A DNA stretch of 64,000 nt, from assembly GCF_014205295.1 (NCBI RefSeq), contig NZ_JACHNF010000001.1, positions 7,254,001-7,318,000 on the forward strand. Direction: 5' to 3'. This DNA is from Kribbella solani (lineage in GTDB: Bacteria > Actinomycetota > Actinomycetes > Propionibacteriales > Kribbellaceae). Of the stretch, positions 1 to 64,000 are shown piece after piece (within the stretch, counting starts at the first letter, position 1; every line of letters begins with the position of its first letter). The translations under genes and the position numbers were made by a program. The notes beneath the pieces were generated by a model. It worked only from the letters and a program-made list of their open reading frames with translations, did not search any database and was not told the DNA's origin.

Positions 1-2
1 TG

Positions 3-131
3 GCGGCGTACGGGTCGGACTGGCGTACCAACCCGGTCACCCAGATCAAGTGGGGCCTGGACTACATCGATGCCACGTACGGCTCACCGTGCTCCGCGTG
101 GGCGCACTCGGTGGCCAAGAACTGGTACTGA
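3..131 (+). CDS. C-terminal end of a lytic transglycosylase-like secreted protein (partial)
   Basis: The reading frame enters from the left edge and ends at TGA 129-131, giving 42 residues. The tail reads ...QIKWGLDYIDATYGSP...AWAHSVAKNWY, which matches the end of the aggregation-promoting-factor C-terminal-like/transglycosylase domain found in actinobacterial cell-wall hydrolases (pattern WGLxYIxxxYGSPxxAWAH...NWY). Family members cleave or bind peptidoglycan outside the membrane. The N-terminal domains, signal peptide and promoter lie outside the window, so the full architecture is not known. Confidence 0.75.
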   Translation, partial: AAYGSDWRTNPVTQIKWGLDYIDATYGSPCSAWAHSVAKNWY

Positions 132-138
132 CCCAACT

Positions 139-780
139 GTGGAGCTGGCACGGGCGGTGAGTGCCCGCGGCGAGCTGGTGCTGCGCCGGCGTGACGGCGG
201 AGCGCTGGAGCTGCGGGTCAACGGTGTGTTCGTGATGGACGACCAGGAGACGTCCAGCGAGGAGCTGCTGGCGTCTGCCGCGCTGGCCGCCGTACGGCAC
301 CCGGACCGCGTGGTGGTCGGCGGGCTCGGCCTCGGCTACACGGTCCGCGCGTTGCTCGCCGATGCACGGCTCGGTCAGGTGCTGGTCGCGGAGATCGAGC
401 CGGAGCTGGTCGGCTGGATGCGCTCCGGGCTGGTCCCGTCGGTCCTCGACGATTCGCGGGTCGGCGTGGTGGTCGGCGATGTACGGGCGGTTGTCGCGGA
501 TCTGGTCGATGCATCGGTCGACGCGATTCTGCTGGATGTGGACAACGGTCCGGACTTCCTTGTGTACAACGAGAACTCGGCCATCTACACGTCCGGCTTC
601 CTCGCCGTCTGCCGGGCGAAACTGCGCACCGGCGGGGTGCTGACGGTCTGGTCCTCGTCGTCGTCGCCCGCGCTGGAGACGGCCGTCACCTCGGTCTTCG
701 GTGACTGCGAGGTGAAACCGGTGCCGGTCGCGCTGCAGAATCGGGCCGAGACCTACTACGTGTATCAAGGCGGCGCCTAG
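139..780 (+). CDS. Spermidine synthase-like (class I SAM-fold) protein
   Basis: A Rossmann-type methyltransferase/spermidine synthase fold is visible: motif I GGLGLGYT (about residue 60), the acidic end of strand 2 in [18 protein letters not shown], and [12 protein letters not shown] in the active-site strand. Together these match the spermidine synthase-like family (polyamine synthase homologues without a membrane domain). A longer frame begins at ATG 70 but would overlap the upstream gene by 62 bases, so GTG 139 (VELARAV...) is preferred, giving 213 residues. No decarboxylating partner gene is adjacent, so true polyamine synthesis is uncertain; many homologues of this kind have no proven substrate. 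Confidence 0.75.
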
Positions 781-848
781 CCCCGTGGGTTGTCCACAGG
801 TTGCGGATCGGGGCGTTTCGGTGCGGGCCGGACACGTACTCTGCAGGT

Positions 849-2252
849 ATGGGAGATGACGCGGAGTTCCGGATCGAGCACGACACGATGGGCGAGGTCA
901 AGGTGCCTCGGGACGCGTTGTGGCGGGCGCAGACACAACGTGCGGTGGAGAACTTTCCGATCTCCGGGCGGCCACTGGCACCGGAGCTCGTGCACGCGCT
1001 CGCCCAGATCAAGGCCTCGGCGGCAGTGGTGAACGCGTCCCTCGGCGTGCTCGACGCGGACCGGTCGGCCGCGATCGTGGCGGCGGCGGACCAGGTGGCC
1101 GGCGGCGAGTTCGACGCCGAGTTCCCGATCGACGTCTTCCAAACCGGATCGGGTACGTCGACGAACATGAACGTGAACGAGGTCCTGGCCACGCTCGCCA
1201 CCCGCGAGCTCGGCGCGGACGTGCATCCGAACGACCATGTGAACGCGTCCCAGTCCAGCAACGACACCTTCCCGTCCGCGATCCACGTCGCGGCCACGGC
1301 CGGTGTCGTCGAGGAGCTGCTGCCGGCGCTGGAGCACCTCGCGGATTCCCTTGCCCGGAAGGGATCTGAGTTCGCGGAGGTGGTGAAGTCCGGGCGGACG
1401 CACCTGATGGACGCGACTCCGGTGACGCTCGGCCAGGAGTTCAACGGGTACGCGCAGCAGATCCGCCGTGGCGCCGCGCGGGTGCGGGCGACGCTGCCGC
1501 GGGTCGCCGAGCTGCCGCTGGGCGGGACCGCGGTCGGCACCGGTATCAACACGCCGCCTGGGTTCGCGGGCGCGGTGATCACCGAGCTGAACCGGCGGAC
1601 CGGTCTGGAGCTGTCCGAGGCGGAGGATCACTTCGAGGCGCAGGGCGCGCGGGACGGTCTGGTCGAGCTGTCCGGGCAGCTGAAGACGGTCGCGGTCAGC
1701 CTGACCAAGATCTGCAACGACCTGCGCTGGATGGGTTCCGGGCCGCGCGCCGGGCTCGGCGAGATCGCGCTGCCCGATCTGCAACCGGGATCGAGCATCA
1801 TGCCGGGCAAGGTGAATCCGGTGATCTGCGAGGCGACCCTGATGGTCGCCGCGCAGGTGATCGGCAACGACACCACCATCACCGTGGCCGGTGCCGGCGG
1901 CAACTTCGAGCTGAACGTGATGCTGCCGGTGATCGCGCGGAACCTGCTGGAGTCCATCACCCTGCTGTCGAACAGCTCCCGTCTGCTGGCCGACCGCTGC
2001 GTCGACGGCATCACCGCGAACGTGGAGCACGCCCGCGCGCTGGCCGAGTCGTCACCCTCGATCGTCACGCCGCTGAATCGGTACATCGGGTACGAGAATG
2101 CCGCCGCGGTCGCGAAAAGTGCTTTGAAACAAGGGAAAACGATCCGTGAAGTAGTGATCGAGAACGGTCACGTGGCGAAGGGAGACCTGACCGAGGAACA
2201 ACTGGATGCCGCCCTCGACGTACTGTCCATGACCCGCCCGGCCACCTCGTGA
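849..2252 (+). CDS. fumC: Fumarate hydratase, class II
   Basis: Catalyses reversible hydration of fumarate to malate in the TCA cycle; soluble, cofactor-free homotetramer. The fumarase/aspartase signature [11 protein letters not shown] is present near residues 314-324, with [11 protein letters not shown] near 135 and the substrate-binding [11 protein letters not shown] near 180. Length from ATG 849 is 467 residues, normal for FumC; the frame is open back to 801 but the family N-terminus ([13 protein letters not shown]) fits ATG 849. The stop overlaps the GTG of the DUF402 gene by four bases (GTGA), suggesting translational coupling. A second, unrelated class I fumarase is encoded 1 kb downstream on the other strand. 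Aspartase is the main alternative, but the dTMGEv(k/r)VP and GSSIMPGK context favours fumarase. Confidence 0.95.
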
Positions 2253-2917
2253 CGGCGCGCTACTGGGAGCCGGGCACCACGATCGAATGGGTGTACGAGG
2301 GCTCCGGGCCGCACGCCCACCTGCCGAACGTACGCCCGATGACCGTGGTGCGGGACGACGCGGATGGACTGGTCGCCTGGCTCGCGCCTGGTACGCCGTT
2401 GCTGAAACCGGTGCTCACCGACGGGCGCGAGACGCGGCATGCCGGTCCGGTCGCGATGTTCACCGCGGACCGGGTGCTGAAACTCGACGTCTGGCGCGGG
2501 ACCGGGATTCTCAAGGTGTCGCCGCCGGGCAAACCGTGGTCGGTCTGGCACTTCTGGGACGCCGACGGGACGTTCCGCGGCTGGTACGTGAACCTAGAGC
2601 ACGAGCATGTGCGTGACTGGGCCGCACGTCGTACCAGCACGGTCGACCATGTGCTGGACCTGTGGATCAACCCTGACCGCAGTATCGAATGGAAGGACGA
2701 GGACGAACTCGAAGGCGCTGTCACGGCGGGCCGCTACACACCCGCGGAAGCAGCCGACATCACCAACGACGCCCACCTCGCCATCCGCGACATCGAGGCC
2801 TGGGCCCCACCCTTCTCCGACAACTGGCAAACCTGGACACCCCCACTCACCTGGAAGGTCCCCACCGCACCCACCACCCACAACCCCAGCCTAATAGCGG
2901 AGGAGCTACACACCTGA
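2249..2917 (+). CDS. DUF402 domain protein
   Basis: 222 residues from GTG 2249, whose first bases overlap the fumC stop. The sequence carries the DUF402 pattern: [13 protein letters not shown] (about residues 108-121), then [24 protein letters not shown]402 has a beta-barrel fold shared with nucleoside-diphosphate phosphatases of the FomD/Ntdp type, which need divalent metals bound by the D/E cluster; those acidic residues are present here. Function in this organism is unknown. The four-base overlap says it is cotranslated with fumC. Confidence 0.8.
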
Positions 2918-3040
2918 TGCCCCAACCGCAGTCTGGCGAACGAAACCGGTCGGTTGCGGATACGGCGGTGGAGATTCTGGGGTTGACCGGGTGGCCGGGT
3001 GGTTGAGGGTGCTGGGTGGCAACAGGTGCGTTACGAGGGG

Positions 3041-3068
3041 TTGCAACCGTCGCGTACGGCCTTAGCTT
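3041..3068 (+). promoter_or_regulatory. Putative promoter of the small gene at 3075
   Basis: TTGCAA (3041-3046) and TAGCTT (3063-3068) are separated by 16 bases and sit just upstream of the ATG at 3075, consistent with a sigma-70-like promoter giving a very short leader. A 10-bp palindrome GGTTGCAACC (3039-3048) covers the -35 box and could be an operator. Both are inferences from sequence only. The rest of the 157-base gap (2918-3074) shows nothing else I can name. Confidence 0.35.
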
Positions 3069-3074
3069 GGAGAT

Positions 3075-3233
3075 ATGTACACCATCGAGTTGCAGACCGA
3101 GGAGCTTCAGCTGCTGCGCTCGGCCCTCGGCAGTTATCTCCAGGCGTTCGGGCACAACGAAGCCGATCTCGTCAAAGCCACCAGAGCCCTACTGGCCAAA
3201 CTCCCCGAGGAGCTCGAAACCAAGGCCGGCTGA
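3075..3233 (+). CDS. Small conserved-looking protein, unknown function
   Basis: 52-residue ORF: starts MYTIELQTEELQLLRSALGS, followed by a short basic/hydrophobic helix and LPEELETKAG. It has an ATG with GGAG a few bases upstream (3069-3072), a plausible promoter, and ends 6 bases before the stop of the convergent class I fumarase. The amphipathic helical composition resembles many short actinobacterial proteins of unknown role. I do not recognise a named domain. Confidence 0.55.
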   Translation: MYTIELQTEELQLLRSALGSYLQAFGHNEADLVKATRALLAKLPEELETKAG

Positions 3234-3239
3234 AGGGAG

Positions 3240-4901
3240 TCAGCTGCGGGGGCGGACGGTGAGGGGGACCGGTTTGGCGGTGGAGGTGAAGAAGTCGTTG
3301 CCCTTGTCGTCGACCACGATGAAGGCGGGGAAGTCCTCGACCTGGATCTTCCAGATCGCCTCCATCCCGAGCTCCGCGTACTCGATCACGTCGACCGACT
3401 TGATGCAGTCCTGCGCCAGCCGCGCCGCCGGTCCGCCGATCGAGCCGAGGTAGAAGCCGCCGTGCTCCTTGCACGCCGCCGTCACTTTCGCCGACCGGTT
3501 GCCCTTGGCAAGCATCACGAACGACCCGCCGGCTGCCTGGAACTGGTCCACGTACGCGTCCATCCGCCCCGCCGTCGTCGGCCCGAACGAACCGGACGCG
3601 TACCCTTCGGGCGTCTTCGCCGGACCCGCGTAGTACACTGCGTGATCGCGCAGGTAGGCAGGCATCGGCTCGCCCGCGTCCAGCCGCTCCTTGATCTTCG
3701 CGTGCGCGATGTCCCGCGCCACCACGAGCGGACCGGACAGTGACAGCCGCGTCTTCACCGGCAGCTTGGACAGCTCCGCGCGAATCTCGCTCATCGGCCG
3801 GTTCAGGTCGACCCGGACCACCTCGGAGTCGTCCAGGTGCTCGTCGGTGGTGTCCGGCAGGAACCGGGCCGGCTCACGTTCGAGCTGCTCCAGGAACACA
3901 CCCTCCGGCGTGATCTTCGCCAGCGCCTGCCGGTCCGCCGAGCAGGACACCGCGATCGCGACCGGGCAGGACGCGCCGTGCCGCGGCAGCCGGATCACCC
4001 GCACGTCGTGGCAGAAGTACTTCCCGCCGAACTGCGCGCCGATCCCGAACTGCTGCGTCAGCTTGAAGACCTCCTCCTCCAGCTCCACGTCCCGGAACCC
4101 GTGCCCGACCGGCGATCCCGTCGTCGGCAGCGTGTCCAGGTAGTGCGCCGACGCGTACTTCGCGGTCTTCAGCGCGTACTCGGCCGAGGTGCCACCGACC
4201 ACGATCGCGAGATGGTACGGAGGGCAGGCCGCCGTACCGAGTGAACGGATCTTCTCGTCCAGGAACTCCATCATCCGGTTCGGGTTCAGAACCGCCTTGG
4301 TCTCCTGGTACAGGAACGACTTGTTCGCGGAACCGCCACCCTTGGCCATGAACAGGAACTTGTACGCCGGGTCGCCGGTACCGGGGGTGGAGTACAGCTC
4401 GATCTGGGCCGGCAGGTTCGAACCGGTGTTCTTCTCGTCCCACATGGTCAGTGGCGCCATCTGGCTGTAGCGCAGGTTCAGTTTCGTGTACGCGTCGTAC
4501 ACGCCGCGGCTGATCCACTCCTCGTCGGCGGCGCCGGTGAGTACGCCCTCGGACTTCTTGCCCATCACGATCGCGGTGCCGGTGTCCTGGCACATCGGGA
4601 GGACGCCGCCGGCCGAGATGTTCGCGTTCTTCAGCAGGTCGAGCGCGACGAACCGGTCGTTGCCGGACGCCTCCGGGTCGTCGATGATCCGGCGCAGCTG
4701 CTCCAGGTGCGCGGTCCGCAGGTAGTGCGAGATGTCGTGCATTGCCTCCGCGGTCAGCGCCTGCAGTACCTCGGGCTGCACCTGCAGGAAGGTCCGGTCG
4801 CCCACGGTGAACGTGCTGACACCCTCGGTGGTCAGCAGCCGGTACTCCGTCTCGTCGGCACCCAGCGGCAACAAGTCGGAGTAGTTGAAGTCGGCAGACA
4901 C
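3240..4901 (-). CDS. fum: Fumarate hydratase, class I (4Fe-4S, FumA/B type)
   Basis: Oxygen-sensitive iron-sulphur fumarase that interconverts fumarate and malate. The full-length (alpha plus beta domain) form is present, 553 residues. The three expected cluster ligands are visible: Cys104 in [10 protein letters not shown], Cys226 in TAACPPYHL and Cys320 in the segment [18 protein letters not shown]. The beta domain carries [17 protein letters not shown] and [16 protein letters not shown] 4901 is chosen because GGAGG lies 8 bases upstream; the frame is open to 4934. It faces fumC (class II), so the organism has two non-homologous fumarases about 1 kb apart. This gene is separated by only 6 bases from the convergent small ORF. 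Confidence 0.93.
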
Positions 4902-5026
4902 CGGGCATACCTCCAGATGAAGTGGACTGACCAAAGCCTAATCTCCCGCCCTCAGGGGCCGGCTCAGGGGTGAATGGGGGAGGAAACGGGTCTGCGAGTG
5001 GGGGTGGGCGCGCGTATGGTTTTGCC

Positions 5027-5740
5027 GTGGCTCAGGATGACGTACCCCGGGATGGCGTTCCCCAGCAGCAGCGACCGCAGGACGTGTCGCCGGTGCCGAG
5101 TGGCGACGAGTTGGCGCTGCGGCGGCGGGTGTCCGACATGGAGCGGGAGGAGGTCGCCGACGTGCTCCGCGAGGCCGCGGGCGAGGGCCGGCTCTCGTAC
5201 GGTGAGCTGGAGGAGCGGCTCGAGTCGCTGTACGGCTCCAAGACGTACGGCGAGCTGGTCGAGCTGACCGCCGACCTCCCGGCCGGTCCGAGCGCGCCCG
5301 GTCATGGCGTACCGGCCGTGGACCCGCAGCACAGCGGCGGCGCGATGGTCGAGTCCGGCCCGGTGATCAACGTGTTCCTGTCCGACACGAAGCGGCTGGG
5401 CAACTGGCTGGTGCCGCAGCGCCAGGAAGTCCACGCGGTCCTCGGCGACGTCACCCTCGATTACACCGAGGCGAGCATCCCGTACGACGAGATCGTGGTG
5501 GACGTGAAGTCGATCCTCGCCGACGTGAAGATCCGCGTACCCCAGAACGCGATCGTCGTCCTGGACAGCAACCCCATCCTGGGCTCGGTCACCGAACAGG
5601 AATCCGGCCTGGCTGCCGTCCCCGACCCCAACGCCCAGCCGACCACCCCCAAACGCTTCCACATCCGCGGCACCGCCATCCTCGGCGAAATCAAAATCAA
5701 ACGAGGCCCCCGCCTCTCCAAACGCCTCGGCCTAACCTGA
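5027..5740 (+). CDS. DUF1707 domain protein with LiaF-like C-terminus
   Basis: 237 residues from GTG 5027. An N-terminal DUF1707 module (about residues 28-75: ...VADVLREAAGEGRLSYGELE..LESLYGSKTYGELVELTADLP) is followed by a Pro/Ala/Ser linker and a C-terminal beta-helical region (LGDVTLDYTEASIPY, VDVKSILADVKIRVP, ...RGTAILGEIKIKRGP) like the C-terminal domain of LiaF cell-wall stress proteins. No membrane span is obvious. DUF1707 proteins are abundant in actinobacteria, with unknown biochemical role; a link to envelope stress is only by analogy with LiaF. The frame opens at 4970, but the extra residues are low-complexity Gly/Ser and the GTG at 5027 fits a short-leader start. Confidence 0.8.
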   Translation: MAQDDVPRDGVPQQQRPQDVSPVPSGDELALRRRVSDMEREEVADVLREAAGEGRLSYGELEERLESLYGSKTYGELVELTADLPAGPSAPGHGVPAVDPQHSGGAMVESGPVINVFLSDTKRLGNWLVPQRQEVHAVLGDVTLDYTEASIPYDEIVVDVKSILADVKIRVPQNAIVVLDSNPILGSVTEQESGLAAVPDPNAQPTTPKRFHIRGTAILGEIKIKRGPRLSKRLGLT

Positions 5741-5757
5741 CCCAGCCGCCTAGCGCC

Positions 5758-5916
5758 CTATTCGTCCAGGGCTGCAGGTGCTTCGCGGTGGGTTGCCTCC
5801 AGCCAGGTGTGGAGGGCAGGGAGGTTGCGGATGTTTTCGCGGGGGAGGTGGAGGCGCTTCCGGGTAGTGGTCCTTGGGGTGATCGGGACGGAGCGTTCCC
5901 AGGGCGGGTCGGGCAT
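5758..5916 (-). pseudogene. C-terminal remnant of a duplicated PH-like membrane protein gene
   Basis: A 52-codon open frame whose ATG overlaps the TGA of the upstream gene (ATGA at 5915-5918 on the minus strand). Its residues PITP....RKRLHLPRENIRNL.ALHTWLEATHRE align with the C-terminus of the full-length neighbour (PIHP....AKRLVLTQNHVSDLESFRTWLTAL) and with the related protein at 9967-10437 (PLTITPDNVDDLDALTPWLRSVL). The transmembrane half is missing, so I read it as what is left of a tandem copy, though a coupled small protein cannot be excluded. Confidence 0.5.
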
Positions 5917-6416
5917 CAGGTGGTGGGGGCCTCGGTGGAAGGTGTCTGGCGGTGGTCGGTCAGGAGGGCGGTGAGCCAGGTGCGGAAGGATTCCAGGTCG
6001 CTGACGTGGTTCTGGGTGAGTACGAGGCGCTTGGCCCAGACGTCCTTCGGGTGAATGGGTAGCTGGCGCGTCATTCTCGGGCCGTGCGGCAGGTCGATCG
6101 AACTGATGTCGTCCCAGGCCATGAAGCGCCGGCGTCCGTAGTGGATGCCGCGATGATCGACAACCACGACCGGCCGCTGGGTGATCAGCTGCCAGATGAC
6201 CCCAGCGCCGACTACCACGTACACCGCGAACAGTACGTAGCTGGTCACGCGCCAATCGCTGTAGAACAGGCGCGGGAGTGCACCGAGTCCGATCAATGCG
6301 AACGGCAGCATCGACGGAAACAGGTACGCCCATCGACGCAGCGGAAACTCCACCCGCTGATTCCGGTGCCACTCCACCATCCACGCTTCAGGCAGCCGCT
6401 CACCCATAACCCGCAC
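5916..6416 (-). CDS. Small membrane protein with PH-like domain
   Basis: 166 residues. Two hydrophobic spans near residues 29-47 and 55-72 (LFPSMLPFALIGLG; YVLFAVYVVVGAGVIW) are followed by a beta-rich cytosolic domain beginning WQLITQRPVVVVDHRGIHYGRR..MAWDDISSIDLP and ending in a C-terminal helix (DLESFRTWLTALL). This is the layout of bacterial PH (bPH) membrane proteins. It is a paralogue of the protein at 9967-10437, which shares WQLIT.RPV..VD..GI..GR...W..IS.ID.P. Start is GTG 6416 or ATG 6407. Function unknown; such proteins are often thought to sense or scaffold at the membrane. Confidence 0.65.
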   Translation of the reverse strand: MRVMGERLPEAWMVEWHRNQRVEFPLRRWAYLFPSMLPFALIGLGALPRLFYSDWRVTSYVLFAVYVVVGAGVIWQLITQRPVVVVDHRGIHYGRRRFMAWDDISSIDLPHGPRMTRQLPIHPKDVWAKRLVLTQNHVSDLESFRTWLTALLTDHRQTPSTEAPTT

Positions 6417-6460
6417 GCCGTCCCCCAGCCTCGACCTCCCCCCGGAGCAGGCTCACTGTA

Positions 6461-6949
6461 ATGCACAACACTTGTCCCATGAAGCGCTCCAGGACAGGGC
6501 CCAAACGACGGGGTGGCGGACGGCTCCTGGCCCTGGTGCAGTTCTTCGCGTTCCTGACGGCGGCCTTCGGCGGCTTGGGGCTGTACTCGTCGCACCTGTC
6601 ACGTCCGCTCGATCAACCTACCGCGACGGCTAACGGAACGGTGGTCAGTACCCACGAGTCCACGTGGTTCCCCAAACGCGCCGGCTCGGCCAGTGTCCGG
6701 TACGCCGTGGGTGGGGCGGACTACCTGATCAAAACGCGCCGGGACCCGGGGGAGCACTTTCTGCGCATCGGCGACGTCGTCCCGGTCGAGTACGCCGTTG
6801 CCGCGCCGGCCGCTGCTCGTGGGGTCTGGGCAGCGGATGCGGCGCGGTCGGACGCCACGGTGTGCTTCTGGATTGCCGGGGTTTGTGCCGGGTTGGGGCT
6901 GGTCAGTTTCGGTGGGTGGTGGCGGTCCAGCGGCCGGCGTGGTGGGTGA
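6461..6949 (+). CDS. DUF3592-type membrane protein
   Basis: 162 residues with a positively charged N-terminus, a first membrane span (about residues 22-42, LLALVQFFAFLTAAFGGLGLY), an extracytoplasmic beta domain (NGTVVSTHESTWFP..AGSASVRYAVGGADY, RIGDVVPVEYAVAAP) and a second span near 133-152. This arrangement (TM, TVV/VRY/GD.V.V.Y motifs, TM) is that of DUF3592 proteins. Its 3' end overlaps the convergent ABC ATPase gene by 47 bases. Start could also be ATG 6479. Function unknown. Confidence 0.65.
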   Translation: MHNTCPMKRSRTGPKRRGGGRLLALVQFFAFLTAAFGGLGLYSSHLSRPLDQPTATANGTVVSTHESTWFPKRAGSASVRYAVGGADYLIKTRRDPGEHFLRIGDVVPVEYAVAAPAAARGVWAADAARSDATVCFWIAGVCAGLGLVSFGGWWRSSGRRGG

Positions 6950-7679
6950 TTTGGATGGGGTGGGCGAAGGTTTGGGTGATCAGGGGAGTGGTGAGGACCT
7001 CGTCGGCCGGGCCGGTGGCGAGGAGGCGGCCTTCGCGGAGGAGGGCGGCGTGGGTGGTGCAGGTGGGGAGTTCCTCGAGGTGATGGGTGACCAGGAGCCA
7101 GGTCAGGTGTGGGTGGGAGGCGTGGATCTGGTCGAGGGTTTCGAGGAGTTGTTCGCGGGCGGCGACGTCGAGACCCGTTGAGGGTTCGTCCAGGAGCAGG
7201 AGTTTCGGGTCGGAGATGAGCGCGCGGGCGATCAGAGCGCGGCCACGTTCGCCCTGGGAAATGGTGGTCCAGGGCGACTTGGCGTGCGCGCCGACGCCGA
7301 GCAGGTCGATCAGCTCGTAGGCACGAGCGGTCTGTTCGGCGGTCGGCTCCCAGCGCGGCATTCGTTCGATGGTTCCGGTCAGGCCGGTCAGCACGACGTC
7401 GTGGATGGTGAGCGGCGAGCGCAGCGGGTGGCGCGGGTTCACGTGGCCGATGGATTCACGCAGCGTGCGGATGTCGACCGTACCCAACCGTTTGCCCAGG
7501 ATCTCGACCGTGCCGCGGGTTGGGTGCGTGACCGCGCCGCACAGGCCGAGCATGGTGCTCTTCCCGGCGCCGTTCGGGCCGAGCAGCGCCCAGCGTTCAC
7601 CCTCGGCCGCGGTCAGCGACACCCCGGTGAGCAGCGGTTTGCCGTCCCGGACGAAATCGACGTCCTTCAGTTCGAGCAC
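6903..7679 (-). CDS. ABC transporter ATP-binding protein (stand-alone)
   Basis: 258 residues with Walker [10 protein letters not shown] (about 34-42), an altered signature [15 protein letters not shown] in place of LSGGQ, Walker [13 protein letters not shown] and switch His in [10 protein letters not shown]. The 'SQGE' signature and the C-terminal [19 protein letters not shown] pattern resemble ModF/YlmA-like soluble ABC ATPases. No permease gene is adjacent, so the transport partner, if any, is elsewhere. GTG 7679 lies inside leuA: the last 13 bases of leuA overlap this gene in another frame, indicating coupled translation. The 3' end overlaps the convergent DUF3592 gene. Confidence 0.85.
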
Positions 7680-9013
7680 CCGTAAACCTCCTCGTACAAC
7701 GCCTTCAGCTCGGCCGCGCTCGCTTCCCGCCCGGTCCGGTCCGTGTACTCCTGGACGTGCCGCGCGAACACCGCTTCCTGTTCAGCCGGCAACCGTACGC
7801 CGTACACGGATTCCAGTACGTGCGCGATCCCACCTTTACCCGACTGGCTGTTCACGCGGACCACCGCCTCGTACCCGCGGCCGACGTCGGCCGGATCGAT
7901 CGGCAGGTACGGCACCTCCCAGAACCCCGGTCCCTGGACGGCGAAACCCTTCCGGATCGCGTCCTGATGCGTACCCGAGAACGCGGTGTACACGAGTTCG
8001 CCGACGTACGGATGCCGCGGATGAATCGGCATCCGGGTGCAGTACTCGACCACGTCCTTGATCCGGTCGATGTCCGAGAAGTCGATCATCGGGTCCACGC
8101 CCTGGGCATGGAGGTTCAGCGCGAGGGTGGCGATGTCGACGTTGCCGGTGCGTTCGCCGTTGCCGAAGACGCAGCCCTCGACGCGTTGCGCGCCGGCCAG
8201 GACGGCGAGTTCGGCGCAGGCGACCCCGGTGCCGCGGTCGTTGTGCGGGTGTACGGACAGGATGACGCCGTCGCGCCGGGGCAAGTTCTGATGCATGTAC
8301 TCGATCTGGTCGGCGTACACGTTCGGAGTCGCGACCTCGACCGTGGCCGGCAGGTTCAGGATCACCGGTCGTTCCGCGGTCGCGTCCCACTGTTTGGTCA
8401 GGTGGTCGGCGAGTTCGAGGATGAAGTCCGGCTCGGTCAGGTTGTACACCTCGGGCGAGAACTGGAAGCGCACGTTGTCCCCGGCCAGCCGCTGGATGTG
8501 CTCCGATCCGGCGTAGATCATCGCGGCCAGTTCGTCCCGGGTACGGCGCAGCACGACATCGCGCCACACCGGCGCGGTCGCCGTGTACATGTGGATGACC
8601 ACGTCGCCGCGGATGCCCGCGACCGATTCGACCGTGCGCTCGATCAGGTCCTTGCGGGCCGGGGTGAAGACGACGATGGTGACGTCCGGCGGGACCAGGT
8701 CCGAGCCGGCCAGCAGCCGGACGAAGTCGAAGTCGGTCGTGGACGCGGACGGGTAGCCGACCTCGATCTCCTTGTAGCCGATGGCAACCATCAGCTCGAA
8801 GAACTTCCGCTTCCGCTCGGGGTCCATCGGGTCGGCCAGCGCCTGGTTGCCGTCCCGGAGGTCGACCGGCACCCACAGCGGCGCGGTGGTGATCCGGTTG
8901 TCCGGCCAGGTGCGGGCGACCGGCGCGCCTTGGATCGGGCGCGGCACCGGGACCTTGGCGAAGACGTCGCGGTAGCGGTGGCTGGGCATGGGGGAGGGTT
9001 GCTGACGGTTCAC
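7667..9013 (-). CDS. leuA: 2-isopropylmalate synthase lacking the C-terminal regulatory domain
   Basis: First committed step of leucine synthesis: acetyl-CoA plus 2-oxoisovalerate gives 2-isopropylmalate. The actinobacterial N-terminus [12 protein letters not shown] identifies the start as GTG 9013, with GGAAGG 11 bases upstream; 448 residues. Catalytic elements: DLRDGNQAL (51-59), metal-binding HPHNDRGTG (255-263), [14 protein letters not shown] (280-293) and [25 protein letters not shown]. The usual leucine-binding dimer domain of about 120-130 residues is absent: the protein ends ...[16 protein letters not shown], and the DNA beyond is already the ABC ATPase gene. Feedback control by leucine is therefore predicted to be lost, while a transcription attenuator lies upstream. 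Confidence 0.93.
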
Positions 9014-9046
9014 GATCGTGGGTCCTTCCGGGGTCCGAAGCGGGTG

Positions 9047-9086
9047 GACCGGCGGATGACGGCACTCCACGGGGGGAGCGCCGGTC
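9047..9086 (-). promoter_or_regulatory. leuA attenuator hairpin
   Basis: On the transcribed (minus) strand GACCGGCG (9086-9079) pairs perfectly with CGCCGGTC (9054-9047), an 8-bp stem with a 24-base loop just ahead of the leuA ribosome-binding site. An alternative pairing is available: GGGAGC at the end of the leader ORF with GCTCCC within this loop (about 9080-9071 side), which would disrupt the first stem. Mutually exclusive hairpins after a Leu-rich leader are the hallmark of ribosome-mediated attenuation. Confidence 0.6.
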
Positions 9087-9089
9087 GAA

Positions 9090-9146
9090 TCAGCTCCCGC
9101 CGTGGCGGCCAAGAAGGAGGAGGCCCGCGAGCCGGAGGGTCGACAT
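9090..9146 (-). CDS. leuL: Leucine leader peptide of the leuA attenuator
   Basis: An 18-residue [21 protein letters not shown], with six Leu codons, four consecutive (CTC CTC CTT CTT). It lies 77 bases upstream of leuA on the same strand. Leader peptides of this composition precede leuA in Streptomyces and relatives: ribosome stalling at the Leu run under leucine shortage changes RNA folding and lets transcription into leuA proceed. The stop codon sits right before the attenuator stem, as expected. Confidence 0.7.
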
Positions 9147-9207
9147 GCCGAGTACCGTATCAACTCCTCAGACAAGCTGACAACCTGAGAACCAATACAC
9201 TTGCCCA

Positions 9208-9876
9208 ATGATTCGCCGACACCCGCTGGCCGAGCAGGCCGCTGAGGAGTTGCTGCGCCGGATCGGCAGCGGTGAATGGGCAGTCGGCGCGAAGCTGCCT
9301 GGCGAGACCACGCTGGCTGCACAGCTGGGCGTCGGCCGGTCGACGATCCGGGAGGCGGTGCGTGAGCTCGCCGGTCGCCGGGTGCTGGAGAGCCGGCAGG
9401 GCGCCGGGGTGTTCGTGCTCGCGCTCGAGGCCGCTGAGGACTGGGACAAGGTGCTCCGCAAGGCGGACATCACCGACGTACTCGAGGGCCGGCTGGCGAT
9501 CGAGACCGAAGGCGCCCGGCTGGCCGCGTCCCGGCGGACTCCGGACGACCTGAAGAACTTCCGCTACACGCTCTCCGACCGGCGGAGGGCCGCGGTGAGT
9601 GCACCGGACGACTGGTACATCGAGGCTGACCTGGCGTTCCATCGTGCGATCGTGACGGCCGCGCACAACGCGGTACTCACCGAGTTGTTCGACACCTTCG
9701 TTCCGCGGATCCGGCGGGCGATGGTCGACATGCTGAAGATGGACGACGAGCACCGGCACCGCAACGACCAGGCGGCACACGCGGCGATCGCCGAGGCGAT
9801 CCGGGTGAAGGACGCCGACCTGGCCGCATCCCTCTCCCGCCAGCACCTCAGCGCCGTCCGCAACTCCATCACCTAG
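9208..9876 (+). CDS. GntR/FadR-family transcription regulator
   Basis: 222 residues. The N-terminal winged helix is clear ([63 protein letters not shown], residues 7-70), followed by an all-helical FCD ligand domain. FCD metal ligands appear as D..FHRAIV (Asp/His near 150) and the late His in [11 protein letters not shown]. FadR-type proteins bind organic acids or acyl-CoA. It is divergent from leuL/leuA; the 61-base intergenic region holds TTGTC AGC TTGTC (9171-9183 region, minus strand), a possible operator. Leucine-pathway control is only suggested by position. Confidence 0.85.
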
Positions 9877-9966
9877 CGCAACTGCGCCGACCCGCCGCCA
9901 TCGCCTAGCCGCAGCGATCGGTTCGCCGCGGCGATCGCTGGTCGCCGTCGGCGCGATGTGTTGTGG

Positions 9967-10437
9967 TTAGTTGCGGTGTTGGGCGAGTACTGAGCGGAGC
10001 CAGGGTGTCAGTGCGTCCAGGTCGTCGACGTTGTCCGGGGTGATCGTCAACGGCCGCGTACGCCGGTCCGTCGGCTGCACGCGGACGCTTCGTGCCAACG
10101 GAAGCCCGACCGGCGCATCGATCCGGCTGATCGCGCTCCAGGGGAGCGTGCGCCCGCGGGTGATGCCGGACTCGTCCACCGTGAGCACCGGACGGTTCGT
10201 GATCAGCTGCCAGACAGCGTGCCCGGTGCCGTACATGAACGCGGCCAGTGCGGTCAGCCGCAGGACGCCGAGTGTTCCGGAGATGTCGTTGTTCTGCAGG
10301 TGCTGGAGGTTCGTCAGCGCGGACACCACTGTCAGCAAGCCGAAGCCGACCAGGCGGGCGTACACCCGTACGCGGCGAGGTGGAAAGACCACGCTGCCTT
10401 CTGACTCGAGCTCGGCCGCCCATGCGTCTGCCGACAT
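9967..10437 (-). CDS. Small membrane protein with PH-like domain (paralogue)
   Basis: 156 residues: two hydrophobic spans (about 28-44 and 58-76), then WQLITNRPVLTVDESGITRGRTLPWSAISRID and a C-terminal helix DLDALTPWLRSVLAQHRN. It is clearly related to the protein at 5916-6416 and the remnant beside it. It follows pfkB with a single base between stop and start (TGACATG), so it is the third gene of the glpX-pfkB operon. Function unknown; the operon position suggests coexpression with sugar-phosphate metabolism but no mechanism. Confidence 0.65.
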   Translation of the reverse strand: MSADAWAAELESEGSVVFPPRRVRVYARLVGFGLLTVVSALTNLQHLQNNDISGTLGVLRLTALAAFMYGTGHAVWQLITNRPVLTVDESGITRGRTLPWSAISRIDAPVGLPLARSVRVQPTDRRTRPLTITPDNVDDLDALTPWLRSVLAQHRN

Positions 10438-10438
10438 G

Positions 10439-11380
10439 TCAGGCGCCCCACCTGTCTGTGTGGTCGGCCACAGTGGGCGGATCGGCGCCGTGCCGGGTGC
10501 AGGTGATCGCAGCGGCTTTCACCGCGTAGTCGACCACGTCGTGCAGGTCTTCGGCTCCCAGACCGGCCAGGCGCTTCTCACCGAGCAGACCGCGTGCGTT
10601 GAGGCCGGCGATCAGTGCAGACATGAACGAGTCACCTGCGCCCACTGTGTCGACCACATCGATCGCCGGCGCCGGTACGTCGACCTGTATGTCCCGGCTG
10701 ACTCCAAGAGCGCCGCCGCTGCCGCGGGTGATCACCACGCACTGCGTACGCTCCGCAGTGAGTAGCTCCTGCGCTATGGCTTCGGGCGTCTGCCCCGGGC
10801 GCAGGAACTCACAGTCCTCGTCACTCAGCTTGACCAGGTCGCTCAGCGCCGCCAGCTCCCGTACGGCAGACCAGGTCGACACCGGGTCCGGTGTGATGCT
10901 GGGACGCGCGTTCGGGTCAAGAGTGACTGTCACTGGCTGGTCGATGAGTGACTTCAGGAAGTCGTGGATGGCTGCCGCACCAGGCTCGAGCACGGTCGCG
11001 ATCGAGCCGGTGTGTACCGCTGGGCACCCGCGTGACAGTGAGAGCGTCGGCGGCTCCCAGGAGATGTCGAACTGGTACGTCGCGACGCCCGCCGCGTCCA
11101 GCGTCGCCGTCGCGGTGCTGGTCCGGAACTTGGCGTCAACCGAGCCAGGAGCAAGCTGCACCCCGTTACCGAACAGGTGCGCGCCAAGTTGATCCCCGTA
11201 CGCGTCGGTGCCGAACCGGGTCACCAACTCGGTAGGAACCCCCAGTCGAGCCAACCCCACCGCGACATTCGCCGGAGACCCACCCGGAGTCGCCTGCACC
11301 TTCCCGTTCCGGCCGCTCTTGGCTACAGCTCCAACGATGTCAACCAGAGCTTCCCCAACTACTAGAACAGGGGCGCTCAT
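10439..11380 (-). CDS. PfkB-family sugar kinase (fructokinase-like)
   Basis: 313 residues from ATG 11380, which overlaps the glpX stop (ATGA). PfkB signatures: N-terminal [11 protein letters not shown], the [15 protein letters not shown] motif near residues 30-45, and the C-terminal catalytic [16 protein letters not shown] (anion hole and base Asp). The glycine-rich GGSPANVA form and the lack of a uridine/adenosine motif favour fructokinase or a related hexose kinase. Cotranscription with glpX (fructose-1,6-bisphosphatase II) supports a role in fructose metabolism. The frame is open far upstream into glpX, but only the ATG at 11380 gives the family N-terminus. Confidence 0.88.
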
Positions 11381-12408
11381 CTGGCGTGCTCGAAGTCGAT
11401 GGTGGAGTAGGCGCGGAGTTTGGCCAGCTGGTGGACGCTTTCGATGGTACGGATGGTGCCGCTGCGGGAGCGCATCACCAGGGAGTGCGTACGGGCGGTG
11501 GAGCGGCCGTAACGCACGCCGCGGAGGAGCTCGCCGTCGGTGATACCGGTGGCCACGAAGAAGCAGTCGTCGCCGCTGACCAGGTCGTCGGTGTCCAGTA
11601 CCCGGTCCAGGTCGTGGCCGGCGTCCAGTGCCTTCTGCCGTTCGGCGTCGTCGCGCGGCCACAGCTTGCCCTGGATCTTGCCGCCCAGGCACTTCATCGC
11701 GCAGGCGGCGATGATGCCCTCCGGCGTACCACCGATGCCGAGCAGCATGTCCAGACCGGTGTCCGGACGGGCCGCCTCCACCGCGCCGGCCACGTCACCG
11801 TCGGAGATGAACTTGATCCGCGCGCCGGTGGCCCGGATCTGCGTCGCGAGCTCCTCGTGCCGGGGCCGGTCGAGCAGCACCACCGTGACATCGTCGACCG
11901 ACGAACCCTTCGCCTTCGCGACCCGGCGGATGTTCTCGGCGACCGGCAGCCGGATGTCGACCACCTCGGCCGCTTCCGGCCCGACCACGAGTTTCTCCAT
12001 GTAGAACACCGCGGACGGGTCGTACATCGAGTTCCGCGCCGACACCGCCATCACCGCGATGCCGTTGTTCATCCCCTTCGCGACGAGCGTCGTACCGTCC
12101 ACCGGGTCGACCGCGACGTCGCACGCCGGGCCCTCGCCGGAGCCGACCTGCTCGCCGTTGTAGAGCATCGGGGCGTTGTCCTTCTCGCCCTCGCCGATCA
12201 CCACGACGCCGTCCATGCCGACGGTGCCGATCAGCGTACGCATCGCGTTCACCGCCGCGCCGTCGGCGCCGTACTTGTCACCACGGCCGACCCAGCGCCC
12301 GGCCGCCATCGCGGCGGCCTCGGTGACCCGCACCAGTTCGAGCGCGAGGTTCCGGTCAGGCGCGTGCGCCTCGACCTCCAGATGGGCAGGTGGCGTGGTC
12401 GGGTCCAT
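11377..12408 (-). CDS. glpX: Fructose-1,6-bisphosphatase, class II
   Basis: Gluconeogenic hydrolysis of fructose-1,6-bisphosphate. 343 residues from ATG 12408 ([14 protein letters not shown]...; a GTG two codons earlier is possible). Li-sensitive phosphatase motifs: VVIGEGEKD (70-77) and AVDPVDGTT (100-107) supply metal ligands, with [14 protein letters not shown] and GIGGTPEGI downstream. In actinobacteria glpX is commonly next to a DUF4245 gene and a fumarase, as here (DUF4245 divergent at 12478, fumarases at 1-5 kb). It overlaps pfkB by four bases. Confidence 0.95.
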
Positions 12409-12477
12409 GTCCACGGATCGTAGCCAACGCCTCCGGCCGGTGTTCCGGCGGATTGGGCGGCACGAGACACTGTCGGT

Positions 12478-13116
12478 ATGAGTTCCACAGGCCAGGGTGC
12501 TTCCGATCAGGGTGCCGCCGACGACACCGCGGCCGACACCGCCGCGCGCGAACGCGCGCAGGTGCTGGCGGAGCGGAACGAGTACCGCCAGGCGTACCGG
12601 CGGGACAAGGCGAAGTCGCAGACGGTCGGAAACATGGTGTTCGCGCTGGCGATCTGCCTGGCGGTGGTCGCGTTCCTGGTCCTGGTCACCTGGCGGCCGC
12701 ACAAGGAGGAAGTCAAGGCGATCGAGTACACCGCGCAGCTCGAGGACGCGAAGAAGGTCGCCGCCTGGGTCCGCGGGCCGGAGCCGATGCCGTCCGGCTG
12801 GAGTGCGACCAGCGTCGAGTTCCGTACGCCGCAGCAGGAGCCGATCACCTGGCACCTCGGCGTGGTGACGGCGGCCCGCAAGTACGTCGGTCTGGAGCAG
12901 TCGAACGTCACCACCGGCAAGTTCCTCGGCGACAAACTCGGCCGCACGTCCGACGACGGCACCGCCGCGGTGAACGGCGTCACCTGGCAACGCAAGATCC
13001 TGCTGGACCGAAAAGGCGAAACCGCCCTGGTCCTGGTCGGCGCCGGCACCACCACCATAGTCACCGGCAACGCCGGCTACCCAGACCTGGAAGCCTTCGC
13101 CTCAGTCCTCCACTGA
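12478..13116 (+). CDS. DUF4245 membrane-anchored protein
   Basis: 212 residues. A charged N-terminal segment with coiled-coil-like Arg/Glu/Gln ([23 protein letters not shown]) leads to one membrane span (about residues 57-76, [21 protein letters not shown]) and an extracytoplasmic domain ending in [12 protein letters not shown]. The span and the W....[11 protein letters not shown]...W.LG......Y.GLEQS pattern fit DUF4245, a family found beside glpX in many actinobacteria. Function unknown. Divergent from glpX with a 69-base intergenic region. Confidence 0.85.
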
Positions 13117-13230
13117 CCACCCCCGCTACCCCCCGCGCCGCGCTGTCGTCCGGATGCGGTGACTGGCCGAACTCTGCACCTGAACGGGCAAGGCTCGCCG
13201 TGCGTGGGGTGAACGGTTTTCGGACGGGCG

Positions 13231-13260
13231 TTGACAGCGGGGTTGGGCGGGCGGTTGTAT
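13231..13260 (+). promoter_or_regulatory. Putative promoter of the MobA-like gene
   Basis: TTGACA (13231-13236) and TTGTAT (13255-13260) are 18 bases apart, close to the sigma-70 consensus. The start of the MobA-like gene is 84 bases downstream, so the transcript would have a leader of about 75 bases. The remainder of the 227-base gap (13117-13343) contains no other gene I can support. Confidence 0.5.
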
Positions 13261-13343
13261 CGAGGATCGGCTCGTGCACGCTCGGGGATTAGCGAGAGGG
13301 CCTTTGATGGCTGCGCCTGCCAGGCTGGGGAGTTGACCCGCCG

Positions 13344-14003
13344 ATGTTCGTCACGGGGTTGCTGCTGGGCGCGGGAAGCTCGCCGCATTTGGGTACGCCG
13401 TGGCAGTTGCTGGCCTATCGAGGCGACACGTTGCTCGGCTGCACGGTGCAAGCCGCGCGCGAATGCGGTTTCGACCAGCTGATCGTGACGCTCGGAAGCG
13501 CATCGGGCCAGGTACGCGACCGGGTCGACCTCGGCGGCGTACGGGTTGTCGACTCACCGCACTTCGACACCGGCAGCGCATCGATCGTCCCGGCGCTGGA
13601 CGCGGTCGACCGGCGGGCGGACGGCATCGTCGTACTGCTCGGTGACCAGCCCGGAGTCACTTCCGCGACCGTGTGGTCACTGGTCGCCGAGGCCGCGACC
13701 CCGATCGGTGTCTGCCGGTACGGCGATGGTGAGAGTCAACCATGCTGGTTCGGCCGCGAACTGTTCGGTGAGCTGCGTGGCCTGCGTGCCGACGCCGAGC
13801 TGTGGAACCTGGTCGGCAGCGGCGTGCATCCGGTCACCAGAGTCGATGCTATCGGCAACATTCCGCCGCGGATCAGCACCTGGGCGACGTACGAACGAGT
13901 CATTTCCGGCGCACCCGGGCCGGCGGTCGAACCGCCGCCCGGCACACATTCGAGCGCGCTGCCCACCAACCCCCACCGCCGGCGGCGCCGCACCAGCACC
14001 TGA
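13344..14003 (+). CDS. MobA/MocA-like nucleotidyltransferase family protein
   Basis: 219 residues. The fold of molybdenum-cofactor nucleotidyltransferases is visible: LLLGAGSSPHLGTPWQLLAYRGDTLLGCTVQAA (residues 6-38), VVLLGDQPGV (Asp near 98), and the C-terminal NIPPRISTWATYE typical of MocA-like proteins. The usual Arg and Lys of the G.G.S.RMG.PK(Q)LL loop are replaced (SPHLGTPWQLL), so nucleotide handling may be altered or lost. It stands alone, without other Mo-cofactor genes. The last 40 residues are Pro/Arg-rich and probably disordered. Confidence 0.7.
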   Translation: MFVTGLLLGAGSSPHLGTPWQLLAYRGDTLLGCTVQAARECGFDQLIVTLGSASGQVRDRVDLGGVRVVDSPHFDTGSASIVPALDAVDRRADGIVVLLGDQPGVTSATVWSLVAEAATPIGVCRYGDGESQPCWFGRELFGELRGLRADAELWNLVGSGVHPVTRVDAIGNIPPRISTWATYERVISGAPGPAVEPPPGTHSSALPTNPHRRRRRTST

Positions 14004-14043
14004 CCGACTGGGAGTGGATCAGGTCCTGGTGCGCATCGGGTGG

Positions 14044-14364
14044 TCAGTCGGCGCCGGCCAGGCGCAGGCCGACGACGCCGGTGACGATCAGGGCGATGCA
14101 GGCGATTCGGGCGGGTGTGATCGGTTCGTCGAACAGGATGATTCCGAGGGTGACGACGCCGACCGAACCGAGGCCGGTCCAGATCGCGTACGCGGTGCCG
14201 ACCGGGAGGCGGTCGAGGGTCCTGGCCAGCAGGGCGACCGAGATCACGCCGAACACCAGCACCCCGAGCGTCGGCCAGAGCTTGCTGAAGCCCTCGCTCG
14301 GTTTCAGGCTGAGTGCGAACGCGATCTCGAACGCCGCCGCGACCAGCAAGATGAGCCAGGCCAT
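14044..14364 (-). CDS. Small multidrug resistance (SMR) family exporter
   Basis: 106 residues, four membrane spans, with the essential membrane-embedded Glu13 (MAWLILLVAAAFE) and the family pattern RTLDRLPVGTAYAIWTGLGSVGVV. SMR proteins work as dual-topology dimers exchanging protons for cations; the GTAYAIWTG...GIILF motif is common to SugE/Gdx guanidinium exporters and EmrE-like pumps, and the sequence does not decide between them. Start overlaps the flavodoxin gene stop by one base (TGATG). Confidence 0.9.
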   Translation of the reverse strand: MAWLILLVAAAFEIAFALSLKPSEGFSKLWPTLGVLVFGVISVALLARTLDRLPVGTAYAIWTGLGSVGVVTLGIILFDEPITPARIACIALIVTGVVGLRLAGAD

Positions 14365-14963
14365 CAGGCTGCCTGTACTCCGCGCAGGTGCCGGTGGGTG
14401 ATCGTCGCGACGCGAGCACCGAGCGCTGCCGCGGTGCGCAGGTCGGTGGCCGGCGGCGCCTTCTCCGCGGACAGGTCGCCGTCGGATTGCGCCATCGCGC
14501 CGAGCCAGCTGCCGAGCCGGTTCAGGTCCTCGATGCTCGCGGTGCTCTCTGCCCAGCCCGGGTAGATGTCCAGGCCGACCCAGATCATCCCGTGCTGCGC
14601 GGCGAAGACGGCCAGGTCGACCAGGCTGTTCAGCTTGTCGCCGTTGATCGCCTTCGAGTTGGTGAACCCGGCCGCGATCTTGTCCCGCCAGCCGAGGTCG
14701 CCGGCCCAGATCTTGACGCTTTCCTCGGCGAACTTCTTGAACACCCAGCTCGGGCTGCCCATGTATGTCGGGGTGCCGAAGATGATCGCGTCCGCCGCGT
14801 TCAGCCGGGCCCAGACATCGTCGGTCAGCTCGTCCAGCGGGACCAGGTCGGTGCTGGTGCCGGGCACCGACGCGGCGCCGGTGGCGACGGCCTCGGCCTG
14901 CCGCGCGGTGTGCCCGAACCCGGAGTGGTACGCGATCGCCACACGGGCGGGGGTGGTGGTCAT
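14364..14963 (-). CDS. Flavodoxin/WrbA-like NAD(P)H-dependent reductase
   Basis: 199 residues. Flavodoxin-like FMN site: IAYHSGFGHTARQAEAVATG (residues 9-28) for phosphate binding, and DAIIFGTPTYMGSPSWVFKKF (about 59-79) for the isoalloxazine ring, as in WrbA/NQO-type flavodoxins. Likely a two-electron quinone or small electrophile reductase in the cytosol. First gene of a two-gene operon with the SMR exporter, divergent from a TetR gene with two palindromes between them, so the pair probably forms a TetR-controlled detoxification unit. Confidence 0.85.
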   Translation of the reverse strand: MTTTPARVAIAYHSGFGHTARQAEAVATGAASVPGTSTDLVPLDELTDDVWARLNAADAIIFGTPTYMGSPSWVFKKFAEESVKIWAGDLGWRDKIAAGFTNSKAINGDKLNSLVDLAVFAAQHGMIWVGLDIYPGWAESTASIEDLNRLGSWLGAMAQSDGDLSAEKAPPATDLRTAAALGARVATITHRHLRGVQAA

Positions 14964-14987
14964 GGCTGCTTCCTCCTGAGGCTTTAG

Positions 14988-15033
14988 CGGACTACAGTCC
15001 GTCTTATGGAAGACAGTACCGGACCGCAGTCCG
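14988..15033. promoter_or_regulatory. Paired TetR-type operators
   Basis: Two 14-bp palindromes: CGGACTACAGTCCG (14988-15001, perfect 6-bp arms) and CGGACCGCAGTCCG (15020-15033, one arm mismatch). Their centres are 32 bp apart, three helical turns. They lie between the flavodoxin operon and the TetR gene. The first lies directly upstream of ATG 15006 and the second would fall inside the TetR coding region if that ATG were used. Confidence 0.7.
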
Positions 15034-15632
15034 TTTCACAACGAGGTTTGCCGGTGGTGGGTGAACCACGCCCGGAGCGCGCGGATGCGCGGCGGAACCG
15101 GCTCCGGGTTCTGGAGGCGGCCGACCGGTTGTTCACCGAGCACGGCGTGAAGAACGTGTCGCTCGACGCGATCGCCGCCGAGGCCGGGGTGGGGAAGGGG
15201 ACCGTGTTCCGGCGGTTCGGGGACCGGGCCGGGCTGGCGGTCGCGCTACTGGACGAGCGTGAGCAGGAGCTGCAGGCGAAGATGCTCAACGGGCCGCCGC
15301 CGCTGGGGCCTGGCGCGCCGCCGGTGCTTCGGGTCGAGGCGTTTCTGGAGGCGTACCTGGAGCTGCTTGATCGGCATGTCGAGCTGTTCATGGACAGCGA
15401 GAACGCGTCGGACGGGGCGCGGTACCGGATCGGGTCGTACCACCTTTGGCACCGGCATCTGGCCCATTTGATCGAGGCGGCCCGGTCGGGGCTGGACGCC
15501 GACTACACGGCACATGTCCTGCTGGCGCCGCTCGCGGCGGATCTGCACAACGCGTTGCGGGGCCAGGGGTTCGACCTTGAGCGGCTCAAGGCTGGGCTCA
15601 CCGCAGTAGCCAAAGCCCTGCTGCCGACCTGA
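15006..15632 (+). CDS. TetR-family repressor of the flavodoxin/SMR operon
   Basis: Up to 208 residues. The HTH is clear: RNRLRVLEAADRLFTEHGVKNVSLDAIAAEAGVGKGTVFRRFGDR (about residues 31-75), followed by a helical ligand/dimer domain. ATG 15006 has no Shine-Dalgarno sequence and would be leaderless; GTG 15054 (VVGEPRPER) has GAGG 7 bases upstream and would leave both operators outside the gene, so it is an equally good or better start. Divergent from the reductase/exporter operon, suggesting repression of that operon and itself. Confidence 0.85.
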   Translation: MEDSTGPQSVSQRGLPVVGEPRPERADARRNRLRVLEAADRLFTEHGVKNVSLDAIAAEAGVGKGTVFRRFGDRAGLAVALLDEREQELQAKMLNGPPPLGPGAPPVLRVEAFLEAYLELLDRHVELFMDSENASDGARYRIGSYHLWHRHLAHLIEAARSGLDADYTAHVLLAPLAADLHNALRGQGFDLERLKAGLTAVAKALLPT

Positions 15633-15703
15633 CCGCCGCCCCGGTCCAGCCGGTTACCCGCCGGTGGTTGGTGCTGGGGGCGGTTGTGCCCGGGGGACTT
15701 GGT

Positions 15704-15919
15704 TTAGTTGGGTTTTTGTTCGTGGGTGGCTTGGGCCTTGGTCAGGCGTTCGCGGGCGCCGTCCAGCCAGTGTTGGCAGGTGGTGGCGAGTTCCTCGCCG
15801 CGCTCCCACAGGGCCAGGGACTCCTCCAGAGTGGTGCCGCCGGCCTCCAGTTTGCGGACGACCTCGATCAGCTCCTCGCGGGCCTGCTCGTAGGATATTT
15901 CCGGTCGGTCGCCGCTCAC
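15704..15919 (-). CDS. xseB: Exodeoxyribonuclease VII small subunit
   Basis: 71 residues with the XseB pattern [37 protein letters not shown] (8-44), a helical hairpin that wraps the large subunit. Several XseB copies bind each XseA to form the single-strand-specific nuclease. Overlaps xseA by four bases (ATGA), giving coupled translation. Confidence 0.93.
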
Positions 15920-17136
15920 TTCGTCTCCTCGGACTTGACTTCCACCGCGAAGCGGCCGTCGGTGACCCGCGCTTGCAGCAGGTCCCCGGGCGCCACCTGC
16001 GCCATTTCCCGGACGGCGGTGCCGTCGGCCAGTTGCAGCACCGAGTATCCGCGCTCGAGCGTCGCCTTCGGTGACAAGGCCCGGACGCTCGCCAGCCGGT
16101 GCGTGATGTCGTCGCTGGCGCGGTCCAGCCGGTGCGTCAGGGTCCGGCGGTTTCGCTCGACCAGCGCCGTGATTTCGTCGCCGCGCCGCTGCAGGTCGGT
16201 CACCGGAGCTGCCAGCGCCGGCCGGCTGCGCACCGCCGCCAGCGCGTGCGTCTCCCGGTCCAGCCAGGAGGTGATTGCTCGCAAACCGCGCTCCCGCAGC
16301 AGGCGTACGCCGTCGAGCTCCTCGCGGACGTCCGGCACGATGCGTTTCGCCGCGTCGGTCGGCGTCGACGCGCGCAGGTCCGCGACCAGGTCGAGGAGTG
16401 GTGAGTCCGGCTCGTGGCCGATCGCGCTCACCACCGGCGTACCCGTCTTGGAAACCGCGCGGATCAGGCCCTCGTCGGAGAACGGCAGCAGGTCCTCCAG
16501 TGAGCCGCCGCCGCGGGCAATCACGATCACCTCGACGGCCTCGTCCGCGTCCAGTTTCCGCAGCGCGGTCATCACCTCACCGGCCGCGGACGGTCCCTGC
16601 ACCGACGCGTACTCGATCCGGAACGCCACCGCGGGCCAGCGGCGTTTCGCGTTCTCGAGTACGTCCCGCTCGGCGGCCGAGTCGCGTCCGCAGATCAGGC
16701 CGATCGTGTGCGGGAGAAAGGGCAGTTTCTGTTTCCGGTACGCGGCGAAGAGGCCCTCTGCCGCCAGCAACTGTTTGAGGCGCTCGATCCGCGCCAGCAG
16801 CTCGCCGATGCCGACGTGACGGATCTCGTTCACCGCGAGCGCGAGGGTGCCGCGGCGGGCGAAGAAGTTCGGCTTGGCGTTCACCACTACCCGCGAACCG
16901 TCCGTGACCGGCGGGTCGACCGCTTCGAACACCCGGCGATTGCAGGTGAACCGCAGCGAGATATCGGCGTCGGTGTCCCGGAGCGTACCGAAAACGGTGG
17001 TCGTCCCGCGCCCGATCGAGACGTCCGTCAGCTGCCCCTCGACCCACACTGCCCCGAGCTGATTGATCCAGCTCGCAATGCCGTTCGCAATCGTACGAAC
17101 GGCGGCGGGCGCATCCGGCGACGTCTCCAAAGCCAC
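15916..17136 (-). CDS. xseA: Exodeoxyribonuclease VII large subunit
   Basis: 406 residues. N-terminal OB-fold (about 20-110: [18 protein letters not shown]...) binds ssDNA; the catalytic region has [40 protein letters not shown] and [27 protein letters not shown]; then a long helical coiled-coil that recruits XseB and a short C-terminal cap ([12 protein letters not shown]). It degrades single-stranded DNA from both ends. First gene of the xseAB pair. Confidence 0.95.
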
Positions 17137-17180
17137 CCCCAGACCCTACGACCCCGCACCGACAAACCGGGTCAGGCGCC

Positions 17181-17714
17181 TCAGGTGAACTCCCGGACAA
17201 CACGTTCGAGCACGCCGTCGGGGAGTACGCCGGGCAGGGTCAGCTGCTCCAGCATGTAGCCACCGACGGCGAGGTAGAGCAGCAGCGGATCGCCGGGCAG
17301 CCCGTGTTCGCGGTGCAGCCGCATGGTTTCGTCGAGGTTCTCGCGTACGCGCCGGGCGAGCGCCGCTTGCAACGCGGGGCGGCGGGTCGCTTCGAGGCGG
17401 AGCTCGAGCAGCGCGAGGTACCCGGACCGGTCGGCGCTGAGCCGGGCGCGCAGCAGGCCGAGGAGCGCGCCGAGGAACTCGGTCGACGGCGGCTGATCGA
17501 GATCGGCGCTGTCGGGGCCGAGCCGGTCGTGGACCCGCAGGCCTGCTTGCAGGAGCAGGTCGTCGCGGTTGGCGAAGTAGTTCGAGGCGGTGCCGTGCGG
17601 TACGCCGGCCGCGACGTCCACCGAGCGGAACGTGAGCCCGCGCGCGCCGTCGGCAGCGAGCACCTCGATCGCCGCGTCGACGAGCGCGGTCCGCCGTTCA
17701 GGGTTGGTACGCAT
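17181..17714 (-). CDS. TetR-family transcription regulator
   Basis: 177 residues from ATG 17714 (MRTNPERRTALVDAA...). HTH: ALVDAAIEVLAADGARGLTFRSVDVAAGVPHGTASNYFANRDDLL. C-terminal helical domain is the TetR_C type with ...LLARLSADRSGYLALLELRLEATRRP. Divergent from the RibD-like gene at 17782 with 67 bases between; that stretch has ACTACG repeated 14 bases apart (near 17737 and 17751), which could be its operator. Likely represses the RibD-like gene. Confidence 0.85.
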   Translation of the reverse strand: MRTNPERRTALVDAAIEVLAADGARGLTFRSVDVAAGVPHGTASNYFANRDDLLLQAGLRVHDRLGPDSADLDQPPSTEFLGALLGLLRARLSADRSGYLALLELRLEATRRPALQAALARRVRENLDETMRLHREHGLPGDPLLLYLAVGGYMLEQLTLPGVLPDGVLERVVREFT

Positions 17715-17781
17715 CAAACTCCTTGAGGATGAAACCACTACGTATAGAGTACTACGGACGAAGTGTTTACGAGAGGGAGAC

Positions 17782-18375
17782 ATGCGCGAACTGACCTACT
17801 TCATCGCCGCCAGCCTGGACGGGTACGTCGCCGCCGACGACGGCGGTGACCCGACCGACGTGAGCCCGGGCGGGTTCTTCCTGTCCCAGGGCGACCACTC
17901 CGTGCCGCTGATCGAGGCGTACCCGGAGACGCTGCCCGGGGCGGTGCGGCAGGCGCTCGGGCTGGACGCGGAGAACCGCGTCTTCGACACCGTGCTGATG
18001 GGGCGACGGACGTGGGAGCTCGGCGTCGAACTCGGCACCACCAACGCGTATCCGCGGTTGCGCAACCTGGTGTTCAGCCGAACGCTCGGCGCGAGCCCCG
18101 ACCCGACGGTCGAGCTCGTCGGCACCGACCCGGTGGAGCGCGTCCGCGAGCTCAAACGCGAACCAGGCCTGGGGATCTGGCTCTGCGGCGGCGGCGCGCT
18201 GGCCGAGTCCTTGTGGCCGGAGATCGACCGCCTGGTGATCAAGGTCAACCCGGTCGTGATCGGCGCCGGCGTCAAGCTCTTCGAATCTGAGCAGACCGAC
18301 GTCCGGACACTCGAACTCACCGACCACCAGATCTACGGCAGCGGCATCGCAGTCCTCACCTACCGCAAGCCGTGA
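17782..18375 (+). CDS. RibD C-terminal/dihydrofolate reductase-like protein
   Basis: 197 residues from ATG 17782 with GAGGGAGA upstream. Fold markers: MRELTYFIAASLDGYVA (residues 1-17), VLMGRRTWELG (about 71-81), and IWLCGGGALAESLWPEIDRLVIKVNPVVIGAGVKLFE. These define the RibD_C/DHFR-like reductases outside the riboflavin pathway, which use NADPH. Substrate unknown. The divergent TetR gene is the probable regulator. Confidence 0.85.
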   Translation: MRELTYFIAASLDGYVAADDGGDPTDVSPGGFFLSQGDHSVPLIEAYPETLPGAVRQALGLDAENRVFDTVLMGRRTWELGVELGTTNAYPRLRNLVFSRTLGASPDPTVELVGTDPVERVRELKREPGLGIWLCGGGALAESLWPEIDRLVIKVNPVVIGAGVKLFESEQTDVRTLELTDHQIYGSGIAVLTYRKP

Positions 18376-18450
18376 TGCCCTGAGTCGGCGAAAATCCTTT
18401 GCGGTGAAGGGGTTTTCGGGGGATTCTTGCCGGGCTGGTTCACCTCCCGT

Positions 18451-18483
18451 GAGGAGCCGCTCCGACAGGGCGGGCGGCTCCTC
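18451..18483 (+). other. Hairpin upstream of ispH
   Basis: GAGGAGCCG (18451-18459) and CGGCTCCTC (18475-18483) form a perfect 9-bp stem with a 15-base loop. There is no U-tract after it, so it is not a classic intrinsic terminator; it may end the RibD-like transcript or structure the ispH leader. Nothing else is recognisable in the 170-base gap. Confidence 0.45.
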
Positions 18484-18545
18484 GGGGTGATGGTGGTCAC
18501 AGGGCATGGGTCGAGTCGGTCGGGTGCGGCCCGTACCATTGGAGC

Positions 18546-19577
18546 GTGACTGCCCAGCCTGACGACTCTGGTACTTCGACCGCGGTGCGGACCAAGCGGG
18601 TGCTGCTGGCGGCCCCCCGGGGGTACTGCGCCGGCGTGGACCGAGCCGTCGTCGCGGTGGAGAAGGCGCTCGATCTGTACGGACCGCCGGTGTACGTGCG
18701 CAAGGAGATCGTGCACAACAAGTATGTCGTGCAGACCTTGCAGAAGCGCGGTGCGATCTTCGTCGACGAGACCGACGAGGTGCCCGAGGGCGAGACGGTG
18801 ATCTTCTCCGCGCACGGCGTGGCCCCGGTGGTGCACGAGGAGGCGGCCGCGCGGCAGTTGAAGACGATCGACGCGACCTGCCCGCTGGTGACGAAGGTGC
18901 ATCACGAGGCGAAGCGGTTCGCCGCCACCGACTACGACATCCTGCTGATCGGCCACGAAGGTCATGAGGAAGTCATCGGTACGTCCGGCGAGGCGCCCGA
19001 TCACGTACACCTGGTCGACGGCCCGGACGACGTACCCAACGTGACCGTCCGCGACCCGGAGAAGGTGGTCTGGCTGTCCCAGACCACGCTGTCCGTCGAC
19101 GAGACGATGGAGACGGTACGCCGGTTGCGCGAACGGTTCCCGCACTTGCAGGACCCGCCGAGCGACGACATCTGCTACGCGACGCAGAACCGGCAGGCGG
19201 CGGTGAAGAAGCTCGCGCCGGAGGCCGACCTGATGCTCGTGGTCGGCTCCCGTAACTCGTCCAACTCGGTGCGCCTGGTCGAGGTGGCGGTCGAGCACGG
19301 CGCGAAGGCCGGTTACCTGGTCGACTTCGCCGACGAGATCGACGAGGCCTGGCTGGACGGCGTCGACGCGGTCGGGGTGAGCAGCGGCGCGAGCGTACCC
19401 GAGGTGCTGGTCCGCGACGTCCTGCGCTGGCTTGCCGAGCGCGGTTACGCCGATGTCCAGGAGGTCACCACCGCGGAGGAGAGCCTCACCTTCGCCCTCC
19501 CCCGCGACCTCCGCGCCGACCTGAAGGCCGCCGGCCTCCCCACCACCGGCACCTCCGACCACGCCTGGACTATCTGA
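18546..19577 (+). CDS. ispH: 4-hydroxy-3-methylbut-2-enyl diphosphate reductase
   Basis: Last step of the MEP pathway: makes IPP and DMAPP from HMBPP with an Fe-S cluster. 343 residues from GTG 18546. The three conserved Cys motifs are [11 protein letters not shown] (near residue 27), [11 protein letters not shown] (near 117) and [12 protein letters not shown] (near 215); the catalytic glutamate region is seen in the [16 protein letters not shown] segment, with VGSRNSSNS for substrate binding. The 3' end overlaps the convergent gene at 19570 by 8 bases. Confidence 0.96.
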
Positions 19578-20208
19578 CCGTCACCGTTGTGGTCGCGGTG
19601 GTCGGAAACCAGCCTTTCGTTCCGCAGTAGTGCACCGTGTAGGTGAACTTGTAGGTGCCGGGGCGTTTGAACGTGTGGCTCTCCGACTGATAGCTCTCGG
19701 ACCCCGACTTGAGCTGAGTGCGGGCGCAGTCGACCGCCCCACCGTCGGAGCCGGTGTTGTAGCCGTCGCCGAAGGCGTAGACGGTCCCCGCCGACAGGTT
19801 CAGGAACGACGTGGTTGCCGGTAGCACCGTGTTCTCCGGCTGCACCTTCGGGATGTATGCCTTGCCGGAGACCGTGATGTTCATGGTCACGGTGCGGCCT
19901 TTGATTGCTGGTTTGAGGACTACCTGGATCGGTGGCGGTGGTTTCGGGGTAACCGTCGGCGGGCCGGTGATCACCGATTTCGGTGCGCCGGGGCTGTTCG
20001 TCACCGGTGGCGCGCCGCCGATGTCCGTGACGTTGCCGAGGGCAAGGGCGACTGCCGCCGCGCCGGCGGCGGCCACCAGTGCGACGCCGGTCGCGCGCCG
20101 CCGGCGTACCGTCCGGACCCGGTTGAACACTGCTTCGCTCGGTACGGCGCTGGGCGGCGGCGGATCGGCCACCAACTGCTCGAACCGGCTTTTCAGATCG
20201 TCGGTCAT
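19570..20208 (-). CDS. Membrane-anchored protein encoded after a SigE-family sigma gene (possible anti-sigma)
   Basis: 212 residues: a short cytosolic N-terminus ([21 protein letters not shown]...VRTVRRRRA), one membrane span near residues 40-58 ([19 protein letters not shown]), a Pro/Thr linker and an extracytoplasmic beta domain with two Cys and [17 protein letters not shown]. The position 3 bases after a sigma factor gene and the N-in/C-out layout fit an anti-sigma-like or sensor role; no zinc anti-sigma motif is present. Function is inferred from context only. Confidence 0.65.
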
Positions 20209-20211
20209 GGC

Positions 20212-20730
20212 TCAGCCCTCCTTCTGGGCAGGGGAGGAGACGGCGGCGACCAGGTGATGTTCGCGGAGTTTCGCCAGCCCGCGGGACACGTTGCTCTTCA
20301 CGGTGCCGACCGAACAGCCCATGATCTGGGCGATCTCCGCTTCGGGCAGATCCTCGAAGTACCGCAGCACCAGCGTCGCGCGGGTACGCCGGGGGAGCGT
20401 GGCGAGTGCCCTGAGCAACAGGTCACGATCGTCCACCACCCCGTACTCGGACGGTGCGGCCGGCTCCGGAAGGTACTCCGTCGGCGTCTCGCCCTTCCAT
20501 TTCCGGCGCCACCACTGCGTACTGGTGTTCACCATCACCGTGCGGGTGTAGCTCTCCAGCGCGTTGCCGCTGCGCAGCGAGTTCCGGTGGAACCACACCT
20601 TGGTCAGGCTCGTCTGGACGAGATCCTCGGCCAGATGCCATTCTCCGGTCAGCAGGTACCCGAATCGCTGTAACGCCGTGAACCGTCCGTCCACGAACTC
20701 GGCGAACTCGAGATCCCGTCCTGGATCCAT
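20212..20730 (-). CDS. RNA polymerase sigma factor, ECF SigE family
   Basis: 172 residues. Region 2: FTALQRFGYLLTGEWHLAEDLVQTSLTKVWFHRNSL (about 16-52), then ...YTRTVMVNTSTQWWRRKWKGE, a hallmark of the actinobacterial SigE family; region 4: LATLPRRTRATLVLRYFEDLPEAEIAQIMGCSVGTVKSNVSRGLAKLRE. It is followed closely by a membrane protein gene that may control it. On the minus strand GGAACC (20789-20784) lies about 55 bases before the start and could be the -35 of an autoregulated promoter, but no convincing -10 is seen. Confidence 0.92.
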   Translation of the reverse strand: MDPGRDLEFAEFVDGRFTALQRFGYLLTGEWHLAEDLVQTSLTKVWFHRNSLRSGNALESYTRTVMVNTSTQWWRRKWKGETPTEYLPEPAAPSEYGVVDDRDLLLRALATLPRRTRATLVLRYFEDLPEAEIAQIMGCSVGTVKSNVSRGLAKLREHHLVAAVSSPAQKEG

Positions 20731-20831
20731 CCCACACCCCTCGGCAGCTTTCTCTCACCCGGTCAGGAGTGTGATGAGCCGAAGGTTCCGAAAGGTTGAG
20801 CTGTGATCCGGCGGAATCGAGGTTGTGATCT

Positions 20832-21194
20832 TCAGACCGCGGCGTCGTACCGGGTCTGGGCAGTAGTGATGGCCGGCAGGTGGTTTTCGGCCCAGTCGGA
20901 CAGGACGCTGATCGGGGCGATCAGCGACGTACCGAGCGGCGTGAGCGTGTAGACGACACGGGGCGGGATCTCGGCGAACACCTCACGGGTGATCAGGCCG
21001 TCGCGCTCCATCCGGCGCAGCGTCTGGGTGAGTACCTTCGGCGCGACCCGGCCGATGCCGTCGCGGAGCTCGGTGAAGCGCAGCGGGCCGTCGCGCAGCA
21101 GCAGGACGGCGAGCACGGTCCACTTGTCGCCGATCCGGTCCAGGATCACCCGGGTCGGGCAGTTCGGGTCGAAGACGTTGCCTTTGGTTACCAC
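20832..21194 (-). CDS. HxlR-family transcription regulator
   Basis: 120 residues with the HxlR winged helix: CPTRVILDRIGDKWTVLAVLLLRDGPLRFTELRDGIGRVAPKVLTQTLRRMERDGLITRE, and the wing VFAEIPPRVVYTLTPLGTSL. Cys12 near the N-terminus matches the redox-sensing Cys of QorR/HypR types. Divergent from an NAD(P)-binding oxidoreductase gene (80-base intergenic region), the usual regulator/target arrangement. Confidence 0.9.
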   Translation of the reverse strand: MVTKGNVFDPNCPTRVILDRIGDKWTVLAVLLLRDGPLRFTELRDGIGRVAPKVLTQTLRRMERDGLITREVFAEIPPRVVYTLTPLGTSLIAPISVLSDWAENHLPAITTAQTRYDAAV

Positions 21195-21273
21195 AAGGTA
21201 CTTATAGCACGTTGAAGTAGCCAGTTACCAATCGATACTGTCGAGGTCAGAGCCAATCGAAAGGAAACTGGGA

Positions 21274-21888
21274 ATGAAGATCGCGGTGTACGGCGCGAGT
21301 GGGATGGTCGGCAGCCGAGTGGTCGCCGAGGCGATCGGTCGTGGGCACGAGGTGACCGGCGTCACTCGATCCGGCGGTGAACTTCCGGCCGGCGTCCGCG
21401 CGGTGCGGGCGAACGCGAACGATGTCGCGGCGGCGAAGGAGCTGGCCGCGGACGTCGACGCACTGGTCGCGGCGATCGGTCCGAGCCGGGCGGGTGGCGA
21501 CCACCAGGAGTACCTGGACGCGGTCGACACCCTGGTCGCGGCGGTACGTGGCACCGCGACCCGGCTGATCGTGGTCGGTGGCGCGGGCAGTTTGGTTGTC
21601 AACGGCAACCGGGTGGTGGACGCGCCCGACTTCCCGGCGGCGTACAAGAACGAGTCACTGACCGTCTCCCAGGCGCTGGAGAACCTTCGCGCCACCGGCG
21701 AAGAGGTCAACTGGACGATGCTGTCCCCGGCGCTGACGATCGCGCCGGGCGAACGTACCGGTGTCTTCCGCCTCGGTCTGGACGAGCCGATCGGCGACCA
21801 CATCTCCGCCGAGGACTACGCGATCGCCCTGGTCGACGAGCTGGAGCAGCCGGCCCACAACCACCACCGCTTCACCCTGGGCTACTGA
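21274..21888 (+). CDS. NAD(P)-binding oxidoreductase (atypical SDR)
   Basis: 204 residues. The N-terminal dinucleotide-binding motif is YGASGMVGSRVVAEAIGRGH (residues 6-25), then TRSGGELP and RLIVVGGAGSLVV. This is the NAD(P)H-binding atypical SDR group, close to flavin reductase/NmrA-like proteins. AAGGAAACTGGG lies upstream of the ATG as a ribosome-binding site. Probably induced by an electrophile or quinone through the divergent HxlR protein; substrate unknown. Confidence 0.85.
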   Translation: MKIAVYGASGMVGSRVVAEAIGRGHEVTGVTRSGGELPAGVRAVRANANDVAAAKELAADVDALVAAIGPSRAGGDHQEYLDAVDTLVAAVRGTATRLIVVGGAGSLVVNGNRVVDAPDFPAAYKNESLTVSQALENLRATGEEVNWTMLSPALTIAPGERTGVFRLGLDEPIGDHISAEDYAIALVDELEQPAHNHHRFTLGY

Positions 21889-21912
21889 GCACGGGGCTAC
21901 TGGGGCAGTGGG

Positions 21913-22380
21913 CTACTGGGTGTTCGGCTGCTCGGGTAGGTGCTCCACGTACTTCCCCAGCACGTAGTCCCAGCCGGTGTCGTAGCTGAGCCGCGCCCGG
22001 GCGCCGTCACCGCGATGCTCCCACCCGGAATGAACCAGCCGGACCTCGGTGCCGGCCGCGGTAGGCGTGAATGTGACGGTGACCCGGCCGGCCTCACTCG
22101 GCTCGCTGCCGGGATGCCAGCTGAAGCTCAGCGACCGCGGCGGATTCCAGGCGGACAAAGTTCCCCAGGTCGCTAGCTCGCCGGCCGCGCCGTACTCGAC
22201 GATGCGGCCGCCGACAGCGCCCTCCAGACGTACCTCGCGCGCCGCGTCTTCGCCGACCGAGTGGCCGAACAGTGGCCACCAGGCCGATGTCTCCGCGGTG
22301 AACGCCTCGAACGCTCGCTCGACGCCGACCGGTACGACCACCTGTTTCACCAGTGGTGCGATCTCCTGCTCCACGTTCAT
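21913..22380 (-). CDS. SRPBCC (AHSA1-like) domain protein
   Basis: 155 residues from ATG 22380 (MNVEQEIAPLVKQ...), overlapping the ArsR gene stop by four bases. AHSA1/START-like pattern: VERAFEAFTAETSAWWP, LEGAVGGRIVEY, W.PPRSLSFSWHPGSEPSEAG.VTVTFTPTAAGTEVRLVHSGWE. Such proteins bind hydrophobic ligands and are very often paired with ArsR regulators, as here. Specific ligand unknown. Confidence 0.88.
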   Translation of the reverse strand: MNVEQEIAPLVKQVVVPVGVERAFEAFTAETSAWWPLFGHSVGEDAAREVRLEGAVGGRIVEYGAAGELATWGTLSAWNPPRSLSFSWHPGSEPSEAGRVTVTFTPTAAGTEVRLVHSGWEHRGDGARARLSYDTGWDYVLGKYVEHLPEQPNTQ

Positions 22381-22715
22381 CTCCGCTCCTCGTCGGTCCG
22401 CTTGACGTGCTCGGCGTACGCCTGCAGCGCATCGCCCCAGAACTGGTCGAGCCACTTCCGCAGCTCGTCGAGACCGGCCTGGTGGACCCGGTAGATGTTG
22501 CGCGTACCGCGCGACTCGTGCCGTACCAGACCGACCGCCCCGAGCACCTTCAGATGCTGCGAAATGGCCGGCCGGCTGACGGGCAGGTGCTCAGCCAGGC
22601 CACCGACCGAGCACGGCCCACCAGTCCGCAGGGTCTCGAGGATCACCCTGCGGGTCGGGTCGCCCAGCGCGTCCAGCACAGGCCCCGCGGCAACAAGTGA
22701 TCCGTAAGTTTCCAC
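22377..22715 (-). CDS. ArsR-family transcription regulator
   Basis: 112 residues from GTG 22715 (VETYGSLVAAGPVLDALGDPTRR...). HTH: LDALGDPTRRVILETLRTGGPCSVGGLAEHLPVSRPAISQHLKVLGAVGLVRHESRGTRNIYRV. No metal-binding Cys pair, so a non-metal sensor. The frame opens at TTG 22751, but TTGACG there looks like a -35 box with AACTTA (22727-22722) as the -10, which puts the transcript start at or near GTG 22715: a leaderless gene. Coupled to the SRPBCC gene. Confidence 0.88.
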   Translation of the reverse strand: METYGSLVAAGPVLDALGDPTRRVILETLRTGGPCSVGGLAEHLPVSRPAISQHLKVLGAVGLVRHESRGTRNIYRVHQAGLDELRKWLDQFWGDALQAYAEHVKRTDEERR

Positions 22716-22732
22716 GAACGGTAAGTTGCCAC
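22702..22732 (-). promoter_or_regulatory. Tandem 14-bp repeat at the ArsR promoter
   Basis: On the minus strand GTGGCAACTTACCG (22732-22719) is followed 17 bases on by GTGGAAACTTACGG (22715-22702), 12 of 14 positions alike. The first copy covers the predicted -10 and the second begins with the GTG start codon. It may be an autoregulatory ArsR site. Confidence 0.4.
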
Positions 22733-22755
22733 TAACGGAACTTGGCGTCAAGGGG

Positions 22756-23916
22756 TCAGTTGAGGGGGTCGAGGGTCAGGGTGGCTTGTTGGGGGTTGGG
22801 GGCGTGGATCAGGGACTCGTGGTTGCCGACGTCGTCGAAGGCGAAGGCGTAGGCGCGGGTGTCGGCCATCTGGGCGTGGATGGTTTTGGCGTACTGGTTG
22901 GTGACGGCGTCCTGGTAGAAGTTCGCGTTGCTCGGGTCCGGCTGGTTGGGGTTCGTCAGCAGGGTGGTGCGGTTGAAACCGGCGCAGAGCGTACGGGAAA
23001 TTGGTCCGCGGATCTGGTCGTTCGGTGCGTCGAGCAGTTTGAAGCAGCCGAAAACGCTGGCCGAATCAGGTTTCTGGAATGACGTGACGACCGCGCCGGA
23101 ACCGTCGGTGAAGTTCATGACATTGCCCGTGACACGGCCGAAGTACTTCGTACCCTCACCGAACGGGGCCACGGTCAGCGTTTCCGAGGCGTACTTCGAC
23201 CAGACTCGATTGATGTAGTCATCCATCGCATTCGCGGGAAGGGCGCCGGTTTCCACGCCGTACAACGGAGAAAGCGCACGCAGCACCGAGCCATCGGGTG
23301 CTGTCTGGATCAGCCCGCCCCAACCGCCGGCGGTGTCGCGGAGCGTGTTGTAGACCGCGTTGTACCCGCCGGGCTTGAGGCGGCCGGTGGTGTTTCCGTT
23401 GACGCCGACCGCGTACGGCGCGGAGAACATGTCGACCTGGGTGCTGTTGATCCACAGCCCACCATCGTTCAGCGTGTACTCCGACCAGTTGAACAGGATG
23501 TTCCGGTTCGGGTCGCTGGGGTTCTGTACGGCCGGTTGCACCAGGCCGCCGGTGGTCAGTTTGAAGACGAGCTTTTGGCCGTACGAGAAGTACACCCGGC
23601 CGGAGAACTTCGGTAGCTGGATCGTGGTTGCTTGGCCGTTCGCCGGTCCTGGGATGGATGCGTCCGGTGCTGGGGCCGGCGGGTTGCCGCCGGCCGGCCA
23701 GGCGTGGAACGTACCGGCGGCGTCGGCCCAGCCCTGCTGCCCAGTCGCCAGGTTGGTGCCCAGGTTGTAGATGTAGACGGCGTCCGCGCGCCCCGAGTTG
23801 TTGGTGACGGTCAGTGGAATAGTCGTCGGTACCGCCGCTGGGGCTGGTGGTGCCGACAAGATGCCGGTCAGTGCCGCCGCCGCGATGACGATCGGCAGTC
23901 GTGTTGCGAAGCGCAT
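22756..23916 (-). CDS. Secreted beta-1,3-glucanase, glycoside hydrolase family 64
   Basis: 386 residues with a Sec signal peptide (MRFATRLPIVIAAAALTGIL..APPAPAA, cleavage near 28). The mature part fits GH64 (laminaripentaose-producing glucanase; barrel plus thaumatin-like domain): YIYNLGTNLATGQQGWAD, GRVYFSYGQKLVFKL, and NWSEYTLNDGGLWINSTQVDMF, where Glu146 and Asp162 have the 16-residue spacing of the two acids described as catalytic in this family. Later: GNVMNFTDGSG..V.SFQKP and FDDVGNHESLIH. It attacks fungal or plant callose-type glucan outside the cell. A LacI-type palindrome lies upstream. No carbohydrate-binding module is attached. Confidence 0.9.
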   Translation of the reverse strand: MRFATRLPIVIAAAALTGILSAPPAPAAVPTTIPLTVTNNSGRADAVYIYNLGTNLATGQQGWADAAGTFHAWPAGGNPPAPAPDASIPGPANGQATTIQLPKFSGRVYFSYGQKLVFKLTTGGLVQPAVQNPSDPNRNILFNWSEYTLNDGGLWINSTQVDMFSAPYAVGVNGNTTGRLKPGGYNAVYNTLRDTAGGWGGLIQTAPDGSVLRALSPLYGVETGALPANAMDDYINRVWSKYASETLTVAPFGEGTKYFGRVTGNVMNFTDGSGAVVTSFQKPDSASVFGCFKLLDAPNDQIRGPISRTLCAGFNRTTLLTNPNQPDPSNANFYQDAVTNQYAKTIHAQMADTRAYAFAFDDVGNHESLIHAPNPQQATLTLDPLN

Positions 23917-23939
23917 GGTGTTCTCCTCACGTCGCTTGA

Positions 23940-23951
23940 GAGAGCGCTCTC
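23940..23951. promoter_or_regulatory. LacI/CebR-type operator upstream of the GH64 gene
   Basis: GAGAGCGCTCTC is a perfect 12-bp palindrome with the central CG step typical of LacI-family operators (CebR-type sites read TGGGAGCGCTCCCA). It lies 24-35 bases ahead of the glucanase ATG, so a sugar-responsive LacI repressor probably controls the gene. The rest of the 165-base gap is plain. Confidence 0.6.
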
Positions 23952-24081
23952 ATCCTGTCGTGAGGCAACCACCTAGTGTCAACGGCTGACTACTGTCGGC
24001 TTTCCGACAGGCGGGGGGATCGGCTCGGGCGCAGGTCCTGGCCGTCCAGCTGGCTGGGGCCGGGGAGCAGAGACCTGCGCG

Positions 24082-25251
24082 TCAGCCGGCCTGGGTCGGG
24101 GGCCAGTGTCTGGTGGGTTGGGGGTCTTCCAGGGCGAGGAACTCGGGCGCGGTGAGAGGTCGCACGGACGCCTCGATCGACTCCATCGCGGTCAGCTCGG
24201 ACTCGGTGACGTGCAGGTCGCGGAGTTTGCGGGCCGTGATGAAGACCCGCCGCTCGAACGATCCGACCGTCCCGTTGTACGCCTCGACCGCTGACGTCAG
24301 CGAGCGCCCGACCCGGCCGAGATGATCGCCCATCGTGCCCAGGCGCTCGTACAGCTCCCGCCCGAGCTCGAACACCTGCTGCGCCGACTCGGTCAGCGCC
24401 GACTGGTTCCACGCGTACGCGGCCGCGCGCAGCGTCGCGATCAGCGTCGTCGGAGTCGCCAGGATCACCCGCCGCTCCGCCGCGTACTCCAGCAGGGCCG
24501 GCTCGACGTCGAGGGCCGCCGACAAGAACGACTCGCCGGGTACGAACAGGATCACGAACTCCGGTGACGGCGAAAGCCTGGTCCAGTACGCCTTCGCGGA
24601 CAGCTGGTCGACATGCGTACGCAGATGCCGGGCATGCGCGCGCAACCGGTCCTCGCGGAACTCGGCGTCATCGGACTCGCTCGCGTCCAGGAACGCCGCC
24701 AGCGGCACCTTCGAGTCGACGACGAGATTCTTGCCCTCGGCAAGCCGGACCACCAGGTCCGGACGCAGGATGCCGTCCTCCCCGAAGGTCGTCGCCTGCT
24801 CGGTGAAGTCGCAGTGCGCGACCATCCCGGCCAGCTCGACGGTCCGGCGCAGGTGCAGCTCGCCCCAGCGCCCGCGGACCTGCGGTTTTCGGAGCGCGGT
24901 CGACAGCGACGCGGTCTCGCGGCGCAACGCCTCGCCGCTCATCCGCACCTCGTTGACCTGCTGGTGCAGCTGGCTCTGCCAGGCCGCCCGCCCCTTCTCG
25001 AGCTCGCCCAGTTGCGCGTGCAGGCGATCCAGCGCCTCCTTCACCACCGCCTGGCCGCCCAGCTGCTGACCGACGGACGTCCGCTCCTGGGTCAGCTCGA
25101 CGACCCGGTCCTCGGCCGCGTCCCGCTCGGCGGTGATCCGGGCCAGCCGGGAACCGTCGCGCCCGCGCGCCCAGAGCACGCCGAACGCGGCGCCCAGCAG
25201 CAGCCCGATGAAACCGAACAGCAGGATCAGCAGCAGCGTCGTACCGGTCAT
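24082..25251 (-). CDS. rmuC: DNA recombination protein RmuC
   Basis: 389 residues from ATG 25251. An N-terminal membrane span (TLLLILLFGFIGLLLGAAFGVLW) is followed by a coiled coil (ITAERDAAEDRVVELTQERTSVGQQL...), then the RmuC nuclease-like domain: RGRWGELHLRRTVELAGMV, RPDLVVRLAEGKNLVVDSKVPLAAF (PD-(D/E)XK-like D...DSK), FVILFVPGESFLSAAL and VILATPTTLIATLRA. Limits DNA inversions in E. coli; also linked to phage defence in some hosts. Confidence 0.92.
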   Translation of the reverse strand: MTGTTLLLILLFGFIGLLLGAAFGVLWARGRDGSRLARITAERDAAEDRVVELTQERTSVGQQLGGQAVVKEALDRLHAQLGELEKGRAAWQSQLHQQVNEVRMSGEALRRETASLSTALRKPQVRGRWGELHLRRTVELAGMVAHCDFTEQATTFGEDGILRPDLVVRLAEGKNLVVDSKVPLAAFLDASESDDAEFREDRLRAHARHLRTHVDQLSAKAYWTRLSPSPEFVILFVPGESFLSAALDVEPALLEYAAERRVILATPTTLIATLRAAAYAWNQSALTESAQQVFELGRELYERLGTMGDHLGRVGRSLTSAVEAYNGTVGSFERRVFITARKLRDLHVTESELTAMESIEASVRPLTAPEFLALEDPQPTRHWPPTQAG

Positions 25252-25297
25252 GGCACTGATGGTGCCGAAGGCCACCGACAGTTTTCGGGACCGACGC

Positions 25298-26068
25298 TCA
25301 GCAATCCATCGCGGGAAAGCTGTATCCCTGCGCCTTCAGCAACGGAAGCACCTTGTCCAGCGCCGCCACCGTCTGCGCGCGGTTCCCGCCGCCGTCGTGC
25401 ATCAGGATGATGTCGCGGTTGTGCGCGCGGGTCAGGATGTTGTGCACGATCGCGTTCGTGCCCGGCCGGGCCCAGTCGCGGGGGTCGACGTTCCAGAGCA
25501 CCTGGACCTTCCCGGCGGCCCGGATGTCGGCGCGTACCTTCGGGTTCGACGCGCCGTACGGCGGCCGGAAGCAGGTCGACTGCGGTCCGTCGAAGATCTC
25601 GTGGTGCCGTTTCGCCGGTGACACCGCGGTCAGCTGCGGGTGCGTGATCGAGTGGCTGCCGATGGTGTTGCCGGCAGCAAGTACCTGCTCGCGCAGGCCC
25701 GGGTGCGCTGCCTGCATCTCGCCCAGCTCGAAGAACGTCGCGTGCGCTCCGTACTTGGCCAGGACCTGCAGGATCCGTGGCGTCCAGAGCGGGTCCGGGC
25801 CGTCGTCGAAGCTGAAGAACAGCACCTTTTTGTTGCCGGAGGCAAGCGCCGCGGTCGGGTTCGGGGCCGGCCGCCGCGGGGTCGACGGCGGCGCGTTCAG
25901 CGTCGGCGTCTCGGTCGGCTCCGGACCCGGTGTCGCCGAACTCCGTGAGGTCGCGGCCGCCGGTTTCGGTTGCCGTTCGTGCCCGAGCGCCAGAACGAGC
26001 AGCGAACCGGCGACGACGGCGAGCGCGACTCCGGTCGCGACGAGCGCGGCGAACTTACGGGACATCAA
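25298..26068 (-). CDS. Polysaccharide deacetylase (NodB, CE4), membrane-anchored or secreted
   Basis: 256 residues with an N-terminal signal/anchor (about 7-28), a Pro/Thr-rich linker and a NodB domain. CE4 motifs: SFDDGPD (Asp88, Asp89; catalytic and metal), SHSITH (His139, His143; metal), RPPYGA (about 168), VDPRDW, and ILMHDGG near the C-terminus with the catalytic His. All residues needed for zinc-dependent deacetylation of peptidoglycan or chitin oligomers are present. A second deacetylase-like gene at 50251 has an altered motif 1. Confidence 0.9.
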   Translation of the reverse strand: MMSRKFAALVATGVALAVVAGSLLVLALGHERQPKPAAATSRSSATPGPEPTETPTLNAPPSTPRRPAPNPTAALASGNKKVLFFSFDDGPDPLWTPRILQVLAKYGAHATFFELGEMQAAHPGLREQVLAAGNTIGSHSITHPQLTAVSPAKRHHEIFDGPQSTCFRPPYGASNPKVRADIRAAGKVQVLWNVDPRDWARPGTNAIVHNILTRAHNRDIILMHDGGGNRAQTVAALDKVLPLLKAQGYSFPAMDC

Positions 26069-26137
26069 ATCTCCCCCTTGCGGATCAGGCGGTTTCCCAG
26101 CTCCCCCTCAGGAGCCCTCACATGAGTGGAAGACGCC

Positions 26138-27004
26138 TTACCCGTCAGCTTGGTTGGCGCGGTCGTGTTGCGGAGAGATCTCGACTGTCGCGGCGGTACC
26201 GCGGTGGTACAGCCTGCCTTCCAGTGATTTCACGCTCGCGACCAGCACAAAGCTCATGCTGACCAGCAACGACCAAGCACCGAATTTCTCCGGATGTACG
26301 ATTCGCCACACGCTGACCTGATCGGGATAGTTCCACGCGTCCAGGAAGGTGCCGGCGTTCTCCGCGATCCAGAGGAAGAAGCCGATCAGCGCGAAGGACA
26401 CCGCCAGTGGCATCCGGTAGCGCCGTACGCCGACCGTGAAGAACACCCAGGCCCGGCGCAGCACGACCAGCAGGCCGATCGCGATCGGGATCCGCAGGTC
26501 GGGCAGCCAGTGGTGGGTGAAGAAGTTCAGATAGATCAGTACGGCGAACACCGTGGTCTGGAGCGGGCGGTATCCACTCACGCGGAGGTCGAACCGGCGC
26601 CAGGCCTGACAGAGGTAGCTGCCCACCGCGGCGTACATGAACCCGGCGAACAGCGGCACGCCCGCGAACTTCGTCACCGCGTCACCCGGGTACTGCCAGG
26701 AGCCGACGTGCACCTTGAACAACTCGAGCCCGAGTCCCACCAGGTGGAAACCGAAGATCACCGCCACCTCGCGCCACGTCTCCAGCCGGACCAGCCAGAA
26801 GAGCAGTGTCAGTACGAGGCAGTACAGCAGCAGCGCGTCGTACCGGGCGATCGGCAGGTCGACGTACTTGGACACCGCCAGGCCCGCGAACAGGAACGCC
26901 GGGAACAGGCACGACACCACTTCGAGCCAGCCGAAACGGAGCAGTTGCACGCAGCCGAACACGAAGCGTGAGGACAGGCCGGTACGATCGGTCCAGGTGG
27001 TCAC
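26138..27004 (-). CDS. DUF817 integral membrane protein
   Basis: About 288 residues from GTG 27004. Seven or eight hydrophobic helices with DUF817 motifs: LLYCLVLTLLFWLVRLETWREV, FHLVGLGLELFKVHVGSWQYP, FAGVPLFAGFMYAAVGSY, NFFTHHWLPDLR and WIAENAGTFLDAWNYPDQ. The His/Trp/Glu positions conserved in the membrane suggest a catalytic or binding site, but the function of DUF817 is not established. The frame continues to 27145, but that part would overlap the divergent ychF promoter and start. Confidence 0.85.
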   Translation of the reverse strand: MTTWTDRTGLSSRFVFGCVQLLRFGWLEVVSCLFPAFLFAGLAVSKYVDLPIARYDALLLYCLVLTLLFWLVRLETWREVAVIFGFHLVGLGLELFKVHVGSWQYPGDAVTKFAGVPLFAGFMYAAVGSYLCQAWRRFDLRVSGYRPLQTTVFAVLIYLNFFTHHWLPDLRIPIAIGLLVVLRRAWVFFTVGVRRYRMPLAVSFALIGFFLWIAENAGTFLDAWNYPDQVSVWRIVHPEKFGAWSLLVSMSFVLVASVKSLEGRLYHRGTAATVEISPQHDRANQADG

Positions 27005-27074
27005 GGTGGGGAAGACGCCGGATCCGGGCGGCTGGTTGGGGGTTCGGCGCCCCGGCCGCGTACCCTTGCCTCCC

Positions 27075-28151
27075 GTGGCACTCACCATCGGAATCGTCGG
27101 GCTCCCGAACGCGGGCAAGTCCACCCTGTTCAACGCGCTCACCAAGAACGACGTACTCGCCGCGAACTACCCGTTCGCGACCATCGAGCCGAACGTCGGC
27201 GTGGTCGGCGTACCCGACCCGCGGCTGCACAAGCTGGCCGAAGTGTTCGGATCGGCGAAGGTGATCCCGGCCACCGTCCAGTTCGTCGACATCGCCGGGA
27301 TCGTCCGCGGCGCGTCCGAGGGCGAAGGGCTGGGCAACAAGTTCCTCAGCCACATCCGCGAGTCGGACGCGATCTGCCAGGTCACCCGGGTGTTCCGCGA
27401 CGACGACGTCACCCACGTCGACGGCAAGGTCTCGCCGGCCGACGACATCTCCACCATCCAGACCGAGCTGATCCTGGCCGACCTGCAGACCGTCGAGAAG
27501 GCGATCCCGCGGCTGGAGAAGGAAGCCCGGCTGAAGAAGGAGAGCGTCGCCGTCCTGGACGCGGTCCGGGCCGCGCAGAAGCACCTCGAGGCGGGTACGC
27601 CGATCATCGCGACGGACGTCGACCGCGACGCGTTGCGCGAACTGATGCTGATGACCGCCAAGCCCTACCTGTACGTCTTCAACTGTGACGCCGACGAGCT
27701 CGCCGACGAGGACCTGAAGCAGAAGATGCGGGACCTGGTCGCGCCGGCCGAGGCGATCTTCCTGGACGCCAAGTTCGAGGCCGAGCTGGTCGAGCTCGGC
27801 GACGAGGACGAGGCCCGCGAGATGCTCACCGAGATGGGCATCGACGAGCCCGGCCTGGACGTGCTGGCCCGGGTCGGTTTCGACACCCTCGGCCTGCAGA
27901 CGTACCTGACCGCCGGCCCGAAGGAATCCCGCGCCTGGACCATCCCCCGCGGCGCCACCGCCCCCGAAGCCGCCGGCGTCATCCACACCGACTTCCAGCG
28001 CGGCTTCATCAAGGCCGAAATCGTCTCCTTCACCGACCTGACCGAAGCCGGCTCCATGACCGCCGCCCGAGCCGCCGGCAAGGTCCGCATGGAAGGCAAG
28101 GACTACCTGATGCAGGACGGCGACGTAGTCGAGTTCCGCTTCAACGTCTAA
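27075..28151 (+). CDS. ychF: Redox-responsive P-loop ATPase/GTPase YchF
   Basis: 358 residues from GTG 27075. Obg-family G1 GLPNAGKSTLFNALT (about residues 8-22), NYPFATIEPNVGVV, G3 VDIAGIVRGASEGEGLGNKFL, a NCDADE segment in place of NKxD (ATP rather than GTP preference is known for YchF), and the C-terminal TGS domain ending YLMQDGDVVEFRFNV. Binds ribosomes and the 50S subunit; highly conserved housekeeping gene. Confidence 0.95.
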   Translation: MALTIGIVGLPNAGKSTLFNALTKNDVLAANYPFATIEPNVGVVGVPDPRLHKLAEVFGSAKVIPATVQFVDIAGIVRGASEGEGLGNKFLSHIRESDAICQVTRVFRDDDVTHVDGKVSPADDISTIQTELILADLQTVEKAIPRLEKEARLKKESVAVLDAVRAAQKHLEAGTPIIATDVDRDALRELMLMTAKPYLYVFNCDADELADEDLKQKMRDLVAPAEAIFLDAKFEAELVELGDEDEAREMLTEMGIDEPGLDVLARVGFDTLGLQTYLTAGPKESRAWTIPRGATAPEAAGVIHTDFQRGFIKAEIVSFTDLTEAGSMTAARAAGKVRMEGKDYLMQDGDVVEFRFNV

Positions 28152-28227
28152 CAAAAGAGGCATCGCTGAGGAGGGGTCGGGGCCGACCCTCCCGGCTGCC
28201 AGTTGTGGGTCCGCTCGGCGAGCAATC

Positions 28228-28425
28228 TCACATGCGTTGTGGACAGCATCGAATGCCCACGGGAATCGATTTCTCCACGGCAGTTGCGCCTGCGCTGCGC
28301 AGGTAGCGATTCAAGCCTTCGACGTACTGGGGTTCGGTCCGTGTTCCCTCGGTGACCACAAGAATGCGCCGAGCGGGCTGCCTCTTGGGTCGGTTGGCGC
28401 GCCTGCCCGGCTTGGGCACTGCCAT
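28228..28425 (-). pseudogene. Truncated rloB-like gene
   Basis: 65 codons. Residues 19-44 (RRILVVTEGTRTEPQYVEGL...) are the start of an RloB domain, a TOPRIM-like nuclease fold whose acidic residues would be Glu26 and Glu31. Full RloB proteins run to about 200 residues; here homology stops near residue 57 (VEKSIPVG) and eight unrelated codons (IRCCPQRM) lead to the stop. The missing part is not found in other frames before ychF, so the 3' end was deleted. One base separates its ATG from the ATPase stop (TGAGATG). Confidence 0.6.
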
Positions 28426-28426
28426 C

Positions 28427-29773
28427 TCAGTGGTCCTCGGCGCCGACGAGTGCGGCCAGCATGCTTGGCGAAAGTCGGGGAGTCCCACCGTAGCGGCCCG
28501 TGAGATAACGCCGCGCTATGTTCGCGTCCGGGTGCTTCGGGAAGTCGGCGAGGCAGGTCAACTCGGTCGCGCCTTCGTAGGTCTTGTCCGTGAGCCAGAC
28601 CTGTTCGGGCTCCAACTTCACCTCACTCAGCGGCGACAGGACGTACGACTCGTGGCTGGTGAAGATGAGCTGCGCGCCCTGGGTGTTGACCAGTGGGTCA
28701 GTGAACGCCCCGAGTAGGACCTCAAGAAGGTGAGGATGCAGGCTGGCGTCGATCTCGTCGACGAGGAGCAGCCCTCCTGCACGCAGTGTCTCCAATGCCG
28801 GCACCGCGATGGCGAGCCACGCGATCGTTCCGTCGCTCTCGTCCTGGATCGAGAACTTGGGACATTCGTCAGCGCTGCCGCGATGGACGAAGACCATATG
28901 CCGGACCATTTGGGCGAGTTGGTCGTCATCCAGGTCGGCGGGCTCCACGTCTTCGTCTTCAGCCTTCTCGTCGGTCGCGTCGCTCGGTCGCGTCTCCTCT
29001 TCGCGCAGATCGCGCTGGAGCCGGCGGACGGCGCGGCGTACGTGCTCGGGGATGTTCCTCTCCTCGATGCTGACGTTCACAATGCCGATGTCCGCGACCT
29101 GCAAGAGTGCTTCGAGGTCGGTGAAGGTGATGTTCCCCTCGGCCAGCGAGTCCGCGATGCTCGACAGTCGTCCCTCGCGGTGGGAGTCCTTCACCAGAAC
29201 GTAGTCGAACCCGACGGCCAGATTGTGAGCCACGGAATACAGCGGCGTATCGCGCAGCAACAGCGCGCGGCTGAGCACCAACTCACGTCCGGTTACTTCG
29301 ATCCGTGCGCGCAGGCTTGGATGAAAGGTGATTGTGCTCGCGTCACGGTCCCGATCGAGCAGCGTGCGCCACCGTGAACGGGGGACGTCACGCAGCCACT
29401 CGCGTTTGATGCCGTCATGGTCGACCTCGAAGCCGTACAGGTGCCGGCGTCCCTCGTGGACGAAGTCGAGCTCGTACGTGCTGGATGACGTGCGAGCGGT
29501 CCCATCGAGCAAGAACGGTGCCCGATGCATGGACTTCGACGCCTGCCAGGCTGTGGCGGACAGGCTGATCGCCGCGAAGGCGTATCGAAGTGCATCCAGC
29601 AAGGCGGACTTGCCGGACGCGTTGCCGCCGAAGACCCCTGCCACTGGATATGTCACGGAGAGCCAATCGTGATCCTGGGGCCGGAGGGTGCGCAGCGACG
29701 GATGCGTGAGGTCGACCGTCACCTCGTCCCGGATGCTCTTGTGATTGCGCACCGTGAAGCTCAGCAGCGTCAT
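28427..29773 (-). CDS. AAA/ABC-type ATPase, RloA-like (OLD-family related)
   Basis: 448 residues. N-terminal FTVRNHKSIRDEVTVDL, Walker A FGGNASGKSALLDAL (Lys55), an ABC-like signature QDESDGTIAWLAI, Walker B GGLLLVDEIDASLHP and switch His in IFTSHESYVL: the AAA_15/AAA_21 pattern. A Glu/Asp-rich insert lies near residues 265-290. Such ATPases pair with RloB or DUF4435 nucleases in phage-defence cassettes (RloAB, PARIS). Here the ATPase seems intact but its RloB partner is cut short, so the system is probably inactive or altered. Transcribed in the same direction as the CHAT operon, 135 bases upstream; that gap holds no other gene. Confidence 0.85.
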   Translation of the reverse strand: MTLLSFTVRNHKSIRDEVTVDLTHPSLRTLRPQDHDWLSVTYPVAGVFGGNASGKSALLDALRYAFAAISLSATAWQASKSMHRAPFLLDGTARTSSSTYELDFVHEGRRHLYGFEVDHDGIKREWLRDVPRSRWRTLLDRDRDASTITFHPSLRARIEVTGRELVLSRALLLRDTPLYSVAHNLAVGFDYVLVKDSHREGRLSSIADSLAEGNITFTDLEALLQVADIGIVNVSIEERNIPEHVRRAVRRLQRDLREEETRPSDATDEKAEDEDVEPADLDDDQLAQMVRHMVFVHRGSADECPKFSIQDESDGTIAWLAIAVPALETLRAGGLLLVDEIDASLHPHLLEVLLGAFTDPLVNTQGAQLIFTSHESYVLSPLSEVKLEPEQVWLTDKTYEGATELTCLADFPKHPDANIARRYLTGRYGGTPRLSPSMLAALVGAEDH

Positions 29774-29908
29774 GTGTCAAAGATGACATTCGGAGAGCGT
29801 TGGTTTGAACGATTTTCGAGCAAATCGGGGATCTCAGCGACGATCGCGATCGTCGACTGTGCCGGGCTGCGCAATGTTCGTGGCCGGTTCCGGGGCAATT
29901 CGTGAGGT

Positions 29909-32767
29909 TCAGACGACGATGGTGGTTAGGGCTGCCCAGAGGAGTGGGGAGTTTTCTGGGTGGGGTTTGGTGCGCCAGGTGATTAGTTGGGTGCGTTGCC
30001 AGGTGTTTAGGTAGTGTGCGGGGTCGGGGTGGTCGTGGGCGGTGTCTACGGCGGTGATGGCCTCCGAGAGTGGGCGTGTTGTGGTGGGTACGCCGGCCAG
30101 GGTGTGGAAGGCATGGTTTGTAGGTAGGGGCCAGCGGGTCGCGGTGACCAGGTGGGCGCCGTTGTGGAGCATGGCTGTGGCGAGGCCGAATGATTCGGTG
30201 AAGCGTAGGTCGCCGCCGGTTTCGCAGCCGATCAGGGCTACTCGGGGTGGGGCGGGCCAGATGCGCGTACCGGGCTGACCGTCGCTGTGTAGGGGGAGTG
30301 TGCCGAGGAGGAGGTCCTTGGCGGACAGCGGGCGGTGGGTGCGGGTCAGATCGGTGAGGCCGGTGGTTTCTGGGCCGCAGGAGAGGTGCATGGCGCCGTC
30401 CTCGCTCTGGCCTCCTTCTACTGGTGCACCGGTTACGTGGCCGACATACAGGAGTCTGCGGGCGCCGCTGCGGAGTACGTCGCTTAGCCAGTCGCGGTTG
30501 AGGTCTGTGCGGCGGAACGCGTCCGGTGCGGTGGCGGTGTGCGGTTGGACGGCGCCGGTTGCTGCGTGACGCTGGACCAGGGCGAGTAGGTCCGGGTCGG
30601 AGCCGGGTGGACCTAGTACCGAGCCAAGCGGTGAGTCAGCTCGGAAGCCTGGGACGCGCGGATCAAGCACCAACACAACCGGCCAGTCCACAGTGGTGTT
30701 GCTTGGCTGGGTTTGTTGGCGGCGTAGGGAGGTTGGGGCTGTGGTTACTACGTCTGCCAGGTCCAGGAGGCGGGTGTCGGCGTCGTCCAGTGCCAGTAGC
30801 TCCCACGGGACCTGTGCGACTCGGGGCGATGGCTGGATGCGTACTAGTGGCCGGCCTGCACGTTCCAGTACGTGGCGTAGCTGTGCGGTTAGTCCGTCCG
30901 GCCAGAGCGCCTTGCCGAGCGTACGTGCGAGCTGCGCTTCGCCACGCTGGTCCGACAGCGCACCTGACGCGAAAGCACGGCGTACGCCATCAGCGCCTTC
31001 GCCCGTGCCAGGTAGTGCAGCGGCCAGCTCGCGTACTGCCGCATCGACTTCATCAGCAGGCCCGCGGCCAGTACCGAACCCAGTCGCGCCGCCGGCCCAC
31101 GTCCACGTCATAAACAGGTCACCAGCGTCAGCCAGCCGGATTTGTACTACCGGGCGGCTGGTGAGCTCGGAAGTGTTCCAGAACGGCACCTCCTGCTCGT
31201 CCACGATCGGCCGGCGGTAGCGGAACTCAGCCGCAGCTATGTACTCCTGAAGCGCAACCCGTTCCGCGGACATCCGTACCTTCGGCGGCGGCGCGACGCG
31301 GAGCCCGATCGACGCGGCAGCATCCGCAGCAACACCTCCGAGCGTCAGAGGCGAGCCGTACGTCTTCATCGCAGGCTCCGGGAAGACCGGTGCCGCAGCA
31401 GCAACTGCCGGCGGTGCGCCTAGTGCGAGCGCGGCGCCGGCGCACTGGTGTTCTACCAGTTCGAACAGTAGGCCCTGGTCCTCGCGGCGGACAGCCAGGC
31501 GGAAGACCAGCCGCATGGCGTCATTGGCCAGCTCAAGCCACTGGTTGCGGGCGTACGCGGTGACGAAGTCGTGGCGGGCAGCGGCCAGGGTCAGCGCAGC
31601 CGGGAGGGCCAGCGACAGCGCAGTGTCAACGGATGCGCGCTCGTGATCGCCGTGGTCTGTCTGGTTCAGGTTGTCTTCGAGAGTCCGCGCCAGCATCAGG
31701 TCGACCTGCGCGCACCGTTCATACAGCTCCTGCGCCTGGTACACGTCGCGCGCCTCCTGCGCCAGGCGCTGCAGCTCCTCGATGTCACCTCGCTCGTACG
31801 CGTGCTGAGCGGCCAGTAGCTTGCTGTCCGCGGCCGCGATCGATGCGCCGAGCCGTGCGAACCGGTCCAGGCTGGTAGTGATCAGTGCACGTGCGTTCGC
31901 AGTGTCGCCGCGTAGATCGGCGAGGTGGCTCCGTGCCTGTTCACAGGTTGCCAGGTCGCCGTACCGGCGCTGCTGTTCGAAGTACGTTGATGCCTGCGTG
32001 AACAGCTGCTCCGCTTCGTCGAGCTCACCGCGTTCCATCGCCACGTACGCCCGGTGTGCGAGCAGCGTTTGTACTTCACCGGTGTCGCGCAGTGTCTGGA
32101 AGCCCTGCTCTGCTTGGGCGAAGTAGTCCTCAGCCAGGTCATACCGCCCGGTAGCAGTGCAGATCGACCCGAGTGCGGTCTGCAGCCGGGGGATTGCCTC
32201 CACGGCAGTTGGCGGTGTGGTAGCGAGCACGAGGCTCGCATGCTCCTCCGCCTTACCCCACTCGCTGCGGTTGATCAGGAGAAGCACACGGTTCAGGCCG
32301 AGCTCGGCTGCACGCAGTCCGTCCGGGTCGGTGAACTCGGTCAGTACGGTTGCGGCCTGGTCGAGCCAGTCGAGTGCCTCGTCCAGATGGCCGGTAGTAC
32401 TGAGTACTGCGGATCTGGCCATCATCGTACGGAGCTGCAGCTCCAGCCACAGTTGCCGGCCGTGTGGTCCCATCGGTGCTTGCGCGACGCTGTCGAGCAG
32501 CGCATGCGATCGCGTACTGGTGTCGTCGGCGCCGGGCAGATCGGATGCCGAGAGGTGGACGCTGGTGAGGTCGGCCAGTAGGTGGGCTCGGAGGAACCGT
32601 ACGTCGGGTGAGTCCTCCAGCGATTCCGCCAGGACAAGCAGTTCGGCGTACAGGTCGTACGCGGCGGCGAACTCGGCTGCCAGGTGATGCTCGTGCGCGC
32701 GGGCGAACCCTGCGTCGAACGGGTCGCCGTACAGCTGGAGGTGCTGCGGGTTCGTACTGTCCGTCAT
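29909..32767 (-). CDS. TPR-CHAT caspase-like protein
   Basis: 952 residues. Residues ~30-420 are tandem helical hairpins of TPR type (e.g. RYDLAEDYFAQAEQGFQTLRDT, ELDEAEQLFTQASTYFEQ). A middle beta/alpha segment (520-700) leads to a C-terminal CHAT peptidase domain with QVPWELL (substrate-pocket lead-in), His777 in RLLYVGHVTG and Cys848 in ALIGCETGGD, both intact. CHAT proteases are caspase relatives; TPR-CHAT proteins act in phage-triggered cell suicide (as in the Csx29/Craspase and gasdermin systems). Last gene of a three-gene operon: it starts 3 bases after the preceding stop. No gasdermin gene or CRISPR locus is in view, so its trigger and target are unknown. Confidence 0.85.
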   Translation of the reverse strand: MTDSTNPQHLQLYGDPFDAGFARAHEHHLAAEFAAAYDLYAELLVLAESLEDSPDVRFLRAHLLADLTSVHLSASDLPGADDTSTRSHALLDSVAQAPMGPHGRQLWLELQLRTMMARSAVLSTTGHLDEALDWLDQAATVLTEFTDPDGLRAAELGLNRVLLLINRSEWGKAEEHASLVLATTPPTAVEAIPRLQTALGSICTATGRYDLAEDYFAQAEQGFQTLRDTGEVQTLLAHRAYVAMERGELDEAEQLFTQASTYFEQQRRYGDLATCEQARSHLADLRGDTANARALITTSLDRFARLGASIAAADSKLLAAQHAYERGDIEELQRLAQEARDVYQAQELYERCAQVDLMLARTLEDNLNQTDHGDHERASVDTALSLALPAALTLAAARHDFVTAYARNQWLELANDAMRLVFRLAVRREDQGLLFELVEHQCAGAALALGAPPAVAAAAPVFPEPAMKTYGSPLTLGGVAADAAASIGLRVAPPPKVRMSAERVALQEYIAAAEFRYRRPIVDEQEVPFWNTSELTSRPVVQIRLADAGDLFMTWTWAGGATGFGTGRGPADEVDAAVRELAAALPGTGEGADGVRRAFASGALSDQRGEAQLARTLGKALWPDGLTAQLRHVLERAGRPLVRIQPSPRVAQVPWELLALDDADTRLLDLADVVTTAPTSLRRQQTQPSNTTVDWPVVLVLDPRVPGFRADSPLGSVLGPPGSDPDLLALVQRHAATGAVQPHTATAPDAFRRTDLNRDWLSDVLRSGARRLLYVGHVTGAPVEGGQSEDGAMHLSCGPETTGLTDLTRTHRPLSAKDLLLGTLPLHSDGQPGTRIWPAPPRVALIGCETGGDLRFTESFGLATAMLHNGAHLVTATRWPLPTNHAFHTLAGVPTTTRPLSEAITAVDTAHDHPDPAHYLNTWQRTQLITWRTKPHPENSPLLWAALTTIVV

Positions 32768-32770
32768 CCG

Positions 32771-33943
32771 TCAGTAGTCCCCATCATCGCCGGCCCCGGC
32801 AAGGACCTCCGCGAGTAGCAGCTGACCAGCTGGTTCGGTGCGCATGCGCTCGCGGGCAAGGTTGCGGATCGCGGCCCGGTCGGCGCTGGCGTCGGACGCG
32901 GCGCCGGGATCGAACCCCGGCAACAGCACCTCCACACCAATCAACAGCTGTTCCGGAGATGGCAGGGTGATGTCCGCTTGACCGGTCCAGCTGTCGTCCT
33001 GCCTGGTGAGGCGTATCCGGGGCGGTTCGGCCTGGTCGGGCCGGCTTCCGGCGGGTAGGCGGACCTCTGCGGCGAGTGGCGTACCAGTCGGGGCCGACGG
33101 ATGCGCGACGACCTCGATGTCCAGTTGGCGGCGGGCGCCCTGGGCGCGGAGGGTCCAGGAGATCGCCTCCTCGGCGGCATCGACGAAACCGGGTGGGTAC
33201 CGCCGCCAGTCGTTGATTCCATTGCCTCGGGCAATCAACCGGCCGGTGCCGGCGTGCTGAGCACCAGCCGCGAGGGCGTAACCGCTCTTCCTTGCGATCA
33301 GTTCATTTGCCGAGGTGATGTCTGATTCCTGGGCCAGGGAAGCATGCAGCGTACGCAGCGCCGGACTGTCTAGGCCGGCGCAATCAGCGGCGTCGTCGAT
33401 CAGCCGCAGAACCTCAACCAGCTGCCGCGCCACTGGTGATGCGATCGAGGGACTGTGCAGCCAATGGAGCAAGGGAACCAGTGCGGACTGGTGTTCTTCG
33501 ATCAGCTCGGGTATGCAGTCGTCGTCATCGAACAGTTGCTGGCACTGGTGGGTGAGTGCGGCAGTCTCCAGGGCGAGTACGGCTGGGTTGAGGTCCGGGA
33601 TGCCGTCCAGGTACGACGCCGGCCACCAGCGGGCGGCCCAGTGCGCGAAGGCGAGCCGCCCCGCCGTACGCGCAAGAGCCGACACCTCCGCGACAACAGC
33701 AACCTCTGCAGTGGCCACCTGCTCGTTGTACAGCGCCCATAGCCACTGCTGTGCGCGTACGGGGTCGTGGATGTGAGCGGTTGGCAGCCTGGGGCCGTCG
33801 AGGACTGACCAGGTGAGTACCGCGCCGGCGACGTCGAGTACTGCGTGGGTGAAGTCCGCGGTACCTGTGGTGGGGGCGGCGGCCGGGACCACGCTGATGG
33901 TGCCGTCGGGCGACTGGGTGGTGTGGACGGTTGTCGCAGGCAT
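32771..33943 (-). CDS. CHAT-operon protein of unknown function (middle gene)
   Basis: 390 residues from ATG 33943, sharing one base with the upstream stop (TGATG). The N-terminal two thirds are mostly helical and rich in Ala/Leu/Trp (RLAFAHWAARWWPASYLDG, PVLALETAALTHQ), with an acidic patch FDDDDCIPELIEE; the last third (about 290-370) looks beta-rich (LDIEVVAHPSAPTGTPLAAEVRLP, PPRIRLTRQDDSWTGQADITLP). I recognise no named domain, signal peptide or membrane span. Being coupled to the CHAT gene, it may be its sensor, inhibitor or substrate. Confidence 0.7.
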   Translation of the reverse strand: MPATTVHTTQSPDGTISVVPAAAPTTGTADFTHAVLDVAGAVLTWSVLDGPRLPTAHIHDPVRAQQWLWALYNEQVATAEVAVVAEVSALARTAGRLAFAHWAARWWPASYLDGIPDLNPAVLALETAALTHQCQQLFDDDDCIPELIEEHQSALVPLLHWLHSPSIASPVARQLVEVLRLIDDAADCAGLDSPALRTLHASLAQESDITSANELIARKSGYALAAGAQHAGTGRLIARGNGINDWRRYPPGFVDAAEEAISWTLRAQGARRQLDIEVVAHPSAPTGTPLAAEVRLPAGSRPDQAEPPRIRLTRQDDSWTGQADITLPSPEQLLIGVEVLLPGFDPGAASDASADRAAIRNLARERMRTEPAGQLLLAEVLAGAGDDGDY

Positions 33944-35280
33944 CAGGCGCTCCTCGACTCGGCCGGGTCCGCTGTGGTGGCTGACAGGGTCCGCAGGGCG
34001 GCGCGGACGCGTGCGCGGTGGTCCATCATCACGGAGCGAGCCACGCCGTCGAGTACCGTCCACGCTGCCGGCAAGTCCGGGAGGGGTGCGTCGCGGACGT
34101 CGCGGCCGTGGAGGCGTACCCAGAGTCGGCGCATGTACGCGCTCCAAGGTGTACGTAGGTCCTGGGCGAGTGAGTTCAGTACACCGCCGTCGGGGTCGGG
34201 GGAGACCGTCATGCGGCGCGCACGGAGTACGGAGGCCTCTCTTCGCCAGCGGCTGTTGACGGTCCGGTGCGCTGCAGTAAGGCCTAGCCCGCCGCCGACG
34301 CCCAGTGGGTCCAGACCGCTGGCCAGGCGGGCGCCGAGCGTGGCAGCGACTCGGAGGGTTTCGTTGGACAGACCTAGTGGGGAGCTGCTGCGGCTGACCT
34401 CTCGGCTGACGAGGGTTGGCACCGGTGGGAGCTCGTCGCGGCGGGTCGACGACTGGAGTACGACGAACAGGCGGTCGAACAGGGTGCGGTCGAGTGGTGC
34501 GGGGAGGGTGGCTGTCGAGGCACTGCGACCGACCTCGGGGCGTACGGGAACCGGATGCACTGTCAGGCCCAGATGCGTCGGTAGCTCATCAGAGCCCCAA
34601 ACCCCGCCCGCCTGTGTCCACACCAGCTGACCGAACAGTTCACCGTGTCCAGCCGCGACCATCGCCGCGTACGCCACTGAGTCGTCCAGAGAGTCCAGTA
34701 CCTCATCCGCCAGCGCAATAACCGCAGCAGCATCAGGTTGCGGCAGAAGAGCGCGGGCAGCCCAGGACTCGATCAGGGCCGCGTCCAGTTGTGTGCGGTG
34801 TTCGGTACTGGTCAGGTGGTTGCGGAGGGCTTCCACTGTGCGGTCCGCGGTGTCGTCGGCGATCTCCTGGACAACGGTGCGAGCGATGGTCTCCGCATCG
34901 GATGGCGGTGCACCGTGTTCGGTTGCCAGCTCGTAGCACCGCTGGAAGTACAGGTCCTGTGGGTTACCAGCTACGACACCCAGCGCCCGGCGGGCCTTCT
35001 TCAACAGGGTGAACCAGTGCGCCGTCGCAGCGAGGCAGCCCGCCGACTCCACAATCAGAGCGTTGAGACGCGCGGCCTGGTCCGGTGCAAGGAAGTCTGT
35101 CGCGAGCTCCGGATGCAGCGCGGGCCGGACGATCAGCGGCAGCACGATCAGCTTCACCGTGCGGGTCAGTGGAGCGCCACCAGGACCGCTCAGTGACTCC
35201 AGTCCGGGCCCGAGGTCACGCCAGGCGTGGTCGATGACCATGGCACGCGGGCGGCCCGCACCGGTCGCCTGGTTCGGCAT
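33943..35280 (-). CDS. CHAT-operon protein of unknown function (first gene)
   Basis: 445 residues from ATG 35280 (MPNQATGAGRPRAMVIDHAW...). Largely helical; a Gly-rich stretch (LDPLGVGGGLGLTAAHR, near residue 350) precedes a basic segment (SRWRREASVLRARR). The C-terminus is Arg/Ala-rich. No known catalytic motif, membrane span or DNA-binding helix stands out. Its stop overlaps the next ATG, so it is the leader of the CHAT operon. The promoter lies in the 109-base region shared with the divergent gene at 35390. The frame extends to 35460 but that would run into the divergent gene. Confidence 0.7.
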   Translation of the reverse strand: MPNQATGAGRPRAMVIDHAWRDLGPGLESLSGPGGAPLTRTVKLIVLPLIVRPALHPELATDFLAPDQAARLNALIVESAGCLAATAHWFTLLKKARRALGVVAGNPQDLYFQRCYELATEHGAPPSDAETIARTVVQEIADDTADRTVEALRNHLTSTEHRTQLDAALIESWAARALLPQPDAAAVIALADEVLDSLDDSVAYAAMVAAGHGELFGQLVWTQAGGVWGSDELPTHLGLTVHPVPVRPEVGRSASTATLPAPLDRTLFDRLFVVLQSSTRRDELPPVPTLVSREVSRSSSPLGLSNETLRVAATLGARLASGLDPLGVGGGLGLTAAHRTVNSRWRREASVLRARRMTVSPDPDGGVLNSLAQDLRTPWSAYMRRLWVRLHGRDVRDAPLPDLPAAWTVLDGVARSVMMDHRARVRAALRTLSATTADPAESRSA

Positions 35281-35389
35281 ACCGGGAGCGTACGTGGTCC
35301 CCGTACGCGCGGGCGAACCTGGGATCGGTAGACGCCACGTGCCGCCTAGCGTCCTGCACGTACACCGAGTAGCAGCACTAGGAGAAGAC

Positions 35390-35809
35390 ATGGGACTCTT
35401 CGGACGCAAGAACCGTGAGCAGCAGGCCGCCGAGATCATCAGCAAGGTGGCGAGCGGCAAGGGGTTCTACGGTCGCACCACTCGCGCGTTCCTTGGTCAG
35501 GAGGACTTCGCCAAGGTCCAGCAGTCGATCGGGGCGTACCAGTCCGGTCATGACGTACGCCAGTTGCTCGCGGCGGGCGTACCGACCGTACCGGCCATCG
35601 TGGTGTCGGTTGCTGACACCGGTCGGCTCATCAACTACGACCCGGTTGTCGACCTGGTACTGCAGTTGTCCGGTACGGATGCCGCAGTAACGCTCCGGAC
35701 GATCGTCTCGAAGCTGCGCATCCCGCGCACCGGTGACCAGGTACACCTGATCGCGGACCCCAGCACACCGGGTGCGTACCTCTACGCCGGCGACGGCGTG
35801 AACCCGTGA
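35390..35809 (+). CDS. Small soluble protein with beta module, unknown function
   Basis: 139 residues from ATG 35390 with GGAG 6 bases before it. Residues 1-60 form a basic helical part (MGLFGRKNREQQAAEIISKV...), and residues 64-135 a beta module (VPAIVVSVADTGRLINYDPVV, ..LQLSGTDAAV, RTGDQVHLIADPS). The same kind of module appears in the next gene. Divergent from the CHAT operon. Not assigned to a named family. Confidence 0.65.
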   Translation: MGLFGRKNREQQAAEIISKVASGKGFYGRTTRAFLGQEDFAKVQQSIGAYQSGHDVRQLLAAGVPTVPAIVVSVADTGRLINYDPVVDLVLQLSGTDAAVTLRTIVSKLRIPRTGDQVHLIADPSTPGAYLYAGDGVNP

Positions 35810-35839
35810 CCACGCCGCTGGTGCGGGCTGCGGGCTGAG

Positions 35840-36295
35840 ATGGCCGGGGACGAGATCCACTGGGTGCTGGTGTCGCGGATCACCGGGGTGGGCGCGGTCG
35901 CTGTGTACGGGAGCGCGGGCACGATGATCTTGTCCGGACCGGTGATGCTGGGCGCCACCTTGCTGGCCGGGGCGGACATGCTGGTGATGGGGATCATCTT
36001 CACGGTCCTGATGCTTCCGCTCGGCCTCGCGCTCTGGGCGAACACCTCGGTCGAACGGGAGCAGAACCGGCAGCTTGACGCGTTCGGTGTGCCGGCGATC
36101 GCGGAAGTCACCGGGCTGGGCGAATGGGACGACGGCGAATCAGCCGGGATCACCCTCGAACTCCGGGTCAGCGGCACCGGCTTCCCAGCCTTCGAGACAA
36201 CCTGGAAGCGTTCAGCGTCTCAGGACCTGAGAGTGGGCACGCGGGTCACCGCCGTCGTCGAGCCGGGCATCGGCCTCTGCCGCGTCGACCTGTGA
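35840..36295 (+). CDS. Membrane protein with the same beta module
   Basis: 151 residues: two hydrophobic helices (about 12-40 and 45-68: TMILSGPVMLGATLLAGADM; MGIIFTVLMLPLGLALWA) and a C-terminal cytosolic beta module (VPAIAEVTGLGEWDDGES, ..ELRVSGTGFPAF, RVGTRVTAVVEPG) that lines up with the module in the preceding gene. Ends 81 bases before the convergent WYL gene stop. Function unknown; probably cotranscribed with 35390-35809. Confidence 0.65.
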   Translation: MAGDEIHWVLVSRITGVGAVAVYGSAGTMILSGPVMLGATLLAGADMLVMGIIFTVLMLPLGLALWANTSVEREQNRQLDAFGVPAIAEVTGLGEWDDGESAGITLELRVSGTGFPAFETTWKRSASQDLRVGTRVTAVVEPGIGLCRVDL

Positions 36296-36376
36296 TCGGT
36301 CGGCGTGCCTGTGATCAGCTAGCGCGGCCGGTGATGAGTCGGCGGGGCTTGCGATCAGGCGGCGCGGACTGGGGTG

Positions 36377-37474
36377 TCAGTGCGAGTTGGCGATCTGGTC
36401 GGCGGCGTTGTGGACGAGGGTGATCAGTTCGGGTGGGGAGATCACCTGGGCGGCGCCGGCTTGAGCCAGGACGGCGGCGCAGGCTTCGTGCGGGTTCTCC
36501 AGGTCGGCGTGTACGAGCCAGCAGCCGTCTTCGGTGGGGATGACCGGGTGTGTGGCGCGGAAGCGGCGGAGGGCGTGGTCGCGGACCTTGAGGACCATCG
36601 GGTAGGAGGGGCGGGAGGCTTGGAACTCCCGCTGCGACTGGAGCCAGTACGCGGCGAGGTCGAAGCCGGGCGGGCGGGTGAAGGGGCGGTCGGTGGAGGC
36701 GGCGGAGGTCAGGCGGGAGAGGCGATAGGTCCGGAGCCGGCCGTCGGTGCGGGCGGCGACGAGATACCAGGTACGGCTCTTGGCGACGAGCCCCAACGGC
36801 AAGACGGCAAACGGCCCACGGCCGGACGCTGACGGTGCGGGCGGCGTGGGCGGCGTGACGCCGGCCGGCAGGGACGGAGGGGTGCTGTCGGCGGTCGGCA
36901 GGGACAGCGGGGCGCTGCCAGCGGTCGGCAAGGACGGAGGGGTGTCGGCGGTCGACGGCGTTGGAGGGGTGTTGTCGGCTGCTGGCTGGGGGTTTTCGCC
37001 GTAGGTGATTTCCAGTTGGTGTTCTTGCCAGACGGCTTCGCGGCAGAGGGACAGCCAGCGGGGTGTCTCCCGGTGGTCGTCCCAGCCGGCGTGGTCGATC
37101 AGCAGGCGTTGACGCGCGTACTCGGCCTCGCGACGTACGCCCTCCGGCAACGACGCGATCAGCTTCGTGACAGCGAGTTCGCTGGACGCATCCAGCCCCA
37201 GATCAGCCAGTACGTGCGCGGTCGCACCGACGAACACCGACATGACCTCGGACGGCGTGAGCCCGGTCAACCGGCTGCGGTAGTCGGGCAGCAGCGCCCA
37301 CCCACCGCCCCGCCCGCGGATCGAATAGACCGGAACACCAGCCAGACTGAGCGATTCAAGGTCCCGCTGAATCGTCCGCGGCGACACCTCCAGCGCGGCC
37401 GCGAGCTGCGTGACCGTGGACTGGCCACGGGTCTGCAGATGCAGCAACAGGCGGAGGAGCCGTTCGGCGCGCAT
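36377..37474 (-). CDS. HTH/WYL-domain transcription regulator with a proline-rich insert
   Basis: 365 residues from ATG 37474. N-terminal HTH_11 (RAERLLRLLLHLQTRGQSTVTQLAAALEVSPRTIQRDLESLSLAGVPVY), then WYL region (RTWYLVAARTDGRLRTYRLSRL), and a C-terminal WCX extension. Between the linker and the WYL strand is an unusual segment of about 60 residues with repeated (A/G)(D/S)(S)TPPSLPT units at 36838-36975. WYL proteins respond to nucleic-acid fragments or nucleotides and often control DNA damage or defence genes. Divergent ancestrally from the ABC exporter at 39618, now separated from it by the inserted cassette. Confidence 0.85.
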   Translation of the reverse strand: MRAERLLRLLLHLQTRGQSTVTQLAAALEVSPRTIQRDLESLSLAGVPVYSIRGRGGGWALLPDYRSRLTGLTPSEVMSVFVGATAHVLADLGLDASSELAVTKLIASLPEGVRREAEYARQRLLIDHAGWDDHRETPRWLSLCREAVWQEHQLEITYGENPQPAADNTPPTPSTADTPPSLPTAGSAPLSLPTADSTPPSLPAGVTPPTPPAPSASGRGPFAVLPLGLVAKSRTWYLVAARTDGRLRTYRLSRLTSAASTDRPFTRPPGFDLAAYWLQSQREFQASRPSYPMVLKVRDHALRRFRATHPVIPTEDGCWLVHADLENPHEACAAVLAQAGAAQVISPPELITLVHNAADQIANSH

Positions 37475-37558
37475 CCTTCGACTATCGCAGAAAAACAAGC
37501 CATCAGCTGGCGTCTTTTGTTCTTGCGGTCGGTCGCACGACCCGCAGCCCAGGTGCGT
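37433..37558. repeat. Left copy of a ~120-bp direct repeat
   Basis: This stretch (the first ~40 bases of the WYL gene plus its upstream region) recurs at 39525-39638. Over the aligned 114 positions there are 10 mismatches (about 91% identity) and 12 gap positions, one of them a 10-base deletion in the right copy. The shared core includes CAAGCCATCAGCTGGCGTCT. It brackets the TetR/FAD-monooxygenase cassette. Confidence 0.85.
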
Positions 37559-37570
37559 GCCGTCGTGGAG

Positions 37571-38173
37571 TCAGCGGGGACTGTCTGTGATGAGCGCGGA
37601 CGTGTCCGCGAGGAAGTCGGCGGTGCTGTAGCGGTCGAGGAGCGAGGTCTGCAGGATGTGGGCGTAGATCAGGTTCAGCATGACCCGTGCCTGCCGGGGC
37701 GCCTGGGTGTGGGCCTGTCGCGGGTCGAGTCCGCCTCCGGTGGAGAGCCAGCGGGTGGCGTATTCGCGGACGAACTCGAACGCGACGGTGTAGACCTCGT
37801 TCGCGGCCGCGCGGACGGTCGGGTTGGTGACCGCCTCGGCCCAGACCTGCACGATGAAGCCGGTTGGCATCTCCGCTTGCGCGATCTGTTCGGTGATCAG
37901 CGTTATGAGGCGTGCAGGAGCGGGGAGCGGGTCAGACTCCAGGAGTCCTTCCAGGCCGATGAATACGCCGCCGACGGTCGTGCGAGCGACGTGGGCGATG
38001 ATCTCGTCCTTGCTCGCGAAGTGGGTGTAGATCGCCCCGGAGGACAGGCCTGAGCCGTCGACGATGTTCGCCATCGAGGTCGAGTGGATGCCGCGCACCG
38101 CGAACTGCTCCAGCGCCGCGCGCGCGATCTGCTCGCGCCGCGCCTGCCGCCGCGACTCGCTGATCTTCGGCAT
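37571..38173 (-). CDS. TetR-family regulator of the FAD monooxygenase
   Basis: 200 residues from ATG 38173 (MPKISESRRQARREQIARAALEQF...), which has GGGAG 8 bases upstream; an ATG at 38188 adds five residues. HTH: ARAALEQFAVRGIHSTSMANIVDGSGLSSGAIYTHFASKDEII. C-terminal helical ligand domain. Divergent from the monooxygenase; an 8-bp palindrome GAACGTTC with flanking AACG (38197-38207) lies between them. Part of the cassette flanked by direct repeats. Confidence 0.88.
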   Translation of the reverse strand: MPKISESRRQARREQIARAALEQFAVRGIHSTSMANIVDGSGLSSGAIYTHFASKDEIIAHVARTTVGGVFIGLEGLLESDPLPAPARLITLITEQIAQAEMPTGFIVQVWAEAVTNPTVRAAANEVYTVAFEFVREYATRWLSTGGGLDPRQAHTQAPRQARVMLNLIYAHILQTSLLDRYSTADFLADTSALITDSPR

Positions 38174-38196
38174 CGCCGGCACTCCCATCCCAACAG

Positions 38197-38208
38197 AACG
38201 AACGTTCC
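38197..38208. promoter_or_regulatory. Candidate TetR operator
   Basis: GAACGAACGTTC contains the palindrome GAACGTTC (38200-38207) just upstream of the TetR start and about 100 bases before the monooxygenase ATG. Small AACG/CGTT palindromes are typical of TetR sites; placement suggests autoregulation. Confidence 0.4.
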
Positions 38209-38305
38209 CGCAGCATGCTCGGAAACATCCCTGGCCTTGACTTTCCCGGTGCAGAGAACGCTACCATAAAGAGCGATCATTCGGGTTTTTTGAGGCGAGG
38301 GGTTC

Positions 38306-39514
38306 ATGGACGTGAACCAGACCGAAGAGGCTGTGGACTGCGTAGTGGTGGGTGGTGGCCCGGCCGGAATGATGGCGGGCCTGCTGATGGCACGCCAAGG
38401 TGTTCGAGTGCGAGTTCTCGAGAAGCATCCCGACTTTCTCAGAGATTTCCGGGGCGATACGATCCATCCCTCCACGCTGCGGATCATGGACGAACTCGGC
38501 ATCATCGAGCGATTCCTCGAGATTCCGCACCACCGCATGAAGACCGTCGCCGTCTCTTCTCCGGACGGGGAGTCGGTGTTCGCGGATTTCTCGCTGCTTC
38601 CCGAGCCGTACAACTATGTGGCGTTCATGCCGCAGTGGGATTTCCTCGACTTCCTCGCGAACGAGGCTCAGGCCTACCCATCGTTCGAGTTGACCCGAGA
38701 AGCCGAGGTGACCGAGCTGGTTGTCAAAGGCAACCAAGCACGCGGAGTCCGCTACGCCACCCCGCGGGGCGAGCAGACCCTGCCCGCTCGCCTGGTCATC
38801 GGTGCGGACGGTCGTCACTCCACCGTGCGCACCCTCGCGTGGCTTGCCCCGACCGAGAACGACGCTCCCATGGACGTGCTCTGGTTCAGGATCAGCCGTG
38901 CGGAAGACGACCAGGTGCCGTTCGTCAGCGTCGGATCAGGGTTCACCATCGTCGCCGTAAACCGCGGAGCGTACTGGCAAGTGGCCTACTGCATCCCCAA
39001 GGGCGAGTACGACCACTTGCGCGGCTATCCCATCGACATCGTTGCCGACCGTATCCGCCAAGCCATTCCGGTCCTGGCGGAACGATTCACGCGAGAGATC
39101 TCCGGCTGGGACGACCTCAAACTCCTCAGCGTCTCGGTCAACCACCTGCGACGCTGGCATCGCCCAGGCCTGCTCTGCATCGGAGACGCCGCACACGCCA
39201 TGTCGCCCGCCGGCGGCGTCGGCATCAACCTGGCGATACAGGACGCGGTAGCGGCCGCGCGAATCCTTGGCCCTGGCCTGGCGGCGGGCAAGACTCCCAC
39301 GGAGACGTTGCTGAAACGAGTGCAGAAACGGCGAGAGCAACCGGCACGCATCATCCAAACCGGCCAGGTGAAGATCCTTGCCGACCTGTACCCGAAACAC
39401 CTCGACGACACCTACAACACCCCTATGGCCGCGAGAATTGTGCGCCGCTCGCGCCTGCTGCAGAAGATCCTCGCCCGAGTCATCGGAATAGGTCTGCGGC
39501 CGGAGCACGTCTGA
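38306..39514 (+). CDS. FAD-dependent aromatic monooxygenase (PHBH family)
   Basis: 402 residues with all three FAD_binding_3 motifs: GxGxxG VVVGGGPAGMMAGLL (13-27), DG motif VIGADGRHSTVR (about 159-170) and GD motif LLCIGDAAHAMSPAGGVGINLAIQDA (about 290). Hydroxylates aromatic rings or inactivates drugs (tetracycline- and rifamycin-modifying enzymes share this fold) with NAD(P)H and O2. Substrate unknown; with its divergent TetR it looks like a xenobiotic response unit. Upstream, 38221-38305, AT-rich for this genome, probably promoter. Confidence 0.9.
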   Translation: MDVNQTEEAVDCVVVGGGPAGMMAGLLMARQGVRVRVLEKHPDFLRDFRGDTIHPSTLRIMDELGIIERFLEIPHHRMKTVAVSSPDGESVFADFSLLPEPYNYVAFMPQWDFLDFLANEAQAYPSFELTREAEVTELVVKGNQARGVRYATPRGEQTLPARLVIGADGRHSTVRTLAWLAPTENDAPMDVLWFRISRAEDDQVPFVSVGSGFTIVAVNRGAYWQVAYCIPKGEYDHLRGYPIDIVADRIRQAIPVLAERFTREISGWDDLKLLSVSVNHLRRWHRPGLLCIGDAAHAMSPAGGVGINLAIQDAVAAARILGPGLAAGKTPTETLLKRVQKRREQPARIIQTGQVKILADLYPKHLDDTYNTPMAARIVRRSRLLQKILARVIGIGLRPEHV

Positions 39515-39524
39515 CGCGACAAGT

Positions 39525-39638
39525 CCGCAGCTGCAGCAGCAGGCGGAGGCGCGCATCCTTCGACTGGCGCAGAAAACAAGCCATCAGCTGGCGTCTTTTG
39601 TTCCTACGGTCGGTCGCATGACTGCAGTCCAGGTGCGT
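39525..39638. repeat. Right copy of the ~120-bp direct repeat
   Basis: Repeats 37433-37558. It contains a broken fragment of the WYL gene 5' end (ATGCGCGCC on the minus strand, then a 10-base loss) and continues through the start codon of the ABC ATPase gene. In the left copy that start codon reads ACG. The pattern shows that the ancestral WYL-ABC intergenic region was duplicated around the cassette. Confidence 0.85.
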
Positions 39639-40592
39639 AACCTCTCGATGTCCTATCAGGCCCCGGTCCGCAAAGGCGGATTACGGGCCGCGCTCGGTTC
39701 GCTCGTGCGCCGTGAGTACAAGACGGTGCAGGCACTCGACCAGGTGTCGTTCACGATCGCGCCCGGCGAGGTGGCCGGTTTCATCGGGCCGAATGGTGCC
39801 GGCAAGACCACGACGATGAAGATCCTGTCGGGCATCCTGCATCCCACCGGCGGCGAGGTCGAGGTGCTTGCCGCGACGCCATGGCACCGGCGCGCGGCGT
39901 TTCTGAAGCGGATCGCGTTCGTGCGTGGCAGTCAGCCGGTCGGTGGTTCGCAGGAGCTGACGGTGATGGATTCGCTGGAGTATCAACGGATCCTGTACGA
40001 CGTACCACGTCCGGCTTTCCGTCGTACGCTAGCCGAACTCGAGGTGCTGCTCGACCTGGATCCCCTGCTGGAGCGGCAACTTCGCGCCCTCAGCCTCGGC
40101 GAACGAATGCGGGTCGGTCTCGCGATGGCGCTGATCTACCGCCCCGAAGTGCTGTTCTTGGACGAACCAACGATCGGTCTCGATGTCAGCGCGGCGAGTC
40201 AGATCCGCGAGTTCGTCGCGGAGTACGTCGAGCAGACCGGCGCGACCGTGCTCCTGACCAGCCACTACATGGCCGATGTCGCATCGCTGTGTCCGCGGTT
40301 GATCCTGATCGATCACGGCCGGGTCGCGTACGACGGGCCGCTGGCGGAACTGTCCACGCGCCTGTCGCCGTACAAGCTGATCCGGATCTCGGCGCGTGGC
40401 GCGGCGAACCCGGAGCAGTTCGGGGAGGTGGTCGAGAAGTCCGACGGGCAATGGGTTCTGCGCGTACCGCGTGACGAGGTGGCCGGTACGACGGCGCGGT
40501 TGCTGCAGGCGCTAGAAGTCGTGGATCTCGCGGTCGAAGAACCGCCGCTGGAGAAGGTCATCGACCAGGCGTACCGGGAAGGTCTGCGATGA
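39618..40592 (+). CDS. ABC-2 exporter ATP-binding protein
   Basis: 324 residues. Walker A IGPNGAGKTTTMK (about 56-68), signature LSLGERMRVGLAMAL, Walker B EVLFLDEPTIGLD, switch LLTSHYMADV, and a C-terminal extension. Most similar in layout to the DUF990-type ABC-2 exporter ATPases, where the ATPase gene is followed by two unequal permeases, as here. Overlaps the first permease by four bases. Substrate unknown; its start lies in the right direct repeat, whose promoter may be split from the WYL regulator by the cassette. Confidence 0.9.
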   Translation: MTAVQVRNLSMSYQAPVRKGGLRAALGSLVRREYKTVQALDQVSFTIAPGEVAGFIGPNGAGKTTTMKILSGILHPTGGEVEVLAATPWHRRAAFLKRIAFVRGSQPVGGSQELTVMDSLEYQRILYDVPRPAFRRTLAELEVLLDLDPLLERQLRALSLGERMRVGLAMALIYRPEVLFLDEPTIGLDVSAASQIREFVAEYVEQTGATVLLTSHYMADVASLCPRLILIDHGRVAYDGPLAELSTRLSPYKLIRISARGAANPEQFGEVVEKSDGQWVLRVPRDEVAGTTARLLQALEVVDLAVEEPPLEKVIDQAYREGLR

Positions 40593-41344
40593 GAACCGCG
40601 GTATTGCTGGGTTTCCGGCTCCGGCAGGAGGTGCTGGCGTGGTCAGGCGCGTGGTGGTTCCTGGCGACCCTCACCGTGCAGGCAGTGGTGGCGCCGCTGA
40701 TCGGACTGTTCGTCTGGTCCGCCGTTTACCCGGATGATCCGGCGATCGCGCGGTACTACATCGTGGTCATCCTGGTCACCTTGATGACCGAGTCGTTCGA
40801 GCAGCACACGTTCTCCAATCAGATCTACGACGGTACGCTCAGCCACGAACTGCTCCGCCCACAGCCGGTCGTGATCGGCGTGATCGGGATGAATCTCGCG
40901 ACGCGGATCTGGCTGACCTTCCTCGGTGCACCGGTCGTCGTACTGGCCGGGATTTCGCTGCGCGCCGGCTTCGACTGGGCGGCGGTGTTGCGGAGCGCGC
41001 CGTACATCGTGCCGGCCGGAGTGCTGGTTTTCCTGTGGACCTTCCTGCTGTCGCTGACCGCGTTCTGGACCGACAAGGTGCATTCGATCGTCGGGTTCGG
41101 CAGCCAGCTGATCTTCCTGCTCGGCGGCACTGCGGCCCCGATCGCGCTACTGCCGGAAGCCTGGCGGCGCGTTGCCGAAGTCCTGCCGTTCTACGGCATG
41201 ATCGGTCTCCCCGCCGACCTGGCCGCGGGCACCCGCTCGACGGGGTCGCTCGGCTACCAACTCGCCTGGATCGCGGTCCTTGGTTCAGCCGTCACGATCA
41301 GTTGGCGAATTGGCGTACGCAGGTACACGGCGGTGGGATCATGA
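40589..41344 (+). CDS. ABC-2 family permease (first)
   Basis: 251 residues with six predicted membrane spans (e.g. WFLATLTVQAVVAPLIGLFVW, LVFLWTFLLSLTAFW) and ABC-2 features: an amphipathic coupling segment NQIYDGTLSHELLRPQPVV and ..KVHSIVGFGSQLIFLLGG. ATGA overlap with both neighbours. Forms the membrane channel with the next protein. Confidence 0.85.
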   Translation: MRTAVLLGFRLRQEVLAWSGAWWFLATLTVQAVVAPLIGLFVWSAVYPDDPAIARYYIVVILVTLMTESFEQHTFSNQIYDGTLSHELLRPQPVVIGVIGMNLATRIWLTFLGAPVVVLAGISLRAGFDWAAVLRSAPYIVPAGVLVFLWTFLLSLTAFWTDKVHSIVGFGSQLIFLLGGTAAPIALLPEAWRRVAEVLPFYGMIGLPADLAAGTRSTGSLGYQLAWIAVLGSAVTISWRIGVRRYTAVGS

Positions 41345-42126
41345 AGCTGCTTCGCCTGGTGGGTGTGGGTTTCTCGATGGCGCTCCGCCGGAGCGTGGCG
41401 TTCCGGATCAATCTGTTCTTCGACGTTCTGCTCGCGTTCACCGGTCTCGGTACGGCGATCGCCGCGGTGCTGATCGTGTTCACCCGCGCGGACAGTCTGG
41501 CCGGGTGGTCGAAGGCGGAGTTCCTGGTGCTGATCGGGACGTACCAGTTGATCACCGGGCTGCGGGCGACGTTCGTCGATCCGAACCTGGCGTGGTTCCC
41601 GGAAACCGGGATCCGGAACGGGAAGCTCGACGGCTATTTGTTGCAGCCGGCATCGAGTCTGTTCCTGGCGAGCCTGTCGCTGTCGTCGCCGTTGGCGCTG
41701 ATCCAGTTCGTACTCGGCGGGGTCGTACTGGGCTGGGGGATCGGGGCCACGGACCGGCCGCCGAGCCTGGCCGGCGTACTCAGCTGGCTGGTGCTGGTCG
41801 TCGCCGGGCTCGTGGTGACGTGGGCGTTGAGCGTGCTGCTGGCGTGCCTGGCCTTCTGGGCGCCGAAGTTGCAGCTCGACGTGTTCTACCACTCCGCCTG
41901 GCAGCTCGGTCGGTACCCGACGGATGTGTTCACTCGCCCGATCCGGGTGTTACTGACGTACGTCTTCCCGATGGCCCTGATCGCGTCCATCCCATCCGCC
42001 GCACTGCTCCGCGGCCCGCGGTTGGCGCCCGTACTGGCAGGGGTGGCTGCCGCTGGCGGAACTGCCGCCCTGGCGGCACTGGCCTGGCGCGCCGGCCTCA
42101 AGCGCTACACCGGCGCCACCTCATGA
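41341..42126 (+). CDS. ABC-2 family permease (second)
   Basis: 261 residues from ATG 41341. Coupling-helix motif ETGIRNGKLDGYLLQPASSLF parallels the corresponding segment of the first permease, and DVFYHSAWQLGRYPTDVFTRPIRVLLTYVFP is the DUF990/ABC-2_6 family signature. Six membrane spans. Ends 12 bases before the convergent phosphotransferase gene stop. Confidence 0.87.
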   Translation: MKLLRLVGVGFSMALRRSVAFRINLFFDVLLAFTGLGTAIAAVLIVFTRADSLAGWSKAEFLVLIGTYQLITGLRATFVDPNLAWFPETGIRNGKLDGYLLQPASSLFLASLSLSSPLALIQFVLGGVVLGWGIGATDRPPSLAGVLSWLVLVVAGLVVTWALSVLLACLAFWAPKLQLDVFYHSAWQLGRYPTDVFTRPIRVLLTYVFPMALIASIPSAALLRGPRLAPVLAGVAAAGGTAALAALAWRAGLKRYTGATS

Positions 42127-42138
42127 TCGGCCTGACGA

Positions 42139-43050
42139 CTAGGCGTCGAGTAGCGCGGTGAGGGTGTGGTGGGCGGTGCGGGACATCACGGGGTTGGTGT
42201 CGACGTAGTACCAGAGGCAGCCGATGGCCTGGGCGAAGGACCAGGCCATGCCGCGGCGCCACTCGGCGTCGTCACTGCCCAGCGCTTCCCGGAACGCCTT
42301 CCGCGCGGTCGGGTCGAGCAGGTTCCAGGCCGGCTGAAGATCCATCGCGGGGTCGGCGACGGCGAACCCGCCGACGTCGATCACCGCGGCCAACCGCCCG
42401 TCCGCGACAAGCAGGTTGCCGGGCATCAGGTCGCGGTGCGTCCACACGTCCGGTTCGGTACGCGGCGCCGTACGCAACTCGGCCCACAATCGCGCCAGCG
42501 CGTCGATGTCGATCATGCCGCGGCTCTTCTCAAGCCCCTCGGCGACGTACGTGTCCTGGGACGTCAGCGTGCCGCCCCGCCACGACCCGGTGAACACGCG
42601 CCCTTCGGTCGGCTCGGCACGCAACGCCAGTACGAAGCGCGCCAGGTCCTCGGCGAAAGCGGTCGACCCGGAGACCTCCGCGTCGTACGCGATCGTGCCC
42701 GGCAACCAGCTGTACACCGCCCAGGGCAGCGGATACCCGGCACCCGGCGCACCGATCGCGACAGGCTCCGGCGTCGGGTACGGCGAGATCGCCCGCAGCC
42801 GGCGCGCCGCGGTTGCCTCGTCATCCAGCTCCGCGCGGATCTCCGCCGGATCGCCCGGCAGAATCGGGAACCGGGCCACCAGCTCAGCGCCGATCCGGAA
42901 CAGTGCGTTCACCGTCCCGTGCGAAGGCACCGCCCGCACCGCGAGCCCACTCCACGCCGGGAACTGCTCGCTGATCAACTCCGAGACCAGCCCGACACTG
43001 ACATCCAACTGCCCGGCATGCATCACCCGCCAAGTATCCGCGGCTCCCAA
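42139..43050 (-). CDS. Aminoglycoside phosphotransferase-like kinase
   Basis: 303 residues (start GTG/ATG 43050 or ATG 43023, MHAGQLDVS). APH/choline kinase fold: VNALFRIGAELVARFPILPGD for nucleotide binding, catalytic THRDLMPGNLLVADGR (Brenner HxDxxxxN, His/Asp/Asn intact), and DVGGFAVADPAMDLQPAW in place of the DFG-like IDWG. Closest in character to streptomycin/macrolide-type phosphotransferases. Whether it inactivates an antibiotic or phosphorylates a small metabolite cannot be told from sequence. Confidence 0.82.
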   Translation of the reverse strand: MGAADTWRVMHAGQLDVSVGLVSELISEQFPAWSGLAVRAVPSHGTVNALFRIGAELVARFPILPGDPAEIRAELDDEATAARRLRAISPYPTPEPVAIGAPGAGYPLPWAVYSWLPGTIAYDAEVSGSTAFAEDLARFVLALRAEPTEGRVFTGSWRGGTLTSQDTYVAEGLEKSRGMIDIDALARLWAELRTAPRTEPDVWTHRDLMPGNLLVADGRLAAVIDVGGFAVADPAMDLQPAWNLLDPTARKAFREALGSDDAEWRRGMAWSFAQAIGCLWYYVDTNPVMSRTAHHTLTALLDA

Positions 43051-43081
43051 CCCGTCCGCATGCCAATTACCGCCGCGGGTC

Positions 43082-43732
43082 TCAGTGGGTGGCGAGCGGG
43101 CGGGCGCGTTCGGTGGCGAGACGGATGGCGAAGACCGCCAGGGCGGTGCCGGTCAGGTAGCGGTGGACGCGGAGCCAGGTCGGGCGGCGGGAGAGGAAGC
43201 CGGCGATCGAGCCGGCGGTGATCACGAAGACCGCGTTCACCGCGACGCCGACGGCGAGCTGGACGAAGCCGAGGATCAGGCTCTGGCTGCCGAGGTGCCC
43301 ACGGGACGGATCCAGGAACTGTGGCAGCAGCGAGATGTAGAGAATCGCGATCTTCGGGTTCAGCAGGCAGGTGAGCAGGCCCATGCCGAACAGTTTGCGG
43401 GGCCGGTCGGGCGCCAGCTCCTGGGTCGCGAACACCGAACTGCCGCCGGGACGGAACGCGTTCCAGGCGAGCCAGAGCAGGTACGCGGCGCCGATCAGCT
43501 TCAGCGTCAGGTAGATTTCCGGAACCAGCGCGAACAGCGTGGCCAGCCCGGCGCTGGCCGCGAGCAGGTACACGAAGAAGCCGAGGCCGACCCCCGCCAG
43601 CGAGACCAGCCCGGCCCGGCGGCCCTGGGCGATCGAGCGGGAGACCAGGTAGATCATGTTCGGCCCGGGCGTGATCACCAGGCCGAGCTCGACCAGCGCG
43701 ATCCCGAGCATTGCCTCACCGCTGACCAGCAT
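43082..43732 (-). CDS. LysE/RhtB-family amino acid exporter
   Basis: 216 residues, six spans. LysE motif ITPGPNMIYLVSRSIAQGRRAGLVSLAGVGLGFFVYLL (about 20-57), ..LKLIGAAYLLWLAWNAFRPG, and NPKIAILYISLLPQF. Exports amino acids or small homologues by proton exchange. The preceding 160 bases (43733-43891) contain its promoter and that of the divergent DUF5302 gene; nothing more is recognisable. Confidence 0.9.
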   Translation of the reverse strand: MLVSGEAMLGIALVELGLVITPGPNMIYLVSRSIAQGRRAGLVSLAGVGLGFFVYLLAASAGLATLFALVPEIYLTLKLIGAAYLLWLAWNAFRPGGSSVFATQELAPDRPRKLFGMGLLTCLLNPKIAILYISLLPQFLDPSRGHLGSQSLILGFVQLAVGVAVNAVFVITAGSIAGFLSRRPTWLRVHRYLTGTALAVFAIRLATERARPLATH

Positions 43733-43891
43733 TTCGTGTCCCTCTCTCGGTTCCGTTCCGGGCGTACGCCGAACCTAACAGCGGGACGCGTACGTCCGCG
43801 GAGGTTTTCACGGACGGAGATTTCGGTCGCGGCGGTACTGACTCTCGGTTAGCGTGGGTGCGTACGCCTGACGGTTTGTGAAGGAGACGGT

Positions 43892-44068
43892 ATGAGCGAC
43901 AAGTCCAGCGAGCCGGCGGACGATCTGCAGAAGAAGTTTCGGGAAGCGCTGGAGAAGAAGAACGCCGGCAACCACGCGCACCCGGGCCGCGGCGTCCGCG
44001 GTCAGGGCGTCGGCGAAGCGCACAACGACAAGCAGAAGCGCCAGTTCCGGCGCAAGTCCGGCAGCTGA
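43892..44068 (+). CDS. DUF5302 small protein
   Basis: 58 residues: MSDKSSEPADDLQKKFREALEKKNA followed by GNHAHPGRGVRGQGVGEAHNDKQKRQFRRKSG. This layout, a short acidic/helical start and a G/H-rich basic tail, is that of DUF5302, common in actinobacteria. AAGGAGA upstream (43881-43887) is a strong ribosome-binding site. Probably an abundant small protein; function unknown. Followed by a strong terminator. Confidence 0.85.
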   Translation: MSDKSSEPADDLQKKFREALEKKNAGNHAHPGRGVRGQGVGEAHNDKQKRQFRRKSGS

Positions 44069-44094
44069 GAACCGCCACTGTCCATCCATCCACT

Positions 44095-44128
44095 GAGCCC
44101 CGGGTCGCCGCCCGGGGCTCGACCTTTT
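44095..44128 (+). terminator. Rho-independent terminator after the DUF5302 gene
   Basis: GAGCCCCGGG (44095-44104), loop TCGCCG, CCCGGGGCTC (44111-44120): perfect 10-bp GC-rich stem, followed by GACCTTTT (44121-44128). It lies 26 bases past the stop and also before the 3' end of the convergent methyltransferase gene. Confidence 0.9.
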
Positions 44129-44170
44129 CCGGCGGCCCTTCGGCCGGAACCGTGAGTGCTTCCGGTCGAC

Positions 44171-45235
44171 CTAGGGCCGGACCTCGAAGACCAGGTTGAA
44201 CGGTGATTGGGCGACGGTCCGGAAGCGGGTGAAGCCGGCGGCCTTGGTGACGTCGCGGATGCGCGCCGGGCCGGCCTGGGTTCCGAGCGCGAGACCGACC
44301 GGCTGGGACAGCGACGCCGGCGTGCACAGCAGCGTCGAGAAGCCGTAGTACGCCCGGCCGACCGGGTTCAGGTTGTCCTCGACGTGGTCGCCGGCCATCG
44401 GTTCGACGAGCATCCAGGTGCCGTCGGGCGCCAGCGCGTCGCGTACGTGCCGGGCCGCGCCGACCGGGTCGCCCATGTCGTGCAGCGCGTCGAAGGTGGT
44501 GACCAGGTCGTACCCGGCCCCGCTGAACTTGTCGGCCGGCGCGACCTCGAACGTCACCCGTCCGCCCAGACCCGCGTCCGCGGCCCGGAGCCGGGCCGTT
44601 TCGATCGACGGTTGGTGGTAGTCCGATCCGATGAACGTCGACCGCGGGAACGCCTCGGCCATCAGGACGGTGGACGCGCCGTGACCGCAGCCGATGTCCG
44701 CCACCGACCCACCGCGCTCGAGCCGCGCGACCACGCCCTCCAGCGCCGGCAGCCAGCTGGACAACAGATTGGCGTTGTACGACGGCCGGAAGAACCGCTC
44801 ACACCCGATGTGTACGTCCGACGTGTGCTCGTGCCAGCCGATGCCCGCGCCGCTACGTGCTGCCTCGATTGTCTGCGTGGCGTGCTGCACCGTGCCTAGC
44901 GCGATCTGGAAGAACCCCGGCAAGTACGCGGGGCTGCTCGGGTCAGTCAGGGCAACGGTCTGTTCTGGCGGCAACGTGTAGCGACCAGTGGCTGTGTCGT
45001 ATTCGACGAACCCACCTGCTGCCTGGGCGTTCAGCCACTCGCGGGTGTAGTGCTCGTCGGTACCGGTGCGTTCCGCCAGTTCAGGTGCCGTGGTCGGCCC
45101 GTGGTCGGCCAGCGCCTGGTAGTAGCCGAGCCGGTCGCCCATCACGACCAGTGCCGCGTTCAGCGTCGCTCCGACCTCGTCCACCGCCCGGTACACCAGA
45201 CCCATCAGTTTGTCGCTGTCGATCGCAACAGTCAT
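44171..45235 (-). CDS. SAM-dependent methyltransferase with N-terminal winged helix
   Basis: 354 residues. N-terminal dimerisation/winged-helix part (LGYYQALADHGPTTAPELAERTGTDEHYTREWLNAQAAGGFVEYD), then a class I SAM domain: motif I VADIGCGHGASTVLMAEAFP (about 178-197), FIGSDYH, DLVTTFDALHDMGDP. Resembles O-methyltransferases and the SAM-methyltransferase proteins of actinobacteria. Substrate unknown. Divergent from the large LuxR gene (101 bases). Confidence 0.88.
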   Translation of the reverse strand: MTVAIDSDKLMGLVYRAVDEVGATLNAALVVMGDRLGYYQALADHGPTTAPELAERTGTDEHYTREWLNAQAAGGFVEYDTATGRYTLPPEQTVALTDPSSPAYLPGFFQIALGTVQHATQTIEAARSGAGIGWHEHTSDVHIGCERFFRPSYNANLLSSWLPALEGVVARLERGGSVADIGCGHGASTVLMAEAFPRSTFIGSDYHQPSIETARLRAADAGLGGRVTFEVAPADKFSGAGYDLVTTFDALHDMGDPVGAARHVRDALAPDGTWMLVEPMAGDHVEDNLNPVGRAYYGFSTLLCTPASLSQPVGLALGTQAGPARIRDVTKAAGFTRFRTVAQSPFNLVFEVRP

Positions 45236-45336
45236 GGCTTCCTCCCCTAGTGGTGCCTGTTAGTGCTTATGGCCGAACGTAGGCAGCGGCGGCCGGCCAT
45301 CGCATCAGGTGGGTCACCTGGTGCACACTGCGAAAC

Positions 45337-48048
45337 ATGCTGATCGGGCGGGCCGCGGAGCGCCGGGTGATCGAGCAGCTGATCGCGGGGGCACGCGTCG
45401 GAGCCGCCGGCGTACTGCTCGTCACCGGCGAACCCGGCATCGGCAAAACCACCCTGCTCGACGAAGCCGCCGCACTGGCTACCGGACTGCGTGTACTACG
45501 TGCCCGCGGCACCGAAGCCGAGCGGGAGCTTCCCTTCGCCGGCCTGCTCCAACTGCTTCGCCCGGCGTTGGCGCACCTGAACCGCATCCCCACGCCACAG
45601 CAGTCCGCGCTGTCATCCGCACTGGCACTCGGATCAGCTGCGGCCGGCGAGGGAGGTACTCAGTCCGCGGATCGGTTTGTGGTTGGAGCCGCGACACTCA
45701 ACCTGCTCTGCCGGTACGCCGAGGATGCGCCGGTGGTGCTGATCGTCGACGACGCGCACCAGCTCGACCAGCCCTCAGCTGAGGCGCTGCTGTTTGCCGC
45801 GCGGCGGCTGGTGGCTGATCCGATCGTCATGCTGATTGCTGTACGCGCCAACGAACCGCATCCGTTCGAGGCGGACCTGCCACGGCTGCAGCTGGAAGGG
45901 ATTCCGCTGGAGGCGGCACGGCAGCTGATGCGGCAGCTGCCCGGTGAGCTGGTCGAGCAACTGCACCGGAGCGTCGCAGGTAACCCGCTGGCGCTACTCG
46001 AACTAGCAGATGACCCGGACCGCCTGCAGCGGGTGCCTCCTGGTGTGCCGCTACCTGTCCCGGCCATGCTCGCCGAAGGGTTTGCTGCCAGAGCGAACCA
46101 GCTGACGCCAGATGCACGCGCTGCGCTGCTGGTTGCCGCAATTGACGAGTGTGAGCTCGGTGCGGTGACCAGAGTGTGCGAGGAGCTCGGTGCCGACGTT
46201 GCCGCGCTGGCGGAGGCCGAGGCGGTTGGACTGATCGCGATTCGCGACGGTGAGGTGCTGTTCCGGCATCCGCTGGTGCGGTCCGCGATCTACAGCACGG
46301 CTACGCCTGTTGAGCGGCGTACTGCGCATGCTGCGGTGGCTCGGACGACGCCAGACCCCGACCGGCGCGCCTGGCACCTGTCCGAGGCTGTTCTGGGCGC
46401 TGATGATCAGGTAGCGGCTGGACTGGTGGTTGCGGCCGAGCATGCGGCGGCACGGGGTGCGCATGCGGTGGCGGCGACGGCGTACGAGCGGGCCGGACGG
46501 CTGAGTCAGAAGCCGCAGGAGCGTGCTCGCAGGCTGGTTGCCGCCGGAGCCGCCGCATGGTCGGCCGGGCTCGCGGAGCGGGCGCAGGCGCTGCTGGACG
46601 ACGCGCTGGCGCTGCAGCCGCCGGTACAGGTTGGTCTCTGGGCGCAGGAGATCCGGGGCGACATCGAGGTCAAGTGCGGATCGCCGCGACGGGCTCGCGA
46701 CATTCTGGTTGCCGCCGCGGCGGACTGTGACGACCCGGAGGTCGCTACCGCGCTGCTTGCGGACGCGGTCGGCGCGTGCTTCCGGATGTGTGATGCGGTG
46801 GCTGGGCTGGAGGCCGCGTACGAGCTGGACCGCCTGCTTCCGGCCGTGCACCGACCAGGACTCCGCGTGGTCGGGATGCTGGCGAGCGGAGTAGCCAAGA
46901 TCCTCGCCGGCCACGGCGGTCCCAACCAACTACACGAAGCAATCTCAGCCGCCTCATCCGAGCGAGTGGAGCGGGACAGCAGGTGGGAGTTGTGGGTGCG
47001 GTTGGGGGCTCTGTGCTTGCGGGAGACCGGGGCCCGGCGGACCCTGCGGCAGCAGGCGATGCTGGACCGGCCCGGACAGGTAGCCCTGGCGTCCCTGCCG
47101 GAGCTTCTGTTCGTAGTAGGTCGTGACGACGCGACCACCGATCGCTGGGCGGACGCGGAGGCGTCGTACGACGAAGCGATCCAGCTGGCACGGGAGACCG
47201 GGCAAACCGCCGTACTGGCAATGAACCTGGCCGGTATGGCTTGGCTGTCGTCTCACCAGGGGAGGGCGGAGTGCCAGGAACTAGCGGCAGAGTGTCTGCG
47301 GATCTGCACCGATCACGAGATCCACCTCGGCACAGTGTGGTCGCTGTTCGCCCTGGGAGACCTGGAACTCGGACGGGGCGATCCGGCATCAGCGCTGCCC
47401 CAGTACGAGCATCTGGTCGACGTACTGGCTGAGTACCGCCTGAAGGACCCGGACTTGTCCCCAGCGCCCGAGCTGGTTGAGGTCTATGTACGCATGGGAC
47501 GTGTGCCTGATGCCCAGCGAGTAGCGCAGGAGCACTACGAGCTGGCGGCGGCGAAAGGACAGCCCTGGTCGCTGGCGCGGGCAGCACGAGCGCGCGGTGT
47601 AGCCGCTGACAGCGAACGGGACTTCCTACTGGCGCTGGACCACCATGCCGAGACGGTGGACGTTTTCGAACTGGCCCGGACCAGGCTGGCGTACGGCGCG
47701 TGGCTGCGACGCGTACGACGCCGGGTGGACGCTCGTACGCAGCTGCGGCTCGCAGTGGAAGGTTTTGACGCGCTAGGCGCACCCGGTTGGGCTGACCAGG
47801 CCGCTGCCGAACTCAAAGCCACCGGAGAGACAGCGCGGCGCCGCGTACCCAGTACTGCGGACGATCTGACGCCACAGGAACGGCAGATCGCTCTGCTGCT
47901 CGTGGATGGGCGCAGCATCCGGGAGACGGCGGCACGGCTGTTCCTCAGTCCGAAGACTGTGGAGTACCACTTGCGCAAGGTGTACGCGAAGCTGGGCATC
48001 CACTCCCGTACCGAGCTGGCCGGCCACTTGGGTACTACTCGAACGTAG
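45337..48048 (+). CDS. LuxR-family (LAL-type) ATP-binding transcription activator
   Basis: 903 residues. N-terminal AAA domain with Walker A VTGEPGIGKTTLL (29-41) and Walker B VVLIVDDAHQLDQPS; a long TPR-like helical middle; C-terminal LuxR HTH (LTPQERQIALLLVDGRSIRETAARLFLSPKTVEYHLRKVYAKLGIHSRTELAGHL). LAL regulators control secondary metabolism or catabolism. The P450 gene follows after 9 bases and the methyltransferase is divergent, so these may form a small pathway under its control. Confidence 0.92.
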   Translation: MLIGRAAERRVIEQLIAGARVGAAGVLLVTGEPGIGKTTLLDEAAALATGLRVLRARGTEAERELPFAGLLQLLRPALAHLNRIPTPQQSALSSALALGSAAAGEGGTQSADRFVVGAATLNLLCRYAEDAPVVLIVDDAHQLDQPSAEALLFAARRLVADPIVMLIAVRANEPHPFEADLPRLQLEGIPLEAARQLMRQLPGELVEQLHRSVAGNPLALLELADDPDRLQRVPPGVPLPVPAMLAEGFAARANQLTPDARAALLVAAIDECELGAVTRVCEELGADVAALAEAEAVGLIAIRDGEVLFRHPLVRSAIYSTATPVERRTAHAAVARTTPDPDRRAWHLSEAVLGADDQVAAGLVVAAEHAAARGAHAVAATAYERAGRLSQKPQERARRLVAAGAAAWSAGLAERAQALLDDALALQPPVQVGLWAQEIRGDIEVKCGSPRRARDILVAAAADCDDPEVATALLADAVGACFRMCDAVAGLEAAYELDRLLPAVHRPGLRVVGMLASGVAKILAGHGGPNQLHEAISAASSERVERDSRWELWVRLGALCLRETGARRTLRQQAMLDRPGQVALASLPELLFVVGRDDATTDRWADAEASYDEAIQLARETGQTAVLAMNLAGMAWLSSHQGRAECQELAAECLRICTDHEIHLGTVWSLFALGDLELGRGDPASALPQYEHLVDVLAEYRLKDPDLSPAPELVEVYVRMGRVPDAQRVAQEHYELAAAKGQPWSLARAARARGVAADSERDFLLALDHHAETVDVFELARTRLAYGAWLRRVRRRVDARTQLRLAVEGFDALGAPGWADQAAAELKATGETARRRVPSTADDLTPQERQIALLLVDGRSIRETAARLFLSPKTVEYHLRKVYAKLGIHSRTELAGHLGTTRT

Positions 48049-48057
48049 GCTGGCTGG

Positions 48058-49239
48058 ATGAGGCAGCCGTTCACGGAAACGAGTGGTATCGCCCGGCACT
48101 GGGGCTTCGAGGATCTCGCGGCCAACGGACCCGTACAGCGGCTCACGCTGTTCACCGGGGTCCCGGTCTGTCTGATCACTGGGTACGCGGAGACCCGCGA
48201 GTTGCTGGCGCACCCGGACGTGGTGCGGTCGCCACTGGAAGGTCCGCACCGGGACACGGTGCTGGATGACCTGATCGCCAGGACCGAACAGCACATGCTC
48301 GGCGCCAACCCGCCCGACCACACCCGCCTGCGCAAGCTGGTCACGGCAGCTTTCACCCGGCGCCGGATCGACGCGATGGAACCACGCATCCGCGAGATCG
48401 CCACCGACCTACTCGACCAGCTGTCCGCCACCACCCAACCGGTTGATCTCGTGGATGCGTACAGCTATCCGCTGCCGATCACCGTGATCTGTGAACTGAT
48501 CGGGATTCCGGCGATCCGGCGGGACGACTTCCGGCGCTGGTCGTCGGTGATCGTGAACGCCGCCGCGCACCCGGCGGACGAGTACGTCGAGGCGACCACG
48601 CTGATGCTCGACTGCGTCCACGATCTGATTGTCGACAAACAACAATCGCCGAGCGACGACCTGCTCTCCGGCCTGATCCAGGCCCGCGACGGCGGCGACC
48701 GGCTCAGCGAGGACGAACTGACCTCGATGGTCTTCCTGCTGCTCGCGGCCGGTCACGAAACCACTGTCAGCCTGATCACCAACGGCGTACACGCGCTGCT
48801 CCGGCATCCCGAGCAGCTCGAGTTGCTGAAGGCGGAGCCGGAGCGGTTGCCGGCCGCGGTGGAGGAGTTGCTCAGGTACGACGGTCCGCTGCAGGCCGCC
48901 ATCCCGTACGTCACCCAGGCGCCGATCGACATCGCCGGGCAGCGGATCGCGGCCGGTGAGGTGATCGTGTTCGCGCTGCTCCCGGCGAACCGCGACATCC
49001 GGAAGGTCGAGCGGCCGGACGAGCTGGACATCACCCGGGACGACGCCACGCACCTCGCTTTCGGGCACGGCATCCACCACTGCCTCGGCGCGCCCCTGGC
49101 CCGGCTCGAGGGCCGAATCGCGCTCGAGCTCCTGTTCGACCGCTTCCCGAATCTCCACCTCGCCGACCCCACCCAGGACCCACCCCGCACCCCCAGCCTC
49201 CTGATGAACGCGATCCGCGAACTCCCCGTCCACCTCTGA
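48058..49239 (+). CDS. Cytochrome P450
   Basis: 393 residues from ATG 48058. I-helix LLAAGHETTVSLI (proton relay Thr), K-helix ELLR (ExxR) in AVEELLRY, and haem-binding FGHGIHHCLGAPLARLE (axial Cys). Soluble CYP105/107-like bacterial P450 needing a separate ferredoxin. No ferredoxin gene is nearby. Cotranscribed with the LAL regulator, substrate unknown. Confidence 0.94.
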   Translation: MRQPFTETSGIARHWGFEDLAANGPVQRLTLFTGVPVCLITGYAETRELLAHPDVVRSPLEGPHRDTVLDDLIARTEQHMLGANPPDHTRLRKLVTAAFTRRRIDAMEPRIREIATDLLDQLSATTQPVDLVDAYSYPLPITVICELIGIPAIRRDDFRRWSSVIVNAAAHPADEYVEATTLMLDCVHDLIVDKQQSPSDDLLSGLIQARDGGDRLSEDELTSMVFLLLAAGHETTVSLITNGVHALLRHPEQLELLKAEPERLPAAVEELLRYDGPLQAAIPYVTQAPIDIAGQRIAAGEVIVFALLPANRDIRKVERPDELDITRDDATHLAFGHGIHHCLGAPLARLEGRIALELLFDRFPNLHLADPTQDPPRTPSLLMNAIRELPVHL

Positions 49240-49249
49240 CACGCGGCCC

Positions 49250-49337
49250 CATTTGAGCGGTTAACCTCGCCGACTGCCCGTTCACCACCCGCATGCGAGG
49301 GGCGAACGGGCAATTTCAGACGTGAACCACTCAAATG
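49250..49337. repeat. 88-bp nested imperfect palindrome
   Basis: Three inverted pairs share exactly one centre (49293/49294): outer CATTTGAGCGGTTAAC (49250-49265) with GTGAACCACTCAAATG (49322-49337, 14 of 16 pair), inner TGCCCGTTC (49275-49283) with GAACGGGCA (49304-49312), and GCATGC at the tip (49291-49296). It follows the P450 stop by 10 bases. It may end the P450 transcript or be a cruciform. The rest of the gap to 49509 is G/T-rich and otherwise empty. Confidence 0.75.
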
Positions 49338-49509
49338 CCGTGCGGCTGGCAGGCGGGTGGGCGGACGGGTGGGCAGGTGGCGAGCAGACGGGTGGGGAGG
49401 CGGCGGGCGCGCGGGTGGGAGGTGGGTGGGGGTGAACGGGGGGTGAAGTGGGGTTGAATCGCGGTGGTGGGATTGCTGGGTGGTTGGGTGGGGATGGCAT
49501 TCTTTTCGG

Positions 49510-50139
49510 GTGACGGAGTTGATGGAGGTTGCGCGGCACCTGCTCGGGATCGCGATGGCCTCGCATTGGCTGCTGCTCATCCTGTTCGCCGCCGCCGCGC
49601 TCGACGCGGTGTTCCCGGTGGTGCCCAGTGAAGGCATGGTGATCACCGCCGGGATGGCGGCCGCGGCCGGGCATCAGAATCTGCTGCTGGTGATCGCGGT
49701 CGCGATGGCCGGGTCGGTGATCGGCGAGTCCGCCTGCTACTTCCTCGGTCGTGGGTCCGGCCCGGTGCTGCATCGCTGGATGCGGCGCCAGGAGCGGCGT
49801 CAACAGCTGTACGACAAGGTCGCGACGGCGCTGCACGCGCGCGGCGGGCTGATCCTGATGACCGTTCGGTACATCCCGGGCGCGCGGATGGTCGCGACGC
49901 TGACGGCGGGCGCGACCCGGTACTCGTTCAAGAAGTTCCTGGTGTTCACGTTCTTCGGCGTCACGATCGCGTACACGTACGTGGCGCTGCTCGGGTATCT
50001 GGGTGGGGACGCGTTCGCGCACGACCAGTTGAAGGGGCTCGCGTTCAGCCTCGGACTCGCGGCGGTGATCGGCCTGGTGATCGAGACCGCCCGCCGAATC
50101 GCCGTCAAGCGCCGCGCAGCGAAACTCCCAGCCGCCTGA
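49510..50139 (+). CDS. DedA/SNARE-associated family membrane protein
   Basis: 209 residues from GTG 49510 (ATG 49522 also possible). Two re-entrant/TM blocks with family motifs FPVVPSEGMVITAGMAAAAGH, GESACYFLGRG, RYIPGARMVATLTAGATRYS. DedA proteins move undecaprenyl phosphate or phospholipids across the membrane. The conserved acidic (E/D) and RxxPGxR motifs are both present. Confidence 0.88.
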   Translation: MTELMEVARHLLGIAMASHWLLLILFAAAALDAVFPVVPSEGMVITAGMAAAAGHQNLLLVIAVAMAGSVIGESACYFLGRGSGPVLHRWMRRQERRQQLYDKVATALHARGGLILMTVRYIPGARMVATLTAGATRYSFKKFLVFTFFGVTIAYTYVALLGYLGGDAFAHDQLKGLAFSLGLAAVIGLVIETARRIAVKRRAAKLPAA

Positions 50140-50250
50140 AGAGATCCCGGCCGGCTGAACATCACGGCTGGTTAACGATCGTCGCCTTGGTTCGGCCGTG
50201 GGGGCGTGTCCTGGACCAACCTTCGGGTGGTTCCGTGCGTCAGTAGGTAG

Positions 50251-51513
50251 GTGGTGAGGCCAGGGGTTAACCTCGCGGCCGCCGCGTTGGTCGGCGCGGC
50301 GGTGCTGGCCGGATGCGCCGACGTACCGCCGTCCGGCGCGCCCACCCCAGGCAAATCCGGCGCCTCGACGGGCAAACCCGGCGACTCCAAGCCCAACCCG
50401 AGCACGCCGGCGAAACCCGGTCCATCGTCGACAACCCCATCGTCGACAATCCCCTCGCCGACGACCCCGTCGTCAACAATCCCAGCGCCGACGATCCCAG
50501 CGCCGACAACGCCCGGACCGACGGCCCCGGCGACCGGGCTGCCGGCGGCGGCGCCGGTGACGAGAAGCTTCCCGAGCCGGTTGCCGAACGGGAAACCGCC
50601 GCTCTTCGTCGTCGTCTCCTTCGACGGCGCCGGCGATCTCGCGCTCTGGGCCCGCTGGCGCGCCGTCGCGAAGCAGGTCAACGCGCGGATGACGTTCTTC
50701 CTCTCCGGCCCGTACCTGTACCCGGAGAACCACCGCACCGACTACAAACCGCCGTTCCACAAACCCGGCGCCTCCGAGATCGGCTGGGGTGACACCGCGA
50801 ACGTCCTCGCCCGGACCACCGTGCTGCGCGAAGCGATCGCCGAAGGGCAGGAGATCGGTACGCACGCCAACGGGCACTTCTGCGGCGCGACCGGGATCGG
50901 GAAGTGGACGACCGCGCAGTGGACCGCCGAACTCAGCGCATTCGACCGCATGGTCCGTACCGGCCCGACCCTGGCCGCGGGCAAAACGGTCGCGCCGCCG
51001 TTCGACCCGTCGACGGTGAAGGGCATGCGGACGCCGTGCCTGGAGGGCAACCGGGCCGCGTACCGGCTGGCGATGGCGAAGCGCGGGATGCTGTACGACG
51101 CGTCCGCGCCCGGGTACATCGCCTGGCCGAAGAAGGTCAACGGCCTGTGGAACTTCCCGCTGGAGTCGGTGACGCTGGCCGGGACCGGCAAGAAGACGCT
51201 GACGATGGACTACAACCTCTGGTACGCCCAGACCAAGGCCCGCAAAGCGCCGCTCGCGCAGGCGCCGGCGCTGCGGGCACAGGTCCTCGCGACGTACCGC
51301 GCCGCGCTGGCCAAGTCGCGGGCGAGTGGGAACCCGCCGCTGTTCCTCGGCAACCACTTCAACCGATGGAACAACAGCGTGTACTCGGATGCCCTGACCG
51401 ACTTCGTCAAACAGACGTGTACGCAACCGGACGTGCGCTGCGTGTCCAACATGGAGCTGGCGAGCTGGCTGGCGAAGAACGGCGTACCTACCGGACAGAA
51501 CCGCCCGTCATAA
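50251..51513 (+). CDS. Polysaccharide deacetylase-like lipoprotein
   Basis: 420 residues with a lipobox LAGC (Cys22), then a Pro/Ser/Thr linker with seven or so 15-base repeat units (SSTTP SSTIP SPTTP SSTIP APTIP APTTP; 50420-50535). The catalytic part resembles NodB/CE4 but motif 1 is SFDGAGD instead of (T/S)FDDG: the second Asp, a metal ligand, is missing. Motif 2 GTHANGHF keeps HxxxH. Arg and Trp loops (RTPCLEGNR, NHFNRWNNS) are present. It may be a pseudoenzyme or use another metal geometry. Anchored to the outer face of the membrane. Confidence 0.75.
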   Translation: MVRPGVNLAAAALVGAAVLAGCADVPPSGAPTPGKSGASTGKPGDSKPNPSTPAKPGPSSTTPSSTIPSPTTPSSTIPAPTIPAPTTPGPTAPATGLPAAAPVTRSFPSRLPNGKPPLFVVVSFDGAGDLALWARWRAVAKQVNARMTFFLSGPYLYPENHRTDYKPPFHKPGASEIGWGDTANVLARTTVLREAIAEGQEIGTHANGHFCGATGIGKWTTAQWTAELSAFDRMVRTGPTLAAGKTVAPPFDPSTVKGMRTPCLEGNRAAYRLAMAKRGMLYDASAPGYIAWPKKVNGLWNFPLESVTLAGTGKKTLTMDYNLWYAQTKARKAPLAQAPALRAQVLATYRAALAKSRASGNPPLFLGNHFNRWNNSVYSDALTDFVKQTCTQPDVRCVSNMELASWLAKNGVPTGQNRPS

Positions 51514-51522
51514 CCTCAGCAA

Positions 51523-52347
51523 TCACAGCTTCAGATACCCGTACGCGCTCTGCCAGGTGCCGCCGTCCTTGATCCGGCCGACCACCAGCCGCTGCAACCT
51601 GGTGTCCTGCGGCAGCTCGTCGAGCTGATCGATGCCATGCGTACGGAAGGTGAAGAAGATCGCGCTGTCCTGGCTGTCGTTCGGCGTCCCGTACGGAGTG
51701 AAGCGCCGGCCGAACCGCACCATGTTCGAGTCCTGAGGCAGGTTGTCCAGCAGATACGGGTCGAGCAGCCACGACCACAGGTTCGCCGTCTGCACCGGGA
51801 ACTCCGGGAAGTACCGCGGGAAGAACTCACGCGCCTGGGCAAGGCTGTCGTCGACAAGCTCGTCAGTCAGCGGACCGGTCTCCGGGATATGTACGCCGAT
51901 GATCCACTCGCCGGTCTCCGTACCAGGCACCGGTCGCTCCTCGGTGACCTGGTGCAGCAGGTACTGCAGGCGGCCGAGCGCGTAGATCTGACCGACCCAG
52001 TGGATGGTCATCCACCAGTGCGTCTCCAGGCCGTAGCTCCCGTGCGTACGCCGATTGACCTTGATCTGCTGCCCCAGGTCGGCCAGCGTCGCCCAGCTGA
52101 TGTCGTCCGGAATCCCGCGCTCGGCGTGGAACCGGCGGATGTCCGGGACGGTCTCCAGGAACGCCTGGATCGAGTCCCGCGGGTCCTCCGGCATCTGGAA
52201 CCGCGGCTCACTCCCGAGCTTCCCGACCGATGACCGGATCTGCTCCACCAGCCCCCGCACCGCCACCGGGTCCGCCTGGTACGCCTCCGCATCCTCCCGA
52301 TCCGCGTCGGCAAAACCCAACTGGCGATACACCTCGACACTTGTCAC
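51523..52347 (-). CDS. Acyltransferase-like protein with GNAT-like N- and C-domains
   Basis: 274 residues (MTSVEVYRQLGFADADREDAEAYQ...). Matches the two-domain acyltransferase-like proteins (N-terminal helical NAT_N, C-terminal GNAT_C): ETHWWMTIHWVGQIYALGRLQYLLHQ, IGVHIPETGPLTDELVDDSLAQAREFFPRYFPEFP, ANLWSWLLDPYLLDNLPQDSNMVRFGRRF. The last part is the GNAT-like fold; substrate is unknown. Ends 10 bases from the convergent lipoprotein gene. Confidence 0.75.
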   Translation of the reverse strand: MTSVEVYRQLGFADADREDAEAYQADPVAVRGLVEQIRSSVGKLGSEPRFQMPEDPRDSIQAFLETVPDIRRFHAERGIPDDISWATLADLGQQIKVNRRTHGSYGLETHWWMTIHWVGQIYALGRLQYLLHQVTEERPVPGTETGEWIIGVHIPETGPLTDELVDDSLAQAREFFPRYFPEFPVQTANLWSWLLDPYLLDNLPQDSNMVRFGRRFTPYGTPNDSQDSAIFFTFRTHGIDQLDELPQDTRLQRLVVGRIKDGGTWQSAYGYLKL

Positions 52348-52383
52348 TCGTCAACGGTAACCGATTCCCCCGTGGCCAGAGAC

Positions 52384-53454
52384 TTACCGTTCTTCGGCCA
52401 GGCCCAGGTACAGGATTTTGGGGTCGGCCGGGTTGAAGGCAAGGGACGGGATGCCGTCGTTGCGGTTGTGGTGTTTGGTGAGTTCGCCGGTGGACGGGCG
52501 GAAGCGGTACAGGTCGGCGCCGAAGTTCGCGAAGGACGTGCCGTAGCTGAAGTAGATGAGGTCCGGGTCGGCCGGTGACGCCCACATCTGGTTGCCGTTG
52601 ATCAGGTCGGCCTGGGTCTGGTCGAGTACCTCACGGAACTTCTGGCCGCCGTCGATGGACTCCCAGATGAACCGCGTCGACCGGTCCCGGTCGTACCCCT
52701 CCATCCACACCTTGGACGGGTCGGCCGGGGAGATGGTCAGGCTGAACGCGTTCACCCGCTCGACCGGGCGCGAACGGGTCCAGCTACGACCGCCGTCGAA
52801 GGTGACGTACACGCCGTCGGACATCACCCCGACGACGACGTGATCCGGGTTCCGCGGATCGATCACGGCGTCGTACGCGTACAGATCACGCGCCGGGAGG
52901 ACGCCGGTGCGCTGCCAGCTGATGCCGTCGTCGGTCGAGTCGTACAGCTGGCCGTCGCCCGCGACCACGCGCAGCCGGCCGGGCCGGGCGTTGAGCGCGG
53001 CCAGCCCGCCACCCTCGACCGGGCCGGCCACGGTGCTGACGTTGGCGCCGTGTACGCGGAGGATCGGCTGGTCGTTGACGCTGTAGATGTACGCCGAGTC
53101 GTCCGGCCCGGCCTGCACGTCGTACGTACTCAAATCGTCGGTGAACTTGTCCAGGAGTTGCCAGCTGCATCCGGCGTCGCTGGAACGCTGGATCTCCCGC
53201 TGGCCGATGCTGATCAGGGTGTTCGGTGCTTGCAGCGCGGCGACCTTCGCGTACGTGACGGCGCGCAGTCTGCCGGTGGTCGGGGCGAGGGTTTCGCCGT
53301 CCGACTCGGTGATCGTCACCGAGCCGTCGCCGTACACGGTGTCGCAGTGCGGCCGGTTCCAGAACCAGCCGGGTCCGGCGGCACCGGCCGTACCGGGAAT
53401 CAGCGCGAGGAGGACGGTCAGAGCACTACCCAGGGCGAGGCGGTGTGAGGTCAT
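52384..53454 (-). CDS. Secreted BNR/sialidase-like beta-propeller protein
   Basis: 356 residues with a Sec signal peptide (cleavage near 25, GTAGAAG). Four BNR/Asp-box-like repeats: RSSDAGCSWQ, DSTDDGISWQR, TFDGGRSWTR and ESIDGGQKF, each between propeller strands, with AFNPADPKILYLG at the end. The VPS10/BNR type propeller binds ligands or glycans but no catalytic Arg triad is recognisable, so sialidase activity is not claimed. Confidence 0.75.
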   Translation of the reverse strand: MTSHRLALGSALTVLLALIPGTAGAAGPGWFWNRPHCDTVYGDGSVTITESDGETLAPTTGRLRAVTYAKVAALQAPNTLISIGQREIQRSSDAGCSWQLLDKFTDDLSTYDVQAGPDDSAYIYSVNDQPILRVHGANVSTVAGPVEGGGLAALNARPGRLRVVAGDGQLYDSTDDGISWQRTGVLPARDLYAYDAVIDPRNPDHVVVGVMSDGVYVTFDGGRSWTRSRPVERVNAFSLTISPADPSKVWMEGYDRDRSTRFIWESIDGGQKFREVLDQTQADLINGNQMWASPADPDLIYFSYGTSFANFGADLYRFRPSTGELTKHHNRNDGIPSLAFNPADPKILYLGLAEER

Positions 53455-53529
53455 CCCTTAGGTGTAAGGGTTTACCAACGAACCGCACAGCGCTCATCGG
53501 TGGCCAACAGGCGCCATGACGGGAAGCGG

Positions 53530-53817
53530 TCAGCTGGCCGCGGTGTCGATGTGCCGGGCCAGGATCAGGTCGTTGTCGGTGATGCCGCCGGCCTCGTGGC
53601 TGCTGACCCGGAAGGTGACGGTGGTCCAGCGGATGTCCATGTCCGGGTGGTGGTTCATCGACTCGGCCAGCTGCGCGACGGTCGCGACCAGCCGGATACC
53701 GTCCAGGAAGGTTTCGCTCTTGACGCTGCGGACCAGCTCGTTGTCGACGACCTTCCACTCCGGCAGGTGGTCGCGCAGCGCGAGGTCGATCTGGTCATCG
53801 GTCAAAAGGTCAGCCAT
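53530..53817 (-). CDS. phhB: 4a-hydroxytetrahydrobiopterin dehydratase (PCD/DCoH)
   Basis: 95 residues with the family motif ESMNHHPDMDIRW (the EXXHHP catalytic triad), and IDLALRDHLPEWKVVDNELVRSVKSETFLDGIRLV. Dehydrates 4a-hydroxypterin formed by aromatic amino-acid hydroxylases; may also take part in molybdopterin or folate metabolism. No hydroxylase gene is adjacent. Nine bases separate it from the upstream MFS gene. Confidence 0.92.
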   Translation of the reverse strand: MADLLTDDQIDLALRDHLPEWKVVDNELVRSVKSETFLDGIRLVATVAQLAESMNHHPDMDIRWTTVTFRVSSHEAGGITDNDLILARHIDTAAS

Positions 53818-53826
53818 GCAGTCACT

Positions 53827-55233
53827 CTAGACCTCTGCCCGCCGGACCCGCGCCGCGGCCGACAGCCCCGCACCGGCCAGCACCGCGCCCGCGACGATGA
53901 TCACGCCGAAGACCCACGGCCGCGGATTGTCGGAGTTGAAGGCCAGCAGGGTTCCGCTGATTGCCAGCGCGGTCGCGATGCTCATCGTGCCGGCCATCTG
54001 ACCGGCGCTGCTGTTCCGTCCGGCGTTGTTGTGATCGGACAGATCCAGCGTCAGCACCGACAGGCTGGACGAGCTGAGACCCATCCCGATCCCCGCGAAT
54101 CCCCAGCCGATCAGACCGAACCAGGTCGTCGCGTCGGTCCAGGCCAGCAACGACGTCACCAGCAAACCGACGGTCATCAACGCCAGGCCCGTACGCAGCA
54201 CGGTGACCCGTTCGATCCCGTGCTCACGCCCCTGCAACCACGATCCGAACGCCCAGCAGACGCCGGTGATCGACAATGTCACCCCGGCCCGCGACGGGCT
54301 GAAGTTGTGCTGCAACGTCAGCAACAGCGGCAGGTACGCTCCGACTCCGGCGAACGCTGCGCCACCGAGCGCACGGACCGCGACGACGGCCGGGAAACCA
54401 CGTCGCGCCACGAAAGTACCCGCGGGCATGACGCGTACCGCGGACCGTCCGAGGACCAGGAGCGCGACGACGACCGCCGTACCACCGAGGACCGGATGCG
54501 CCTCGAGATGATCGCCCGCGACGGTCATCGAGAACAAGGCGACGGATGCGGCGAGCGCCCACGGAAGGGCAGCGCGCCAGGCCGCGAGCTCGGCGGCATC
54601 GTCGGCGCTGCGCTCGGGTACCGGCGAGGTCGCCGACTGGCGCATCGCCGGCCGAAGGAGCAGCCAGCTCGGTACGAGCAGAACGACCGCGCCGAGGAAC
54701 ACCCAGCGCCAGCCGAACTGCTCGGTCACCACACCGGTCACGACCGGGCCGAGCACGGACGGCAGGATCCACATCGCGGCGAACAGCGAGAACATCCGCG
54801 GCCGCAGTACGGCAGGCAATGCCCGCGCGACCAGGACCATCAGCGACACGTCGAGCAGTCCTTCGGCCAGACCGCTGAGCAGCCGGCCGGTGATCACCAT
54901 CGGCATCGTGGTCGCCGTACCGACCAGCAACTGGGCAAGTGCGAACGAGACCGCGCCGGCACGTAGCGTCGGGATCGGGCCGCGGCGATCGGACCAGAGG
55001 CCGGCGATCGCGAGGGAGATCAGGTAGCTGGCGTTCGGCGCCGCGTTCGCGAGACCGAAGCTGCCGAGCGCGTGGAACTCGCGGACCATCGTCGGCAGCG
55101 CCGTGCCGACCGCGCGGTTCTCGAAGGCGCCGAGGGTGACCAGGCCGATCACGCCCAGTACCAGCGGGAGGTGCCGGCCGGTGAACAGGCGGGGGCGGGT
55201 CGTGGGCTCGGCGGTCCGGGCGGTCGAGGTCAT
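53827..55233 (-). CDS. MFS transporter (DHA2-like efflux)
   Basis: 468 residues with 12-14 hydrophobic helices. MFS motif A-like WSDRRGPIPTLRAGAVS (about 77-93), TM1 LVLGVIGLVTLGAFENRAVGTALPTM resembling the DHA1/DHA2 entry, and the antiporter-type segment ...ILPSVLGPVVTGVVTEQFGWRWVF (motif C) near TM5. This motif is diagnostic of drug/proton antiporters. Substrate unknown. Confidence 0.87.
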   Translation of the reverse strand: MTSTARTAEPTTRPRLFTGRHLPLVLGVIGLVTLGAFENRAVGTALPTMVREFHALGSFGLANAAPNASYLISLAIAGLWSDRRGPIPTLRAGAVSFALAQLLVGTATTMPMVITGRLLSGLAEGLLDVSLMVLVARALPAVLRPRMFSLFAAMWILPSVLGPVVTGVVTEQFGWRWVFLGAVVLLVPSWLLLRPAMRQSATSPVPERSADDAAELAAWRAALPWALAASVALFSMTVAGDHLEAHPVLGGTAVVVALLVLGRSAVRVMPAGTFVARRGFPAVVAVRALGGAAFAGVGAYLPLLLTLQHNFSPSRAGVTLSITGVCWAFGSWLQGREHGIERVTVLRTGLALMTVGLLVTSLLAWTDATTWFGLIGWGFAGIGMGLSSSSLSVLTLDLSDHNNAGRNSSAGQMAGTMSIATALAISGTLLAFNSDNPRPWVFGVIIVAGAVLAGAGLSAAARVRRAEV

Positions 55234-55267
55234 GACCGCTATCGTCGAAGTTGAAGTTAGGTTGAAG

Positions 55268-57253
55268 TCAAGAGGAGCGGTTGCCGGGCAGCCGGAAGAT
55301 CAGCACCAGCACGCGCAGCACGAGTACCGCGCAGATCACCAGCAGGTTGTACCCGAAGAACTGGAACAGGCTGATCGAGTCGGTGAACTTCGGGCCGCCG
55401 GGCGTACCCAGCAGCAGCACGGCCATGATGCCGGCGGTCGCGCCGATGATCGCCAGCAGCGCCTGATGCAGCAGACCGGTGAAGTGCCGGCGGTCGCGCT
55501 CGTCGGCCAGCAGCCGGACGTTCACGCCGAGCCGGCCACTCTCCGCGGCGGCCGCGATCCGGTCGATCCGGCGCGGCAGCCGGCGCAACATCGGCAGCAG
55601 CGTGGCGAGCTCCTCGGTTGCCGTCCGGCGAAGCGCGTCCGGGGCCAGCCGGTCCGTGACATGCGCGCCCGCGAACTCCCGCGACGCCTCGACCAGGTCG
55701 AACCCGGGGGAGATCCGCGAGATCGTGCCCTCGACCGTCGCAAGCGCCCGGAACACCGCGGCGACCTCAGGGGGTACGCCGAGGTCGTGCGACGTGATGA
55801 TCTTGAACAGGTCGTTGAACATCGCCGGACCGAGCGCGACACCGGCGGTCAGGTGCTTGGTCATGAACTGCCCGACCGCCCGTTCCAGCCCGCGCTCGTC
55901 GATCACGTCCGGCCGGTAGACGATCTCCAGCAACGCGTCGGTCGCGGAGACCGGATCGCCGTGGTCGATCGCCAGCAGGAACCGCTGCAGCGCCTCCCGG
56001 GTGGCCGGGTCCAGCCGGCCGACCGAGCCGAGGTCGAGCATGCCGATCCGGCCGTCGGTGAGCAGCAGGAAGTTGCCGGGGTGCGGGTCGGCGTGGAAGA
56101 CACCGTCGATCGCCACCTGTCCGAGCAGGCAGTCGAAGAGGGTCCGGCCGAGCCGTACCGGGTCGAGTCCGCGGTCGGCGATCGCCTGTTGCGCGTTCCC
56201 GAGACCGATCCCGTCCAGGCGCTGCATGGTCAGTACGCGGCGGGTGGAACGGTCCGGGTAGAGCCGGGGCACGACCAGGTCCTTGCTGCCGGCAACGGAA
56301 CGCCCGGCCGCGACCGCGGTCATGTTGCCGGCCTCGACGGTGAAGTCGAGTTCCTCGCGCATCGCGTCGGCGAAACCGTCGGCGAGCGCGCGTACGCCCA
56401 TCGCGCGGCCCCAGTCGGTGTTCCGGTCGAGCAGCCGGGCCAGCCGGCGGACGATGTCGAGATCGCGTTCGACCAGGCCGGCGATGCCGGGGCGCTGCAC
56501 CTTGACCACCACCGCCTCGGCGTTGGCGCCGGCGGACAGGCGGGCGGTGTACACCTGGGCGATCGAGGCGGCGGCGAGCGGCTTCTGGTCGAACTCGGCG
56601 TACAGTTGGTGTGGTGGCGCGCCGAGCTCTTCGGTGAGTACGCGCTCGATCTGCGGCCACGGCACGGGCGAGACCTGGTCCTGGAGATGGCTCAGCTCGG
56701 CGGCGACCGCGGCCGGGATGACGTCGCTGCGGGTCGACAGCACCTGCCCGAGCTTCACGAACGTGACACCGGCCTCGTCCAGCGCTAGCCGGAGCGAACG
56801 GGCCAGGTCGGCCTGCCCGGCCGCGTTCTCCCGGCCGGGGCGCCGGCGGCCGCGCAGGTACGGGCCGAGGCCGTGCTTGAGCGCGATCCGCATGATCTGC
56901 AGGTACCGTCCGGTACGCGCGATCCGGCCGCCCAGATCCCGGCGCAGATCGCGGGCCCGGGGCAACGAACCGGTCGGGACGAGCGCCTCCGACAGCACCA
57001 GGAACACCAGGCCGGTGAGCATCGCGCACAGCGTCGTCAACCCGAGCAGCGCGACCGCCACCGCGTTCGAGCCGGTGAACTCGCCCGACCCGACCAGCGC
57101 GTTCGCGATCGGGCTGAACACCGCCAAGGTCAGTGCCGCGCCCAGGCCCATCCGGACCAGCCCGAACCGTACGCCGAGCAGCCGCTGCGCCACCGGTACG
57201 AAGATCACCGCGAACACGGCGATGCTGAACAAGGCTCCCACCACAACACCCAT
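55268..57253 (-). CDS. ABC1/UbiB-family atypical kinase
   Basis: 661 residues. Two or three N-terminal membrane spans, then the UbiB/ADCK domain: VKLGQVLSTRSDVIP (KxGQ), AAASIAQVYTARL (Ala-rich loop), VVKVQRPG, LDFTVEAGNMTAV, FHADPHPGNFLLLTDGRIGMLDLGSVGRL (catalytic and metal loop). Two more helices at the C-terminus. Linked in other bacteria to quinone synthesis or lipid/isoprenoid handling. Sits just downstream of the sdh operon terminator on the same strand. Confidence 0.9.
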   Translation of the reverse strand: MGVVVGALFSIAVFAVIFVPVAQRLLGVRFGLVRMGLGAALTLAVFSPIANALVGSGEFTGSNAVAVALLGLTTLCAMLTGLVFLVLSEALVPTGSLPRARDLRRDLGGRIARTGRYLQIMRIALKHGLGPYLRGRRRPGRENAAGQADLARSLRLALDEAGVTFVKLGQVLSTRSDVIPAAVAAELSHLQDQVSPVPWPQIERVLTEELGAPPHQLYAEFDQKPLAAASIAQVYTARLSAGANAEAVVVKVQRPGIAGLVERDLDIVRRLARLLDRNTDWGRAMGVRALADGFADAMREELDFTVEAGNMTAVAAGRSVAGSKDLVVPRLYPDRSTRRVLTMQRLDGIGLGNAQQAIADRGLDPVRLGRTLFDCLLGQVAIDGVFHADPHPGNFLLLTDGRIGMLDLGSVGRLDPATREALQRFLLAIDHGDPVSATDALLEIVYRPDVIDERGLERAVGQFMTKHLTAGVALGPAMFNDLFKIITSHDLGVPPEVAAVFRALATVEGTISRISPGFDLVEASREFAGAHVTDRLAPDALRRTATEELATLLPMLRRLPRRIDRIAAAAESGRLGVNVRLLADERDRRHFTGLLHQALLAIIGATAGIMAVLLLGTPGGPKFTDSISLFQFFGYNLLVICAVLVLRVLVLIFRLPGNRSS

Positions 57254-57332
57254 GCCCGCACCCTAGGTGCTTGAGCCGCCCGACCGGCTCACCCACGCGA
57301 GTGAACCACCCCCCAACCCGCCCGTCCCGAAC

Positions 57333-57372
57333 AACCCTCCACTTCAGGGGTCATCCACTGAGGTGGAGGGTT
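57333..57372 (-). terminator. Strong hairpin after sdhB
   Basis: On the minus strand AACCCTCCAC (57372-57363) pairs with GTGGAGGGTT (57342-57333), 10 bp, extended inward by TCAG/CTGA after a single mismatch. No U-tract. It lies 27 bases past the sdhB stop and is nested in a looser outer pairing TGAACCACC / GGTGGTTCA (57386-57302). Probably the end of the sdh transcript. Confidence 0.6.
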
Positions 57373-57399
57373 CGGCGGGTGGTTCAGGGGGTACGCGGG

Positions 57400-58152
57400 T
57401 CAGGCGGGGCGGCGGCGGATCTTGTTGCCGAGCCAGACCAGCGGGTCGTACTTGCGGTCGGCGACCCGTTCTTTCATCGGGATCAGCGCGTTGTCGGTGA
57501 TCTTGATGTGTTCGGGGCAGACCTCGGTGCAGCACTTGGTGATGTTGCAGAAGCCCAGGCCGTGCTCGTCCTGGGCGGCGTGCTGCCGGTCGGCGGCGTC
57601 GAGCGGGTGCATGTCCAGCTCGGCGATCCGCATCAGGAACCGTGGCCCGGAGAAGTTCTCCTTGTTCTCCTCGTGGTCACGGATCACGTGGCAGGTGTTC
57701 TGGCAGAGGAAGCACTCGATGCACTTGCGGAACTCCTGCGAGCGCTCCACGTCCTGCTGCTGCATCCGGTACTCACCCGGCTTCAGGTCCGCCGGCGGCT
57801 TGAAGGCCGGCACCTCGCGGGCCTTCTGATAGTTGTACGAGACGTCCGTGACCAGGTCCCGGATCACCGGGAAGGTACGCATCGGGGTGACCGTGACGAC
57901 CTCGTCCTCTTCGAACGTGTTCATCCGGCACATGCACATCAGCTTCGGCATGCCGTTGATCTCGGCGCTGCAGGAGCCGCACTTGCCGGCCTTGCAGTTC
58001 CACCGGACCGCCATGTCCGGCGTCTGGGTGGCCTGCAGCCGGTGGATCACGTCGAGGACGACCTCGCCCTCGTTCACCTCGACCTCGTAGTCCTTCAGCT
58101 CGCCGCCGTCGGCGTCGCCCCGCCAGACCCGGAATTTGCCCTTGTAGCTCAT
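57400..58152 (-). CDS. sdhB: Succinate dehydrogenase iron-sulphur subunit
   Basis: 250 residues from ATG 58152. [2Fe-2S]: NCKAGKCGSCSAEINGMPKLMC; [4Fe-4S]/[3Fe-4S]: CIECFLCQNTC and CNITKCCTEVCP. Length and motifs fit the Sdh1-type (Rv0247c-like) of actinobacteria. Transfers electrons from the flavoprotein to quinone. The frame opens upstream to 58251 but overlaps the repeat element after sdhA. Confidence 0.95.
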   Translation of the reverse strand: MSYKGKFRVWRGDADGGELKDYEVEVNEGEVVLDVIHRLQATQTPDMAVRWNCKAGKCGSCSAEINGMPKLMCMCRMNTFEEDEVVTVTPMRTFPVIRDLVTDVSYNYQKAREVPAFKPPADLKPGEYRMQQQDVERSQEFRKCIECFLCQNTCHVIRDHEENKENFSGPRFLMRIAELDMHPLDAADRQHAAQDEHGLGFCNITKCCTEVCPEHIKITDNALIPMKERVADRKYDPLVWLGNKIRRRPA

Positions 58153-58228
58153 CGACGTCCTCGCTTCGCTCCGGGCGCCGATGAGGCACGAATCGCACTG
58201 TCCAGTTTGATGCCCTCGCTTCGCTCGG
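58153..58228. repeat. Repeat element at the sdhA-sdhB junction
   Basis: From the sdhA stop codon the minus strand reads ...CGAGCGAAGCGAG, about 50 bases, then AGCGAAGCGAGGACG and the sdhB start. CTCGCTTCGCTC (58160-58171) and CTCGCTTCGCTCG (58215-58227) on the plus strand are the two ends. The same layout, with ATxAA, GGACAG, GC.AT, CATC and CGCCCG in the same order, occurs at 60927-61005. Confidence 0.7.
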
Positions 58229-60109
58229 TCATGCTGTCGGCAGCTCCTCATCCGTCAGGTACTTCGAAAGCTCCTCGACCTCGAACAGCTCGAGCAGGTC
58301 CGCGCGCATCGGGATCTGCTGCTCCTCGGTCACGTTCACCGAGCCGTCGGCGTCCAGCGCGCAGACCAGCAGCTTCTTCCGCCACTCGGCGTTCATCCCC
58401 GGGAAGTCGTCCCGGGTGTGACCGCCGCGCGACTCCTGCCGCAGCAGCGCCGCGCCGGCCACGCACTCGGACACGGTCAGCATGTTCCGCAGGTCGAGCG
58501 CCAGGTGCCAGCCCGGGTTGAACTGGCGGTGGCCCTCCACCGTCATCTTCGCGATCCGGCCGCGGAACTCGGCCAGCCGGCCGAGCGCCTGCTCCATCTC
58601 GGCTTCCTTACGGATGATGCCGACCAGGTCGTTCATCGACTGCTGCAGGTCCTGGTGGATCGAGTACGGGTTCTCGCCGCCCTCGAGCTCGAACGGCGCC
58701 AGCGCCTCGGTCGCGGCCGCGTCCACGTCGGCCTCGCTGATCTTCGGCCGGTTCGCGCCGAGCTCGTCGACGTACGTGGCCGCGCCCAGGCCGGCCCGTC
58801 GCCCGAAGACGAGCAGGTCGGACAGCGAGTTGCCGCCGAGCCGGTTGGACCCGTGCATGCCGCCCGCGACCTCACCGGCCGCGAACAGTCCGGGCACCCG
58901 CGACGACGCGGTGTCCGGGTCGACCTCGACGCCACCCATCACGTAGTGGCAGGTCGGACCGACCTCCATCGGCTCCGCGGTGATGTCGACGTCGGCCAGC
59001 TCCTTGAACTGGTGGTGCATCGACGGCAGCCGCCGGGTGATCTCCTCGGCCGGCAGCCGCGAGGACACGTCCAGGAAAACGCCACCGTGCGGCGTACCCC
59101 GGCCTGCCTTCACCTCGGAGTTGATCGCCCGGGCGACCTCGTCCCGCGGCAGCAGTTCCGGTGGGCGCCGGTTGTTGTCGGCGTCCTTGTACCAGCGGTC
59201 GGCCTCTTCCTCGTTGTCCGCGTACTGCGCCCGGAACACGTCCGGCACGTAGTCGAACATGAACCGCTTGCCTTCGGAGTTCTTCAGTACGCCACCGTCG
59301 CCGCGGACCGACTCGGTGACCAGGATGCCCTTCACCGACGGCGGCCAGACCATGCCGGTCGGGTGGAACTGGATGAACTCCATGTTGATCAGCGTCGCGC
59401 CGGCCCGCATCGCCAGCGCGTGCCCGTCACCGGTGTACTCCCAGGAGTTCGAGGTGACCTTGAAGGACTTGCCGACCCCGCCGGTCGCGAGTACGACGGC
59501 CGGCGCGTCGAACAGGATGAACCGGCCGGACTCGCGCCAGTACCCGAAGGCGCCGGAGATCGCGTCGCCGTCCTTCATCAGCTCGGTGATCGTGCACTCG
59601 GCGTACACCTTGAGGTTGGCCTCGTAGTCGCCGGTGGCCTCGAAGTCCTCCTGCTGCAGCGAGACGATCTTCTGCTGCAGGGTACGGATCAGCTCCAGGC
59701 CGGTGCGGTCGCCGACGTGCGCGAGCCGCGGGTACGTGTGGCCGCCGAAGTTCCGCTGGCTGATCTTGCCGTCCGGAGTGCGGTCGAACAGCGCGCCGTA
59801 CGTCTCCAGCTCCCAGACCCGGTCCGGGGCCTCCTGGGCGTGCAGCTCGGCCATCCGCCAGTTGTTCAGGAACTTTCCGCCGCGCATCGTGTCGCGGTAG
59901 TGCGTCTGCCAGTTGTCGTTCGAGTTCGCGTTGCCCATCGCGGCCGCGCAGCCACCCTCGGCCATCACCGTGTGTGCCTTGCCGAACAGCGACTTGCAGA
60001 TGATCGCGGTCTTCTTGCCCTGCTCGCGGGCCTCGATCGCCGCGCGCAGGCCGGCGCCGCCGGCCCCGATCACGACGACGTCGTAGGAGTGTCGTTCCAG
60101 CTCAGTCAT
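58229..60109 (-). CDS. sdhA: Succinate dehydrogenase flavoprotein subunit
   Basis: 626 residues. FAD site VVVIGAGGAGLRAAIEAREQG (11-31); the His linked to FAD is His46 in GKAHTVMAEGGCAAAMGN; active-site elements QFHPTGM and the R-rich HRYRDTMRGG segment; C-terminal RVPGLFAAGEVAGGMHGSNRLGGNSLSDLLVFG. Oxidises succinate to fumarate, feeding both fumarases elsewhere in the window. Middle gene of sdhC-sdhA-sdhB. Confidence 0.96.
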   Translation of the reverse strand: MTELERHSYDVVVIGAGGAGLRAAIEAREQGKKTAIICKSLFGKAHTVMAEGGCAAAMGNANSNDNWQTHYRDTMRGGKFLNNWRMAELHAQEAPDRVWELETYGALFDRTPDGKISQRNFGGHTYPRLAHVGDRTGLELIRTLQQKIVSLQQEDFEATGDYEANLKVYAECTITELMKDGDAISGAFGYWRESGRFILFDAPAVVLATGGVGKSFKVTSNSWEYTGDGHALAMRAGATLINMEFIQFHPTGMVWPPSVKGILVTESVRGDGGVLKNSEGKRFMFDYVPDVFRAQYADNEEEADRWYKDADNNRRPPELLPRDEVARAINSEVKAGRGTPHGGVFLDVSSRLPAEEITRRLPSMHHQFKELADVDITAEPMEVGPTCHYVMGGVEVDPDTASSRVPGLFAAGEVAGGMHGSNRLGGNSLSDLLVFGRRAGLGAATYVDELGANRPKISEADVDAAATEALAPFELEGGENPYSIHQDLQQSMNDLVGIIRKEAEMEQALGRLAEFRGRIAKMTVEGHRQFNPGWHLALDLRNMLTVSECVAGAALLRQESRGGHTRDDFPGMNAEWRKKLLVCALDADGSVNVTEEQQIPMRADLLELFEVEELSKYLTDEELPTA

Positions 60110-60125
60110 ATCCAGAAATTCCCGG

Positions 60126-60926
60126 TCAGTTGATGAAGCGCAGGTCGGAGAACCATCCGGCGGACAGCGCCATGATGTAGAAGTCGGTCAGGATCACGGT
60201 GAACAGCGACGTCATCGCGAACGTGCCGTGCTTCGGGTTCAGCTTGGACACGAAGGTCCAGTACCGGTAGCGCAGCGGGTGCTTGGAGAAGTTCTTCAGC
60301 CGGCCGCCGACGATGTGCCGGCAGGCGTGGCAGGACAGCGTGTACAGCCACAGGCAGACCAGGTTCACCCAGATGATCAGGGTGCCGAGGCCGATCCCGA
60401 AGCCGCCGTCCTTGCCGTGGAAGGCGAGGATGCCGTCGTACACGTTCAGCAGGCCGAAGATCAGCGCGCCGTAGAAGAAGTACCGGTGCAGGTTCAGCGC
60501 GATCAGCGGGAACTTCCGCTCCCCGGTGTACGCCTTGTGCGGCTCCGGTACGGCGCAGGCGGCCGGCGCGAAGAACAGCGAGCGGTACCCGGCCTTGCGG
60601 TAGTAGTAGCAGGTGCCGCGGAAGCCGGCCAGGATCACGAACGTGATCAGGCTGAACGGCAGGAAACGCGGGAAGTCGCCGAACCAGGTGCCGAGATGGC
60701 TGGAGCCGGGTACGCAACTGCTGGTGACGCACGGCGAGTACAGCGGGGTGAGGTAGTGGTACGAATCGACCCAGTACCACTTGTTCATGAAGATGCGGAT
60801 CGTCGCGTAGACGATGAAGAACAGCAGAATCACGCCGATACGCAACGGCGCGAGCCACCATCGATCCGATCTCGCGGTCTTGAGGCCTACCTGCGCGCGG
60901 CCCGGGCTACTTACCCCCGTGGCCAT
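60126..60926 (-). CDS. sdhC: Succinate dehydrogenase membrane anchor (single large subunit)
   Basis: 266 residues from ATG 60926 (MATGVSSPGRAQVG...). Five membrane spans with His residues suited to haem or quinone binding (LNLHRYFFYG, SCHACRHIVGG), and the conserved YYYRKAGYRSLFFAPAACAVPEPHKAYTGERKFP segment between them. One subunit replaces SdhC+SdhD, as in mycobacterial Sdh1. The frame opens at 60968 but those residues come from the repeat element. Confidence 0.88.
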   Translation of the reverse strand: MATGVSSPGRAQVGLKTARSDRWWLAPLRIGVILLFFIVYATIRIFMNKWYWVDSYHYLTPLYSPCVTSSCVPGSSHLGTWFGDFPRFLPFSLITFVILAGFRGTCYYYRKAGYRSLFFAPAACAVPEPHKAYTGERKFPLIALNLHRYFFYGALIFGLLNVYDGILAFHGKDGGFGIGLGTLIIWVNLVCLWLYTLSCHACRHIVGGRLKNFSKHPLRYRYWTFVSKLNPKHGTFAMTSLFTVILTDFYIMALSAGWFSDLRFIN

Positions 60927-61005
60927 CAGACCCGTCCTCGCTTCGCTGCGGGCGATTCTGATGCCCACATGGCGCTGTCCTTAATGGTTCTCTCGCTTCG
61001 CTCGT
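60927..61005. repeat. Repeat element upstream of sdhC
   Basis: Second copy of the element at 58153-58228. It starts at the stop codon of the upstream small gene and ends at the sdhC start; CTCGCTTCGCT (60937-60947) and CTCGCTTCGCTCG (60992-61004) mark its ends. Both copies therefore sit precisely between a stop and the next start in the same operon. Confidence 0.7.
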
Positions 61006-61308
61006 TCACGGAGCGTGCCTGTCGGGCGCGCCGAAGCCTTCGTGTTCCGCGTCTGTCCACATGGACGCGTCGTACTCCACGTCGGAAATCTCCTCGAGTT
61101 CCTCCGGAACGGGTCCGGGCCTGTGCCTGGGGTCGGGCGGGCCGAGCTCTGCGAGGTCGTCGCTCAGCCGGGCCACGTCGGACACCAGGCGGCGGATGCC
61201 GAGGGTGTCACCGTACTCCTGGCTGAGATTGCCGACGGCCGTATGCAGCCCCTCGAGCGCGCGGACGACCGCAGCGGTGGCTTCACGGCTGCTGTTGCCT
61301 TCACCCAT
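61006..61308 (-). CDS. Small acidic protein upstream of sdhC, unknown function
   Basis: 100 residues from ATG 61308 (MGEGNSSREATAAVVRALEG...). Helical N-terminal half (LHTAVGNLSQEYGDTLGIRRLVSDVARLSDDLAEL), Pro-rich middle and acidic tail (PVPEELEEISDVEYDASMWTDAE). No domain recognised. Same strand and directly upstream of sdhC, separated only by the repeat element; likely in the same transcript. Confidence 0.7.
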   Translation of the reverse strand: MGEGNSSREATAAVVRALEGLHTAVGNLSQEYGDTLGIRRLVSDVARLSDDLAELGPPDPRHRPGPVPEELEEISDVEYDASMWTDAEHEGFGAPDRHAP

Positions 61309-61416
61309 GGCCGACTCCAGTAATGGTCATGTAGCTGTCAGTATGGGCACACTTTGCCCCTGTGGAGCGCGCAACGGAAGACCCGTCGGTACGGCGTGTT
61401 TCCAGTTAGGCTTACC

Positions 61417-62043
61417 TCAGTTGCGACCGGCCGACGGGTGGAGTAATGGAGCGAATCCGGCCTGTAGGACAACGAGATTCGCCGGTGGGGTGAGGGTCTC
61501 GACCTGCTCCAGCCCGGTCGGCCGTTGTGCTGTGCCGTACCCATTCCACGACCAGGGCAACACCCGGCCGCCGATCACCAGCGCCGGCCGGCCGTCGAAT
61601 CGCACCATCGCGCCGTCTGGCAGTTCGGCCAGGTTCTGGACGGTGGTTCGTTGCTGCCGCGTGCGTGAGTCGACCCGCTGGTGGTGCAGTACGGCGTCCA
61701 TGTCGGCCGCGCGTGGGCGTTCGGCCAGGGCGTTCGCGGTCGCCCAGGCGCCCGCGTACAGCAGGAAGTCCCTGCGCCGGCAGCAGTGGCAGGGGCGATG
61801 GCCGGCCGCGAGCGCGACTGCCTCGTCGAAGAAGAACAGCGCGGTCCAGCGGCCTGGTGGCATCGGGTCGCGCCGGATTCCCTTCCATTCAAGGACACAG
61901 CAGATCCACGCCTTCGACCGCCAGCGGGTGCTGCCGAGCGTACGGTCCGGGCGGTGGATGCTGCCGCGGTTGCCCAGCAGCAGGCCGCGGCCGGGGTCGG
62001 CGACGATCTCCTGGGTGGGCAGAACCCTGTTCTGCAACGGCAT
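61417..62043 (-). CDS. Protein with a CHCC motif, unknown function
   Basis: 208 residues from ATG 62043 (MPLQNRVLPTQEIVADPGRGLLLGNRGS...). Conserved-looking features: a repeated Trp/Arg segment (GRWTALFFFDEAVALAAGHRPCHCCRRRDF) with Cys-His-Cys-Cys that could bind zinc, and ALVIGGRVLPWSWNGYGTA. Similar proteins occur widely in actinobacteria without assigned function. Divergent from the Nudix gene. Confidence 0.65.
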   Translation of the reverse strand: MPLQNRVLPTQEIVADPGRGLLLGNRGSIHRPDRTLGSTRWRSKAWICCVLEWKGIRRDPMPPGRWTALFFFDEAVALAAGHRPCHCCRRRDFLLYAGAWATANALAERPRAADMDAVLHHQRVDSRTRQQRTTVQNLAELPDGAMVRFDGRPALVIGGRVLPWSWNGYGTAQRPTGLEQVETLTPPANLVVLQAGFAPLLHPSAGRN

Positions 62044-62126
62044 ACCCGCATCGTGCCGCATACCAGGGACAGTTTCTGGCAGAGTCGCCCTGACCGGGGC
62101 GGTGGGGCGGGGAAGGAATTGATGCA

Positions 62127-62495
62127 GTGCAGATTGTGGTGGGAGTCGCGGTGGTAGAAGAAGGACGCGTGCTGGCGGCGTACCGGCCGGGGCCTGATGG
62201 TGGGTGGGAGTTTCCGGGCGGGAAGGTGGAGCCGGGGGAGTCCGAGGAGCAGGCCGCGGTCCGCGAGATCCAGGAGGAACTGGACGTGGAGATCGCGGTC
62301 GGTGAGTCGCTCGGGCCGGGCGTGGACATCTCCGCCGAGTACCGGCTGCACGTCTACCGCGCGCGGATCGTGGCCGGCGATCCGGTCCCGCGGGAACACT
62401 CCGAACTGCGCTGGTTCGGCCCGGCCGAGCTCGACGAGTCGGACTGGCTGGCCCCCGATCGGCCTTTCGTCCGGAGGTTGCGCCCGAGAATTTGA
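62127..62495 (+). CDS. Nudix hydrolase, MutT-like
   Basis: 122 residues from GTG 62127. Nudix box GGKVEPGESEEQAAVREIQEEL (about 31-52), followed by DV instead of the usual G(U). Small MutT/8-oxo-dGTP or CTP pyrophosphohydrolase type: ...SELRWFGPAEL.....LAPDRP at the C-terminus. GGAAGGAATTG upstream is a ribosome-binding site. Removes oxidised or surplus nucleotides; exact substrate not told. Confidence 0.88.
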   Translation: MQIVVGVAVVEEGRVLAAYRPGPDGGWEFPGGKVEPGESEEQAAVREIQEELDVEIAVGESLGPGVDISAEYRLHVYRARIVAGDPVPREHSELRWFGPAELDESDWLAPDRPFVRRLRPRI

Positions 62496-62664
62496 GTGTC
62501 GGAAGTCACACCCCGGCCCGCGTTGGCTGCTCAGTCACGATTCGGTGACGGAGGGTCTGCGAGCCATGGCGTCCACAGTGCGAGATACGTAGCCTTCCCG
62601 GCAACCCGGACCGATCCGGGCCGAGGGGCTCGGGCGCACTCACCACAGGACCGGGTGATGAGCA

Positions 62665-63711
62665 ATGACGCTGGGGGTATCGGAGGCATCGCCGCCGGAC
62701 GAGGGCTTGCCCGCGGACGCGCTGGCCGGGACCGCCGAGGCAGGTGAGATCGAGGGCCGGTCGCTCGGCCGGATCGCCTGGACCAGGCTGCGCCGGGACA
62801 AGGTCGCGATGATCAGCGCGGTGGTGATCCTGCTGATCATCGCGATGGCAGTGTTCGCGCCGCTGATCGTGAAGCTGAACGGGTTCCCGCCGGACCAGTT
62901 CAACAAGCTCGACGCGAACGGGAACCCGCTGCTGAACACCCGCGACGGCGGCATCCCGATCGGCGGGCTGTGGGGCAGCGGCACCAGCTCGCAGCACTGG
63001 CTCGGCGTCGAGCCGCAGAACGGCCGGGACGTGTTCTCGCGGCTCGTCTACGGCACCCGCGTCTCGCTGCTGGTGGCACTCGGCGGCACCATCATCGCGG
63101 TCGTTCTCGGCACCGTGATCGGGATGGTGTCCGGCTACTTCGGCGGCTGGGTGGACACGCTGCTCAGCCGGCTGATGGACATCATGCTCAGCTTCCCGTC
63201 GCTGCTGTTCGTGATGGCGCTGACCCCGGTGATTGCCTCCCGGGGCCAGGATCTGTTCGGGATCCCGGACGACAACACGCTGCGGATGGGCGTACTGATG
63301 TTCGTCCTCGGCTTCTTCGGCTGGGCGTACCTGGCCCGGATCGTCCGCGGTCAGACGCTGTCGTTGCGCGAGCGGGAGTTCGTCGAGGCGGCCAGGTCGC
63401 TCGGCGCCGGCCCGGGGTACGTGATCTTCCGGCAGTTGCTGCCGAACCTGCTGCCGACGCTGCTGGTGTACACCACGCTGCTGATCCCGAGCTACATCAC
63501 CGCGGAGGCCGCGCTGTCGTTCCTCGGTGTCGGGATCAAGGAACCGACGTCGTCGTGGGGGCGGATGATCGCCGACGCGTCGGACTGGATCGAGAGCAAC
63601 CCGCTGTACCTGTTCTTCCCGGGGCTGGCGCTGTTCATCACGGTGCTCGCGTTCAACCTGCTCGGGGACTCGGTCCGCGATGCTCTCGATCCGCGCGCCG
63701 GAAGGAGCTGA
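62665..63711 (+). CDS. ABC importer permease, DppC/OppC type
   Basis: 348 residues. N-terminal OppC_N segment (RIAWTRLRRDKVAMISAVVILLIIAMAVFAPLI), then six-span BPD_transp_1 core with the EAA-loop EFVEAARSLGAGPGYVIFRQLLPNLLP and the C-terminal LSFLGVGIKEPTSSWGRMIADAS. Dpp/Opp/nickel-peptide type. Permease order is C before B, the reverse of the common dppBC order. The 169-base gap upstream (62496-62664) shows nothing more than a likely promoter. Confidence 0.9.
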   Translation: MTLGVSEASPPDEGLPADALAGTAEAGEIEGRSLGRIAWTRLRRDKVAMISAVVILLIIAMAVFAPLIVKLNGFPPDQFNKLDANGNPLLNTRDGGIPIGGLWGSGTSSQHWLGVEPQNGRDVFSRLVYGTRVSLLVALGGTIIAVVLGTVIGMVSGYFGGWVDTLLSRLMDIMLSFPSLLFVMALTPVIASRGQDLFGIPDDNTLRMGVLMFVLGFFGWAYLARIVRGQTLSLREREFVEAARSLGAGPGYVIFRQLLPNLLPTLLVYTTLLIPSYITAEAALSFLGVGIKEPTSSWGRMIADASDWIESNPLYLFFPGLALFITVLAFNLLGDSVRDALDPRAGRS

Positions 63712-63714
63712 CCG

Positions 63715-64000
63715 GTGGGCCGCTTCCTGATCCGCCGGCTGCTGCAGGCGGCGTTCGTGCTGGTGGTGATCAGCGCGATCACGTTCTTCCTGTTCTGGGC
63801 GACGCCGGCGAACCCCGCGCTGCTGATCTGCGGCAAGAACTGCAACACCGAGACGGTCGCCCAGGTGAACGCGACGTACGGCTTCGACGATCCGCTGGTC
63901 GTGCAGTACGGCCACTACATGCAGGGCCTGGTCAGTCCGGGCGGGCGGACGATCGGCTCCGAGGGCAACGAGCGCCACTGCGCGTGGCCGTGTTTCGGGG
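63715..64000 (+). CDS. ABC importer permease, DppB/OppB type (partial)
   Basis: First 95 codons, running off the right edge. MGRFLIRRLLQAAFVLVVISAITFFLFWATP is the typical N-terminus of DppB/OppB permeases, followed by an extracytoplasmic segment with YGFDDPLVVQYGHYMQGL. GTG 63715 with GGAG 8 bases before it, 3 bases after the previous stop. Pairs with the preceding permease to form the channel. Confidence 0.88.
   Translation, partial: MGRFLIRRLLQAAFVLVVISAITFFLFWATPANPALLICGKNCNTETVAQVNATYGFDDPLVVQYGHYMQGLVSPGGRTIGSEGNERHCAWPCFG

Follow-up and report, generated by a model that had tools for sequence, protein, structure and literature searches.

A conserved actinobacterial TPR-CHAT gene unit and a promoter-like element linked to cell-envelope genes

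Bacterial CHAT proteases have so far been studied as executioners or CRISPR effectors. A trio of genes in Kribbella solani, encoding a caspase-like TPR-CHAT protein and two proteins of no known family (A and B), raises the question of what such a protease does with these two partners. An earlier note on this DNA had proposed a candidate defence system. We therefore ask here whether the trio is a conserved system, whether its setting is one of defence, and what else travels with it.

The trio and its protein families

In the window, the 64,000-nucleotide stretch of the genome that was analysed, gene A (33943..35280, minus strand, 445 aa) and gene B (32771..33943, minus strand, 390 aa) overlap by one base (TGATG), and gene C (29909..32767, minus strand, 952 aa) starts after a 3-base gap from B. 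The one-base overlap of A and B also occurs in 17 of 21 Streptomyces loci. All coordinates that the earlier note had given for this coupled trio proved correct. The unit additionally includes two divergent genes, U1 and U2, and an element between them and A, which were absent from that note.

Gene C encodes a predicted TPR-CHAT cysteine protease, with the TPR part at about residues 1-531 (TPRs at residues 195-264) and CHAT at about residues 537-950. CHAT was not among the matches when the window protein was run directly through hmmscan, and PADLOC returned a weak TPR match only. The CHAT domain of the window scored 42 bits against PF12770 at a cut-off of 24, and a Mycobacterium CHAT orthologue passed clearly with 42.8 bits. 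The putative catalytic residues His777 (YVGH, codon at 30437..30439, minus strand) and Cys848 (GCETGG, codon at 30224..30226, minus strand; both coordinates computed from the start codon) had been described as intact, and they are indeed invariant in all 49 CHAT domains compared. With the profile cut-off passed and the His-Cys dyad in place, the gene C product is, by sequence, a member of the CHAT family.

As the earlier note had said, A and B belong to no recognisable family: they matched nothing in Pfam or PADLOC and a single NCBIfam model at chance level. Family searches with their close relatives returned scattered weak matches only, and no solved structure matched A or B. Profile searches, which the earlier note had suggested, revealed no hidden domain; the models built from close relatives were poor (mean pLDDT 44 for A and 56 for B), and Foldseek of the B model gave nothing significant, with weak Ig-like hints only. 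No DNA-binding domain was detected in A or B. The products of A, B and C are all soluble by hydropathy, and neither A nor B has a hydrophobic segment above the membrane threshold used. Nor did A or B resemble a sigma factor: Pfam searches with 22 members of A and 23 of B gave no match to sigma region 2 or 4 at E values up to 10, and profile comparison with a shallow sigma-factor alignment was negative as well.

A contains many invariant Arg and Trp residues, 14 Arg and one Lys being among its roughly 70 near-invariant positions, and is predicted to be all-helical by a low-confidence model. B is the fastest-evolving protein of the system. It comprises a mixed N-terminal half, a variable linker, a beta-strand C-terminal domain and a conserved acidic-aromatic tail. 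The acidic patch noted previously can be located at FDDDDC, and the beta-rich C-terminal half is visible in the low-confidence model. The tail, DGDY in the window and FLAEI.AA...[DE].[DE][YF] at the extreme C-terminus across loci, is conserved although the remainder of B diverges, with Tyr or Phe as the final residue in 44 of 48 complete sequences. It is missing in group g44 and in locus L055.

Inheritance, mobility and the defence question

We compared 49 complete loci from Streptomyces, Nocardia, Mycobacterium and others: the window, 21 loci from Streptomyces, 24 selected solely by the presence of A, and 3 on plasmids; the genus names of the compared genomes are inferred. A, B, TPR and CHAT were contiguous in every one of them. 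The incomplete loci were explained by contig ends (L003, L013 and L078), a remnant (L076) and a rearrangement (L023). TPR and CHAT are often separate genes, as in genus g11, L023-L025, L057, L071, L075 and L105. The gene order is either A-B-TPR-CHAT or, in genus g11, TPR-CHAT-A-B; we take g11 to be Mycobacterium because of its uvrA and bifunctional LysX neighbours.

A profile of A detected the gene in 34 of 395 genomes of the class, representing 7 of 138 genera. Among 149 Mycobacterium genomes, A was found in 97 and CHAT in 94, and no genome had CHAT without A; one of the three A-only genomes is 84% complete, and the other two hold short A fragments. Such fragments occur in Mycobacterium G522 and G545. 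Of 199 Streptomyces genomes, 16 carry A. For A, B and CHAT, pairwise distances are correlated (r of 0.975-0.985), as expected of co-inheritance, yet shared ancestry alone inflates such values. The system idea passes the test by which the earlier note had proposed to judge it, namely whether the genes are found together in other genomes, because they are co-located almost without exception. Judged by gene content and order, whose regularity goes far beyond chance, the trio is a genuine conserved system, passed on in actinobacteria as a single unit.

Individual loci showed departures from this arrangement. In L023, about 9 kb separates B from TPR, and a small accessory gene is divergent from TPR, which shows that the A-B and TPR-CHAT blocks can part. 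L076 (9707-9856) retains a stop-interrupted remnant of A beside glnA and lipA, at a site where g44 relatives hold the whole quartet, which points to decay of the system in some lineages.

The host genome (7.85 Mb) is the only one of 38 genomes of its genus to contain A, the 37 same-genus neighbours being without it. The nearest relatives of the window copy are from Streptomyces (60-77% identical), and trees group it with Streptomyces. The unit lies in about 8.2 kb between ychF and a WYL regulator gene, comprising an AbiLi-like ATPase gene, the trio, U1 and U2. In eight relatives, the ychF-WYL stretch is rearranged, nearly empty or occupied by other genes. As this interval differs among relatives, the unit was acquired by insertion into a variable site. 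Beside ychF in another genome of the genus (L102, 4936-5988), we observed a gene for a 350-aa protein that is Abi (AbiD/AbiF)-like by eye, which suggests that the site accepts varied cargo. The host genome also contains a second CHAT gene (C1:1309413-1310114, 99 bits, open frame of 958 aa), which has no A partner since the genome has one copy of A only. Elsewhere, A occurs on Streptomyces megaplasmids of 1.2-1.6 Mb (NZ_CP108509.1, NZ_CP109328.1 and three more), some of them typed mobilizable, and on NZ_LN868939.1 from Nocardia farcinica, a 2.66 Mb record filed as a plasmid.

The defence setting had been argued from the neighbouring ATPase. This gene (28427..29773, minus strand) does exist and is AAA_21/AbiLi-like, but it is not conserved with the trio, being found in 0 of 24 Streptomyces loci; it shares the insertion and lies outside the conserved system. 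The expected enrichment near defence genes was not observed either, as PADLOC hits were no more frequent among 133 neighbour proteins from 24 loci than among 130 control proteins. The matches listed for neighbours were to kinase-type and AAA-type models, with two members each, and those for controls to DruA, DpdE, methyltransferase and other models. A and B matched no known anti-phage system in PADLOC, the core genes of such a system were not found, and neither phages nor IMG/VR contained a copy of A. Many Mycobacterium copies lie beside uvrA and lysX. The usual CHAT partners are absent, in line with the earlier observation, there being no family match to Csx30 or gasdermin. Thus, of the candidate defence system, the conserved trio stands, whereas the defence setting gains no support, given the lack of PADLOC enrichment and of phage copies and the presence of an element tied to envelope genes. 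Nothing that we found favours a defence role over an envelope one.

A promoter-like element and its envelope genes

The element between A and U1 consists of TGGGATCGGTAG, 14 bp and CTAGCGTCC (window 35320-35354). Box 1, CGAACCTGGGATCGGTAG (35314..35331, plus strand), is -35-like and reads towards U1, and box 2, CTAGCGTCC (35346..35354, plus strand), is -10-like and follows 14 bp after box 1; read towards U1, the whole is GAACCTGGGATCGGTAG, 14 bp, CTAGCGTCC (window 35315-35354). Exact short words are common to the window and the 21 Streptomyces loci in the region between U1 and A, and a strict scan found the core GATCCCAGGTTC in 21 of these 22. In all 21 Streptomyces loci that cover this region, as in the window and in Nocardia-like loci, the element precedes the divergent envelope genes. 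L025 also has it, further upstream of A, and in L024 and L075 the gene cl4, relocated to the opposite end of the locus, has its own copy of box 1. Close forms occur in Mycobacterium upstream of LpqH in 13 of 13 loci, upstream of A and reading away from it in 12 of 13, and before OB-domain genes. Group g44 contained none, nor did 20 control regions (200 kb) or 120 kb from the window's relatives, and an Rfam search returned nothing. The element is promoter-like and conserved from Streptomyces to Mycobacterium.

U1 (35390..35809, plus strand) encodes 139 aa with a DUF3592-like/OB-like beta domain and is present in the window and in every Streptomyces locus reaching far enough. U2 (35840..36295, plus strand), the second divergent gene, encodes an accessory membrane protein of 151 aa. 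Mycobacterium, Nocardia-like and other loci have, opposite A, membrane proteins with an OB-like domain (OBdom) that matches DUF3592 weakly. When 804 neighbour proteins were searched, U1 members ranked near the top, below the family itself (E of 0.01 to 0.8), and U1 is likely related to OBdom. U2, the cl4 product and most OBdom proteins are membrane proteins by hydropathy. An LpqH-like lipoprotein gene (19-kDa-antigen-like, PF05481) heads the TPR-CHAT unit in all 13 Mycobacterium loci, and in L057, L071 and L104 such a gene is divergent from A. Group g44, where the B tail is missing, has neither divergent genes nor an element at the expected place.

We counted the 13-mer CTACCGAWCCCAA in 17 Mycobacterium genomes, 12 with and 5 without A. 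The A-positive genomes had 2-9 sites each (62 in total), two of each genome's sites being intrinsic to the locus, and the five A-negative genomes had 0, 1, 0, 1 and 0; a reversed-pattern control gave 0 in all 17. The difference in sites per genome is supported by a Mann-Whitney p of 0.0008, or 0.025 for the extra sites alone. Even though the search used box 1 only, a second box, T-G-T-A-C-T, emerged 14 bp after GGTAG at the 38 extra sites (T 29/38, A 27/38, C 30/38 and T 35/38), and the two sites in A-negative genomes had no convincing second box. A gene starts within tens of bases downstream of the extra sites in the same direction, several ATGs lying 26-27 bases after GGTAG, as in leaderless transcripts.

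The downstream genes include those for small secreted proteins, a membrane family, lipoproteins and another OB-domain-like membrane protein, and most of the encoded proteins have no Pfam family. A signal-peptide-like, lipobox or membrane segment was present in 33 of 34 well-called downstream proteins, against 52 of 155 for the other genes of the same regions (Fisher p of 1e-12); with four poor calls included, 34 of 38 were envelope-like (p of 2e-10). Genes were called by a GC3 rule and envelope features by simple hydropathy rather than a trained predictor. Among these proteins (L166-L202) are a small secreted family with WCPG...WD...CH motifs and a membrane family of 84-102 aa starting with MNIVP..IQEQINRVDRQ. 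Several unlinked genes thus follow a shared element in the genomes that carry the system, in contrast to the five that lack it, as expected of a dedicated regulon. This wide set of putative targets was seen in Mycobacterium, and the window's own genome yielded only one exact element.

A regulatory reading, its rivals and known systems

Since element and system co-occur and the targets are envelope or secreted proteins, the most parsimonious view is that the factor on which the element depends belongs to the system. We propose, at a probability of roughly 0.52, that A, B and TPR-CHAT form a proteolysis-based regulatory system controlling cell-envelope genes through its own promoter-like element. 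An envelope-side signal would reach the TPR arm via the divergent membrane or lipoprotein genes, and CHAT would cleave an inhibitor or adaptor, most plausibly B, to switch the regulon. A or B would recognise the element, or the polymerase at the element. A is the better candidate for this factor, as it has 14 Arg and one Lys near-invariant and an all-helical prediction, from a poor model. The fast evolution, variable linkers and conserved tail of B would suit a docked adaptor or a cleaved switch, and the TPRs might bind this tail in the manner of a carboxylate clamp. In Mycobacterium, the element before the LpqH-TPR-CHAT unit would give feedback. The earlier proposal of A and B as protease partners, whether sensor, inhibitor or substrate, stands, with the particular roles assigned provisionally as above. 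By analogy, the system may work in a sigma-factor-like manner under proteolytic control. We can offer only tentatively, at less than even odds, the further idea that A, alone or with B, belongs to a hitherto unrecognised type of protein that initiates transcription or reads DNA and has a promoter class to itself (GGGATCGGTAG, 14 bp and a -10-like box), and that it is switched by the caspase-like TPR-CHAT. Regulated proteolysis by a bacterial caspase relative would then serve actinobacteria as a means of controlling envelope genes.

The same element could be read by an unlinked sigma factor or activator, making the system one target rather than the master, and A-B-TPR-CHAT an envelope-stress effector. 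The element directly precedes the Mycobacterium LpqH-TPR-CHAT unit, so TPR-CHAT can be a target, and the two-box spacing and apparently leaderless starts resemble a sigma-factor promoter. However, the element is almost absent without the system and arrived with it in the window's genome; as the element tracks the system, an unlinked reader would need to follow the system in each loss and gain, and we consider this account unlikely.

Abortive infection, in which a triggered TPR-CHAT would cleave A or B and growth would stop, is less probable still in our estimate. It would fit the RNA-activated TPR-CHAT protease Csx29 of a CRISPR system (PMC10028731, PMC11106740), the patchy distribution (16 of 199 Streptomyces genomes, 1 of 38 in the window's genus) and the insertion with an AbiLi-like ATPase at a variable site. 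Its difficulty is that neighbours show no defence enrichment, that phages and IMG/VR lack the system, and that it resides in 65% of sampled Mycobacterium species, often between uvrA and lysX, with a conserved link to envelope genes and their element. A further rival is suicide triggered by contact or envelope damage, with the element-driven proteins as an allorecognition or damage device and CHAT executing death. A caspase-like executioner with membrane and secreted accessory proteins would be apt for such a device, but the secreted proteins are numerous and mostly unlinked to the locus, and we hold it to be very improbable. As far as the genomic comparisons indicate, the function of the system is thus probably to regulate the cell envelope and not to kill cells infected by phage.

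If the regulatory reading is true, a CHAT protease governs the expression of surface and secreted proteins in roughly two thirds of sampled Mycobacterium species, through a circuit with two protein families and a promoter class named by no library searched. LpqH-like lipoproteins are a protein group known as immune antigens, and because the element-driven genes include them, their switch matters to mycobacterial biology. Our literature search, with subscription papers mostly outside its scope, found no account of the system or the element.

In CHAT-gasdermin systems, a CHAT protease is encoded beside its possible substrate, as may be the case here; in contrast, no gasdermin family match was found in our system, and A and B have no membrane-threshold hydrophobic segment. 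Csx29, a TPR-CHAT protein, is the RNA-activated protease of type III-E CRISPR, known as Craspase (PMC10028731, PMC11106740). Both systems have TPR and a CHAT cysteine protease, fused in Csx29, together with partner proteins and, as the presumed output here, proteolysis. Unlike Craspase, our system has no visible Cas7-11, Csx30 or CRISPR partner, A and B are unrelated by family search, TPR and CHAT are often separate genes, and an envelope element is linked. No other gene was co-conserved across clades that could be a Cas7-11/Csx30-type partner. The CATRA ternary conflict systems are caspase-dependent (Burroughs and Aravind 2020, as described in PMC8195603) and resemble ours as actinobacterial multi-gene systems with a caspase-like protease and unknown partners. 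We rejected CATRA membership, as hhalign probabilities were below 1% against A, B, TPR and CHAT and the genome contained no CATRA-N. Some sigma factors are controlled by regulated proteolysis of an anti-sigma factor. A and B differ from these in having no detectable sigma or anti-sigma domain, and the protease is a CHAT protease rather than a membrane protease. If the regulatory reading holds, the two would nevertheless share their logic, with an envelope signal, a protease and a -35/-10 promoter.
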